A DNA stretch of 64,000 nucleotides from Arenicola marina. Its lineage: Eukaryota > Annelida > Polychaeta > Arenicolidae. The DNA is taken from contig OZ025256.1 in NCBI GenBank assembly GCA_964019135.1, forward strand, positions 19,785,911 to 19,849,910, in the 5' to 3' direction. The notes under the pieces are model-generated. The model did not search any database and was not told the origin of the DNA. It saw only the letters and a program-made list of their open reading frames with translations. Shown piece after piece: positions 1 to 64,000 of the stretch (positions within the stretch are counted from its first letter, which is position 1; every line of letters begins with the position of its first letter). Made by a program: the position numbers and the translations under genes.

Positions 1-1011
1 GCTAAAACAGAGTACGATGAAAATCAAAGCCTGAATTAGGGCTCAAAGCACACTATTGAGAGCTAGGTCACTGGAAATTGCTGAAAAACGAGAATACTAA
101 ATACTTCCTTAACTTAGAGAAACATCGCAAAGAAAAATATAACAACACTGATAGGTCCTAATGAGACGCTAATTACAGACCCAACAGAGATTCTAGCTGG
201 TGAAGAAACCTTCTACTCACAATTATATTCACAAGGGCACGAAATGGAAGAAAACGATCCGGTAATGGACACATTCCTGGATGAAGCTATTATTAAATTG
301 AGCCCACAATCTACGCACCTTTGTGACCAAGAATTAACATTAAAACAACGTACTCAAGCCCTAGCTCAAATGAAAACAACAAGGTCCCCGGAAGTGACGC
401 TTTTTCCACCGAAATTTATAAATTATTCTAGCGGGATATTAGACATCTCGTACATAACAGTTTCATATATGCAGTAGAAAATAAACATTTGAGCATAGAA
501 CAGCGACGCGGTGTCCTGACGCTTATCCCGAAAGCTGACAAAGAAGACCTTCGCTAAATGTTTGGCAGCGTGGAGACCGCTAAGCCTACTGAAGACTGAC
601 TACAAAATTCTAACCAATGGATTTGCCAGTAAGATCTAGTTAATTTGGACCAATGTGGGTACATCAGAGGTCGCTACATGGGCGAAAATGTAAGAACTAT
701 CGAAGATATTATTGAATACTGTAATATGCACAATACTTTATGTTATAATCTTTGATTTCGAAAAAGCGTTTGATACTGTTTCCTGACAGTAGTTACACAA
801 GGTACTAAAACATATGAAATTTGACCGATACTATAGACAATGGATTGACTTAATTTATAGCGACATCACCAGCTGTTGCATGAACAACGGTCACTCAACT
901 ACATTCTTCCCTATTACGCGAGGCATCATCAGACAGGGGTGTCCGAGAAGCGCCTTACTTGTGGCTCTTGTAGGGCCCCAGAGGGGCTTTTTCGACACGG
1001 CGACACGGCGA

Positions 1012-1745
1012 TTTTTAAAATCGACAACGCGACATTAGGGTTGTCTTAGAATCGACATGCGACATAAGACTTAGCGACACGCGACATGGAACTTTTCTTA
1101 AAATCGACACGCGACATGGACCTTTTCTTAAAATCGACACGCGACATGGACCTTTTCTTAAAATCGACACACGACATGGACCTTTTCTTAAAATCGACAA
1201 CGCGACATGGACCTTTTCTTAAAATCGACAACGCGACATGGACCTTTTCTTAAAATCGACAACGCGACATGGACCTTTTCTTAAAATCGACAACGCGACA
1301 TGGACCTTTTCTTAAAATCGACAACGCGACATGGACCTTTTCTTAAAATCGACAACGCGACATGGACCTTTTCTTAAAATCGACAACGCGACATGGACCT
1401 TTTCTTAAAATCGACAACGCGACATGGACCTTTTCTTAAAATCGACAACGCGACATGGACCTTTTCTTAAAATCGACAACGCGACATGGACCTTTTCTTA
1501 AAATCGACAACGCGACATGGACCTTTTCTTAAAATCGACAACGCGACATGGACCTTTTCTTAAAATCGACAACGCGACATGGACCTTTTCTTAAAATCGA
1601 CAACGCGACATGGACCTTTTCTTAAAATCGACAACGCGACATGGACCTTTTCTTAAAATCGACAACGCGACATGGACCTTTTCTTAAAATCGACAACGCG
1701 ACATGGACCTTTTCTTAAAATCGACAACGCGACATGGACCATTTC
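1012..1745 (+). repeat. 31-bp minisatellite inside the DNA transposon (about 21 copies)
   Basis: Head-to-tail units contain AAAATCGACAACGCGACATG followed by GACCTTTTCTT. The first few units are 30 bp (CGACACGCGAC) and later units are 31 bp (CGACAACGCGAC) and nearly identical. The left edge grades into degenerate CGACACGGCGAC motifs near the TIR, which suggests that the array grew from the transposon's subterminal repeats. Short minus-strand open frames here are by-products of the periodicity. Confidence 0.95.
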
Positions 1746-1775
1746 AGGAAAAACTGGCAATGCAATACATAAAAC

Positions 1776-2380
1776 TCATACACGGTTGAAAATCCCTATC
1801 AAACTACTCCATTTCGTCTTAGAATTCTGAACACAAGTTGACAAATTTTCTATCATGTATATTTGTTTCATTCTGCTTAAGGCACCTGCTACACTGAGAG
1901 TTCCGTTTTTACATTTGGTGGCGTAAATATATTGTTTAATTAACAGTATCACGTGGTTTATAACTGCTGTTGTTTTCTCAGTGACTCCCAGCAAGACATG
2001 TTTTTCTGTAATTAAAAATTTTAAGTCAAAGTCGAACCCAGGCTGCAGGACTGTGATGATCTTTTGCCAAAATTCGTTTACATGCTTACAGCGCCAGAAC
2101 AAATGCTCGATGGTTTCTATGTGAGAACTGCAAAAATAACACAAGTCGCTTTCAGCTAAACCACACATTTTCAGGTACTTATTTGTAGGTAAAATACGTT
2201 GCAAAAATCGATACTGGAAACTTCTAGCCCTTGGTTCATTAGTTACTCTATAAGGTAGTAGGTAGATATTTTTCCAAGACAAGTTATCTATTGTCTCGTG
2301 GAGGGTTTCTTCCCACTTATTTCTTCTCCCTTGATTTAAGTCGACTTTCGTTGCTAACTTCCAATATGCATAATTACAGC
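1776..2380 (-). mobile_element. L1/Tx1-type LINE ORF2 C-terminal fragment carried antisense within the DNA transposon
   Basis: The minus strand encodes about 200 residues typical of the C-terminus of L1/Tx1 ORF2. In order these are a NKWEETL segment, RSFQYRFLQRILPTNKYL, a CX2C pair in SDLCYFCSSHIETIEHLFW, then RCKHVNEFWQ and a tail ending at the stop (1776-1778). This is the zinc-finger-like domain that follows the reverse transcriptase, and it is exactly the part the host LINE lacks at its own 3' end. The frame is open throughout, so it is younger or better kept than the surrounding LINE. It ends within a few bases of the transposon's right TIR. It may be a LINE insertion into the transposon or a fragment the transposon captured. 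Confidence 0.85.
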
Positions 2381-2509
2381 AACGTTGCCCCTCAGGGGCC
2401 CTTCTTGTAGTAGAAACACACGCAACAAGGCTCCGCAGTGACCCCGACATGCATGGGATAACCGTGTTCAAAATATCACAACTAGCAGATGATGCCACAT
2501 TATTTCTGA

Positions 2510-2697
2510 GGGGGCCTCCCTGGTGTAGTGGTTAGCGCACTAGACCGCAGATCAATAGGTCCTGGGTTCGAATCCGGGCTCGGGCACCTAATCTGGGGCA
2601 TGTTTCATTCCTTCATCCTTCATCGTCTCGGGAGGTTCCTTGGCCCAATTTAGCCTGTATGTGCACAAAAGTGGCCTAAAACACCAACATTCCATTC
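2510..2697 (+). mobile_element. tRNA-derived SINE with 12-bp target-site duplication
   Basis: The 5' part has RNA polymerase III boxes: an A-box-like TGGTGTAGTGGTTAGCGC near 2522 and a perfect B box GGTTCGAATCC near 2567. A tRNA-unrelated body follows, and the 3' tail ends in ATTCC-type repeats. CATTATTTCTGA flanks the copy on both sides (2498-2509 and 2698-2709). The acceptor ends do not pair as in a real tRNA, so this is a retroposon. It landed in the reverse transcriptase DD-box region of the LINE. Confidence 0.88.
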
Positions 2698-4110
2698 CAT
2701 TATTTCTGAAGAATGCACAATCAATATCTAGAACACTTAGAATATTAGACCAGTTCGCGTTATGCTCAGGGCTTAAGCTCAATAAAAACAAAACATTTGT
2801 GGTTCCTTTACATCAAAACTGCAGATTAGACATTATACACCACATGGAGGTTAAAGGATCGACTTTCAAAACGCTGGGTATTTTCTTTGATAAAGACCAA
2901 ACGGCTATGTGCCATACAAATCTGGAAGACAGATTATCCAAGTTTAAAGCTGACTCACCACCTGGTCCGCTCACCGGCTATCCCAAAAAGGTGAAATAAC
3001 CATATTAAAAAGTCTAGCACTCCCGCTTTTGACATATGCTACCGCTGACATTCACATACCCGAGAGTGTTATCAATAAGGTCAATAGCGAAATAGCAGAA
3101 TTCGTGCGGAAATGCAAACGCCCCAATGTCAAATAGGTTACAATGGTATCAAACATACCAAATGGGGATCTGAAAATGCCCGGTTTCAACACAATTATTG
3201 CTAGCCAAAAGGCACTATGGATTAAGCGAGCGATATCGGGAAATGAGCCTCAAGCAAGAAATCTCAAGCAAATTCTTCATCACTCATATAAAGCCCCCAA
3301 AGAGCCTTTTCTTATCAACAAGTTCTAAAAAACTGGTTTGATTTTTTTTCGGTATAGCCCGAGGTGGAAAACGTGAGATATGAAAACTATGGAATAACAA
3401 ATACATACTAATTGAAGGAGTTCTGAGCAATACATTTTACCCAACTTACAAGCGTTGGGCAGATCATGGTATCACACACATACATCACTTGATTGACGAA
3501 AACAGGTGCTTTTTGAAAAAAAAACTGCTTTAGAAGAGAAATACCGAATTCAAATCGACGCGCTGCAACTAAACAGCCTCATACACGCTATTCCCAAACA
3601 ATGGCGCACGTCACTGCGACGGGAACTGCACACAACGCACATATACAACAACCAGGAAAAGCCACAAATCAGAATTTACGGGCAGTACATTTCTGTAGAT
3701 ACAATAATACAATCGTCAAGTATATTAGGAACTTATCACAAAAATCACAATCCCCACCCACTGCTATCGCCACAAGGCTAGAAGAGTTCCAATTACTAAC
3801 CGACCACAGCTTAAAAACATACTTTGCAACAGCTTAAAAACATACTTTGCAACAGCTAATACTGCAACACGCAACACTGAGATACAAGAGTTCAGAGTTC
3901 ATTTCATTCATTAAACCGAAACAAATAAATATGTTGTTACATGAATACATACGCATTACAGTGGTATTGCAGGTTGGGAGACACAGGCTAAGATTAATTA
4001 ATCGCTAACGCATGGCCACCTTTATATATCAGTTGACACAAAAAAATGCTTAGATGGCGGAACACGCAAGTAGAACATAAAAACCACCCCCCATATTTAG
4101 ACCCCCCCTC

Positions 4111-4142
4111 CCTACGAGTATACCCCCCGGTATACTCGTAGG
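4111..4142. repeat. Perfect 14-bp inverted repeat with a 4-nt C loop
   Basis: CCTACGAGTATACC (4111-4124) and its exact inverted complement (4129-4142) are separated by CCCC. It lies in the 3'-terminal part of the minus-strand LINE, beside short C-runs (4086-4092, 4102-4108). It could form a stable hairpin. No function is assigned. Confidence 0.8.
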
Positions 4143-6079
4143 AGTAATTGTCTAGAATAATAATTTTGTTGTAGTTTGCGAATCCATGTATGCTGTGCGT
4201 ATCTATTTTAGAGAGAACATTGGTCGGCTCATTATTAATTAGATCAACAAGACTATGTCTGATACACTTAAGGGCAAAGGAATGTCTGGCTCTACTGGTA
4301 AAAACATACGATTTACGTCTGGTATTATGATGGTGTATATCACAAAGCGAAGTGAGCGGTAGATTCAAAAAGTATGCTGGAAGAATTCCCTTCTTTTGTT
4401 TGCAATAACATTTTAGCAACTGTAGTTTATGTATGTTTGTTATCTCTAGGCATCACCGTTGTTTAAACAAAGGCTCGGAGTGCGCATTCCATTTACTTAG
4501 CGTAATAGTCCTCATTGCCTTTTTCTGTAATCTAAACAGACTGGTGTTGTCATAACCCCATAGTAGGACCCCTGTTGTTAGATGAGGCAGAATCAATGAA
4601 TTATACAGGCTTAGTAAAGCGTGTTGGGGAAGATAATGTTTCAGTCTATGCATAATGAATTAAAAAGTTCACTACACTGTTCTATATCATTATGAATAAT
4701 AATGGCCCTTGTGGTACACCGGTCGTTATGTTCGTCATGTTTGACGTGACGTCATCCAGAAAAACACATTGCGATCTATGTATTAAATAGTTTTCCAGCA
4801 AATTGAGGGTCATTCCTCGGATTCCGTAATGATTTATTTTTTTGATTAATATGTCGTGATCAATAGTGTCGAAGGCCTTAGAAAGATCAAGGAAATTGCT
4901 AATGGGAAGTTGGTTTTGATCCTTTGATATGAAGACACGATCTACTACCTGTAAAACAGCTAGGTCAGTCGAATGTTTGGAGCGGAATCCGTATTGACTA
5001 TTGCTAAACATTTATTTGTGTCCAAGTAACTATAGAGTTGGTTAGCAATTATTTTCTCAAAAACCTTAGACATGGCTGGCAAAATGGATATTGGACGATA
5101 GTTGCTAATATCATTTTCATTACCCTTCTTATAAACTGGTACAACTTTGTACAACAATTTCCAGTTTAGACGGAAAGATGCCTGTTGCAAGTGAATGATT
5201 CACAATAAAGCTCAGGGCTACAGAGATTTCATCTTTAATCAATTTTACAAGGTTAACAGAAAGAGAATCGACGCCTTTACTGTGCTTAGGCTGAAGATTA
5301 TGTATAACATCGATCACAGTGTTCGTAGAAACGAATGTAAAGTTAAACTCGGTATTAGGCTTGCCTTTAAGATAGTCTTCAAATCGACGAGAAGTTTTTA
5401 TCAAATTTGCCTTTGCAAGGTCTTGACCAGCCGTAGCAAAAAAGGAAATAAATTTCTCACAAATTGTTAAGCGATCAGTGATTTCATAATTATCAAATTG
5501 TATAGACTTGTATAGGGAAAGTCCTTTTATGGTTTGAAAGTTTGAGTAAATCTTTCAGGGTACTCCAGGTCTTTTTTATATCATTTTTGCAGCTGAGGAA
5601 TCGACCATTATTATAATGACGCTTTGCTAAATAAATATTTCGTTTTAGGATGCGATCATACGTTTTGAGATTAGTTTTATAAGTCTCATATAATGGAGAA
5701 TCTAGCGGCGTTCCTCTTACTATTTTATACACTTTATCTCAGAATTTAATCGATTTCATAATACCCTAAGTTATCAAAGATTTGATTTGTGCTTAAATGA
5801 TCTGAACTTAACTACATTAGAAGGAATATGTTTTTCTCTGGCACGAAGGACAGACCTTTCTAGTATTTCGTAATTCTCATTAGGGTCAGATGTCATTATT
5901 TAGCATGTTTTCGATTGCCATAGATTCTACTTCCTTTTTGAAGTTTGAAACTGAAACCGGATCTTGGCAAACTACTTTGACCATTTTCCTCCCAACTTGA
6001 CGGGAATGTTCATATTTGACACACAAGAAGTAGGGCGGTCTAGTCCCAGGCCCGAATGGACTGCGAAAGTTCTACCCGC

Positions 6080-6145
6080 AGAGGCGGTTTTCGAACCGGG
6101 GACCTTTCGCATCCCGAGCGAACACCTTGCGCGTTAGGCCAAAGG
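6080..6145 (-). other. tRNA-like segment within the downstream LTR
   Basis: The minus strand has a B-box-like GGTTCGAA (6097-6090) and an A-box-like TGGCCTAACGCGCAAGG (6141-6125). Between them TTCGC and GCGAA can pair around a 7-nt loop, like an anticodon arm, and AGGTCCCCGG follows as in a T arm. The arrangement is closest by eye to a proline tRNA. Flanking acceptor pairing is poor, so it is a promoter-like relic and not a tRNA gene. Confidence 0.65.
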
Positions 6146-6395
6146 GAACTTCCCATTTGGCCCGAGGCGCTTGGTGTCTTTCATCCACCGGGCCTGGGCC
6201 GAGATATCACACTCCACCCTTTCCCCAATGGACTGCGACCTCGCAGTAACCGCCACCATGCGCCACGCCGTCAAACCGGACGCTGGCCATATCCTATGGC
6301 TCCGGGTGGTTCCGACAACCCAGGCTCGTCTCCATCGGCACCAAATGTAGTATTTCTGGTCCCAGGCCCGAATGGACGCCGAAAGTTCTACCCGC

Positions 6396-6461
6396 AGAGG
6401 CGGGTTTCGAACCGGGGACCTTTCGCATCCCGAGCGAACACCTTGCGCGTTAGGCCAAAGG
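6396..6461 (-). other. tRNA-like segment within the upstream LTR
   Basis: This is the second copy of the tRNA-like block, with B box at 6413-6406 and A box at 6457-6441. Being in the upstream LTR, it could in principle drive RNA polymerase III transcription into the element, as the 5S-derived promoter does in the plant Cassandra TRIMs. That comparison is inference. Confidence 0.65.
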
Positions 6462-7367
6462 GAACTTCCCATTTGGCCCGAGGCGCTTGGTGTCTTTCAT
6501 CCACCGGGCCTGGGCCGAGATATCACAATCCGACATGGGGTTTATAATGACAACCGCTAGTGACTGTTAAGTTGTCACAGATATTGCAATAAAAATTATC
6601 AATCAAGGTAGCACGTAATCTTGACAGTCTGGTTGGCAATGTAATTTTGGGAAAGAACCCACATGCCAACACGGCGTCAAAAAATTCCGCCACAGATGGT
6701 TTTTCATTAATTCAAAAAAAAATCTTATTGTTATAATCACCAGAGATAGCAAAAGATAGCTTCTTTGTACGGTTAAAATATGCAAGCGTGTTAGACATTT
6801 GTTCAGAAAAAATCTTATAGCTCTCCACGAGTTCGAGCAGAGGCCTGTAGATATTTCCAATTACAATATTCTTACTCATGGAAGCAGTTTTCATCTCAAT
6901 AAATCGACCTTCCCATCTCGTTTTTTCACCAGGTACAGATAACAGTTCATATCCAAATGTACTATCCAAATATATGACTAATCCACCATGTGCACTACAC
7001 GTTTTGGTTTGAGAGATTGTGTGATACCCTTCAAGATGTAAATGGCTAAGATCATCGTCATCTGACAGCCAACTCTCTTGTATACAGATAGCATGTAATC
7101 TAACTTTTCGTTTTCTTAATTCATCGATGAAGATTCTTAATTCATCTATCTTAGCTGATAATGAGCAAATATTGACACTTAGAATGTTGAAATGACTTTC
7201 GTTGCTCATGGTACTTTCTACAGAGTCTACTTCAAAGTAGGGGGAGTGCTTTAGAATACACGGCTCAGGGTCGTCAACCTCGGTTTCCTCACGATCGGTA
7301 CGATTTTCAAGAATATTAGTTAAGGAATTTGAATTTAGATCTCCGTACTGTTTTAAAATAAATTCAT

Positions 7368-7706
7368 CTAACCTCTTCTCCATGTCCCATTAGTACATTT
7401 TGTCTTGAATTTAAATCCTGAAAGCCTGTAGGCTATCCGGAGAGAAGCAATTTGGTCACCGGAGCAGAAGTTGGTGGCCGGCTTTATATCCCTGCGCGCC
7501 TGTTCGCCGTTCGGTATTTTGTGTGTGATGTCGACCGCGGCTCGCTATCACGTCCACGCGATAAAAATAAACCGCGAAATTTTCTATGTAAAAATGTTTG
7601 TTTCACAGACTCAAAGAGATATACAACATATGCATCATAATTTTTGAGATACTTTTTGTCTTGATTCTAAAATGTAATAAATCTAAGATGGCGCATATTG
7701 CTTTAA
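7368..7706 (+). mobile_element. TTAA-type MITE, left end missing
   Basis: The right end reads ATATTGCTTTAA (7695-7706) and the body matches the complete copy at 52663-53043. About the first 40 bp are missing and replaced by the 5' end of the CR1-type LINE. The join falls in AACCTCTTCTCCAT (7370-7383), which occurs in the MITE and also supplies the first codons of the LINE-derived minus-strand frame. Confidence 0.85.
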
Positions 7707-8033
7707 TGTATCATCAGACCATGATATTTGACACATCTCCGTACCAGAGAAATAAATAGCTTGTAGCATATTCATTAGTGAACTGTCTTTCATATTTTTC
7801 CCTACCAGTGTTTCCCTACAACAAACCGCGACGCAGTCAAAGAAATCAAGTAGTTAAAATACCCATAATACCCCAACACAAACCTATGAAAACGTTCATA
7901 GCGAAAATTCATATTATTAGATTCACATTTGGTCGCCTGTCTTGGTGGCGACGTCAAGAAACAACGCAGTCCACGCGCATGCGTGAAGTTGTAAAAAATC
8001 TAGGCAGCGTATCACCCTTATCATACCAGTACA
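7707..8033. other. Intergenic, nothing recognised
   Basis: This is AT-rich unique sequence between the MITE and a dispersed repeat. The short open frames match no known family. Confidence 0.5.
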
Positions 8034-8265
8034 TTGCCTCTGTGGCATTCAGTGTTTGGGTGTTCGGGTATCGCGTCAAGAAGGAAGGGAGAGTGGAGCC
8101 ATGTCTCCGGAGGTACCCCCCTTACTCTTTGCGAAGAACGACATGAGATCTTTATCCTGCGACCAAACAGACACGGCCACAGCGGGGCTCGACACATCGA
8201 ACCGTTTGGCTCTCAGGAGACCAGAGCACTCAATGCGAGCGCTCTAGACTACTTCAAAGAATGAA
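8034..8265 (-). repeat. Dispersed SINE-like repeat, copy 1
   Basis: This is related to 29328-29515: both contain GGAAGGGAGAGTGGAGCC, ATCTTTATCCTGCGA and GCTCTCAGG. On the minus strand a GGTTCGAT motif (near 8205) resembles a polymerase III B box, so it may be a tRNA-related SINE. No target duplication was identified. Confidence 0.55.
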
Positions 8266-9762
8266 AACAAGTTTAAAGCAGTGACCTTAAGGACAGCAGT
8301 AAATTTCGGACTTATGCCACGTTCAAGATTCTTCTGGTACCAGCGAAATATTTATATTGTATAAACCTTAGAAAATTTCAGCACCTTCAAATTGTAGATG
8401 TTTGGATAATCGTTTAGCCATTGAAGCCGGTAGGAGACTTAATATACCAAGGGGACGTAAGATACTGCCAATATTGTATCCGTAAAGGCATATTTTCTGT
8501 TCTGATAAATTTCAGTTAGTGTGCGTGTGTTACCTTGTGAATCGCGAATCGACAAGAATTGGGGAGAATAATATGGAATCTCCAAGATGAGGACTACCCA
8601 AGACTGGGCGCGAAAAAAGCTCCTTAAGAGTGATATCGCGAATATCGAAGAATTCAAAGACTGCTATAACGGATCGCAATAAATAGGGAAAAGATCTTCG
8701 CGTTGAACTAGGAATTGTGCTGATAACCATCCCCAAAAATGTGCCAACAGCTAATTGCGAATCTCCAAGCATGCCTGGATGCCAATCGCGGAGATCGGAA
8801 AAGGTATTCCCTCCCCTCTTTTAGTGCAATAAACTTCGTACTGAGAGTTATAGAACGTATTTAAGAAGGGGCCAGCTGACTGAGATCTCCTGGCGCAGGA
8901 ATCATGGGAGTATGCGAGGAAAATATGGAGCATTTTCTTTCCTTGAGGATACAGAGAAATTCTCAAATGGGCAAGTTGAGAGAAAATAGTAGTAGGTTTC
9001 TAGGAAAAAGAGAAAACAGGCGAAAAGGCACTCATTTGGGCGGCACGTATGCTTATACCTAACGATATGTAGCCCCCCCCCCCCGGGTCTGTACGCCTTA
9101 CACTGTTACACTGCACGGCCATAAGCATTCAAACATTCGCATTTGTCAATGGGTTGCTCACCGTTTTCCATGTATAACAGATCTACTCCCACTTTTGACG
9201 ACCCGCACCATTGTTGTTTTGTGTATGTACCAATAGCCAACATGATTTGACGAGTCACCATTGTATTCTACCCACGTCAATTTGGCATAGAGCGTAACTG
9301 TCAATATCAATTCCTTGGACCCGTATGTTTTTTTAGCTCGGTACATATAGTCTGCCCACCAGACTGCGCTGCCGACAAGCCGGGACCACTGTTCAGCCAT
9401 TACGTGGGACGGTGTGAACGAGGCATGGTCATATGCACGTTTAACAGCAAAGGCCGGTTCGTATATGGGTCGAAATGAAAGGCATAGGGGTGGACATTTT
9501 AAGGGACGCATGTTTCTATTCCGAACGCAGAGCGGATACACACACTGGCCGGCGCGTCGAATGCTATGACGAGGAAGTTTAGACAGACAATTATCTGCCG
9601 AGGATTTCGTTGATTCATTAGACGTGTGACTATCGATGAAAGTCATTGACATACGCGAACAGAACCTAGGAAATTAGCAATCTGCTTTGTCTAAGCAGAC
9701 TTAACATACAACTTCGACCATTGTCTGGGAGCAGTTTCCGCGTTTGATGTACACTGGTCAGC
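8266..9762. other. Upstream region of the SLC43-type gene
   Basis: No conserved coding sequence is seen. A 164-codon minus-strand open frame (9158-9652) resembles nothing I know and is probably chance. A run of C lies at about 9071-9085. The gene's promoter and any 5' noncoding exon should fall here, but I cannot place them. Confidence 0.5.
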
Positions 9763-10265
9763 ATGGCCGTGGAGGAAATAGCGTCGAAGCTGTCTAGAAG
9801 GCGAATCGTGTGTATTATCACTATGACGTTAATAGAGAGCTTTCTGTTTGGATTTTTCTTGGACGGCTGGCCTTCTCTCGTCTACATGTTTACCAATGAT
9901 GGAGTATTCTCAGAATTCTGCGCGAATTCGGAGACAAGTAACACATCAGTGTCAACCCTTATTGGGGGACCTTACCGACAAATACTTGGGTTCGGCCGAC
10001 TGTCGAGTCGCTACAGCGACGCTAAACAGGATACTCCCAATGGCGGCTTAGATACCATAACGGTGAATCCATCGCAGTTTTTAAGGCTGAATGAATCCAA
10101 TGTTTCGCTTACAGCTAATGGAGTAACCATGGTCAGCTGCGACACGCAACAGAATCTGATGAGCCTCGTGCTGGTCATTGGCAGTGTTGTAGGACAGTTA
10201 GCGATTTTTTTCTTTGGCTGGATCTTCGACAGACTCGGGCTGCGCAAAATGCGTCTCATCATCTT
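9763..10265 (+). CDS. SLC43-like exon 1
   Basis: Residues 1-167 plus two bases of codon 168. It holds helix 1, the long glycosylatable first extracellular loop, helix 2, and the MFS signature before helix 3. The donor is GTGAGT at 10266. Confidence 0.93.
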
Positions 10266-13200
10266 GTGAGTATGGATTCTCCCATGGCACCACGTTATGT
10301 TTTTTATTATTTAATCTCGAAAGCCTTCAGGCCCAAATGCCAACACATGTGCGTATATAACATTTTCTCCAGTAACATTAACAATCAGTGGTGTTGAATC
10401 GGATTCGATCTTAAACGATATATATACAAACATTGTTAATTTTTCTGTGTGACAGAAATATCCTTCGTTGACATTCAAATGCTTGGAAAAGATTCCAGTA
10501 TGCCTACTTAATATATGCGCGGCAAATCGCGGTCAATTTAGGGCAGCTAAATACGACATGGTACGCATTTTCAATAATTGGGGTGCCTCATTCCCCGCAA
10601 TTTATGCATGAACGATTTTCTATTAACGTGCCATCTCTGCGACCTAACTCAATGGCGAGAGCTTATGGGCTGAGCATCTGAACCGTGAAAAGGCCGCTAA
10701 CATTGTATGCATAGAATACAGGTGTCAGTTCTTATTAAAGCTTAGTCGGCTCTGATTTCGCCGCGAAGTCGTTAACCATTCGTCTCTCATTTTACATTGA
10801 ACCCTCTCATTGAAAACATCGAGCATTCTTCGTTCACCATCGTTTTCCTGATTTAACCAGATGTTATTTAGTCCTTATTTACTGAGAAGTTTTCTCACTG
10901 ACGTTACCCAAGTGGTCCTGTTGTGCACATCAAGATCTTTGAGAATATTTATAGCCACATTTAACATATCTGTTTTCCGTCATATTTGATATCGTCAACC
11001 AATATTTGATGCATTTAGCGTCATATGTGCTTGCCAATGGTAGCCTTCCACATGTTATGTGCTTGCCAAGGGTAGCCTTCCACATGTTATGTGCTTGCCA
11101 AGGGTAGCCTTCCACATGTTATGTGCTTGCCAAGGGTCGCCGTTTACATGTTATGTGCTTGCCAAGGGTAGCCTTTTACATGTTATGTGCTTGCCAAGGG
11201 TAGCCTTCCACATGTTATGTGCTTGCCAAGGGTAGCCTTTTACATGTTATGTGCTTGCCGAGGGTAGCCTTCCACATGTTATGTGCTTGCCAAGGGTAGC
11301 CTTCCGCATGTTATTTGCTTGCCAAGGGTAGCCTTCCTAATGTTATGTGCTTGCCAAGGGTAGCCTTTTACATGTTATGTGCTTGCCAAGGGTAGCCTTC
11401 CACATGTTATGTGCTTGCCAAGGGTAGCCTTCCACATGTTATGTGCTTGCCAAGGGTAGCCTTCCGCATGTTTTTTGCTTGCCAAGGGTAGCCTTCCACA
11501 TGTTATGTGCTTGCCAAGGGTAGCCTTCCACATGTTATTTGCTTGCCAAGGGTAGCCTTCCACATGTTATGTGCTTGCCAAGGGTAGCCTTTTACATGTT
11601 ATGTGCTTGCCAAGGGTAGCCTTCCACATGTTATGTGCTTGCCAAGGGTAGCCTTCCACATGTTATGTGCTTGCCAAGGGTAGCCTTCCACATGTTATGT
11701 GCTTGCCAAGGGTAGCCTTCCACATGTTATGTGCTTGCCAAGGGTAGCCTTCCACATGTTTTTTGCTTGCCAAGGGTAGCCTTCCACATGTTATGTGCTT
11801 GCCAAGGGTAGCCTTCCACATGTTATGTGCTTGCCAAGGGTAGCCTTCTACATGTTATTTGCTTGCCAAGGATAGCCTTCCACATGTTATGTGCTTGCCA
11901 TGCCTTCCGCATGTTATATGCTTGCCATGCCTTCCGCATGTTATGTGCTTGCCATGCCTTCCACATCTTATGTGCTTGCCAATGGTAGCGTTCCAGATGT
12001 TATGCCTCATACAGAGGCACTACTCTCTCCAACGTGTCGTTAAACGAACCCTGTCATGATTACATAGAGATAATAACACTCGGTTATAATTCGTATAAAT
12101 TCCCATCACCAGCGCTAATGCAGAGTAATTGCTCTCGATATCATAAATAAAATGTGACCGTTATTAAGTGAATAAACAGGATTCTATTGTATTTTTCTTA
12201 TGTTCTTGCAAGTTGCATCATGTTTACCGGGGCAATGCTGATGACATTTACAAACACAGGTATGGTTCTGGCTTGGCGACTTTATCGCAGCTAACAACGG
12301 AACAAAATGAAGTCGTAGCACTCTTGTAGTGAGCCGTCTTATATGTAATGTACTCATGGGCTGTGCAGTCTTTCAAAAAGCTATGCACGGCACACATTTA
12401 ATTGACGGCTTAATGTGAGTAAACTAAAGACTTTGCTAACGAACAATACCACCATTTTTGTTTTATCGAATGGTATCAATGAATCAATGAATAGTATCAT
12501 GAGTCTTCACAGCGTCACTCCATTGCTTACACTCCGTACCTCTCTGTTTTTCCTCCCAGAGCTTTCACCGTTACTATTCGTTGGTGCAATCTTCCTGGTC
12601 CTGTCCTCCATGCTAGTATCCATGACGAACGGTCACGTGAGTAGATCTCGATACCCAATCACTTATTAATGGAAGCGTCAATGCACTATTAAATGATTAT
12701 GTTATTAAATGGTTATTAAATTGCGAGAGTGGCATTTTAAAGTGTCCTGTTATAGCCGGTTGTTAGGTAACGCCAAACTTTATAATTAAAGTTGCAAATA
12801 GCTATGTGGTGACATATTTGACAAAGGTTTTCATGATAACCATTCAAAGAAGGCTCACTTGAAATCTCTATGACTCTACATCTCTCGCCATGGGGAAGGA
12901 AAGTGAAATCGCTCAACCGGAAGTACGTCATATTGAAGTTCGATTTTCGAAGGGGTCCCTTATTCATTACCAGAAACGGATAGACATAGCGTCATTGGCG
13001 CAAACATCGTACAAAGTTTATAAACTTCTGTAGACTATATGTAAGTAAGACGGTAGGCATGGTGTTATACATTGTGTGATGTTTTATCTCCAGTTGGCGC
13101 TTCTGGCTGGCCCCAGGCAATCTGCGGTCCTCACTCTCTCGTCCATGTGCATATGTCTAACCAGCTTCATCACAGGAATTATGGAGGTATGTTGTAGATC

Positions 13201-16200
13201 AGCTAGACAGTTCCTATGATCCAATGACCCACCGACGACAACGTAACCTTTGAAACCGTGATACCTAAACTACCGTAGAACCGCGGCTGCGTGTTCATGC
13301 GGTGTGCAGTCGCAGGCCCCGGGAAGCCGGCTTTCGATCGGACTACCGTAGAACCGCGGCTGCGTGTTCATGCGGTGTGCAGTCGCAGGCGCCGGGAAGC
13401 CGGCTTTCGATCGGACTACCGTAGAACCGCGGTTGCGTGTTCATGCGGTGTGCAGTCGCAGGCCCCGGGAAGCCGGCTTTCGATCGGACTACCGTAGAAC
13501 CGCGGCTGGGTGTTCATGCGGTGCGCATGTGCAGGACCTGTTGGTTATGTTTACGCTAAATAGCACGCATTGGCGGTTCTAGGTTAGGGGTCTGGAAGGG
13601 GTATATGGCGACACGCGACGCAGGCATATTTGAAAAATCGACATTCGACATTGACCCTCAAAAATTCCGACACTGAGGATCTGAAAAAAAGATATCGACA
13701 TAGATTGCGGCTTTTGAGAAAAAAAACGACACTGAACTTAGTCACAGAGCGTCGTGAAGAATCGACATACGATAGTGAGAATTATGAAAAATCGACACTG
13801 GACACTGGACGCCCCCCCCCCCCCCGTTCCTGACCACTTAGGTTACTCAGGCGGCGTACGGCATCTGCACACCGCATGAACACCCAACATGAACATCCAG
13901 TCGCACAGATGTTATTGCTGCTCTGGGCTGCTGGTTGCGATAAGGAAACACATAGCTATGATACAATGATATTTGGCGGGCCTACAACGTAACTCAAATA
14001 TCGCCAACAACCTACCAGTCAAATTTGCAATTGCGAACAAGTCGGTCTCGCGCCGTAAGTTTACGAATTCAATATAAGTTTCACAATTTTTCTTAAAATG
14101 CAGTGAAAATTAAATTAAAGGCTTTTACAAATATGATAATAATCATATAAATTAGAACCACTTAAGAAATCGGAAAGTATTTTCCTCGTTGCATCACTGG
14201 GAATAACGAAAACATCAGATAACAATAATTAGTAAACTGCTTTCAGATTTCACGTAATCACACTTATACCCGTAAAATATTAAATTTACAGCAAATCGAT
14301 ATGCCACCTACGAGGCAAGATGGAATAAAATCATGACAATTGGTAAACAGATTTCTGTCATTGTTTGTTTATATATCGGTCGTCTTTCAGATGGCTTATG
14401 ACGCCGGAGTCAGCACCCAGACGTGTCTCTATGTCTACGCCGGGGTGATGACGATCCATCTGCTGGACACACTCTTCCTCATGCCCTCCTACAAGGTCAC
14501 AGAGGCAGCGGAGCTTCGCCGAGGTGGGGACACTCACACGGCCACGTGTAATGATATATTATATCATGGCCCAATCATATTTGTGAGCAAGTTGGAGATA
14601 AGTGATCAGATTACAGACTTCTGCCAAGTGATTTAGTGCCTCAATAGCATACTAGCAAAGCATAATTACAATATACCATAAACCCCACAAAATATTATTT
14701 TTAAAGAGAATGAGAATGAGAAAGAGAAAGAGAATGAGAAGGAAAAAAGACATGAAAGAATGAGAAGCAGTACAAGGAGCGAGAGATATTTCTAGATATA
14801 TATATATGTTTCATGCCACCCTCAACAGTACGAAGCGACCAGCACAGTATTGCAATGGAGATGTCCTCGAGCAGCGGTCAGAGCCAAGAAGACTCACAAG
14901 AGGACGGCGCTTCGACCAAGTGTTCAAAGGCTGCCGCTCTCGACGTAGAATCCGTTGGAGAAAATTCCGAGGCTCTGACCTTCAAGCGGATAATCATGTC
15001 GACGTTATACGTGAACCATGTGCTGTGGTTCACAATCATCCAGTTGAACTTCTGGTATATCCTTTCCAGTTTCTTCCCGTGGTTAAGCTACATTTCTGCT
15101 GGTCGGTCAACCGAAGGTAAGGGAGTCGGACAGTGAGTGTGAGTGTTAAAATGTGCGTGTATAAGTTGATTGTTGTGGGATAAGTATATTTTTGTTATTT
15201 ATCTTGCTTCCTGCCTTAATGTTGTTCATTTATATCTTCTCTGATTCTCTCCTACTCGTTTTTCAGTCAACGCCCAAACATTGATCTTCCAGTATGCCAA
15301 CATCCTGGTAATTCTGTGCCCTATGATTGGCTGGGTAACCGATGTTGTCATTGCCTACAGAGATAAGCGAGCTGTTTTCCAAAGTGAGTTACTGTGCATT
15401 CGTCGTTGGTTTGGAAGTGCTGCCAAGAGGGATAATTTCATTGGCGTTTCATTGATGATTGATCAAAAAGGAATCATATACTGATGTCATTGTTACAAAA
15501 TATCTTTATCAATTGATTAATTTCAATGTCACGCTTCTTTTCTTGTTATATATGTAACATGTTTTACTGCAAGATTAAATTTCTCCTGTCAGGTGGATCA
15601 TTGGATAGCGTTAAGGAAGATGTAAGCCTAATAGTTACCGGAAAAGATCCGAGGAAAGGTAGGTTATGCTTCAATAAATATAAAGGATGGACTAAAATTG
15701 TTCGGGAGCGGGTTGATGCGTAATCGCAAATACATGCGCTGTTTTCTCTTATGTGTTTATGGTGCTTATGGATTTACTTGGAAGGTATTGTGGCAGTTTA
15801 TATATCCCTTCTGACACCACTCTATTTTTATTCGCTGGCGTGCGATGTCAAAACAGAGAAAACGTATTTCATTTCTTGGTTGTTTATTCCAATCACAATC
15901 CGGTTGCAAAGATATGTATATTTACTTTCCCCTGCTGAATTTCTAACATTGTTATCCTAATTTCTCGGTCGATGAAGATGAAGATGTGATGATCTCTCTC
16001 TTGCTCACGATCCCAACCCCTTATTTATACTAGCTAGGCCAGGAGCCCCTCCACCCCTACAGGGACCCCTTGGCAACGTCAAAATTCTCCCCCACCCCCA
16101 CTAACGCGGAGGGGACCCCCCTGGCACCCTCGGGATCCCCCCACTCCTACTAAAGCTGAGGGGACCCTCCCCTGGCAACGTCAGGATTCTCTCCCCACCC

Positions 16201-17986
16201 CCACTAACGCTGAGGTGACCACCCTTGCACCCTCAAGATTCCCCCCACCCCTACTAAAGCTGAGGGGACCCTGCCCAGGCAACGCCTGGATTCTCCCCCC
16301 ACCCCCACTAACTCCGAGGTGACCACCCTGGCACCCTCAGGATTCCCCCCACGCCTACTAAAACCAAGGGAACTTGTGGACCGCGCCTCCTCTTCCCTAC
16401 GCTGACGGGACCACCCTGGCAACGACAGGTTCCCTCCACCCCCTACCTTCGCACGCACGCTCAGCGCACCGTTCATCCTTGTCCCATGTTTCGTTCCTAC
16501 CTTGCTAAGTTTCGCTAACTAAGTTCCTAACAGTATATTAAAACATATATGTTATCAAGCTAAAAGATGGCTACATTTCTTTGTTCAATATAATAGACGG
16601 TGTCAAAATGCTTACATGCAAGATATGTCTCAATATAGTAAATAATAAATCTAATTGTGTCTTATTCGATCACTTGCTATCAATGTATTATGCTGGTAAT
16701 TTGCACCATGTATTAAATATGCCGTGTTTCCCGGCCTTGTTAATTACAGGTGAGCCGGGACTGCTATGGAAGGCCGTTAGTCTGTGCCCAGTGCTCATGC
16801 TGGCTCCCGTATTCTCTACAATCTTAAGCGCTGCATCACTCTTCGAGACGGGTGAAGCTGGTGTGGTTGTGTCTGTCATGACGGCACTGATCAAGGGATC
16901 GCTCTTTGCCCCGTACTACCTGTTTTGTCAACGCGTGTAAGTGCTAACATAATTCACCGGTCTAAAGGCATGGAGCGATGTTCACGGCCAAGTTAAGCTG
17001 CTAATTTATAATCCACCCACTAGCTTAAACTAAGCTAAACTGATATCAACAGCAGAAATTACAGAGTCGGCTTCTGACTGACAAGATTTTTCAAACATAA
17101 ATGATGTCGCCGTAATGTCCGCCATTAGCATCTTTCAAACGCTTGTGATTATGTCTCATTTTTTAGAAATTCTACCCTTTTGTTAATTGATTTGTTTGTT
17201 ATTTTAAAGGTACCCCGTAGAACACTATGGGAAGGTTGTGGGTCTTGGTCTTTCGTTTGCCAACTTGCCTATTCTGCTCGCCATTCCTATTATCGATTGG
17301 GCGCAGACCTCTACCCCGCCATATTCACCGGTAAGTCACGTAGCTTTCACTGGCTGCAACCTGCCACTCCACGGACACAAATATTGTTTTTTCAAGTATG
17401 TTCTATATGTAGCTTTCGTGAGGCGACTTCATCGCCTATGAATAAATTTCAAAATATTGGTTTGGAATCATTATTTTTTTTATCTTGTTATTGTTACATT
17501 TTAACAAATCTATGTGTTATTCAATCTTGCTTTATGTTAAAGGCTAAATCGTGGGAGCCAGGTCTATATTCTGATTACGTACACGATGGCATCTAGAAAG
17601 AAAGAGCTGCTCACAGAGCACATTATAATTATGTTGGAGAAACGTCCTGTAGCTATTGACAGTGTCAACTGTTATTATATGCTAAACGGCACATACAGGC
17701 AGCAATGAAAAGAAAGCCAAATTACACGCAACACGCCATGTGATTTATTTCTTGGACCCCTTAACTTAATGCAAACTTTCCATTTGAAATATTGAAAATA
17801 TTCATCAGAGGAAAAATCGTTGGATATAAGTTTAACGTGGCAACCATGATTTATGGATATGCAAATTGTGGTTGTACGTTATAGCGTTTTTTTTCTTTCC
17901 AGGCACAGACCCTATTGTTGATCATGGTACTGCTGACTTTTATACATCCGCTCAGCATCCTGGTTCGATATGCGCGGAGAAGATAA
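9763..17986 (+). CDS. SLC43-family transporter (SLC43A3-like), 11 coding exons, 571 residues
   Basis: Exons are 9763-10265, 12213-12259, 12560-12636, 13094-13186, 14391-14523, 14829-15116, 15267-15383, 15593-15658, 16750-16936, 17210-17330 and 17903-17986. All introns are GT-AG, and the 1716 nt stay in frame to TAA. The product is a 12-helix plasma-membrane major facilitator. Known SLC43 proteins carry large neutral amino acids (A1, A2) or purine nucleobases (A3) without sodium. Helix 1 (15-43) contains DGWPSLVYMF, close to the GWPSLVFVF of SLC43A3. The MFS loop 2-3 signature is GWIFDRLGLRKMR (152-164). An extracellular loop of about 85 residues carries NTS, NES and NVS sequons. An acidic, Ser-rich cytoplasmic loop lies at about 280-330. 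Length is like SLC43A1/A2 (559-569) and longer than human SLC43A3 (491). The start has a strong Kozak context (A at -3, G at +4). The substrate is not predictable from sequence. The gene appears intact. Confidence 0.93.
11022..12003 (+). repeat. 32-bp minisatellite in intron 1 (about 30 copies)
   Basis: Units read TGTTATGTGCTTGCCAAGGG then TAGCCTTCCACA. Variants end TTTACA or CCGCA, and a few have TTATTTGC. The last units near 11897-11960 are shortened by loss of AAGGGTAG. The array fills half of the 1.95-kb first intron. Confidence 0.96.
12213..12259 (+). CDS. SLC43-like exon 2
   Basis: A 47-nt exon encoding FCIMFTGAMLMTFTNT of helix 3 (168-183). The acceptor is TTCTTGCAAG and the donor GTATGG. 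Its phases fit exons 1 and 3 exactly, which supports so short an exon. Confidence 0.88.
12560..12636 (+). CDS. SLC43-like exon 3
   Basis: Residues 184-209, helix 4 (ELSPLLFVGAIFLVL and onward). The acceptor is TTTTTCCTCCCAG and the donor GTGAGT. Confidence 0.9.
13094..13186 (+). CDS. SLC43-like exon 4
   Basis: Residues 210-240, helix 5 (VLTLSSMCICLTSFITGIME), with both boundaries in phase 0. Confidence 0.9.
13270..13537 (+). repeat. 73-bp GC-rich tandem repeat in intron 4 (about 3.7 copies)
   Basis: TACCGTAGAACCGCGG recurs at 13271, 13344, 13417 and 13490, an exact 73-bp period with few mismatches. Each unit contains GTTCATGCGGTGTGCAGTCG and CCGGGAAGCCGGC. A piece of the unit recurs in inverted orientation at about 13866-13890, beyond the transposon at 13586-13838. 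Confidence 0.95.
13586..13838. mobile_element. Short DNA transposon related to 972-2402, in intron 4
   Basis: The left end reads AGGGGTCTGGAAGGGG. The right end, read inverted, is AGTGGTCAGGAACGGGG. TAGGTT flanks both sides (13580-13585 and 13839-13844). The interior has GGCGACACGCGAC near the left end and several AAAAATCGACA/TTCGACAT motifs, like the subterminal repeats of the element at 972-2402. A C-run precedes the right end. At 253 bp it is non-autonomous. Confidence 0.72.
14391..14523 (+). CDS. SLC43-like exon 5
   Basis: Residues 241-284, helix 6 (CLYVYAGVMTIHLLDTLFL) and the start of the central cytoplasmic loop. The donor reads GTGGGG, a weak match to consensus, so the 3' boundary is the least certain in the gene. 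It is supported by the matching phase of exon 6. Confidence 0.85.
14700..14790 (+). repeat. Purine-rich simple sequence in intron 5
   Basis: Degenerate GAGAAT/GAGAAA repeats followed by (TA)n at 14795-14807. They lie just upstream of the exon 6 acceptor. Confidence 0.85.
14829..15116 (+). CDS. SLC43-like exon 6
   Basis: Residues 285-380. It encodes the Ser- and acid-rich central loop (SSSSGQSQEDSQEDG) and helix 7 (NHVLWFTIIQLNFWYILSSF). The loop divides the two six-helix halves of the fold and is the most likely site for phosphorylation. The donor is GTAAGG. Confidence 0.9.
15267..15383 (+). CDS. SLC43-like exon 7
   Basis: Residues 381-419, helix 8 and the second-half MFS-like motif GWVTDVVIAYRDKR, the counterpart of the loop 2-3 signature. 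The donor is GTGAGT. Confidence 0.91.
15593..15658 (+). CDS. SLC43-like exon 8
   Basis: A 66-nt exon for residues 420-441 (SGSLDSVKEDVSL onward), a hydrophilic segment between helices 8 and 9. It starts and ends in phase 1, so it could be skipped without changing frame. Its inclusion is less certain than that of its neighbours. Confidence 0.78.
16036..16450 (+). repeat. C-rich tandem repeat of about 104 bp in intron 8
   Basis: CCCCACTAACGCGGAGG-like segments recur near 16096, 16198 and 16303, alternating with CCCCTACTAAAGCTGAGG segments. The true unit may therefore be about 52 bp in two diverged forms. The repeat is strongly C-rich on the plus strand. Confidence 0.85.
16750..16936 (+). CDS. 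SLC43-like exon 9
   Basis: Residues 442-503, helices 9 and 10 (LCPVLMLAPVFSTILSAAS; VVVSVMTALIKGSLFAPYYL). The donor is GTAAGT. Confidence 0.91.
17210..17330 (+). CDS. SLC43-like exon 10
   Basis: Residues 504-544. YPVEHYGKVVGLGLSFANL and helix 11 match the conserved F/YP..YG...GL segment of SLC43 proteins. The donor is GTAAGT. Confidence 0.91.
17903..17986 (+). CDS. SLC43-like exon 11 (last coding exon)
   Basis: Residues 545-571, helix 12 (TLLLIMVLLTFIHPLSIL), and a short basic tail RYARRR before TAA at 17984-17986. The acceptor follows a T-rich tract. Confidence 0.91.
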   Translation, partial: AQTLLLIMVLLTFIHPLSILVRYARRR

Positions 17987-18091
17987 ACAACCGAACACCA
18001 GGTGTATGACGACGTCATAAGGTGTGGGAGAGTATAGGACGTTGGCAACCAGTTTGTCGTTATGAAATCTGGAATTGGAAACAGCATCGAC

Positions 18092-18300
18092 TAGCTGTGT
18101 CATGACGTCATCTAAAGACGAATGAACACCAGGAACCAGCTCTCTCATGACGTCATCTAAAGAAGGAAAAAGATAAACAACCAGGAACCAGCTCTGTCAT
18201 GACGTCATGTAAGGAAGAATAAAAATAAAGAACCAGGAACGTCATCTAATGAAGGATAATCATCAGGAAGCAGTTGTGCTATGACACCATCTATGGAATA
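18092..18300 (+). repeat. Degenerate ~50-bp repeat in the probable 3' UTR, with TGACGTCA octamers
   Basis: Repeated blocks contain CAGGAACCAGCTCT followed by CATGACGTCATCTAA. Perfect TGACGTCA palindromes, the CREB/ATF consensus, lie at 18103, 18148 and 18200, and degenerate copies continue to about 18300. The repeat begins about 110 bp after the SLC43-like stop codon. Confidence 0.8.
18218..18229 (+). promoter_or_regulatory. Candidate polyadenylation signal, two tandem AATAAA
   Basis: AATAAA occurs twice in a row 232-243 bases past the SLC43-like stop codon. This is the first strong signal downstream. Later AATAAA-type motifs exist, so the real 3' end is not settled. Confidence 0.5.
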
Positions 18301-18309
18301 ATCGCCTGC

Positions 18310-21300
18310 GAGAATGCCTATTGCTAAACAATAACTAGTTGTGATAATTCAGATTTTGAGTGGGGGTATTTTAAAGGATATATATGGTTGAATTATATAT
18401 ATATATATATAATAATAACGTGAGTTTGCGGGGTGATTTTAATTTTAATGGTATTCAAGAAGGGGCGTGTTCATGTTTTATCTTCGGATACCCTGACAAA
18501 GTTTTATCTAAGGTCAACTAGGCAGTACTACAAGAAATGCGACATTGTGTTTGTCTGCATCGCTTGATGCCTTCAAAAGAACTTTGAACAATTTTTTTAA
18601 CTCATGCCAGTGTCCTCTGTTAGACCCGAGATCATCAGACCGTGAGAATCATATTGTTCGTATCACATGCTCTTTTCCTGGATTCCGTGTTACATAATCA
18701 GAGTTGCTTTTTGTATGACGCCTTGCTTGATTTGTAACACCATGCAAAACACGCGCCATTAGTATTTTTACGAATTCAAGTTTACATCACATATGTGATG
18801 AGCATTAACACGTCTCTTGCTTCCGTGGTTTCGTTCGCATAGAGCGTTCGAAGTAAAATGTGTATCACTTACAAGCCTTCACACACCTTATGAACCATGT
18901 CAGTATATCGTGAGAAATGTTACTATGGCAACAATTGACTACTGAAGGGGCCGCAATGCGGTTTGAATCACGAGCGCTTAACTTCTTCGTTCATTATTAG
19001 TCCCCACGCGGTCATCTGCACTAAGGTCTAAGCCCCACCTCTCATAGCCTATATAGCTAAAATGCCATTATCCCACCATACGTCTCCATTTCCAACATCA
19101 CAAATAGTTTGACTTCTTAACTAAACTTACTTTAGATCATAATATTCGCAGTTAGTACGGCAAAATGACGCATGTGTGCAGAACACCACACAATCCCACT
19201 TTTCACAGAGGGATCGCGATAGACGGAACGCGCATTGTTGATGATGAAATTTAGGGACTATTGGCTTAAATACTAGGCCGGCCTCAATTTAGAGCAAAAA
19301 ACCAAATCGTGTGAAACAAAAACTCATCATGCCCTTTATTGGTGAACTGCGTGCAGGTGTCAATAACAACAGACCTTAAATAATTGGATCTTCAATTGTT
19401 CGACGTCTGAAAATCATGTTACATAAAAATCTGTACATGGACTGTATTTTTGCGTATGACTTACTCCATTGACTTACTGTCAGCAGCAATGAAACAAACC
19501 AAGGCACACCGTGTCGTTCGTGACCCCGACAGTGAAAAATAACCTATATTTTTTACACTGGTTTAATTTCTTATTATTAATTATCGATTCTATTGTGATC
19601 CGGGATTTGCAACCTTTGGTGGGGGTCGGGCTCCTGGAACGATCGTGTGTCATTTACCCGTCAGTAAATTGCTGACCAGTTTCACTCCACACCCGGATTT
19701 GATTCCTTTTCCCCGGCGGAAACGTTTGAATTATGTGGTCGGAAAACGCCTAAGTGTCGCAGTCAGTTTTCAGTAAATTTATAATGAAACATTATTAAAA
19801 CATTTATGGTGGTCTTTTGTCGAAATATCATTTTTTAAATCAGAACGTTTTGTAAAACTTCGTCGGTGTCTGCATTACCAACCTTGTATTAAGCCTCTCA
19901 TAACTGTTGGCTGGTGCCCTGGCGCAGTCATGTCCCAACTGTATTTCACCTCGTTAAGAATGGGAAGTAAAGCAATGTGTTGCGTTTGGTCTGTTCTTCA
20001 GTAACATGATACTTTCCTTACGGTGTACAAATGAACAAATGATTTTTTTTTTGGTTGACGGGTGCCAACCAAAAAATAAATGAACAATTCATGACTGCCA
20101 AGGGCAGCTTATAATATGTTGCATCTTAAAGACCAAAATGGTAAAGTGAATTAGGTTACTAAAGTGAAGAGTACTTGATATAAATTGGTTCTGGATTCAT
20201 TTTCGTTAACCAGTGTGTAGGAAATGTAAGCCAGTTTGTAAATCTGTTTGCACATAGGGTAAAGGGTTGTGCGCAACAGCAGTGACATAACTATGTACAT
20301 ACCAGCAACAAGTTACCAAAGTAAGCAAAGCACCGGAAAGATATTTCATACGTACTATAATAGGACAGTCACTACTTTATTGCCATTTCTTTTAAGGTAC
20401 TCAGATACCGGCAAACGAAACTTAGTTCCCAGGGAACTAAGATACTACAATTCACGTAGACAACAAGGACTATTAGGCATAGAAGATGAATTCTGCAATA
20501 TATGTGTATGTGACACGTCAAAAATACTTTGTTAAAAATTACTGTGTGTCAAAACTTATGTCGCCAATAAAAACGAGAAACATCAAGTACCAGTGTTTAT
20601 GTCAAACTAGACTGTGTATTTCATGCGCTAGCAGACGGCGAGATATACTTATTACTAAGTAATATTAATATTTAGGGTTAGCATCGGTTAGCGCTGTTTC
20701 TTCCACCCAGTGCATGACGTCATACGTGAATATCCATGAGAATGCGGGCCTGTCGCGCATATTTAATTGTTACTATTATGGTTGTTACGGATACCATAGA
20801 CCAACAAGAGGTCATATTTGCTCTTTTCTATTTTAGTTTTTTTCTTTGCATGGGGATCATTAACCAGTAATCCTTAGTATTTCTCTCGAAAAAGTGAAGC
20901 GAAGACTGAAAGCTTACTCTACCAAACCACTTATGAACTATATAGACCCATATATACCTCACCCTAGTTAGCACGTACGTCAAAAACCCTCCCTCATTAC
21001 GTCCTTTTACCCGGCGTTAGCTATCCAGTATATGCATTTCCCACGGAACCAGCATGGTGTAGCGTGATGGTCGTGCGGGCCGAATAGCTAACTTTCATCA
21101 CTTTATTTAATAGGACATCATTAAATGGCTTTGGGATGTTGATCACGCTGTTTATGACTATATTAAGCGTCGCCAGGAGACGAGAGGACGATTGTGGAGA
21201 GGTATATGATGTAATGTGAGTATTTAGGGGTAGGTTTGTGAGGCAGGCGGCCACATGGGCTAGGATGATGTCGGGCTTGACTCAGTCATCATTACAATAA

Positions 21301-21316
21301 GGAGAAGGCACATCCT
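18310..21316. other. Intergenic, no gene recognised
   Basis: A short (TA)n tract lies near 18395-18412. A hairpin-forming segment at 20041-20077 pairs TTTTTTGGTTG with CCAACCAAAAAA. A single TGACGTCA is at 20714. Open frames are short and unlike known proteins. Confidence 0.55.
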
Positions 21317-22900
21317 GAGGTGTGTCGGGCAGCATGCTGTAGCAGCCGGCCTCACTGAGACCGGGCCGCGTACGTCACTCCAATAAACCACGGCTTTGTG
21401 ACCACTGACATTGCCGGCAGTGAATTATGCCAAACAAAACCCATTGGCATAATGTCGACGCCCGCCCCCACACCCAGACACCCCTACACCCCGTGGGTGC
21501 CTGCTAGACACTCCCACCCCTGACTACCAGCCCACCCACTCTGCCATAACCAATAGCGTCACCAACCACCACTGCAATGACCTATGTGGCCACTGTTGTC
21601 ATATATCATCTTCCACGTTGTCATATATCCTCTTTCACCTCATCTGCCACTCTTTTCCTTTTTTCCTCTTTTAAGTCTCATATATCCTCTACTATATCCT
21701 CCGCCCCTCTCCATTTCTCTCTCCTTAGTCTCATATAACCTCTTCTATCTTCTGTTCCACTCCTCTTCCTAAGCTTTTTCGCTCTGTTTGGTTCCATCGT
21801 GGCCACACTGAGGACAACTCACGGAGTCTCCTTCAGAATTAATAGCCTGGAGGTAATGGCCACTTGCGAAGGGACCGCATGGACCAGGACCCCGGGTCGC
21901 GGCCCGCTGCATCCCATCATTTATAAAACTTCTTGGCCAATGCGGGGATGATACCACTGTATGCCTTACGTGGGCTTCCAAGTTGAACAGCCCTCATTTC
22001 ACGGATGGCTCAGACCAAGCCTTGTTGGTAACTGTACCATGGTGAAATAGGTTAAATTGAAGTCAGTCAAATAACAGTTTATAAAGTGAACACAGGGCAT
22101 CAACGGCTGACTGGGAACGTTACCGCCATTGTCATTCCTTGCAGCCAGCATGCATTTAGATTGGTTCAACGCAGACTCAAACAAACTACATAAAATATTA
22201 ATGTAATCGGCATGAGCGTTTCTCTTTTTCTGCGGTTGACTTGCTATAATGGATAGTTCCGACTAAAATAAACAAGTGGAGTACGACACATGCTTGAGCC
22301 CCAAACGTGTTATGGAATATTCATGAGTTACTCACGCCCATTACTCAGTCCATCCAAATGGGGAACTTAAAGCAACATACTTTCATGCGCTATCTTAGAT
22401 TTTTTACATTTTAGAATCAAGACTAAAGGTATCACAAAATTATGATGCACATATGTTTTATATCTCTGAGAGTCTGTAAAACAACAATTTCAACATAAAA
22501 CTGTGCGGTTTATTTATATTGCGCGCGGACGTGATAGCGAGCCGCGGTCGACATCACACACAAAATACCTAACAGCGAACTGGCGCGCAGGGATATAAAG
22601 CCGGCCACCAACTTCTGCTCCGGTGACCAAATTGCTTCTCTCCGAATAGTCCACAGGCTTTCAGGATTTAAATTCAAGACAGAATATACTTATTTGACAT
22701 GGGGAAGAGGTTGGTAATACCATAAAATACGGAATATATTGCTTTAAGTGACCAGCTAGCGCAAACCGACAACCCTCGCGATCGTTCAGTGGTCCGTTAT
22801 ATACCGTCCATGACAGGTAAACCGCCTGACTGTCGGCCCGACAGACATGGCATCGGGATCTCTCCAGTGACATATGTGTGAGATTGCCATGCTGGATACC
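21317..22900 (+). repeat. Dispersed repeat family P, copy 1 (interrupted by a MITE)
   Basis: Family hallmarks occur in order. First is CAGCCGGCCTCACTGAGACC, then an ACCACGGCTTT..CACTGACATTGCCGGCAGTG segment. A pyrimidine-rich stretch follows (about 21460-21780), then AATTAATAGCCTGGAGGTAATGG, GGGATGATACCA, and AACACAGGGCATCAACGGCTG. The tail CAGTGGTCCGTTATATACCG lies beyond the inserted MITE (22367-22747). Related copies lie at 28005-28870, 37390-38000, 44815-45660 and 56805-57560, with fragments at 27290-27420 (inverted), 35560-35740 and 49285-49340 (inverted). No coding potential or defined termini are seen. Limits are approximate. Confidence 0.75.
22367..22747 (-). mobile_element. TTAA-type MITE, complete copy, inside family P
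   Basis: It is bounded by TTAA (22367-22370 and 22744-22747), with short inverted ends AGCAACATA and TATATTGCT. At 381 bp it has exactly the length of the copy at 52663-53043, in inverse orientation. It encodes no protein. TTAA duplication suits the piggyBac or Kolobok groups, but the superfamily cannot be set without an autonomous relative. Confidence 0.88.
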
Positions 22901-23289
22901 TGGTTATTGTGCCATTGATGAAGTTTTATGACCATGCGAGAGATACAGAATTGAAATTATTACTGTTGCATGACTAAGCGCGCACGGAGAAGAATAACCG
23001 TCATTGCAATGCCAAGGACATACCTTTGAGAGAGAAAATCATACCATTCTTTCTGCACCCACTACAGTCCTTGGTTAGACCATATGGCGCCGTTTGTGCA
23101 ACCTGCAATTCATTTTTCTAATGATCCCCAAAAAACAAAGGCAAGACCCTTCTTGCTGAGTTATTGCATGGTTGTCACAACACTCATAGCATTTCTATAC
23201 AAAAGTTGTATACTGTATGTAAATCGCGCGCAAGAAGACCCCAAAGGAATAAATAAACAAAGTTCCAGTTTCCCAGTACTGCGGGCACG

Positions 23290-23775
23290 GGTCCATTAGC
23301 GTGGCTATTAAAGCCAGAGGATGTAAAGGTCAACGACCAGGCTGCTTCAAGTAAAAACCTTCGTTATGCAGCGCTAACAAATTACCAGACTCAAGCGAAC
23401 CCACCGGGAAGGAAAGAGAAACGACTTGAACAATGAACCGTAATAACAGCGCGCGCTCCAGAACCCAAACCCAACCAACCCCCGGAGCCAGGCACCATGT
23501 TATAATCCGCTCGTTATTACCTACTTGAGTTGAGTTTTTTCTAAGCCACGGCCCACGAGGTTCAGGTTGGCCCGTGGGAGCTATTGTTACGACCATTACT
23601 AATACATCTACGACCACGTCTACTGCGACGACCGCGCCTACTGCTATTACAGCTATTGTACAACTTCTATTAACCGCCTAGTGTTGTAGTGGTGACAGAG
23701 CGATATGTTTTGTCTTAACGTAGTATAGTAAAGTTTTCAAGTACTAGATACAAACAGTATTCAGTATTTGGTTCA
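23290..23775 (+). repeat. Dispersed repeat family Y, copy 1, left part
   Basis: It contains TATTAAAGCCAGAGGATGTA, GTAATAACAGCGCGCGCTCC, ATGTTATAATCCGCTCGTTA and then an ACT/ACG-rich tract (23588-23650). It resembles 30230-30830, 50570-51260 (same strand) and 57590-58260, and inverted copies at 47860-48600. It is split from its right part (24633-24810) by the MITE at 23776-24632. Confidence 0.72.
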
Positions 23776-24632
23776 CAGCAATATACTTACATGCGCCATC
23801 TAATTTTTTACATTTTAGAATCAAGACTAAAAGTATCTCAAAAAGTAGGATGCAAATGTTTTATATCTCTTTGAGTCTGTAAAACAAACATTTCAACATA
23901 GAACTGCGCGGTTTATTTTTTATCGCGCGCGGACGTGAAAGCGAGCCGCGGTCGACATCACACACAAAATACCAAACGGCGAACAGGCGCAGGGATATAA
24001 AGCCGGCCACCAACTTCTGTTCCGGTGACCAAAATGCTTGTCTCCGGATAGCCCTGAAGAACCCAGGCTACCGCTCGGCCAGGGTCCTGAAGTGCAGCCT
24101 GCAAATCCTCAGCGATTTGAAACCCCTCCACTTTAATCTGACTAGTGTCACTTTGTGGGTGAATACCACGTGCAATCCTTATTATATTTGAATTCTACAT
24201 ACCTTAAACTATCTATTTACGTATAGTTTGTTTCTTTGAAGAACTGTTGATGTCCACAATACCGGCGATATTCCGCCTTTCATTCGTAAAATGCGCGCAG
24301 CCATTCGATGTGACAAGCGGCAACTTTGTCAAAAGATGGCGCTACAGGGCGGAGGCGGCAAATTCCCCGGTTTCACTGTGAGTTGATTGAGTGGACGTGG
24401 TATTCACCCACAAAGTGACACTAGTCAGATTAAAGTGGAGGGGTTTCAAATCGCTGAGGATTTGCAGGCTGCACTTCAGGACCCTGGCCGAGCGGTAGCG
24501 AGGCCTGGGTTCTTCAGGGCTAGTCTCCGGATAGCCCGCAGGCTTTCAGGATTTAAATTCAACACAGAATATACTTATTTGACATGGAGAAGAGGTTGGT
24601 AATACAAAAAATTACGGAACATATTGCTTTAA
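23776..24632 (-). mobile_element. TTAA-type MITE carrying a nested fold-back element, inside family Y
   Basis: The body matches the other MITE copies once the 474-bp insertion at 24049-24522 and its duplicated 9 bp are set aside. The right end is complete (ATATTGCTTTAA to 24632). At the left the TTAA is degraded (CACAGCAATATA). Confidence 0.85.
24049..24522. mobile_element. Fold-back element with ~125-bp TIRs and 9-bp target duplication
   Basis: The first ~125 bp, beginning TAGCCCTGAAGAACCCAGGC, are repeated inverted at the right end with one 4-5-base indel and almost no other difference. GTCTCCGGA flanks both ends (24040-24048 and 24523-24531), and removing one copy restores MITE sequence. 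Long TIRs with a 9-bp duplication are typical of Mutator-like (MULE) non-autonomous elements. The ~220-bp centre has no coding capacity. The near-identity of the arms suggests a recent insertion. The outer arm includes TGGCCGAGCGGTAG, which resembles a tRNA A box, probably by chance. Confidence 0.88.
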
Positions 24633-24810
24633 GGCCGGCCCACAGTCCAAATGCTACTGTGCCCATTGTGACTACTTGCTTTTGCTATGTACATGCCACT
24701 GTTCGTGTTACTACTGGTAACAGAACACATATATTTAAGTCAGTGGCATTGTGACATATCGGTCATCAAACCTGGTTCCATCTTGAGCCTAGCACACACG
24801 GTCTGTATAT
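24633..24810 (+). repeat. Family Y copy 1, right part
   Basis: It matches 60170-60340, with shared CAGTGGCATTGTGACAT-like and CCTGGTTCCATCTTGAGCC-like segments. Together with 23290-23775 it shows that the MITE landed within family Y. Confidence 0.65.
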
Positions 24811-25240
24811 CTCATTATACCCGAAGAATTATCAGCAATGCACATATCTATATTAGAACGTACAACAGTTTGAAAGAGGTCATAATATTATAATTATTTA
24901 CTCTGTTTCAATATATATATTTCCATATAAAATAACATATAAGGCGTTGACAATTTGGGCGCAGTGAGCTGTCTCAAAAATCACGAGAGGGATACGCCAA
25001 GATTTAGTGCATTTATTTTAGAGATCCTCGATCCAAATCTGGAGACGGTGGTTCCAGACCTAAGGCCATAACGTATGTCTAGATCCACCCATTTTAATCG
25101 GCTTTCATCCCACGGTTATAGTATGCCCGAGTAAAATGCCTTAAAGGGTCACTGGTATCAGCGCTACCGTCGCAGTTATTGAAAACGGGTCACGTATATA
25201 GGCCAAATGCGGACATTAGTGAAGTCTCGTCTGCAGTAAG
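24811..25240. other. AT-rich unique sequence
   Basis: Nothing recognised. Confidence 0.5.
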
Positions 25241-25530
25241 ATTTTATAATCGTATTATTACCGGATGACTGGGTCCGGGGGCCGTTTAATGACGGCGCTT
25301 TATCACCACCCGCGGGCGGCAATGTCACCCACACTGGTAGTTGTTCCCTTCTCGCAGTTGCTTTGCCATAAAGTCTGCGGTAAGAAGGTGCGTGTACCGT
25401 GTTCGTTTGCCATGGTGCGTAATATCTTCCATTGACTACGAAATGAACCTGACCATGATACCTTTACGATTTGGGAGTCACAGAAAGATGTTGGTGTCTT
25501 GTTCATTGACATCGTGCTACATTATATTCT
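25241..25530 (+). repeat. Dispersed repeat family Q, copy 1
   Basis: It contains GGATGACTGGGTCCGGGGGC, CGTTTAATGACGGCGCTTTA and GCTTTGCCATAAAGTC. Relatives are 32240-32590 and 61000-61320, with the shared head also at 48020-48070. The same head is inverted at 30680-30770, 39285-39345, 46965-47040, 51010-51090 and 57930-57975. Confidence 0.7.
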
Positions 25531-26999
25531 AATGCACCCACCAATGTACGTCTGTTTGCATAAACGTGCCTGGAATAATCACACATAAATAAATAAACAA
25601 GTTGTCTGTTCTAAGATTTCCCCTATCCCTTGAAATATGTCCGTTCCTGTGATAACTGTCTGCATGGATGGCTCTGTTAGTCATCGAATGCGGACAAGGG
25701 AGATTAACAAAAACTGACGGAGACATAACGGCTTTGTGTTTTGAGGCGACGCGTCGGGCAATCTTGCTCTACACTACCAGAGCTTTGTCCGGGTTACCCG
25801 GGCGCGGCCCGAATTTACTGGGACACCCTATTCGAGTATAAAGTTATTGTTTTACCTTATTCACTGTCAGGATTTGATTGAGGGTTTACTGGGATAACCT
25901 GGAAGATTTTACATGGACTGCTGCCCCACCAATTGTAACCATACCAGAGTTATGTCTAAGGTTAGGCAGTCTATCTATCATGCAAGGAATTTGTTTCATG
26001 AGACTGATACTTGAATAATTAGTAAAATCTTGAAAATGCATCGTTCATGTTAACTGGGTCAACTTGCCATGAAGTTGTATACGGATAACATTTGTTTTGC
26101 GTTAACCCAGAGACACTGTTCCATCATCCTTGGTCTGGTCTCGATTATCTGCCCATGGCACCGTATGGATATAAAGCACCTCGCGACTGGCAATTGAGAT
26201 AATTGGTAACGCAAGAATAGTCCCATAAGAAAAGATTTCCACAACTGACGGCAAATCCAATCTATGCTCAAGTTCTTCCGCCATTGCGTTGCCTCTTCTT
26301 CACTTAATACAATTAGTCCTTTGCATGAAATCAGCTGTTTTTTTAGATCATCTCACGGGAGACGCAAATGAACATTGCGTCCACCAGTTTTTCCTTCTCG
26401 ATTCAATATCAGACGCAAATAACGCGTTCCCATTTGTGTCAACCTCGGTTGCAGTTTTCTGCCTCCTATCATTCATCGCGTTATCCCGCGAGATTCCCGT
26501 GCTCCACCGCACACGTGGCCCATGCATGAGACATAAACAACCACGGGTCATTTTTCTGCTGACCTTCATCTATGGCACTTCCGCCGTTGCTTTAAAGGCG
26601 AACAAAGAACGTTTTGTATGATTAGATCTGAGGGCACATTTTTCGTTCGCAGTCAATCTTTTATGGTTGAAATTAGTCGTTCGATGGCGAAGGTGACAGC
26701 TCTCTATATTGAACCAACCGAGATCTGCATTTACCAGAATATAGACAGAAATCATATTCGAATCATGATTGGGTTTCTCCAAAAAACCTAGCTCGCATGT
26801 TTCGCAATTACATCAATCCTTACCCACCCTCGAAAAGTCGTTATATTCAGGCGCCCATGTCCAGTCAGATGCTGCGCCCCCCACACCTGAATCAAACTTG
26901 TGGATCCGCATCTGGTCAGCTGTGGTCAATGTGGCCGCTGTAGATGCGGAGACGGAAAGGGAAACACCGAAGGATTTGTTTACAGCGGAGGGAAATAAT
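25531..26999. other. Intergenic, no gene recognised
   Basis: The open frames at 26059-26620 overlap on both strands and match no family. Confidence 0.5.
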
Positions 27000-27130
27000 C
27001 AAAGTGAGAGAGAGAGAGAGCGAGAGAGAGAGAAAGAAAGAAAGAAAGAATAATGGGCACGAGGCGGAACGTTAGTTTGAAAAACGCAAGTATAGGTGGG
27101 GTGGGGGAGGGGGGGGCGGGGAGGGGGTAT
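27000..27130 (+). repeat. (GA)n/(GAAA)n microsatellite and G-rich tract
   Basis: (GA)n runs at 27004-27030 with GAAA repeats to 27050. A G-rich segment of four or more G-runs at 27092-27126 could form a quadruplex. Confidence 0.85.
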
Positions 27131-27289
27131 ATTATCTGGCGATATATAGGAAGCAGGAACGTGTGAGAGACAGGCCAGTTGAGTTGCGTGTCTCGATCTA
27201 TGGGAGGATTGCTAGGCGGTATACCAATGGGGATAGGCCAGACTGATAACGGGCGGGTAGGGGTGCGGGGACGGAATGGCTCGGAGCGC

Positions 27290-27420
27290 CGTGCCTTGCT
27301 TGGCACAAATCACTGTCGGCAATGTCACTGGCCAATAAGCCGTCTTTTATTGAGGGTGGCGTGTGGCCCGGTCTCAGTGAAGCGGGCGGCTGCAACACGA
27401 CACACAGCCTAAGCGTCTAT
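27290..27420 (-). repeat. Family P fragment, inverted
   Basis: On the minus strand this contains CTTCACTGAGACCGGGCC and CCAGTGACATTGCCGACAGT-like sequence, followed by TTGTGCCAAGCAAGGCA. Confidence 0.7.
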
Positions 27421-28004
27421 TCGTTCACTGAGAGCACTGCATGTACGCCCCATCTTGCCTGTCGCATGCCGGTACTGGGTCTGTATATAATGACCCATTA
27501 AACGCAGTCCTTAAGGTCTTTGATGGAGATCACTCTGGTCACATTGATGACCCACACTGATCGCCGCGCTCCATACAGCTCCAAACTACGGAGTCTCATA
27601 ACTGTCATCATATTTACGCCAGCCTTGCTGACATCCTGTTTATCACGACCAACACGTGCTGGTTTTTCGGGTAATAACCTGTGGATCGGGTAATAGGTTG
27701 TAATTCTGCTAATCGATTGTGATTCAGCCAATATATTGTGATTCGGCTTATAGATTGGTAATCTCCAAAAATTAACATTGAACCGACACAGAGGAAAACC
27801 AGGTGTCTACCAGACCAGCCATTAACCTGACAAGCCTCATAATATTTTCATCTTCTTATTTAATGGGACATTATCAAGTCCAGCATTAAACGCCTGAGGG
27901 ACTTTGATGACTTGTGTATGACCATATTGCGCGTCGCAAAAAGACGCCAGGGTAGTTAACATTATGAAGAGGGCTATGACGGGCATGCGACTATTGTGGG
28001 CCGG

Positions 28005-28870
28005 AGTAGGGTGTGCCAAGAGGCCGGCGCGGCTCTTTGGCTTAAGACGATAAGAAAATGCAACAAACTGAGCCATTACTCCACCGAAAAGAAGACAAAT
28101 CTTGGGCGGGTGTGTCTGCAAGCAGGCTGCAGCAGCCGGCTTCAATGGAGACCGGGCCACGTCACCCCAATAAACCACGGCTTATTTGCCACTGACATTG
28201 GCGGCAGTGATTTGTGCCAAACAACACCCGACGTACCATGTCGACGCCACTTTCCCGCCACGCCACCTGACATCCCCACACCCTGACACCCGGTGGGTCT
28301 CTGACGGGGACCAAGCACCCGGAATAGCATTTTATCCTCCTTGCCCATCTCTGAGGTCCCACGGTAATAGCACATTGAACATATTTGGGTTGAAGTCTAT
28401 GGTGTGTCGCCCGGTGCGCCAGCAAGCCTGGAGTTTATATGGTTAACACAGGGCGTCAGCGGTTGATTGGACACGCGACCGCTGTAGTATTTCTTTTGCA
28501 GGCAGTCTGCATTGTGTTTGATTAAACGCAGACACCCACGAACCACAAAATTTGAACGGCAAGTGAGTTTGGCCAGTGACGATGAGTTGTTTCGGCTTTA
28601 TTCGGTAAGTGGACATAAAAAAACATGTTAGAGCCACCTAAATATTTATCTGACATATTCAAGTACTCAAGCCTTTGTATAATCCAGCCGGGTTATGTAG
28701 AGTCTAGCTATTGCGAACCTGACACCCCACGCAATGACTTAGTGGTCTGTGATATACCGTCTATGACAGGCAGACCATCCGACCGCCGGCCGGACAGACA
28801 TGACCTCAGGACCTGTCCAGTGACATATGTCTGAGATTTACAGTGGATACCTCCTTATTGCTTTTTGATG
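28005..28870 (+). repeat. Family P, copy 2
   Basis: It shares CAGCAGCCGGCTTCAATGGA, AAACCACGGCTTATTTGCCA, AACACAGGGCGTCAGCGGTT, and the tail TAGTGGTCTGTGATATACCG through GTGACATATGTCTGAGATT with copy 1. The AATTAATAGCCTGG block is missing here. Confidence 0.72.
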
Positions 28871-29327
28871 TACTATGGCAACTGTGCCACATATAAAATT
28901 GAAATTGATGTTCGTGAGTCTTTTTGAATTTATTGCCACTTGCGATATTATAGGCGCCATTGAAATGGGCATAAAGAGCATAAATATAATACAAACAGAT
29001 CATACACTTTAATACGTTTCTACTGTTGGCCTTTTGTGGTCAGAATTTAGTACTTGGAGCCGGCCAGATGAGAGCTTACATTTGTTAGGCGCCGATGAAA
29101 TGTGTCCATCGTACTGTTTCATCAACACTGTTGTACTTCTCTATCATAATATATGAAATTATATACCTTGTGCATGACAGATGCACACTTCTTGACCTAT
29201 ATCTACTTGAAATGGTTCATTCGTAATGTTCTACTTGGTAATCTTCTACTCGATCACACATTATGTAAGATAGATGGCATATTATGTAATTGTTGGGTTG
29301 GTTGGTTATTCAGGACGCTTTAACCAC
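28871..29327. other. AT-rich unique sequence
   Basis: Nothing recognised. Confidence 0.5.
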
Positions 29328-29515
29328 TTTTAGTCGTATCGCGTCAATGTGAGAAGGAAGGGAGAGTGGAGCCGTGTCCCCCGAGGGTAACCCCCTACTC
29401 TTAGCGAAGACAGACATGAAATCTTTATCCTGCGATCACACAGACATGGTCACAGCATCCACGCATCCACGCGCCGTTAGGCTCTCAGGTGACCAGAGTA
29501 CTCAATGCGACACAT
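29328..29515 (-). repeat. Dispersed SINE-like repeat, copy 2
   Basis: A diverged relative of 8034-8265, sharing GAAGGAAGGGAGAGTGGAGC, ATCTTTATCCTGCGATC and GGCTCTCAGG. Confidence 0.55.
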
Positions 29516-30229
29516 ATTATGTGAGATAGACGTAGATAGATAGCTATAACCCATAACTGAATTATACTTCTGTGACCTACGTCTACTTAATGCAACAAAG
29601 AAGGGAACAAATTAAACGCTGACTGAAATGCCCTACAGTACTTGTACTTGGTATAGATCATACGATGGGTTTATCATCATGGCACACTATACCCCCCTCC
29701 CAACTTGACCACCAAAGGAAACGAGCAAAGTGACCTCGCATCTTTTGCTCGTAAAATAATGAATTGCTGGTCCAACGAGAAATGAGGAATGTTGTATTTA
29801 TCATAAATATATGGAAAACATGTCTTTGAATAATATCGGCGGAAAATAAACTGCACTAAGATGGCTGCACCGCCATAATCGTAGTATAACGCGTATTGCC
29901 ATTGCTCGTAAAATTCTGATCTGTTGTTAAATTAGCATGCGAAAGATACATTCAGATACGAGTTCGTAACTTTTATTGAAACGATCCCCAGAACGAAATC
30001 CATTCTCCCGAGTCCCGAGTCAAATGCGGTTCATGGGGTTTGCCGCGAATCCCCAGAGCCGACCTGTTCACCAGTGAACGTGAAAACATTCTGCGTCAGA
30101 GATGCGTGAAAGGTAAAAGTCTTTCATTGCTGAATTATGGCATAGTTTACGTCGATTAGCGTCTCTCAGTGGTCGGCAAGGAATGCATATTTGATGTAAC
30201 TTGTGCGCATGAAAAATCCAGGATAATGA
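29516..30229. other. Intergenic, nothing recognised
   Basis: No open frame or structure worth naming. Confidence 0.5.
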
Positions 30230-30830
30230 CAAATAAACGTTCTTGCTTCCCGGTACTACTCGCAAGGAAAGTATTAAAGCCAAAGCATGTAAGGGTCAAA
30301 GATCAGGATGCCTCAAATGGAAGCCTATATTGCGCTAACAATCACCAGGCTGCAGAGAATGTACCTGATAGGGTAGACTGACAGTGGCTTGAAAACGAAG
30401 CGGTAATAATAATGCACTCAGGAAACTGGCGTTGTCATAAAGGATGAAACCACTAAAGAACCACCACGACGGGTGTACGTATGACGGTAATAACAGCAGG
30501 AGCAGCCTCCCATTATCCCGGGTCCTAGACGGGATTGTAATAAAGACGCCGCCTGGCGGTTACAATTGAAGAAACGCGTGCGGCGCTGTCTGCAATATCA
30601 TCACAAAGCGGCTGACACTTTCCAGCCTGGAAGGCCGGGTTCCGCCCGCGTCGGCTGTTCATCACAGCACTAGACGACCCCGGCCCCGTGGCTGTGGAGA
30701 GTGGTGATAAAGCACTGGGATTAAAGGGCCCCAAGACCCAGTCATCCTGTTATAATCCGCTCGTTATTACCTACTTCAGACGAGACTACGATTTCCGCTA
30801 CTGCTACTAATACAAGAAAACTTCTATAAA
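30230..30830 (+). repeat. Family Y, copy 2
   Basis: It shares TATTAAAGCCAAAGCATGTA, GCGCTAACAATCACCAG, CAGTGGCTTGAAAACGAAGC, TTATAATCCGCTCGTTATTA and a short CTGCTACTAATAC tract with the other family Y copies. The inverted head of family Q is embedded near 30680-30770. Confidence 0.68.
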
Positions 30831-32239
30831 AAAATGGACTGGGCTTGGAAAAGACCAATGGATGAAAACAACTTGGAACTTGGTGCTAGATCGACAATAT
30901 ATCGCTCTACTCAGGGTTTGGTTTAAGGAGTTTCTAATGTGCTTGTGCAGCTTCTATTGTCTTATTGTTTGGTTAAAATCGTTTACTGTTCAGGCAGAGG
31001 GCATTGTTTAGCCTAACTTGCTCATTCAATGTTCATAGGTGTACCTTGAGTACAAATAAAGATATATATATATAACGACAAAAGTTACATTTAATTCCAG
31101 CAGCTAACACAGACCATTGTGGATACGCTTGATTCCCATTCATTTACTTGAATGGTTGCATGGTAATGAACACATTTGTGCAAAAAGTGAAACTAAAGTA
31201 AAGACTCCCCGAAAAAACCCTCGACATTTCAGTCAATTTTCGCAAGGAAGCAAGTTCAAAAACTGTTTGCCGTTAACTCTGTTTTTACGATTTCTACTTG
31301 TTCAAATTTGGGAAACAAACGTTACACAATCATTATTGATCGCGAGACGCGGTCACGAATGAAAAAAAAATGATAAACAGTGGCTGATGCATGCCGGCTA
31401 TGGTGGGATCAGACGCCACAACCTTCACGGCTGATGGGGGCCCTCGAACAATACACGCCATATGGGACGGTATGTAGGTCAGAGGTCACGACCGCGACGT
31501 GCCCTCCGTCACGTACATTACCAGCATTCCCCCACACAATGCCACACCACAGAGCCAATCAATAGACCAGGATCGATAGCATGTAACTGACATGGATCTA
31601 ACAATAATTGTGCTTGCGTTTGGAGCGCGCAATCAAGCAGTAATTCAACTCATTCTATACCCATATAATCAATCCCCATGCCTTGGGGCCATAATCGCAT
31701 CTTCGTTTGGTCCGCATCTGCAAGTCATTAGAAGATATAATCTCAATATTGACTAGACGTATATCATATCTTATCAAACGGTCCTGACATCTACATAAGG
31801 CCACATTGCACGTTCTAGTCGTGGATTTTGATTCTATGAGGGTAATTTATCGTCTTTAACACAGATTTACATTGCAACAGGTCATTTTCAACATTCTGCG
31901 ATCATCCAGGAGTCATTTACAATCAGTAGCATATAAATCGCAAACAGCGCCACCGGGCGTGTCTTGACACCACCCTCCATGGAAAAAGAAAAGAAAATAG
32001 GAACGGAGTATCGTAAGACAGCGCCACCTCGCGAGGTAGTAAACCACACAAAGGACTTCCGGTCGTTCCCTAGACCCTGGAGTTCGTTCGCACAAGCTGC
32101 TTTGAATATGACAGCGCGGATGTGGGCCCATAAGAAATGCCAGACTGGAATTTGTCCCGTCAAAATGGCGCGGCCAACGCTTTCGGGCTCTATGTCTAAC
32201 CTACGCGGTTAATTGAAGTTTCGTCTCGTCTCCAGTAGG
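30831..32239. other. Intergenic, no gene recognised
   Basis: A short (TA)n tract at 31060-31073. The open frames at 31888-32212 overlap on opposite strands and are unlike known proteins. Confidence 0.5.
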
Positions 32240-32590
32240 TAATTATGATCGGATTATACCATGATGACTGGGTCCAGGGGCCGTTTAATAACGGCGCTAA
32301 ATATCTCTCCTCTCACGGCCAGCGTCAAGGACACTGATACGTCGTTTCCTTCTTACAGTAGTAGCTTTGCCATAAAGACAGCCGTTGTCGTTTGATGTCG
32401 CTATCAAGATTGCGGCAGCGACCGGAAATGACGCCTGCGCGGTGGTGATATCACAGACTGCGCCGAGCTTCTTCGCTCTATTCACTCTCCGGCGCCTGTA
32501 ATACAGCCTTGTTTTAGGTCCGTCATAACGGTTGGCTGATGTCCTGGGACAGGTGCTCCCGGTGTTATCGGCACAGGGCACTCGTAGCTA
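32240..32590 (+). repeat. Family Q, copy 2
   Basis: It aligns by eye with 61000-61320 over its whole length. Shared segments are GGATTATACCATGATGACTG, GCTTTGCCATAAAGACAGC, AGCGACCGGAAATGACGCC, AACGGTTGGCTGATGTCCTG. Confidence 0.75.
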
Positions 32591-33229
32591 GACGCAGCTT
32601 GGTTACTTTTTTGCTTGTGCGGGTTTCATACCTTGCTGCTGGGTCTGACCGTCTCTTCCTCGTCAGCCCGTTACGACTCCACAAAAAGTCACAAAAATGT
32701 CAACGTATTGTCTTGTTCAGTGAAATGGTTCTTGAGGTAGGCAACCAGTTTTGGTAAACACGCCAGTGGTATTATTGTGTTTCATCGATTCGGAAGTTTG
32801 TAATATGTGGAGTTCTATGCTCTACGTGCGCTTTTTCTGATATTATTCTGTCGCGAATCTATACGAATTGAATAAAGCTTTAGCAGAAATGTGATGTGCA
32901 ATTCGCGCCAAACAATCAGAGCAACTTGACGTCGACCAATAAACCCACGGACCCCCAATGACGATAATAGCAATGCTTTAGGAATACTTATTGCATGCTT
33001 AAACCTCGTGAATCTAGCTATCGGTCTAATCTCAGCCCAGGGGGCGGATCCTCAGGGTGATGTGAGGCTGGTGAGCCTCAGGTCTACGTAAACCGCAACT
33101 GAGATAATCCCCTCAGCGACGATTCACACCAGACCGCATATTTCCTGAAATTGAAATAATCAACCCTGACTCCCTGTTTATCCGGTGGCGTCTCCAATGG
33201 TATTATAAAAGATATATTAGATGTTATAG
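32591..33229. other. Unique sequence left of the macro-repeat
   Basis: GGGGGCGGATCCTCAGGG near 33050 resembles a hAT-type terminus but has no partner. Nothing else was recognised. Confidence 0.45.
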
Positions 33230-33591
33230 ATGTGCAAAAGCGATTATGTTTATGTGAAATATGTTCCTATTTACTGTTGATCAACTCTCAAGTCAACTCT
33301 CGGATATTTGCAGTGAAGGAAGGAAGAAGATTTTATTTGGGTGCCAAGAACGTGTGAGACAGTAAAACGCCAGTGGAACCATAGCGGTAAAGTATTCCCT
33401 CGCAGTGGTAGTTGGAGATGGTAAGATGAATAAGCTGCTCCTGATGTGAGTGTTACAGAGTAGATGTGGTTTGATAGTCGCATCCGTCAGACACCATATA
33501 GTTCAGGGTTGTTGGGCCCAGAGAGCTCTCCTAAAAACATTCTAGTTCCCGAAACAAATTACTGCCTCGCCAATAGGGTTTTGAGGGATGA

Positions 33592-33715
33592 CTTCAGGGG
33601 CGGATCTAGAAGTTTGCCAAGGGGGGGGGGGGGGTTGCTCTCTGAAAACTTGCGACGGGGGGGGGGGGGGTCGGGTGCTCTCTCAAAAACTTGCGACCGG
33701 GGGGGGGGCTCGCGG
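33592..33715 (+). mobile_element. hAT-like left terminus with three long G-runs
   Basis: CAGGGGCGGATCTAGAAG is a common hAT-type TIR form. GTTTGCCAAG follows, then three G-runs separated by CTCTCTGAAAACTTGCGAC-like spacers. Unit B has unrelated sequence at the matching place, so this is specific to unit A. No matching right end was found. Confidence 0.5.
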
Positions 33716-34068
33716 TTTAAGTACACTTGACTAATTAGGTATAAAACATAAACACTTGAATCCATCTGCCCAGAGGAGACATGGGCAACATATACGCATC
33801 ACTGTAGAGCCATTGCGGAGGGAGGTGGCGGGCATTTAGAAAATAGCTGAATGTGTTGAAGATTTTACCACGTATAAGAAGTTACCAAAGCACAGTAGAG
33901 TTTTCACAGGAAATAGATTGAAGATTGATACTGAAAATCCGACTAATGCAAAAAGTGTGGACCTATTTACATGTTACAAGATCAAAGCATTGTGTGTATG
34001 ACTAAAGCACGATGCATGGATACCATTCAGCTCTTTGATATTTCCTGCTTAAAACAACATGAGCGCTT

Positions 34069-34860
34069 GTGTCCCCAAGCCTCCTCCCTTCGTCCCTACC
34101 CTGGCGCACACGACTAACCACTTGCCAGGGTAGCATTGCCCGCCACCCCCATCCTGCCCTCAACTTCCTGCCACCCACACCGTCCCCTTACGAGCACGCA
34201 CAAACCTCCGCCTCCCTCCTCGCCTGGTCTCCCTTTATTGGCCTCCTCTGGCAGCCACTGTCACCATGTCATCCAAAGGCAATAATTCCTTGTCGGTCGG
34301 CTTGTCATGGGGCTCGTACTGCGCGGTCTCTGCCCACATGGTCCAGCCATAAATATTCCTGGACCACTCTGGTCCCGCATCTTTCGCTGCCCCATTCCGC
34401 TTTCTTGGCTCCTCTGGTGGCTATCTATTGAGAGCCCCACCCTACCACCCTCCTACCACCAGCCTAGAGGTGGTCTTGTTCACTTACATGCATAGTTCTT
34501 ACCCCCCCCCCACCCGCACCTCAATCTCTATCAACATTTGTTTCTCCTCTACACCACTCCTCGTTCTGGTATTCCAGTTAAGTTCTACGCCCCCACCCCC
34601 AGACTTGTACCACACTCCCATCACCTTCCCCTTTCACCCTCTCCACCAGTACCCTATCCACCCCCAAGCCCCTGCCTCGTGCCAACCCTCTTACCTTCCT
34701 TCCCGCCCCCTCTCCTTTCCCACTACCAGCACCCAGGTTCCTGTTCCCGTCATGTCGCCGACAACTTACCCGTTTTGTCCACTTGACGCATGAAGGTTTA
34801 CCTTTCCCACCCACCCCAGTTCCTGGTATCGTCCCATTCCTGCCTCCTTCTCTTCTTGAG
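34069..34860 (+). repeat. Conserved C-rich block W, copy 1
   Basis: A core of about 250 bp (34225-34480) is shared with 42505-42790 and, inverted, with about 62500-62750. It includes CTTTATTGGCCTCCTCTGG, CACCATGTCATCCAAAGGCA, GGGGCTCGTACTGC and CAGCCATAAATATTCC. Long open frames on either strand reflect low stop density in C-rich DNA. Confidence 0.75.
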
Positions 34861-35049
34861 AGACCCCTAGCGACGAGAGGCCTGAATACTCAGATTGAAG
34901 GAAAACGCTAGTGTGTGAAGTTCAAACCGGTCGAGTGGCCGACTCACTCCCATCGCGCGGAAACATGTCAGCGCCCTCAAGTGGTGTGATATCGATAAGA
35001 AAATAATCACTGCAACAGTGACGTTTACTAGGTTTCCTACGAAAGCCGT

Positions 35050-36100
35050 TTTCACTTTCTCGGTGGTAATGTGTCCAGTTTCCCTTTGCATGGAAATTTT
35101 TAGTTTCTTTCTCGAAATGACCACCACGTCACCGCGACCCAACAAGATTGACAATATTGAAGTCAATAATCCCCAAATAATTGGCAAAATGCATATACTG
35201 ACTCCGCCAGTAGCAGCAGCAACTAAATATGTGGATCTAAGCCACGGCTTAACAATACACACATCTATTAGCCGACAATGGGCCGCAGATTCTGGCCGTG
35301 TTATTCAGTCTGTCAGCAAGGATGTCGACAATATGATGACATCAATAACCGTGTGCTACGTACCCAGCTGTATAGATCAGTGTGTGCCACAAGTATCACA
35401 TCCGGGCGATTTAAGTCAAGAACTTGACACACTACGCCAAGACGACCATCATCATTACGTTGAAGATGGTCAATGTATATATGGCGAAAGATTAAATAAC
35501 AAGTATTACAGGGGAACAAGTGGGCTTGGCATGCCGTATCGTGAACGGAACAAACGCTGGGTGTGCCTGGCAGCAGGCTGCAGTAGACCGATTCACTGGA
35601 ACCGAGCCTTGTCATCCCTGATAAACCACGCGTCATTGGCCACTGACATTAGCGACAGCGATTTATGCCAAACAAGGAACGACGCTCCAAGCCGTCTCTC
35701 CCACCCTCATCTAGGTATACCCAGACAGGCACATTACTCTGTAATCTCTTTAGAACGCCTCAAGCATCATTGGCATCTGGGACAAACTCAAGTTCTTGGT
35801 TCAGCCCTCGCAAAGCTATGGCCAGCAGGATCAAATTAAATACAATGGTCACGCTCATCAAATCTGTGCCATAAGTTATAAGTTATTGTATCTGCAATAT
35901 GTCTTTCCATCGATGTTTCTATAAGGTTCGGCTAGCTGTGGTCCGGTCACAAACAGACCCCTCAGTAACTGACACCAACTCACCTTCGAGGTTATGGACC
36001 GATTAGTTGCCGTGCTGCAATACTTTCTGATCTAGGGCCAGGCCTGACCTCCGATTTTGCCACATGGCATATGTGGATACTGTCTGAAGATCCACGCCCT
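35050..36100 (+). repeat. Block present only in unit A, with a family P fragment
   Basis: The flanks at about 35050 and 36105 match adjacent positions in unit B (about 43430), so this is an insertion in A or a deletion in B. 35560-35740 carries family P hallmarks (CAGCAGGCTGCAGTAGACCG and CCACTGACATTAGCGACAGC). A 273-codon open frame (35018-35839) crosses the boundary and is not a gene. Confidence 0.6.
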
Positions 36101-37389
36101 GTTTCACATAACTGGCGGCAGACTTCTTGGTTGCTCACATTATTACTCAAACGGGAGTATTATATGGCCAATGAATACTTGGTATACTAGGGATGCATCC
36201 AACTCAGTCATCTGGACGTCCGACGTCAGCGAGAGCGAGACCAGCTAAAAGCTGTACCGCAAAAAAACAAAAAAAAACAAAGAAATTATCTGTGATTCTA
36301 CATATCATCTGCCTGGACCACTTGAAGCTTTCGGGATAACGCGGTGGGCAATAAATGGCTCATGATAACAACTCAGACACATGGTGACATAAATGGGAAA
36401 GTGTTATTTGTAACTGGCATTCAGGAGAACAACTTCTGGCGGGACCTTTCGATCTGGACGCAATGGTAGTACGTGTGAGATGGCAGAAATAACGACCCAG
36501 ATCCACGCAGGCGGTAATTGTTACAAATTGAAGAAGAAGATTATGATGGATGGGCTTTTTGTTATGCCACATTGGTGGTCATGTTGCAAAGTCTAGTCAA
36601 GAGATCGTCCGAGAACACGAGGTGAGACCCAACTACTAACAGCGAGGAGGAAGTACTGACCAAGGGATTATTAAACGTTAAACTGGGATACCCATTGAAA
36701 TGCCACATATTTGTAAAGACACAAACTGGAATGGTTAGCGGCAGATTAATCGGATAGACGAAGGTTGAACGAGTCAGTTTGCACGGGTAAATCCTTTGAT
36801 AACTTTACCGCGGGTGGTGCAGTCCGATTAAAATTAATGGGTGGACGAAAAACGCTTCTTGGTTCATGGTCTTGGTTGCAGACACCAAGACGGATGTGAT
36901 GTGAGTGTCGTGGTGTCAGGGTTGTTGTCAAATGTTTCCCTTCTTTAATGGTGATAACATGTCCATGGTGTCTCGGTCCCTGCTAGTGAGCTTTTTCCCC
37001 TCGCCATCCACCCTGTAGGCGCTGCAGTAATAATCTATTCATCGATGGTATAGAGCGGTAATCAACCCAAAACATAGAAAAAAGAGTTCTTATTACAATT
37101 TACTGTGAACAGATTCGGACGGAACCGTGCGTCATTGACTTAACTTGAATTAAGGATTACTGAAAAGTAGAAAGGTTAGTATTTTGCTGGCAATTTAACG
37201 TTTCGGAGTATCTATTTTATGGAGTCCACTAAAGTCGAAACTTGCTAGCATTGATGATCGTGTTAAAGGTAACTAAGTTTATTGGGTCATTATATAGAGC
37301 ACCAATGGGCGATAATCGGCCGGCGGCCAAGGCATGGAGCGAGGCGGACGATGCCTGGCACGACGACCCCAGTGTGTATGACAGGAGAG

Positions 37390-38000
37390 GATAGCTTTGA
37401 CATGCGGTATCGTCACCTTCATAAGCCACGGCTTATTGGCCACTAACATTGCCGGCAGTGATTTGTGCTACACAAGGTACGACCCTCCAAACCATGCCGT
37501 CCCCGCATCCCTACCCGCCCGTTATCAGTCTGGTCTATCCCCACGGATATACCATGCTGCAATCACCCACTACGATTGCGGCATGCAACCAGCCTATCTC
37601 ACATATTCTCGCTTCCAGTATATCGCTTTAAGCGTCCCCCCCCCCACTTTCCTCTATTTGACCTTTGGCTCTCGCATCCGCCCCTCTGCCCCCCATCCTT
37701 TCCTGTATTCCCATTATTCGTTCCCCAGCTCTGCCCTGTCTCTCTGCTACTTTCTGCGCCCCCAGCCCCCCCCCCCCCGTCCTGCTGCCCTCTCTCTCTG
37801 GGGTTCCATATTGGACATACTGAGCTCACATATCCTCATACAGAATTAATAGCCCGGGGTAATGGCAGCTCGTAAAAAGGGTCCTCATGGGCCAGCGCTC
37901 GAGTCGCTGCCCCCTACACGCAGTGTCGTTGATGAAACATGCTGAAATGTGGGGATGATACCATTCCATGCTTTCCGCGTCCCTTCATGTTGAACATCCA
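37390..38000 (+). repeat. Family P, copy in unit A
   Basis: It contains AAGCCACGGCTTATTGGCCA, ACATTGCCGGCAGTGATTTG, a C-rich stretch (37630-37800), AGAATTAATAGCCCGGGGTA and GGGGATGATACCATTCCATG. It matches 45080-45660 in unit B. Confidence 0.75.
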
Positions 38001-39006
38001 TCGTTGAGGGTTGTGTGTTCTCATGCGAGACTTCCAACGGTCAGTAAGTATATGCAAAGTAGTCATGAATTTACGTGCCTGTATGAATGAGGTCAACTGG
38101 TGACTTCCTGTAGGCCTTATAAACCCATGTGGGCGCCATTGCTGACGATGTGTATTGGGATTAAAGACCACATCGGTGCACACATGGCAAAACGAATCAA
38201 ATAAGGCGCTGTGTGATAAGATGTATGGCATGTGAAGCTTCAGAACAACTGGTTCGAACCCAAACATCATGGCTGCCTTCAGTTGTGGAGCAGGGCTTCC
38301 TAGTTTTAGGCCAATGGTGTCGCTGATAGTGGATGACAAAATGATGTCAGGGTAACCTTGCGCGGGAGGGACTAACAGGGCCATCGCCGCAGACACGTAT
38401 CATGAGGACGGACTACCGTGTTGCTAGGGCTACAGCTTGCAAATGTATTAGTACATTAATTATTTATTATTCTGGAGAGCAGCATTGTAGTCTTCTCATC
38501 ACCATTCCCCCTCCTCTCTCACCCACTTCGATTCAAATTTTCCGTCCCATACCCGCATGTGATCGCGGCTCACGGTGGCTCAGGAGAGAGAATGGATACC
38601 TATTCACCCAGAAGGAGGGCGGACCCTTATAATTGGCCGATAATGGTATTGGCACAGGACTGGGAGAGGTAGTCGCTACCACATACTTAATATGGTTTTA
38701 GTAATAACCCTGGTGGGGACCATTGGGTTAACAGAGAGTGGCTTCTGTCGCAAGAGGAGGCCAGACGTGAAACGTCACTTGGGAGTTATCTCATTCGCAG
38801 TATACAACGATATGAGGGTGCCCTTCAGTGCTTCTGGCTCAGATTAGAAAGGAAAGAAGGGATACGGGATAAGGCCACAAAGGTGTAATAACTATGCAGA
38901 CAACTTTCCGATAATCGACATCGTGTTATAGGGTCAGGTGTATGTAAGATGCGACCATTAACTCGTGTTTCATTTTGATGCTTGATCATTTGTCTCCAAT
39001 ATTCCA

Positions 39007-39038
39007 CATATCCTACCACTTCCATATGGTAGGATATG
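39007..39038. repeat. 12-bp perfect inverted repeat, unit A only
   Basis: CATATCCTACCA and TGGTAGGATATG are separated by 8 bases. At the matching place in unit B (46670-46700) the right arm is missing. Confidence 0.75.
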
Positions 39039-42000
39039 GTAGAAAACTGATGAACTGCAAGGCTTGATCTTGTATATTTACAAGGCGGGACGAGAGCAAA
39101 TTGTTGATCGGTGGAAGAATTTCTGTTGGCTTTTTTTAGCTTCTTTCGCCACCGCGAGTGTCATTTCCGGCCACTGATGGCATCTTGATAGGGACATCAA
39201 ACGACAGCTTTATGGCAATGCCACTGCGAGAAGTGAACAACGTATCAATGTCGGTGAGGCTGTCCCGTGGGGAGTGGCGATAAAGCGCCGTGATTAATGG
39301 CCATCATGATATAATCCGCTCTTAATGATCTACTTCAGACGAGATCGCTTTTAATTACTTTATATTAGATTGGATCGCCAAAGGTACTAAAGCGCTTTCG
39401 GTCGCCATGCGTAAGGTGAACGTTTAATTAAAGAGGTTTTGTCTGAAGTACTGTCGCTGGTACCATCCCACCAGGCATGAACTAGTAGTGTCTTATGATT
39501 GTCTAGAGTGACACTCTCAGTCAACATGTGACGCGGAGGTCAACATCTCTAGCAGCTCGTTCGAGCAAACTCTAGGGTCGCGGAGAAAACTGGAGATCGT
39601 TCTTGGACTCGCTACTCTGTTACTGTTCTTTTGTTAGATGGAGACGTTGATACCCGACGCTGTGTTAGATGTATGCGCTAATTTGTGGAACGGCTGCTGG
39701 ATTTAAAGTATGATAATGATATGATAATTTAACATAAAGATAAACATTACATCTACCGGAACTGAAAACGCGGATATTGGCATATGCGACATCCCAAATC
39801 CTCTCACGACGCCATTGCGGCTTGCCGAAATATTACATGATTTTATACAACCGTGTACGAAGGGCGCTTATAAGATATTCTGTCACGGTATAAATATGCC
39901 TTTGTCCATGTTCCATGAAGACATTCCTGATTATTCCCTACCCACTCAAGATGAAGTAATATAGTACCCTTTGCTTTGTATTTGTATCATAAGGGTGCCA
40001 GTGACTTAGCCTAGGATGAATTGGGGGATAGTGTGTCATGTTACAATGTCCCCCCAGACCCATATCTCATATTAGCACCTTTTCATCAATAATCAACACG
40101 CTATATAGTGGATAATAAACTTATATGAAGAAAATCTTCTTCCGGGTGGTCACTGGGAAGTGTTCCATTTCTGAGCCCCCTGATTGATGAATTTTATAGC
40201 CAATGATGATATTCTATGACATGTGGCTGTACCGTCCCTCACGTCATAACGGACCTAGATTGCTCTGCCGTCTTTCGCCTATATATAATTGAAGTATTGA
40301 CTAAGGGGCATTAGATTCCACAAGGAATATGTCTTCTGCAACAGAAATACGAGCCTAGCAAAATTGAAACTGTCATCATTGAAAATAGGTATAATTAACC
40401 TCTTCACTCATTCTTTCGGGACTATTGGATTTAGCCAGCCGCAAAGGCGTGCTGCTGATGAGTTAGCTCTAATTTAACGCAGCCCTGACTGAGGCGCCCG
40501 AGGTACATCTGCCGTGGCGAGTATTACTTGGCCATTGATCCATTGGTTCGTGTCTGTTGGGGGCATGGTTAATGACAAATCCCGCGCCAAGCGGCGTTGT
40601 TATTACAGCTCCTTGTTCCAGTCACTATCTTTCTGTCCTCTCAGCCTCGGTCCCTGGGGTCTGGCAACTTGAGACGCAATGATGACTATTATTTCAGGCA
40701 GCCTGATATTTACTCATTATATTTTGTGGTTATAATAACCATTTGCCTTGCCTTTTTTTCATTCGTCTTCATCATTCTATTGTGCAAGTTACATGAAGCA
40801 CGCATCCCATGCCTGGTGCTGAAAGACGCTTATCGACTGCTTCGACAACCATGCAAATCAGCGATCCTGCGGTGAAATATATTTCTATTCAGTGTTGATC
40901 TATTCTCAAGTCAACTCTTGGACTTACGCGCTCAAGGAAGACAGGATATATTTTATTTGGGTGCCGACAGCGTGTGGGACAGTAAAACGCCATAGCAACC
41001 ATCGCGGTAAATGGTGCCCTTGCAGTGGTAGTTGGTGACGCTATTGGCGATCATTGTAGGGAGAATAAGCTGCTTCTAGTGTGAGTGTTACAGAATAGAT
41101 GGTTTTGAGAGTCGCATCCGTGAGACATAATATAGTACAGTCCGGGGTGCTTTCTACTATACACTGTAGAGCCTAAGGCAATTATCAGCACAACATTAGT
41201 GTTTTGACGGATGACTTGATGATCGAGGGAGAAAGGCTGAAACAAATATGCCACGCGCTGCTGAACCAAACAAGAAACGTTTGTGATCATTGTATAGTGC
41301 GTAGGGGCAAACGTTTTTCTATGTGGCACAGAGCATTTCCTGTACCTTAATGCGCTCTTAGGTGAAACTGGTAAAGGTGACCTTTTGGCAGTCTGTGACA
41401 AGGGAGCTCTGGTCGTATTTATTGTGGCCGAGCGCTTGGCATGGGGATCCCCCGGCCACTTAGTGCTAACGCTTAAAGCTTCTGTTTTCTTGCACACATA
41501 ATTCATATCAATATCCCAGGGGCCCCTTGGTTCGGTTTAAATAACACTTGGCTAGTTAGGTATAAAACATCAACACTTCTATCTATCTGACCGGACTAGA
41601 CATCGGCAACTTGTACATATACTCGTAAAGCCGCTACGGAGGGAGATAGCGGGCATTTAGAAAATTGCTGAATGTTTTGAATGTTTTACCACGTGTAAGA
41701 CGTTACCAAGGTATTTTCACATGAAAGGACGATTAGTAGTAAGGCGTGAACCGTCTTGCAATAAAAAGACAATGGGAATATGAGAGAAGGATCTTCAATC
41801 TACCAGCGCATGCGTGGTTTGGCAAATTCAGAGCCACTACCAAAATTCAAATAATGAGGTTGCTCTTTTATCTACATAAATTTGCACTCTTTTTTATGCT
41901 AGGTTTCATTGCGCATGGCGGGGGCAGAGATAAACGCTTGTTGGTAAAGAAATGTTGGTCTCACCGATTCTTATGTTAATTAATGAAAGTCGATGAGGCG

Positions 42001-42374
42001 TCCTGCAGAAAAGGATCGATTATCTGTCCTTATTAATCTAAGTACATTGTACCGGGCAAGGGTAATCCCAGAGTACTAGACCGAGGATCAAAGTCAAGCG
42101 AATTGGACGAAAGTTCATTGCAATAGTCAAAGATAAATCCTGACATAAATAAACCTGGTGCAATCCGATTAAATCTAATAGACGGATGAAACATTGCGAT
42201 ACATGTCTGTCAGATGCGGTGGTGGGTGGAGGTCGGCGGAGGCTGAACAACCGACAAATGCACATAGTTTGGACCTATTTACATGTTACGAGATCAAATC
42301 TTGTTTGTCTGGCACAAAAGCGATGCATGAATACCAATAAGCTCTGTCCTGTTTCCTGCGTAAAACACATAAGA

Positions 42375-43255
42375 CTACTTGCATCCCTAAGCCTCCGCCC
42401 CGCATCCTTGCTCTGGCGCACATGACTAGCCATTAGCATGGGTAGCACCCCCATCCTGTCCTCAACGTTCTGCAAACCCCCCGGCCCCCTACAACCACAC
42501 CAAAATCCCCGCCTCCCTCCTCGCCCGGTCTCCCTTTATTGGCCTCCTCTGGCAGCCGCTGTCACCATGTCATCCAAAGGCACTAATTCCTTGCCGGGCA
42601 GCTTGTCATGGGGCTCGTACTGCACGGTCTCTGCCCACAATGGTTCAGCCATAAATATTCCTGGACCACTCTGGTCCTACATCTTCCGCTTCCCCCTATT
42701 CCGCTTTCCTGGCTGCCCTGGCGGTTATCTAGTGACAGCCCCACCCTACCACCCTCCTACCACCAGCCTAGAGGTTTTCTTGTTCATTTAAATGCATAGT
42801 TCTTACTCCCCCGCCCCCTCCGCATCTCAATCTCCGTCAACAGTTATTTCGCCTCTACTCTACCAAATTCCCTTTCCTCGTTCTAGTATTCATCATTTAG
42901 TTCCACGCTCCCACTCCTCCCCCTTGTAGCGCCCTCCCCTTACCTCTCCTCTTCACCCCCTAAACCAACTATTTTCTTCCCCCGAGGCCCCGCCTCGTAT
43001 CAGCTTTCTTACCATCCTTTCACCCCCGCCTCATTACTAGCCCCCAGGTTCCTGCTCCCGATATGTCGCCGTCAACTTACCCGTTTTGTCCCGGTTCAGT
43101 CCACGTCACTTGACGCATAACGGATGACCCCGCCCATACACCCCATATCTCTGGAATTTGTCACCCATTGCTCTTCCCTGACCACCCACGCCAGTCCCTG
43201 GTAACGCCCCATCCAGCTTCCAGCCTTCTCCTTCTCCTCCCGAGAGACCCCTAGC
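42375..43255 (+). repeat. Conserved C-rich block W, copy 2
   Basis: It is close to 34069-34860 over its length, including GGGGCTCGTACTGCACGGTC, CCATAAATATTCCTGGACCA and CACCCTACCACCCTCCTACC. It has many small length differences in C-runs. Confidence 0.75.
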
Positions 43256-44814
43256 GGCGATAGGCGAATACACTCGGATTGGAAAAAAATTCGAGCGTGT
43301 GAAGTTCAAACCGGTCGAGTAGACGACTCACTCCTATCGCGCGGAAACATGTTAGCGCCCTCAAGTGGTGTGAAATCGGTGTGAAAATAATCACTGCAAC
43401 AGTAACGTATGTTAAGTTTCCTACAAAAGAAGGAGGCAGATTATTTGGTTGTTCACATTGTTTCTCAAGCGGGAGTAGGGGTTCGGTCAAATCGTTGAAG
43501 ATGACAAAAATAGAACCTTGATGGTTCAACTACTAGTGGCATATGGCCAATGAATACTAGGTATGCTAGACAGGGCTGCCAACTCAGCCATCAGGACGTC
43601 CGATGTCAGCGGGAGCGAGCCAGCTAAATGCTGTACCGCGAAGGAACACAATTCCGATCAGAGCCAAATATGTTAATGGGAGGCACAAAGAAATGATCTT
43701 TGATTCTGCATATCATCTGCCTGGACCACTTGAAGTTGGCTGGGATAGCGCGGTGGACAATAGATGGCTAGCAACTCAGACACATGGTGACATAAATGGG
43801 AAAGTGTTATTTGTAACTGGAATTCAGGAGAACAACCTCTCGCAGGACCTTTCTGATCTTGACGCCATTTTCGTTCGTGTCTCTAGTTAGATGGCAGATA
43901 GAACAACCCAGGTCCACGCAGGACACTAATTGTTAGAAATTGAAGGAGAATAATATCATGGATGAGTTTTTTGTTATGTTTCATTGGTAACCACGTTGCA
44001 AAGTCTGGTCAACACATCTTCCGACAGAACCTGATAAGACCCAACTACTAACAGCGGGCATCAAAAACTGACAAAGGGATTATTAAATGTTAAACTGGGA
44101 TACCTATTGAACATACCACATAATTGTAAAGACACAAACTGAAATGGTTAGCTTCAGATTAATGGGATAGACAAACTTGTACGGTTGAACGAGTCAGTTT
44201 GGACGGGTAAATTCTTTTGATAAAATTACGTCGGGTGGTGCAATCCGATTAAAACTAATGGGTTGATGAAAAAAGCCTCTTGAGCCATGGTCCTAGTTGC
44301 AGAGACCAAGACGGGTGTGAGTGTGGTGTCAGGGTTGTTATCAAATGTGTTGCCTTTCTTTAATGGTGTTAATATGTCCAGGGTGTCTCGGTCCCTGCTG
44401 GTGAGGTTTTTCCCCTGCAATCCACCCTGTAGGCACTGCAGTAGAAATATATTTATGGATGGTACAGAGCGGTAATCAATCCAAAGCATGCAAAATTAGA
44501 TAAAAGATAATTTTTTTTATTTATATTCTTATTATAATTTACTGTCATTAGTTTTGGACGTAACCGTGCGTCATTGACTTAACTTGAATGAAGGAATTAC
44601 TGAAGAATAGAAAGTTTAGTATTTTGCTGGCAATTTAACGTTTCGGAGTATCTATTTTATGGAGACAACTATTGAAAGTCGAAAATTGCCAGCTTATGGG
44701 TTATTATATAAAGGACCATGAGCGATAATCGGCCGGCGGCTAAGGCATAAAGGGAGGTGGAAGATGCCTGGCGTGACGACCCCGATGTTTATGGCAGGAG
44801 AGGATAGCTTTGAC

Positions 44815-45090
44815 ATGCAGCCTCGTCACCTCCGTAAACTACGGCTTATTGACGACTTACATTGCCGGCAGTGATTTGTGCTACACCAGGCCTGCCATGC
44901 CGTCTCCGCACCTTACCCCAGTGTGTATGGCAGGAGAGGATAGATTTGACATGCAGCCTCGTCACCTCCGTAAACTACGGCTTATTGACCACTTACATTG
45001 CCGGCAGTGATTTGTGCTACACCAGGCCTGCCATGCCGTCTCCGCACCTTACCCCAGTGTGTATGGCAGGGGAGGATAGATTTAACATGC
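44815..45090 (+). repeat. 136-bp tandem duplication within family P, unit B
   Basis: GGCAGGAGAGGATAG through CCTTACCCCAGTGTGTATGG is repeated with a 136-bp period, two near-identical copies. A diverged third runs on from 45060. Unit A has one copy. Confidence 0.9.
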
Positions 45091-45660
45091 AGTGTCGTCA
45101 CCTCGATACACCACGGCTTATTGGCCACTAACATTGCCGACAGTGATTGGTGCCACACGAGGCACGACGTTCCAAACCCCGACCCACCCGTAATCAGTCT
45201 GGTCTATCCCCACGGACATACCATGCTGCAATCCCCCACTACGATTGCGGCATGCAACCAGCCTGTCTCACACCTTCTCCCGTCCGGTATGTCGCTTTAA
45301 TCCCCCCCCGCCCCCACCAACTTCCCTATATTTGGCCTTTGGCTCTCGCATCCGCCCCTCTGCTCCCCATCCTCTCGTGTGTTCCTCCCCATTTTTGTAT
45401 CGCCAGCTCTGACCTGTCTATGTGCTCCTCTCTACACTCCCGAGCCTCCCGCCACCTCCGCGCCCCTTACTGCTGCTCTCTCCCTCTGGGGTCCCACAGT
45501 GGACATACTGAGCACCGTTCAATAGCCTGGGGTAATGGCCGCTCGTTATAGGGGTCCCCATGGGCCAGCGCTCGAGTCGCTGCCCGCTGCACACACTGTC
45601 GTTGATAAAACATGCTGAAATATGGGGATGATACCATTCCATGCTTTCCGCTTCCTTTCA
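45080..45660 (+). repeat. Family P, copy in unit B
   Basis: It contains CACCACGGCTTATTGGCCAC, ACATTGCCGACAGTGATTGG, a C-rich stretch, CAATAGCCTGGGGTAATGGC and GGGGATGATACCATTCC. Confidence 0.75.
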
Positions 45661-47486
45661 TGTTGAGCAACCATCGTTGAGGGTTGTGTGTTCTCATGCG
45701 AGACTTCCAACGTTCAGTAAGTAGATGCCAAGTAATCATGAAGTTGCGAGGCGGTATAAGTGAGATCAACCAGTGACTGATGACTTCCAGTAGGCCTTGT
45801 AAAACCATGTGGGCGCCATGGCTGCCGCTGTGTATTGGGATTATGGCCCCCATGGCAAAGCGAGTCAAGTAAGGCGCTGTGTGATAAAAAGTACGGTATG
45901 TGAAGCTTCAGAACTGTTTCGAACCCAAACATGATGGCTGCCTTCCGTTGTGGAACAGGGCTTCCGAGTTTTACACCGGCCCAATGGTGTCGCTGATAGA
46001 GGATGACAAAATGATGTGACCTCGCCTCCGGGAGGGACTAACAGGGCCATCGCCGCAGACACTGATCGCAAGGACTGACTACCGTATTTCTAGGGAGGGC
46101 AGGGCTACAGCTTGCAAATGTATTAATACATTTATTATTTATTATTCTAGAGAGCAGCATTGTAGTCTTCTCATCACCATCCCCCTCCTCTCTCACCCAC
46201 TTCGATTCAAATTTTCAGTCCCATACCCGCATGTGATCGCGGCTCACGGTGGCTCAGGAGAAAGAATGGATACCTATTCACCCAGAAGGAGGGCGGACCC
46301 GTAGAATTGGCCGGTAATGGTATTGACACAGGACCGGGAGAGGTAGTCGCTACCACATACTTAATATGGTTTTAGTAATAGCCCTGGTGGAGACCATTGG
46401 GTTAACAGAGAGTGGCTTCTGTCGCAGGAGGAGGCCAGACGTGAAACGTCGCTTGGGAGTTATCTCATTCGCAGTATACAACGATATGAGGGTGCCCATC
46501 AGTGCTTCGGGCGCAGATTAGAAAGGAAAGAAGGGATAAGTCCCTAAAAGGTGTAATAACTATCCAGACAACTTTCCGATAATCGGCATCGTGTTATCGA
46601 GTCAGGTTTATGTAAGATGCGACCATCAACTCGTGTTCCATTTTAATGCTTGATCATCTGCCTCCAATATTCCCCCTATCTTACCACTTCTATATGAAGC
46701 AAAGAAATGCGTATGTATTAGATGCTTCAAAACTGGTGAACTGCAAGGCTTGATCTTGTATATTTACAAGGCGGGACGAGAGGAAATTGTTGATTGTTGG
46801 AAGAATTTCTGTTGGCTTGTTTTAGCTTCTTTCACGAAGCTTTTTTGCAAGTGTCACTTCCGGCCACTGATGGCATCTTGATAGGGACATCAAACGACAG
46901 CTTTATGGCAATGCCACTGCGAGAAGTGAACAACGTATCAATGTTGGTGAGGCTGTCCCGGGGAAGTGGCGATAAAGCGCCGTGATTAATGGCCATCCTG
47001 ATATAATCCTCTCTTAATGATCTACTTCAGACGAGATCGCTTTTAATGGATTGGGGGATAGTGTGTCATGTTACAATGTCCCCCCAGACCCATATCTCAT
47101 ATTAGCACCTTTTCATCAATAACCAACACGCTATATAATGGATACTGGTTTTATATGAAGAAAATCTTCTTCCGGGTGGGAAGTATTCCATTCTGAGCCC
47201 ATGATTGATGAAGATATTCTATAACATGTAACTCTACCGCCCCTCACGTCATAACGGACCTAAATTGCTCTGCCGTCTTTCACCCATATATAATTGAAGT
47301 ATTGACTAAGGGTCATTAGATTTCACAAGGAATACGACTTCTGTAACAGAAATACGAGCCCAGCAAAATTGAAACTGTCATCATTGAAAAGATGTATCAT
47401 TAACCTCTTCACTCATTCTTTTGGGACTATTGGATTTAGATAGCCGGAAACGAGTGCTGATGACTTGGCTCCAATTTAACACAGTT

Positions 47487-48325
47487 TTTGGCAGATTGTT
47501 TTACAATTATCTGTCATTGTATGTCTCATTATTATGGTAAATAAGAATATACATTCTTTTATTATGATTCAGTTGAGCAATAAAGTGGTGTCTTATCATA
47601 ATTCGCTAACTATTCAATGTTTGCTTCCATGCAGCAAATGACGTTGACACAGGTAACAGCGAGAGATGAATTACAATTACATGTGGTTGCACGGAACGCA
47701 ACATTCAACAAGAGGAAATGTGCATAGCCAATGGGCCTGTTTTTCAATTGCCAAAAAATATTCCTTAACTAATCTGTAAACTGCATATAACTGCAATAAA
47801 AACAAAAGGTCAAGAAAAATTTAAGCGAAAGATCAAGTGTCATGGTCACATTTGGACGGTCGCAGGGGTTGCTGTTGCTGTTGCTGAATGAATAGTAGCA
47901 GAGAACTTTGAAGTAAAAGTTGTATTAGTAATTGTCGTAGCAATAGATTCCACCGGCCAACGTGAATCCCGAGCGCTGTTAATTAGAGAGATCTCGTCTG
48001 AAGTAGGCAATAAAGAGCGGATTTTAGCAGGATGACTGGGTCCGGGGGTCGGTTGATCACAGGGCTTTATCACCACTCTCCCGCGGCCGTCTAATTGCCG
48101 CCTGGGCGTTGTTATCGCCTGAAATTGGCTCCCTGACAACGGCCGCAGGGGGGTGTCGTCTGGTGCTGTGATCAACAGCCGACGCCCCAGAGACCTGGCG
48201 TTTTTGGCGGGAAAATGTCAGCCACATGATAGTGATAATCCTACAGACATTGCCGCGCGTGTCTATACTCTCCACCCGGCAGGCGGCGTCTTTATTACAA
48301 TCCCGTTTTAGGCCTGGGATAATGC
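47487..48325 (-). repeat. Family Y in inverse orientation, present only in unit B
   Basis: From about 47860 this is the inverse of family Y. In order it has an ACT-rich tract (read as GTTGCTGTTGCTG and AGTAGCAG), GATTCCACCGGCCAACG, GATCTCGTCTGAAGTAGGCA, GGATGACTGGGTCCGGGGG and ACCACTCTCCCGCGGC. About 47487-47860 is unmatched AT-rich sequence. Confidence 0.65.
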
Positions 48326-48790
48326 TGCTGACTGAGGCGCCTGAGGTACACCCGCCCTGGTGGTTATTACTTGGCCATTGATTCATTGGGTCGTCTCTTT
48401 TGGGGGCATGGTTAATGACAAATCCCGCGCCACGCGGCGTAGTTATTACAGTTCTTTGCTCAAGCCACTGTCTCTTTTTCCTGTCACCCTCGGTCCCTGG
48501 GGTCTGGCAACTTGTGTGACGTGATGGAGGATTCTATTTCGGGAAATCTGGTATTTAATGGCTTTAATTCTATGGCTTTAATAACCACTTGCCTTGCCTC
48601 CTTTTCATTCGTTTTAATTATTCTATTTGTTCAAGTTACATGAAGCACACATCCCGTGCCTGGCAGTGGGACACGCTTATCGGGTGCCTTTGAAAACATG
48701 CAATTATGCAAAAAGCGATTCTGCAGTGAAATATCTTCTTATTTAATGTTTATCATGCAGCTCCAGTCAACTCGGGGATATTCGCGCTCA

Positions 48791-49800
48791 AGCTCATCAA
48801 TCGCATTTCACGAATGGATCCGCCCCTGCTGCCCGTGCTCACCTTGATATGTGCTGCTACGCTACGCTACGCTGGCGACGTTAACAGGTTAATAAGCTCC
48901 TTCCGTTTGTCTACTTCTACCCCCAGAAGATGCCTCTCCTGTTGCACGTCGTCTGCTAAAGTAGATTGTTACCTTCAGCATCGAAGAGTTACAAAATCGA
49001 GCGTCATTCCCCAGTAGCCGCGAGATGGCAGCACAACTCAAAGCCGTACTTAGTCGCGACGCCTGGTGACGCGATGCGCTTTCGAGATTGAGTTCCGCCC
49101 GGGAGTAAAAACTAAAAAAGATATGTCTCAAGTTGTTTATAGAACAACATTCAGCTTGGTATCTTAGCTTGGCCAGGAAATTAAGATTAAATCTAAAACT
49201 TGACTATAGTTTAAGATGCATACAGAAACGGGCTCAGTCGCTCGATGGTGGTTGTGGGGGTCGAGAGTGGGCGTCGTGGATGCGGGTGGCACAAATCACT
49301 GCAGGCAATGTCAGTGGCCATCAGTCGTGGTTTGGATGGGTTGACGCTTTGTCTTCTCACCGATGTAATACTAATCTACTCGGTCGGTGTAAGTAATAAT
49401 CTCCAAGTGGTGGTTCTGTAGTGATGCGGCTCATATTCTGGAAAGTTATTACAACAAGTAAAAGAACATAATGAGAGAGGGATTGTGACATGCCAAAGTG
49501 CAGGCAGAGCCTTACCCGAACATCCTAACCCTGACCTGACACAACCTCTCGTGGCCGAGGACTCAATTATTTACGGGGGAGAACCATAAGAGGTTTTAAC
49601 AAACGCAATATGTTCCCAATGGGTTACATGGTAGACGATACGTCATTTCAGTTCATTGTTACAGACAGACAGACATGATATAGTACAGCGATGTTGAGCC
49701 AAGAACGCTCTCTTAAATACATTATAGCGCCCATTATAGGCGTAGCGGAAACTGTTTTTCTTCAAATGTAGCACAGGACATTTCTGGTTGTATGTGGCCA
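48791..49800. other. Sequence between unit B and its inverted partial copy
   Basis: GGATCCGCCCCTG at 48816-48828 resembles a hAT right terminus without a partner. A short inverted family P fragment lies at 49285-49340. No gene is seen. Confidence 0.5.
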
Positions 49801-51260
49801 TTTGTCAAGTGTCATGAATTACGTGTGCAGTAAAACAGCAGCTTAATGCCTTAGCATTAAGTCCACGGGGGATCCCCATGCCAAGCGCCCAGCCCTAATA
49901 AATAGATTGTCATAGACTGGAAGAGATAACATTTACTAACTTCACCTAAGGGCGCATTCAGGCACAGGAAATGCTCTGTGCCACATAGAAGGACGTTTTC
50001 CCATACGCACTATGAAATTATCACAAACGTGTTGGCTCAGCAGCGCGTGGCATGTTTGTTTCAGCCGTTCTCCTTCGTTCATCAAGTCATCCGTCAAAAC
50101 ACTAATGTTGTGCTGGTTATTGCCTTGGGCCCTGCAGTGTATTAAAGAAAGCTGCCTGTCTTCAACAAGACTGTACTGTATTATGTCTGACGAGTGCGAC
50201 TGTCAAACATCATCTACTCTGTAACACTCACATCAGAAGCAACTTCTTCTTACCATTTCCAATAGCGTCACCAGCTACCACTGCGAGGGAATACTTTACC
50301 GCTATGGTTCCACTGGCGTTCTGCTGTCCCTCACGTTCTTGGCACCCAAATAAAATCTTCTTCCTTCTTTCAGCGCAAATATCCGAGAGTTGACTTGAGA
50401 GTTGGTCAACGGTGAATAGGAAGATAATCCCCCCGCAGTATCGCCGTTTGCAGTATTTCATGGCTGCCAAGGCACCCGATAAGCGTATTTCAGTGCCAGG
50501 CACAAAATGCGTGCTTCATGTAATTTGCACAATATAATAATCCAGAGTGCAGAAAAAGGCCAGATTAAATACCAGACTGCCTGAAAATAGAAACCTTCAA
50601 TACGTCACAAGTTACCAGACCCCAGATAAAATGGCTGAGGGGACAGTGACAGTGGCTTGAACAAAAAAATGTATTTGCAACGGTCGGCGCGGGATTTGTC
50701 ATTAACCATGCCCTAAAAATAAACACGACTCACTGAATCAATGGGCTAGTAATAGCCACCAGGGTGGGTCATAAAACGGGATTGTAATAAAGACGCCGCC
50801 TACCGGTGAAGAGTGTAGAGGCGCACGAGGCGATATCTGTAGGATTATCACTATCAAGTGGCTGAAATTTTTCCCACCAAAAACGCCAGGTCCCGTACCC
50901 GCCGCTATGTTTATCACAATACCAGACGACACCGCCCGGTTGCCTTTATCATGGAGCTAATTTCAGATGGTTACAACCCCCAGTCGGCAATTAGACTGCC
51001 GCGCGGGAGAGTGGTGATCAAGCGCCGTGATCGTCCCCCGGACCCAGTCATCATGTTATAATCCGCTCCTTATTACCTACTTCAGACGAGATCTCTCCAA
51101 GTTAATAGCTCTCGGGGTCCACGTTGACCGGTGGGAACGATTGTTGCAACTATTATCATTATTAATTTTGCAGCTACATATTCTGCCACTATTCCAACAG
51201 CAAGCAGCGCCAGGCAGCACCATTTTATGACTATTACTGCGGCTACTATAACTTCTATTT
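49800..51260 (-). repeat. Inverted partial copy of the macro-repeat, running into family Y
   Basis: The minus strand is colinear with about 39290-41510 of the macro-repeat. GGGGATCCCCATGCCAAGC (near 49870) matches about 41440, CCAAATAAAATCTTC (near 50345) matches about 40950, and the 50570-51090 part matches family Y. An ACT/ATT-rich tract (51140-51260) ends it. Confidence 0.75.
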
Positions 51261-52662
51261 TATTTCTGCTACTGAAATCAGAACATGTTAATATTTGTGC
51301 TATTTGTAATAGAGTATATATCCCATTGGTTTGACCTTGAGCATGTGATAATACATGTGAAGAACAGTTTGGCTTCATACTAGTACTGGTCCAGTATTTA
51401 TACAAAAATGCCTAACGATATTTCCATAGAGTCGAGCAACCATAATACCTGCAACCGCCAAAAAGTTACCATAACTTATCTCGTCTAGGCACTAGTATGT
51501 ATAGAAAGTTGCTGATCATCATTGTAGTAGAGTTGAGGTGTCACTTTCGTTTCGCCCATTTTTTCGTGTTTGCGTTTGCTGTTATACAACACAGCGACGT
51601 GTCGTGGATATCTCCAATTTTAAAAGTTATAAGCCATGTTTGGTACATTATTTATACACGGAGGCATATTATTCATAGGTCGTTGTTGATACTTCTAGAA
51701 TTAATATATTTTATTTTATGTAAGCGATGTGTGGTTTATGAATACCCCCCAGGGCCTTGACAGCGGGAATAATTGGTGGAGTCTTCGATTGGTGAGGCCA
51801 TTTTGCGTATCTCACTATATCTTGTACCCCGCTTATGACTTTACCCCTTTGCTCGTCCTGACATTGAAAGGCGGCCCTAGCAAGCGCCGACTTCATACCG
51901 ATTTATTTCAACGAATCATGTAATGTGTCCTACTAGCCACAATGGTGTGACGAGAGACATTAAATTTGTAATTTTTCGCAAATTTTCGCATCTTCTCCTG
52001 TCATTATTAAAATATGTATATATGTGAGTAAATGTATAGGTAGCAAGCCGTGTTTCCAAGGGTGCAAAGTATTAATATCAAATTGAAAAATATGTTTCTC
52101 ATGATAAAAGCGGATATGGTTAAAAGATTTTTGATAAAAAGTGAAAGCCACTGCGCCAAATCCTCGATTGCCAGTAAGCTACGGTAGAGGCATCACTTAT
52201 ATTTTGTATGAAACCACCGATACGCTTTGATTATTATATACTGTGTTTGTGCTGCTATGAAATAAATAATTATAATAAAACAATATATCTTCCCCTGTCA
52301 TATTGGTAAGGGTCGTTACGTCGCATAATGATAATGCGCCTGTATGTAATAACCCAGTAAAAGCAGTCCCACAACAGCTAATTGCCCTCATCCCAATGGC
52401 GTCGACTTATGGCACATTGTCCTAAATGCAAAAGACATGTGACGAGACGAGATTAAATTTCATAGCTGCCACCATATCAATGTCGTTTTGCAGGCATTCC
52501 GTTTGACACGGCCATCATATGTTTCGCATATTAGTGTCTTCTAGACAATTAATATACTTATGCCTTAAATTACCTAATATTTTCACTTTTAAGTCGGGTG
52601 CGAACTTAAGTACTTAATGCGTTGACGCCAAGTCAATGACGCACAGCTCGAGTTAATGTACA
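51261..52662. other. AT-rich unique sequence, no gene recognised
   Basis: Only short open frames, none resembling a known family. Confidence 0.5.
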
Positions 52663-53043
52663 TTAAAGCAATATATTCCGTATTTTTTTGGTATTACCAA
52701 CCTCTTCTCCATGTCAAATAAGTACATTCTGTCTTGAATTTAAATCCTGAAAGCCTGTGGGCTATCCGGAGAGAAGCAATGTGGTCACCGGAGCAGAAGT
52801 TGGTGGCCGGCTTTATATCCCTGCGCGCCTGTTCGCCGTTCGGTATTTTGTGTTTGACCTCGACCGCGGCTCGTTATCACGTCCGCGCGCGATAAAAATA
52901 GACCGCGCAGTTTTATGTTGAAATGTTTGTTTTACAGACCCAAAGAGATATAAAACATATGCGTCATAAATTTGGAGATACTTTTAGTCTTAATTCTAAA
53001 ATGTTAAAAATATAAGATGGCGCATGTAAGTATATTGCTTTAA
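52663..53043 (+). mobile_element. TTAA-type MITE, complete reference copy
   Basis: TTAA at 52663-52666 and 53040-53043, inner ends AGCAATATATTCC and AGTATATTGCT, 381 bp. The body includes GCCGGCTTTATATCCCTGCG and CGACCGCGGCTCG. It does not encode a protein. Other copies are at 7368-7706, 22367-22747 and 23776-24632. Confidence 0.9.
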
Positions 53044-54865
53044 ATGCACATTAAATTAAATTGGATCGTGTTTCCATCATCGTCATATTGTCTCCGTAAC
53101 TAGTTTATAATTCGCACTTTACCCAGTATGAATAGTTGTCCTTGCTGTATGGCTTGCAGCATTGCATTGCGGGGGAGTAAACGTCACCACCAAGGATGGT
53201 GAACCTCTGGATAAAATAAGGCGACAAAGAAAAGGAAAAGCACTGCTTTGATCTCACATGTGTTTCTTTCACAGAAGCAATGTTTACACCCGTACTACAA
53301 CAACCTTCTTCGCTAGAGGGCGCAGACATGTGTTGGAGTCGACTGGTGAGAGCGTCACACATACACGTGTTGCTCCATTTCGAGTGTCCAGCTTCGCGGC
53401 ACACGGACTCGCCACCAGTGGTCGCCCAGGAGAAGGGCAAGGGGAGCTGGGCAGGGCGCTAGCATACCAGAGAGTGGGTTGGTCTGGATAACGGTAGAGT
53501 AGTGGGCGCGACGCTGGAATGATGTGGGTGTCTAGACAGCGGTATGTTGCAAGAGGAAGAGAGGTGAAGGCACAAGAGAGGATGGAGCAGAAAGAAATGT
53601 TTATACGTAGACTGAAGTGGTGCCACGAAAGCAAATGAATGTAGATGAGTGATAACGGGTGAGGGGGACGGGGCAGAGAGCCTCAATATTTATGGCTAAA
53701 CCATGCATTACAAGCCGCATGGGGGAGGGGGGGGGGGGGGGGGGGCAGGGGCGGTCCGGCGGATCGATTACGCAAGAGACTCAGACTCAGACGCTAGTCG
53801 GAGGGTGGGCTGCAGGCAGGCACCCCTGCCAGGCCGTGGAAAAAGGTGGCGGGGTCCGGTGACGGGACAGGCGGCAGGGCAATGGCAGGTGAATCAGTGA
53901 AGAAAGCAAGAGGCGCAGGTGAGAGGAGGAGGGGTGGCAGATATACTTTTGAATCATTGATGGGTATCGAAATGAGCGCCATCTGGTGAAGCCATTTACT
54001 TCCGTTACAACGGCTGGGAGAAATGCCAAAGCGGTACCAACACAAATGCTTCCAGTTGCGCTATCAGTCAGTTACGTGTTTTGGTCAATAGAAGTTGACT
54101 CGCATATGTATTGATAAATCAGAGGCATTGTCAAGAGCATAACAAAGTCACTTTGATACCTTAACCAAGGTATAATGCTTTTAAATGAGATGGACTGAAT
54201 GATATGTTAGATGCCAAATATAAACATAAAAATGTTCGAGTGACGATCATAAAAGGCATTGTTAATAACATAAGCTTAAAATAAAAAAAAATGTTGCATA
54301 CATTAAAGCGCGAGGCTGTGGTTGTATCACAGCGCATTGAAAGCTGCTGCGTCCTCTATTCAATCATTCCTGAAATAGGGTCATATGAACATATGAATAT
54401 ATGAAAGCATGCAGTTACATAAATTATGTCAGTTATATGAAACAAATCGAAATCTTAAGAAATATGAGGGCCACGTCATCATTTATATGATTGAAGTGGC
54501 TCTGCATTAGTCAAAACATCCGCGCACGCTGGCGCCTTTGCGATATATTTTTCCATAGTCTCCAAAATGATTATTTCATGTTTGCGCACGTATCACTCGC
54601 TACTGGCATTTACGGCAATAACATCGTGCATGTCTTACGCGGGGGAAGAACTGCTAACACACTCAACTCCAATTAGCACTTCCGGGTTTACCGCAGATCC
54701 TCCCAAAAGCCAAGATTTGTCGTGCCTCCCTCTGGTGAGTGATTTGATTAATGCATGCAGCCTCTCATGGAGGGGCGTCAACTAGTTGTGACGTCACTGG
54801 CGCACATAAGTTTTGCCCCCGTCTCCTCCGGATGATGGATGGCTTTATGTTTTTTTTAAAAATCT
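53044..54865. other. Intergenic with a long G-run, no gene recognised
   Basis: A run of more than 20 G broken by one A lies near 53721-53748. CAATATTTATGGCTAAACCATG (53683-53704, paraphrased limits) resembles the inverse of the block W core, so 53640-53900 may be a remote relative. A TGACGTCA lies near 54788. Confidence 0.45.
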
Positions 54866-55440
54866 GGCTACGTTTTGTCTAAACCGGGCCACAAGGGCTC
54901 GTGGGACACTGATATGAATTATGCGTTCAGCAAGAGAAACGGTCTAGGACACCGACCGAGATTAAACCCGGGTCCTGCCGACATGGAGGATGGCCGCCTG
55001 GCACCCGAGCACGACAGCATTACTCACACGGGGGATACTTACCAGGCCTATCTCTAACTTATCACAGGGTGCCGTTAGAGCCTGGCCGCATTTGCTGTCT
55101 TTGCGGTGTTGCAGCGCATAATGGCGCGGTTGGCGCTGATCGAATAAATGTGCCTAGAAAAAGCCCTGACATTGCAAGTTAGGACAATAAATCAAAGTAT
55201 TTTCCCTTCACCAGGTCAGTAAATTGCATAAGGATTCTGGAAAGATGCATATTTTGTCGGCTTGTTAAGAACTGTGCGCCCTATACGCGAAAATATGCGC
55301 TGCAACACCGCAAAGACAGCAAATGTTGCCTGGGTCTAACGGCACCCCGTGATGCGTTGGAGACAGGCCTGGTAAGGGGGATACCTGCCGTCGAGCGTGT
55401 TAGCGCCATATATACGGGAAATATCCGGCGCCGAGCACGC
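54866..55440 (+). repeat. Dispersed repeat family Z, copy 1, split by a fold-back element
   Basis: TCTAAACCGGGCCACAAGG, ACACCGACCGAGATTAAACC and the following ~100 bp resemble 63270-63480. The family also appears inverted at about 41390-41500. The element at 55039-55375 interrupts it. Confidence 0.6.
55039..55375. mobile_element. Fold-back element with ~82-bp TIRs and 9-bp target duplication
   Basis: The left arm begins TTACCAGGCC, and the right arm is its inverse over about 82 bp with roughly 87% identity. The inner 30 bp are perfect (TGCTGTCTTTGCGGTGTTGC within both). GGGGGATAC flanks both ends (55030-55038 and 55376-55384). Arm form and 9-bp duplication suit a Mutator-like non-autonomous element. 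It is unrelated in sequence to the one at 24049-24522 and older by arm divergence. Confidence 0.87.
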
Positions 55441-56804
55441 TGTCATTGCCACTTAACAAGTCATTCAATGGTAAATTACCATACAAGTAATCTACGCTTT
55501 GCTACGTTAAAAATCGGGTCCCTTACGCAGGACCAAATTGTCGCCAAGGTTCAGCAACAGAGGTATACTTACTGTTCCACTCGTTCTCATGCATTCTTTG
55601 AGTCGTCCCCTAAAGCTTTCTCCGACGGATCTGTCAACTGTTAAAAATCATCTATTCTTTAAAACTCAGAATCATCTTTCTCCCCAGCAGTAAACTCATA
55701 TGACATATCTTGGACCATATACGCCGTTAGGCACACGAATACATTACGTACGTCAATACTTATCCCAGTTTATCAAATTTGTTGTCGTATATATGAATTT
55801 ATCTAGCATCATGCCAGTAACCTGAACTCTTCCCCTGGTGAGGAGCGCAGGGAATAAACTGCTGCATATATATGTAAGTGCCAAGCCGTTACCTGCTTCA
55901 ATGTATGTCGCTGCAGCCGCCCTCGTGGTAGCCTGGTAGAGTGCACATAATAACAGAAATGGTAAGTGAAAGCGTGCCTGGAATAACTTGCATACAAAGT
56001 GGCAAATTTGTTCGTGTCGCTCCCATAATGCAACTAGTGATTGTCTTCACCATGACAACATGTTGCGTAATTACCAAGGCAGGATTGTTGAAATCCCACC
56101 GTTCTTTCGACATTTTGTTGCAATATGTCATCGGACACCTCCGTCATATACAATCCAGAATGTTCTCAGTCCATGCCAACAAAACTCACGCCATGTCGCC
56201 CCCTCCCCCAAACAGCTACGTGGGTAGATTTTCGGAATAAATATCATCAGCACATGTTTCTTTTTTTCGTGAACTTATACGTTTGCTAAATTACAGTACC
56301 AAACCTGTCATCATTGCAACCAACTACATCATCACAGATGCCCAAAAGACAAAAACTGCAGTTTATTAGACTAATTTAGAAGAGAAGAAAATACAAAGCT
56401 TTTTAACGTATACAGAATGTATCAAATGTATTATTATGTTGCATGTGTGTCAAATAGCAAACGATAAAAAAATCACTCCTAATCATTACAAATTCTTTCA
56501 GGTTTATTGCTCTCTTCCATTCACTGCCGCCTGTAATATACAAAGACCCCGGATTCGTTGTCGTTCATTTGGGAGAAATAGTCAAACTGCCAACGTGGCA
56601 GCCCGGGGTGAATGCGGAAGAAAGCACATCAAATTATTGTGCATTTGGAATTGAATTTGGTTTGTTCGCAAAGGTCAGATTAACTTGCGCGCGTCATATA
56701 ATTAATAGCAATGGGATGCATTAAGTGTCAAGAGGAGTTACGCCCCATGGACCATGGGTTACCTCTACCATGCGAAGAAAGATGGGATATATATCTTATC
56801 TAGC
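55441..56804. other. Intergenic, no gene recognised
   Basis: The open frames at 55809-56240 overlap on both strands and resemble nothing known. Confidence 0.5.
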
Positions 56805-57585
56805 TAGGTGTGTATGGCAGGCTGCAGCAGCCGGCTTCACTGGAGACCGGGCAGCGTCACCCGAATAAACCATAAAAGTGATTTGTGCCAAACAAGACCA
56901 AGCTCACCATGTCGACGCCATCCCCCTGACCCACCCCCCACCCCGCCCCAAACACCCCAACACTCTACATCCCACCTTCCTGCGCCTTCACACCCAACAC
57001 TAACTCACCATGGTCACGCTCGTCAGAACTCACGGGCTCTCTTACAGAATTAATAGCCTGGGGTAATGGCCGCTCGTAAAGGGGTCGCCATGGGTCAGCG
57101 AGAGGGTCGCAACCCATTACACCCCATATCATGTACAAAACTTCTTGGATGATAACATTCCATGCCTGATGGTTGGAACTTCCCTTCCGTGATGAGCAAA
57201 TTGATATGGGGAGCACAGGATTGACCAGTCCCTCGGTCACGGACCAAGATTTGCATCGCGATTGCACCATGATACCGTAATCTTTCAGGTAAGAGTGAAG
57301 TCAAGGAAACATTACAATGAAAATATTATTGCAGTTGAAGTTGAAGTATGTGTTGCGTCCTCTGGGACGCCTGCAAGCCAGCCGTTTATAGGATTAACAC
57401 AGGGCATCAGCGGCGGAATGCGTGCATTGCGTTTGATTGAACGCAGACACAAATAAACTGCAAAATTCAAACGGGAAGGGCGTTTCTCTTTTTGCGTTTG
57501 GCTTTTGACTATGTATAAATTCCGCCTTAATTCACCAACTGGAAGCACATGCTAAATGTTTATCGGGAATATTCATGACTTAATG
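56805..57585 (+). repeat. Family P, copy 3
   Basis: It contains CAGGCTGCAGCAGCCGGCTT, GTGATTTGTGCCAAACAAGA, a C-rich stretch, AGAATTAATAGCCTGGGGTA, ACACAGGGCATCAGCGGC and TTGATTGAACGCAGACAC. Family Y follows directly, as at 21317-24810 and 28005-30830. Confidence 0.75.
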
Positions 57586-58260
57586 ATTCAGTGGTCCGCG
57601 AATGCAAGTTGCCAGACACGGAATGTGGTGGAAAAGCAAGAGACAGCGGCTATAACTATAAATTGTAATAACAACGCGCGCTGGCAGTAGGCGTGGTCAT
57701 TAAGGATGCCCTCCACAACTCAGTTATAGCCGCCACGAAGGGTGTCCATCCGGCGGTAGTTACAGCAGGAGCACATGTCCCGGGGCTCCAGCCTCCCATT
57801 ATCCCGGTCCTAAACCGGATTGTAATAAATACGCCACCTGACGGTTAAGGATGAAGAAGCATTGTCAGGGAGCCAATTTCAGACGGTAACAACGCCCAGG
57901 CGTCAATTAGACTGTCGCCGGAGAGTGGTGATAAAGCGCCGTGATCAACCGGCCCCCAGACCCAGTCATCATGTTGTGGTCCATTGGCCGGTGGGAACTC
58001 TTGTTGAGACCATTACTAATACTACCACTAATACTACCACTCCTTCTATAACGACTGCGCATTCTGGTTTTACTGTCATTATGAAACCTCTATTAACCGC
58101 CGGTGCATAAATCTGCGATATGTCCGGTTTAAACAGGTTTTTGGTTCATAACTTTCTGAATAAGAACAAACGTTCAGGTCCGATATCAACAAGATATCGT
58201 TATTAGGTTTAAGGAGGTTCCACTGTTTGACTAAAACTACTATTTAAGAGACAGTTAGTT
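57586..58260 (+). repeat. Family Y, copy 3, left part
   Basis: It contains TTGTAATAACAACGCGCGCT, GGATTGTAATAAATACGCC, GAGTGGTGATAAAGCGCCG, GTCCATTGGCCGGTGGGAAC and then an ACT-rich tract (58010-58070). The array at 58321-60120 lies within its continuation. Confidence 0.7.
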
Positions 58261-58320
58261 TACCATGACTACTAGTAGTACTAATAGTATGACTGCTTTT
58301 GTTGCTTTACTACTAGTAGT

Positions 58321-60120
58321 ACTGCTACTAGTATTATTACTATTATTAATACTGGACCCAGTATTATTACTATTATTAATACTGCACCCAGTATTATTAC
58401 TATTATTAATACTGCACTCAGTATTGTTACTATTATTAATACTGCACTCAGTATTATTACTATTATTAATACTGGACCCAGTATTGTTACTATTATTAAT
58501 ACTGCACCCAGTATTATTACTATTATTAATACTGCACCCAGTATTATTACTATTATTAATACTGCACCCAGTATTATTACTATTATTAATACTGCACTCA
58601 GTATTATTACTATTATTAATACTGCACCCAGTATTATTACTATTATTAATACTGCACCCAGTATTATTACTATTATTAATACTGCACCCAGTATTATTAC
58701 TATTATTAATACTGCACCCAGTATTATTACTATTATTAATACTGCACTCAGTATTGTTACTATTATTAATACTGCACTCAGTATTATTACTATTATTAAT
58801 ACTGGACCCAGTATTGTTACTATTATTAATACTGCACCCAGTATTATTACTATTATTAATACTGCACCCAGTATTATTACTATTATTAATACTGCACTCA
58901 GTATTATTACTATTATTAATACTGCACCCAGTATTATTACTATTATTAATACTGCACCCAGTATTATTACTATTATTAATACTGCACCCAGTATTATTAC
59001 TATTATTAATACTGCACCCAGTATTATTACTATTATTAATACTGCACCCAGTATTATTACTATTATTAATACTGCACTCAGTATTATTACTATTATTAAC
59101 ACTGCGCCCAGTATTATTACTATTATTAATACTGCACCCAGTATTATTACTATTATTAATACTGCACTCAGTATTATTACTATTATTAATACTGCACCCA
59201 GTATTATTACTATTATTAATACTGCACCCAGTATTATTACTATTATTAATACTGCACTCAGTATTATTACTATTATTAATACTGCACCCAGTATTATTAC
59301 TATTATTAATACTGCACCCAGTATTATTACTATTATTAATACTGCACCCAGTATTATTACTATTATTAATACTGCACCCAGTATTATTACTATTATTAAT
59401 ACTGCACCCAGTATTATTACTATTATTAATACTGGACCCAGTATTATTACTATTATTAATACTGCACCCAGTATTGTTACTATTATTAATACTGCACCCA
59501 GTGTTATTACTATTATTAATACTGGACCCAGTATTATTACTATTATTAATACCGCACCCAGTATTATTACTATTATTAATACTGCACCCAGTATTATTAC
59601 TATTATTAATACTGCACCCAGTATTGTTACTATTATTAATACTGCACCCAGTATTATTACTATTATTAATACTGGACCCAGTATTATTACTATTATTAAT
59701 ACTGGACCCAGTATTATTACTATTATTAATACTGGACCCAGTATTATTACTATTATTAATACTGCACCCAGTATTGTTACTATTATTAATACTGCACCCA
59801 GTATTATTACTATTATTAATACTGGACCCAGTATTATTACTATTATTAATACTGCACCCAGTATTGTTACTATTATTAATACTGCACCCAGTATTATTAC
59901 TATTATTAATACTGGACCCAGTATTATTACTATTATTAATACTGCACTCAGTATTGTTACTATTATTAATACTGCACCCAGTATTATTACTATTATTAAT
60001 ACTGCACCCAGTATTATTACTATTATTAATACTGCACTCAGTATTGTTACTATTATTAATACTGCACCCAGTATTATTACTATTATTAATACTGCACCCA
60101 GTATTATTACTATTATTAAT
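58321..60120 (+). repeat. Array of exactly sixty 30-bp units
   Basis: Each 30-bp unit is ACTGCACCCAGT followed by ATTATTACTATTATTAAT. There is not one insertion or deletion over 1800 bp. Units differ mainly at three sites: GGACCC/CACCC/CACTC in the first half and ATTATTAC/ATTGTTAC in the second. The first unit (58321-58350) is diverged. Because 30 is a multiple of 3, a 622-codon plus-strand frame and a 273-codon minus-strand frame stay open. Both encode a monotonous 10-residue period and are not credible genes. Variant order repeats over about 330 bp (58411 and 58741), a sign of segmental amplification. Confidence 0.97.
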
Positions 60121-60340
60121 ACGTACTATATGACTACTATGCCAGTTGTTACTGCTACTATGGCAACTGCTACTGCGAGTGCTATTGATTTAGCTACCTA
60201 TGAACGCAACTGCCGCTGTTCTTGTTACAACTAGTAATAGAATATCTATATTTTAGGGAGTGGCATTATGGCATAGAGATCGTGAGGTCTTGGTTCCATC
60301 TGGAGCCAAGCCTCTGGGTCTGTATGTCTCACTGCAGAAG
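60121..60340 (+). repeat. Family Y, copy 3, right part
   Basis: ACTACTATG-rich sequence, then GGGAGTGGCATTATGGCAT and CTTGGTTCCATCTGGAGCC, matching 24660-24810. It confirms that the 30-bp array lies inside family Y. Confidence 0.65.
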
Positions 60341-60999
60341 TCCCGCTTAATTGGTTCCAACTGTTCTCCTAATTGTTGGATATTGTCCTTTGACATCCTG
60401 GTTTGATGTTCAGTCCAGTTCCCATCAAATAGTTGGATTAAATCGAACTCGCATATAAATAGTTTCGGTTATTTTTTCTGGTAATGAAGGTTTCGTAATT
60501 TTGTCGCGTGTAACTTTCTTCCGGAAACAGGGTGTTTCAATTTTAACCATGTTTGAACCAAATTTAACCGATTTGAATCATTTCATAGCACACAGCAAAG
60601 CAATACTTAATCACAGATAGGCCCAGAACTGGTATATTTAATAGTTCTTAACATTACTTAGGGTAGTACACTCGTATGTAAGGCTCAGATCTAAGTAATT
60701 GGATCTTCGATTTATCAGTGTCAGCAATACATGTTATATAATCACAAAATCGAATGTACTTCACGTATGGCTTAGTGTATTCATCTATTCATGTTGCATT
60801 CAGCATTGCCAGAGGGTGACTTTAGAGAGTAATTTGCCTCTGACATTGGCACTGACTTCACAGCGGGTCTCATCAAATATGGTACATGCCACGAGGGACA
60901 CTTTTACCGTCAACATGGCGCGCCCAAGGCTTCCGGTCGCAACGAGTCACGTAAGCGGCTGGAGGAGGGCCGTCTGCACTAAGTAATTATGATCGGATT
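60341..60999. other. Intergenic, nothing recognised
   Basis: AT-rich; no conserved open frame. Confidence 0.5.
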
Positions 61000-61320
61000 A
61001 TACCATGGTGACTGGGTCCGGGGGCTTTTAATGACGGCGCTTTATCACCACTCTCCCGGTGCAGTATAATTGACACTAGAACACTGTTCCCTTCTCGCTG
61101 TGGCTTTGCCATAAAGACAGCGGTTGTCGTTTAATGTCGCTACCACGATGGCAACAGCGACCGGAAATGACCCCAACGCGGTGGTGATGGCACTGACAGC
61201 GTCGTGCTTCTTCACTCTCCACCGATAGGAGGCGCCTATATTACAAATTTGTGTTATGTCCGTCCCAACGGTTGGCTGGTGCCCTGGGACAGCTGTTCCC
61301 CGCCTTGTTAGCACATGAAA
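61000..61320 (+). repeat. Family Q, copy 3
   Basis: It is close to 32240-32590: GGATTATACCATGGTGACTG, TTTAATGACGGCGCTTTATC, AGACAGCGGTTGTCGTTTAA and CAACGGTTGGCTGGTGCCCT. Confidence 0.75.
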
Positions 61321-61589
61321 CTCGTAGTCCTGTCCTTCCGTTGTCTCCTTCTACCAGGAACGTCTGATATGATGCATAATATATTCTTTCTACTAGGACC
61401 GGACTCTCATTCCATTTGGAGAGTCAAAGAAATGATTTTTTTTACTTGCTGTCTTTCCAATTTGTGCATGTTAGGTTGATGCGGAGAGGGGTGGGCTGGG
61501 GGTGGCGTTACTTATAAATCAAACCGAGTGACTGTTTTTCAGAGAACTTATATATCAGTGACACGTCATTGGCGTTATTAATGGTGTTA

Positions 61590-61660
61590 ACTGAGCTGGT
61601 AGTAAACCCATCTTACGATCAATCGATCAAGGTCCGGGTTCGATCTTTAATCATGTTTTT
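61590..61660 (+). other. tRNA-like relic
   Basis: GAGCTGGTAGTAAACC and GGTCCGGGTTCGATC resemble A and B boxes of a tRNA, about 40 bases apart. Arms do not pair well, so it is probably an old SINE head. Confidence 0.4.
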
Positions 61661-62208
61661 ACCAAAATGGTATGATTTGTATGTGGTACATCTCGTTGTT
61701 CCAGGAAATTATTTGCCTCGCTTTGGCCTCACTAAGGGGGCAACAACGATAAACAGTGGCATGGTATCTAGATTATCTTCGGTCAGCCTGACAGAGAGCA
61801 TCTGGTAACGCGGCCCATGACTTCACGATGCCTGGTAATTACTCACCATTGGGGAGTCTCGCATTGGAACACATTCCTCAACCATGGATGGTCCACGGTA
61901 AGCTATCTATATAACTCTGATCCCTGAATCGTAGGATGTACAACATGGAGAGCCGGGGAAAGAATAGCGTGGCAGTAGCCTCACATAGCTGGTATAATGG
62001 TGTACGATTACGGAAACGGCTGTCATAGGATATCTATAGGATACATACGTTCTGCAGCAATTATTTTATTCCGAGGTTGTCTTTACTTGGTGGCCCTTAC
62101 AAGCAAGAAAAATAAGACTTCACCAACCAAAGAAAGACTCAACACATTACCGCGATTAAGGGAAGTGAATAAAACGGTTTTTACAGGACACTTAGGATAC
62201 GTTTCGGG
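61661..62208. other. Intergenic, nothing recognised
   Basis: No conserved open frame or repeat match found. Confidence 0.5.
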
Positions 62209-62960
62209 TTACGGGAACAGGGACCTCGGTGCTAGTAGTGGGGAGGGGCGGGTGTTAGAGAGCTGACACGAGGCGGGGGCTCGGGGGGCGGGGGGAGTAT
62301 TGGTGGATAGAGGGTAAAGGGGAAAGATGCCTCCTTGTACCAGTGGAGATGGTTGTGCAAAGGGGAAAGGAGAGGACAGGGGTTTGCCAAGGGGGAGGAA
62401 TGGGGGAGTTGAACTTAACTTGCATACTAGAACGTGGAGTGGGATAGGGTCGAGGCGAAACAGGTGGGAGTTGGGGTGGGTAAGAACTATGCATGCATGT
62501 GAAGAAGGGCAGTTTGGTGGTAGGAGGGTGGGAGGGTGCGGTTTCGAATAACAAACCGCCGGGGAGCCAGGAAAGCGGAATAGGGCAAGCGAAAGATGCG
62601 GGACCAGGGCGATGAAGGAATATATATGGCTGAACCATGTGAGCAGAGACCGTGCAATACGAGCCCCATGACAAGCTGACCGGCAAGGAATTAGTGCCTT
62701 TGGATGACATGGTGACAGCGGCTGCCAGAGGAGGCCAATAAAGGAAGACCATGCGAACAGAGAGACGTCGGTGTCAGTCGGGTTGGAGGGGGGTTGGGGT
62801 TCCGGAATTTGAGAGCAGGACCTGGCACCTAGGCGAGGGCGCCATCGCGAGGACGTGAGGTAGAGGTGGGGTGAAGCAGATATTTTCGCTAAATCTACTG
62901 ATCTTTGATCCTCGATTGTGGTACTTAAACCTGGGATTGTCCTTGCCCGGTACAATGTAA
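62209..62960 (-). repeat. Conserved C-rich block W, copy 3, inverted
   Basis: On the minus strand this has CTTTATTGGCCTCCTCTGG, CACCATGTCATCCAAAGGCA, AGCTTGTCATGGGGCTCGTA and CAGCCATATATATTCC. The order is that of copies 1 and 2. The 248-codon minus-strand open frame is a by-product of the C-rich strand. Confidence 0.72.
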
Positions 62961-63269
62961 TGGTATATATAAAGACAGATAATCGATTACCATCAAAATG
63001 CGTGAAACCAATATTGTTTTACCTACCACCGTTCAGCTTTGCCCCCAACATGCATAAGGAAAATTAACCTCAAGAGCCACCTCATGCTGGTAGATAGTAG
63101 ACCCATCTCTTATATGCGCAAGCATTTATATTTCAGAAGGGTTCACGCCTCAATCTCCCTTCGAGTGGCTTTAAAGTATTGTACCGTAACTGGATCACAT
63201 ACATATTGCCCTTGTTTCCTCTGGTCAGATGCATTGAGTTTTTTATGTTATATATCAATTTAGTCACGT
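62961..63269. other. Intergenic, nothing recognised
   Basis: Short AT-rich stretch without a recognisable feature. Confidence 0.5.
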
Positions 63270-63420
63270 GTTATCTAAACCGGACCAAGAGAAATCCTGG
63301 GATGCTGACATGAATGATGTGTGCCGTAAAAAAACACCAGGCATTCCCCGGACACCGACCGACATTAAAGCCCGGACATGTTGATATGGGTGGAGGCTGC
63401 CGGAGAGCTGAAAGCGTTAG
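63270..63420 (+). repeat. Dispersed repeat family Z, copy 2
   Basis: TCTAAACCGGACCAAGAG, GACACCGACCGACATTAAAG and CATGTTGATATGG match the family Z copy at 54866-55030. Confidence 0.6.
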
Positions 63421-64000
63421 CACGGGGAATCCCCATGCCAAGCGCTCGGCTGCAATAAATACGACCAGAGCTCCCTTGTCACAGACTACAAAAAGGTCAC
63501 CTTTACCAGCTGTGGTTCCAATGGCCTCCTACTGTCCCATACTTTCTCAGTATCCAAATAAAATCGTCTTGCGTCCTTGAGCGCGAATATCCGAGAGTTG
63601 ACTTGAGAGTTGATTAACGGTGAATAGGAAGATATTTCGCAGCAGAATCGCTTTTTGCCTTATTGCATGGCTGTCAAGGCACACGATTAGCATGACCCAG
63701 TGCCATGGATGGGATGCGTGCTGCATGTAAGTTGCACACTAGAATAACCAAGACGAGCGCAGAAAAACGCCAGGCAATTGGTTATCAAAAGCACAGAATA
63801 TAAGGATTAAATACCAGACTGCCTGAAATATAGACCTTCATTACGTCACAAGTTACCAGATCCCAGGGACCGAGGCTTAGAGGACACAGAGACAGTGGCT
63901 TAAACAAAGAACTGTAATAACAACGCCGCTTGGCCCTGGATTTTTCATTAACCATGCTCTCCAAAAACACATGACCCAATGAATCATCGGCCCAGTAAAA
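63421..64000 (-). repeat. Inverted partial copy of the macro-repeat, cut by the window end
   Basis: GGGGAATCCCCATGCCAAGC, CCAAATAAAATCGTC, GAGTTGACTTGAGAGTTG and GTAATAACAACGCCGC are colinear, inverted, with about 41450 down to 40580 and with 49865-50700. Being at the edge, its full extent is unknown. Confidence 0.72.

Follow-up and report, generated by a model that had tools for sequence, protein, structure and literature searches.

A 64,000-nucleotide stretch of the genome of the annelid Arenicola marina (the window) contains two near-identical direct repeats bearing tRNA-like motifs. The question they raise is whether they are the long terminal repeats (LTRs) of a miniature retroelement (TRIM) transcribed by RNA polymerase III (pol III), or have a more ordinary origin. 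In our reading, the locus is very probably an annelid member of Helenus (TRIMp3), a kind of non-autonomous LTR retrotransposon, and would start transcription with pol III and depend on a Gypsy helper. Copies of the family have an LTR, a primer-binding site (PBS), a polypurine tract (PPT) and a second LTR in that order, together with 4-bp target duplications, solo LTRs, arrays, A and B boxes and a primer site complementary to tRNA-His. An earlier note on this DNA had matched it to no described family; the group had already been presented by Kojima 2024 (PMC10886601), where this architecture is named Helenus/TRIMp3.

The window element and its genomic family

The direct repeats, at 6039-6215 and 6355-6531, are 97% identical over 177 nt without a gap, bearing out the earlier note, which had two near-identical repeats within less than 490 bp. 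With LTR borders set by aligning the window locus with other copies from its own genome, the element is a 489-bp TRIM at 6039-6527 whose sense lies on the minus strand, an orientation that the earlier note had left unstated. On that strand, an LTR (6527-6346) is followed by a 134-nt internal region (6345-6212) and a second LTR (6211-6039). The 5′ LTR (6346..6527) is complete, running over 182 nt from TGTGATATC to AATACTACA and closing in TACTACA; the 3′ LTR (6039..6211), delimited from the repeats and the genomic copies, retains 173 of 182 nt and lacks the last nine (AATACTACA), and no target duplication was found around this copy with its missing 3′ end. After the first LTR comes the PBS-like stretch that had been noticed, beginning with eight nucleotides, TGGTGCCG (6336..6343, minus strand), complementary to the CCA end of host tRNA-His. 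Comparison of internal ends places a polypurine tract, GGGGAAAGGGTGGAG (6212..6226, minus strand), directly before the 3′ LTR; with its one T, it is not the pure purine run that had been reported. A 167-codon stop-free stretch overlapping the element on the plus strand is read as chance.

Other repeats lie elsewhere in the window. Likely non-LTR retrotransposon remnants occupy the minus strand at 1776-2531, where a zf-RVT domain was found, and at 6712-7389, which resembles an endonuclease by eye and matched no Pfam family. Tandem arrays comprise a 31-bp minisatellite (1075-1745, 21.8 copies), a near-identical unit of which adjoins a truncated Helenus LTR at another locus (L078), a 73-bp array (13269-13535, 3.7 copies) and a 30-bp array (58307-60122, 60.5 copies) that is open in several frames.

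Markers elsewhere in the genome agree with an annelid host. On the 15,942-bp mitochondrial contig, cox1 was identified by a family search, the other protein genes by eye from their ORFs and the tRNAs by ARAGORN. The genes so named share one strand, and a large non-coding region separates tRNA-Arg from tRNA-His; both traits are stated for leeches or Clitellata in PMC4866719, which also gives a single protein-gene order for most annelids. Two ARAGORN calls on the opposite strand fall in the presumed large rRNA and in that non-coding region, and an additional call falls inside a protein gene. Four exons match the annelid erythrocruorin linker family, and one of them weakly matches solved haemoglobin linker L3 chains (28.9 bits), a score that speaks against Lumbricus itself. 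A scallop or sea urchin host was set aside in view of the mitochondrial gene order; sea-urchin bindin had no match here, nor in the control genomes.

Genome-wide, the LTR 3′ terminus gave 1122 matches (at most two mismatches in 23 nt) against none for a reversed control, and the terminus followed by the primer site gave 407 (at most two mismatches) against 4. The excess of the first count over the second implies many solo LTRs, crudely about 300 given that the two search patterns are unequally tolerant. The whole window unit has at least 51 matches in its own genome, with 40 of 1175 candidates scored. We examined 70 loci (L001-L030 and L069-L108), chosen because they matched the window copy best or had exact LTR 3′ termini, and hence biased towards intact ends. 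Two or more LTR matches occur in 44 of these loci. Flanks are distinct in 39 of them, and 37 of those have both ends intact (in one, L087, the matches are parts of a single LTR interrupted by an insertion); exact 4-bp target duplications flank 31 of the 37. Solo LTRs account for a further 19 loci, 18 with distinct flanks and 12 of those 18 with exact 4-bp duplications, although the flanks of two, L074 and L102, are almost those of L069, leaving perhaps 16 independent cases. The remaining seven loci belong to neither class. A usual complete two-LTR copy measures 498 bp, with 182-nt LTRs that start with TGTGATATC and end with AATACTACA; sampled LTR lengths range from 156 to 201 nt, and head-to-tail arrays with three or four LTRs occur (e.g. 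L002, L103). The median divergence between the first and last LTR of one element is 2.7% (36 loci), and three pairs are identical, from which it follows that some insertions are recent.

These copies bear directly on the possibility that the locus is a SINE present twice side by side by chance. The earlier note had held that single units with their own target duplications would point that way, and single 182-nt-type units so flanked do exist, namely the 12 of 18 solos. The search it had proposed, for LTR-PBS-PPT-LTR pairs with duplications as well as for solo LTRs, yielded both, and the SINE account is refuted by the 37 distinct multi-LTR insertions, all complete, of which 31 have a 4-bp duplication enclosing the entire unit; the single units are for this reason best read as solo LTRs. 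The TG...CA ends, the correctly placed primer site and purine tract and the three- and four-LTR arrays likewise argue against a SINE, which is a single LINE-mobilised unit with no LTR, PBS or PPT and so unlike this family. We regard that account as next to impossible.

Two further observations concern the LTRs of this Helenus family. At about LTR positions 126-150, after the B box, copies have swapped in different palindrome-like sequences, which suggests a hairpin-prone spot. In L087 (C1:62064170-62065270), the insertion within the LTR is, by eye, an antisense tRNA-SINE-like sequence, and a similar sequence lies on the plus strand of the window at about 2514-2710 (also by eye); such an insertion is the kind of step proposed for the origin of tRNA-bearing LTRs.

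tRNA-like boxes and the promoter question

The A-box- and B-box-like motifs that had been noticed in both repeats are indeed present in each LTR and lie on the minus strand. In the 5′ LTR, the A-box-like motif TGGCCTAACGCG (6446..6457) starts at LTR position 71 and the B-box-like motif GGTTCGAAACC, found by motif scan, lies at 6403..6413; in the 3′ LTR, the A-box-like motif is placed at 6130..6141 by register with the 5′ LTR, and the B-box-like motif at 6087..6097 has one mismatch in a 15-nt pattern. The canonical GGTTCGAATCC is carried by some LTRs. The box pair of the window LTR exceeds all 500 dinucleotide shuffles, with the A box in that test reported from an alternative start at LTR position 49 instead of 71. 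Across seven LTRs, six have pairs above nearly all shuffles (0 or 1 of 500 reach the score), and in L086, the most divergent tested, 66 of 500 shuffles reach it, leaving no excess over shuffles.

Resemblance to an actual tRNA is a separate matter. The tRNA-like part of the LTR scores above all 300 shuffles against four of five host tRNAs (Cys, Arg, Ser, His and one unnamed by ARAGORN, so that Pro is not among them); against tRNA-His, 11 of 300 shuffles reach the score. Between the boxes, an anticodon-arm-like hairpin, TTCGC-TCGGGAT-GCGAA (6422..6438, minus strand), exists as the earlier note had described it, whereas its proposed likeness to tRNA-Pro is not specifically supported, as position 33 would be C. 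The hairpin is paired in a fold of the LTR 3′ part and unpaired in the whole-LTR fold, and a search for covariation in its support found none. No tRNA was called by ARAGORN in the window, and the covariance-model check that had been proposed came out negative: over 5900-6700, Rfam at E≤10 returned four matches, with neither a tRNA nor a 5S rRNA among them, and at E≤1 it returned no tRNA in five other loci.

An ordinary TRIM transcribed by pol II, in which the tRNA-like part is the fossil of a SINE in an ancestral LTR and drives transcription no longer, is worth weighing, and we consider it rather unlikely. Besides the absence of an Rfam tRNA match, it gains from the L087 insertion, which by eye indicates that such SINE insertions happen, and from the boxes not being the best-conserved part of the LTR. 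Among 20 divergent LTRs, conservation is highest at the termini (0.975 and 0.977, the 3′ value being inflated by the choice of loci), above both boxes; the B box (0.927) slightly exceeds its neighbours (0.875 and 0.81), and the A box (0.883) falls below the stretch at 25-62 (0.908). Against this account, LTRs as little as about 85% identical to the window LTR still have a box pair scoring above nearly all shuffles. Moreover, AATAAA, ATTAAA and TATAA are all absent from the window element, and AATAAA, found in only 1 of 109 sampled LTRs, does occur in the LTR of the candidate helper described below.

Under the favoured Helenus reading, TFIIIC would bind the A and B boxes of the LTR, and pol III would start in the 5′ LTR, upstream of its A box, at roughly LTR nucleotides 55-60. 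The transcript would then cross the internal region and the 3′ LTR and end where the host flank first offers a T run, termination being placed there because the window element itself has none. Such pol III use, with read-through into the flank, is what we infer from sequence. The earlier claim of an animal TRIM with tRNA-type LTR sequence holds; its pol III competence stays at the level of a proposal. A sense-strand TTTT is missing from all 30 spans checked (three of them only one LTR long) and present in 5 of 109 sampled LTRs; this absence is unremarkable, with 329 of 1000 shuffles also free of TTTT. The first TTTT downstream lies at a median of 118 nt (30 loci, some of them the same insertion). 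The LTR RNA folds more strongly than its shuffles (z -6.76), an excess probably due to the inverted repeats that form the LTR ends; with two-sided change in none of 38 consensus pairs, we do not claim a selected fold.

Primer site, tRNA-His and a candidate helper

A host tRNA-His gene was located and read in the genome. The last 18 nt of its tRNA, including CCA, are complementary at 18 of 18 positions to the primer site of five copies (L088, L093, L097, L104 and L105) and at 17 of 18 to that of L075. In some copies the complement continues well beyond this point, matching 33 of 34 nt in L104, 32 with a 2-nt gap in L088, L093 and L097, and all 34 in four copies that a pattern search turned up (L122, L123, L125 and L126, the first two being near-identical duplicates). 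This is nearly twice the usual 18 nt. Past 34 nt, towards the anticodon, 6 of 9 further nucleotides are complementary in L093, which is suggestive only of a complement reaching that far.

The window copy has a split version of this leader, TGGTGCCG-ATGGAGA-CGAGCCTGGGTTGTC, in which the eight nucleotides of the first segment are followed by a second, CGAGCCTGGGTTGTC (6314..6328, minus strand), that is complementary at 14 of 15 positions to tRNA-His in its T-loop, T-stem and variable part, with a G-U pair possible at the remaining one. Among nine leaders scored for complementarity, eight are reached by none of 1000 shuffles and the window leader by one; when the second segment is scored by itself, the window value is reached by 1 of 2000 shuffles and that of copy L024 by none. 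The 36 distinct internal regions fall into 25 of window type (22 with segment 2), six of His type (four with it) and five others (one with it; four of the five are mis-cut or antisense pieces), and this sample leans to the window type because L001-L030 were the best window matches. A tRNA-Phe primer for the window copy, suggested by 9 nt, was dropped in view of the 18/18 match of host tRNA-His in sister copies.

How might so long a complement arise? Plus-strand synthesis normally halts at m1A58 of the primer tRNA and proceeds further if the modifying enzyme is mutated, and lentiviruses and spumaviruses have a primer over-extension sequence beside the PBS (PMC13191261). The Helenus complement may stem from plus-strand synthesis that continued along the primer tRNA beyond nucleotide 58, where it usually stops, and may now help to hold the primer. 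We tentatively propose that the leader is a copied primer: a 34-nt colinear anti-tRNA-His sequence, spanning the CCA end through the variable region and perhaps reaching the anticodon, that was acquired by read-through of the modified nucleotide 58 and later remodelled to 8 + 15 nt in the commonest sampled subfamily. If true, this leader would document naturally occurring primer read-through in an element that depends on Gypsy and is promoted by pol III.

It is comparably possible that the extended complement is an inserted fragment of an antisense tRNA-His pseudogene, or a sequence selected for pairing with the primer. A tRNA-His-like copy with an encoded CCA does exist outside Helenus (L124), and selected pairing has parallels in the retroviral over-extension sequences and in the bipartite primer sites of Ty1 and Ty3, of which the Ty3 site is not perpetuated through tRNA copying (PMC5371799). 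Furthermore, in HIV only those plus-strand products that end at nucleotides 58, 55 or 54 are functional templates, and longer products, to nucleotide 37 or the tRNA 5′ end, are inactive as such (PMC13191261). This template limit and the non-renewal in Ty3 both speak against a copied origin, unless the long complement itself makes longer products usable, which would lift the objection. What weighs against an inserted fragment or selected pairing is that the complement is colinear, begins exactly at the primer site and is perfect over 34 nt in four copies. Among the titles listed in a literature search, none deals with extended primer sites in LTR retrotransposons, which does not prove their absence.

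Variation at tRNA position 58 was also considered. The genome pattern returned 12 sites with 2 nt missing (9 of them seen as pattern matches only), 2 with A and 5 with T (one of these not Helenus), and the four sampled copies comprise three with the 2-nt gap (L088, L093 and L097) and one with A (L104). Its interpretation as an m1A58 signature was dropped, given that the pattern allowed variation only there and the other sample numbers four.

Sequences related to tRNAs are found elsewhere in the genome. The copy at L124 (C7:2656500-2656850) lies outside any Helenus LTR and is possibly a retrocopy. A tRNA-His T-arm pattern occurs at 156 places (at most two mismatches), with tandem arrays at C20:28148326-28225176 and C1:17134650-17156586 (spacing about 0.9 and 1.3 kb); in L121, the one T-arm-array locus read, ARAGORN called two tRNA-His genes. 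Another tandem array, with a period of about 1.34 kb, spans C3:29958398-30002839 (L038-L066), and its scanned loci L038 and L050 contain a tRNA-Cys or Ser(GCT) variant, an antisense tRNA-Arg(ACG) and one unassigned tRNA.

A candidate helper emerged from L091, a Helenus-ended locus beyond whose end lies the 3′ part of some longer element. A relative was found on contig C7. Its two LTRs, each 606 nt long and 99.6% identical across a compared 480 nt, start with TGTAGTATTTTCT, end with GAGAAATATTACA and have AATAAA; the element is flanked on both sides by the 4-bp duplication CGTT. After its first LTR and one C stands TGGTGCCGTGACCAGGAT, identical at 18 of 18 positions to the primer site of the five copies that fully match tRNA-His. 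A 429-codon pol piece contains RVT_1, RT_RNaseH and RT_RNaseH_2 domains and is, by our reading, of Ty3/Gypsy type. The LTR 3′ ends agree at 11 of 12 nt (helper AGAAATATTACA, Helenus AGAAATACTACA), and the window LTR and the first 601-nt helper piece share just two 10-nt matches. The Helenus internal regions of L028 and L108 match helper-type DNA at 31 of 39 nt (E 3e-5), and the window internal region showed no match to it. A genome search for the window-type primer site outside Helenus gave one match against two for the control, and did not reveal the helper.

The similar LTR end and the shared primer site and duplication length make the C7 element a likely helper and fit the Gypsy dependence published for animal Helenus (PMC10886601). 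Its Ty3/Gypsy particles would package the element RNA, tRNA-His would prime the copying of that RNA, and the helper's integrase would insert the product. The locus represented by L091 and L109 (C2:1542420-1546500) is itself a chimera, in which a Helenus LTR and a piece of primer site lead into the 3′ portion of the Gypsy helper, a junction that could be plain recombination. The chimeric locus has an open ORF of more than 730 codons, downstream of the point at which pol ends in sister copies; no Pfam family was found there above the cut-off.

Comparison with known systems

The annelid element adds to the known Helenus group, in a host phylum beyond Table 1 of PMC10886601, from which Annelida are absent; the idea itself is not new. 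The assignment rests on structure (boxes, PBS/PPT and duplications) as distinct from a match to published consensus sequences. Helenus elements are TRIMs of 311-1263 bp (here 498 bp, with no protein genes) with tRNA-like A and B boxes in their LTRs (here with no tRNA model match). They share a PBS and PPT at the internal ends, a PBS of Gypsy type, solo LTRs and, in animals, 4-bp duplications (here 31/37 multi-LTR and 12/18 solo insertions). tRNA-His serves as primer in bivalve and vertebrate families, and tandem arrays are described for LTR-11_DR (PMC10886601). By that paper's own statement, pol III transcription of Helenus is without experimental validation. An extended tRNA complement was not encountered in its text and tables, and we found no description of one for the Helenus group in the literature; nor did we find Helenus reports beyond PMC10886601. 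A polychaete transposon survey mentions TRIMs in passing only, and tRNA was not found in an annelid paper touching on 'retrotransposons in miniature'.

Cassandra of plants is likewise a TRIM with a pol III promoter in its LTR; it differs in that the promoter is of 5S rRNA type and the terminator lies in the 3′ LTR (PMC10886601), whereas here the promoter-like sequence is of tRNA type and the window element is free of T runs. biv-TRIM (PMC6934838) is also an animal TRIM, but is described with no unambiguous PBS and with its tRNA similarity in the inner domain. The lentiviral and spumaviral over-extension sequence resembles the long complement in continuing the match to the primer tRNA past an 18-nt PBS, and differs in adding a few further nucleotides at most (PMC13191261), against up to 16 here.

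Most likely, then, an annelid joins the hosts of TRIMs with tRNA-type promoters. Element, likely Gypsy helper, host primer tRNA and a range of subfamilies all come from a single genome. A long LTR stretch common to such TRIMs and their helpers was considered unlikely by Kojima (PMC10886601), and the sharing seen here, little beyond the 3′ terminus, can be set beside that view. Finally, the long primer complement makes the renewal and extension of primer sites testable outside viruses.
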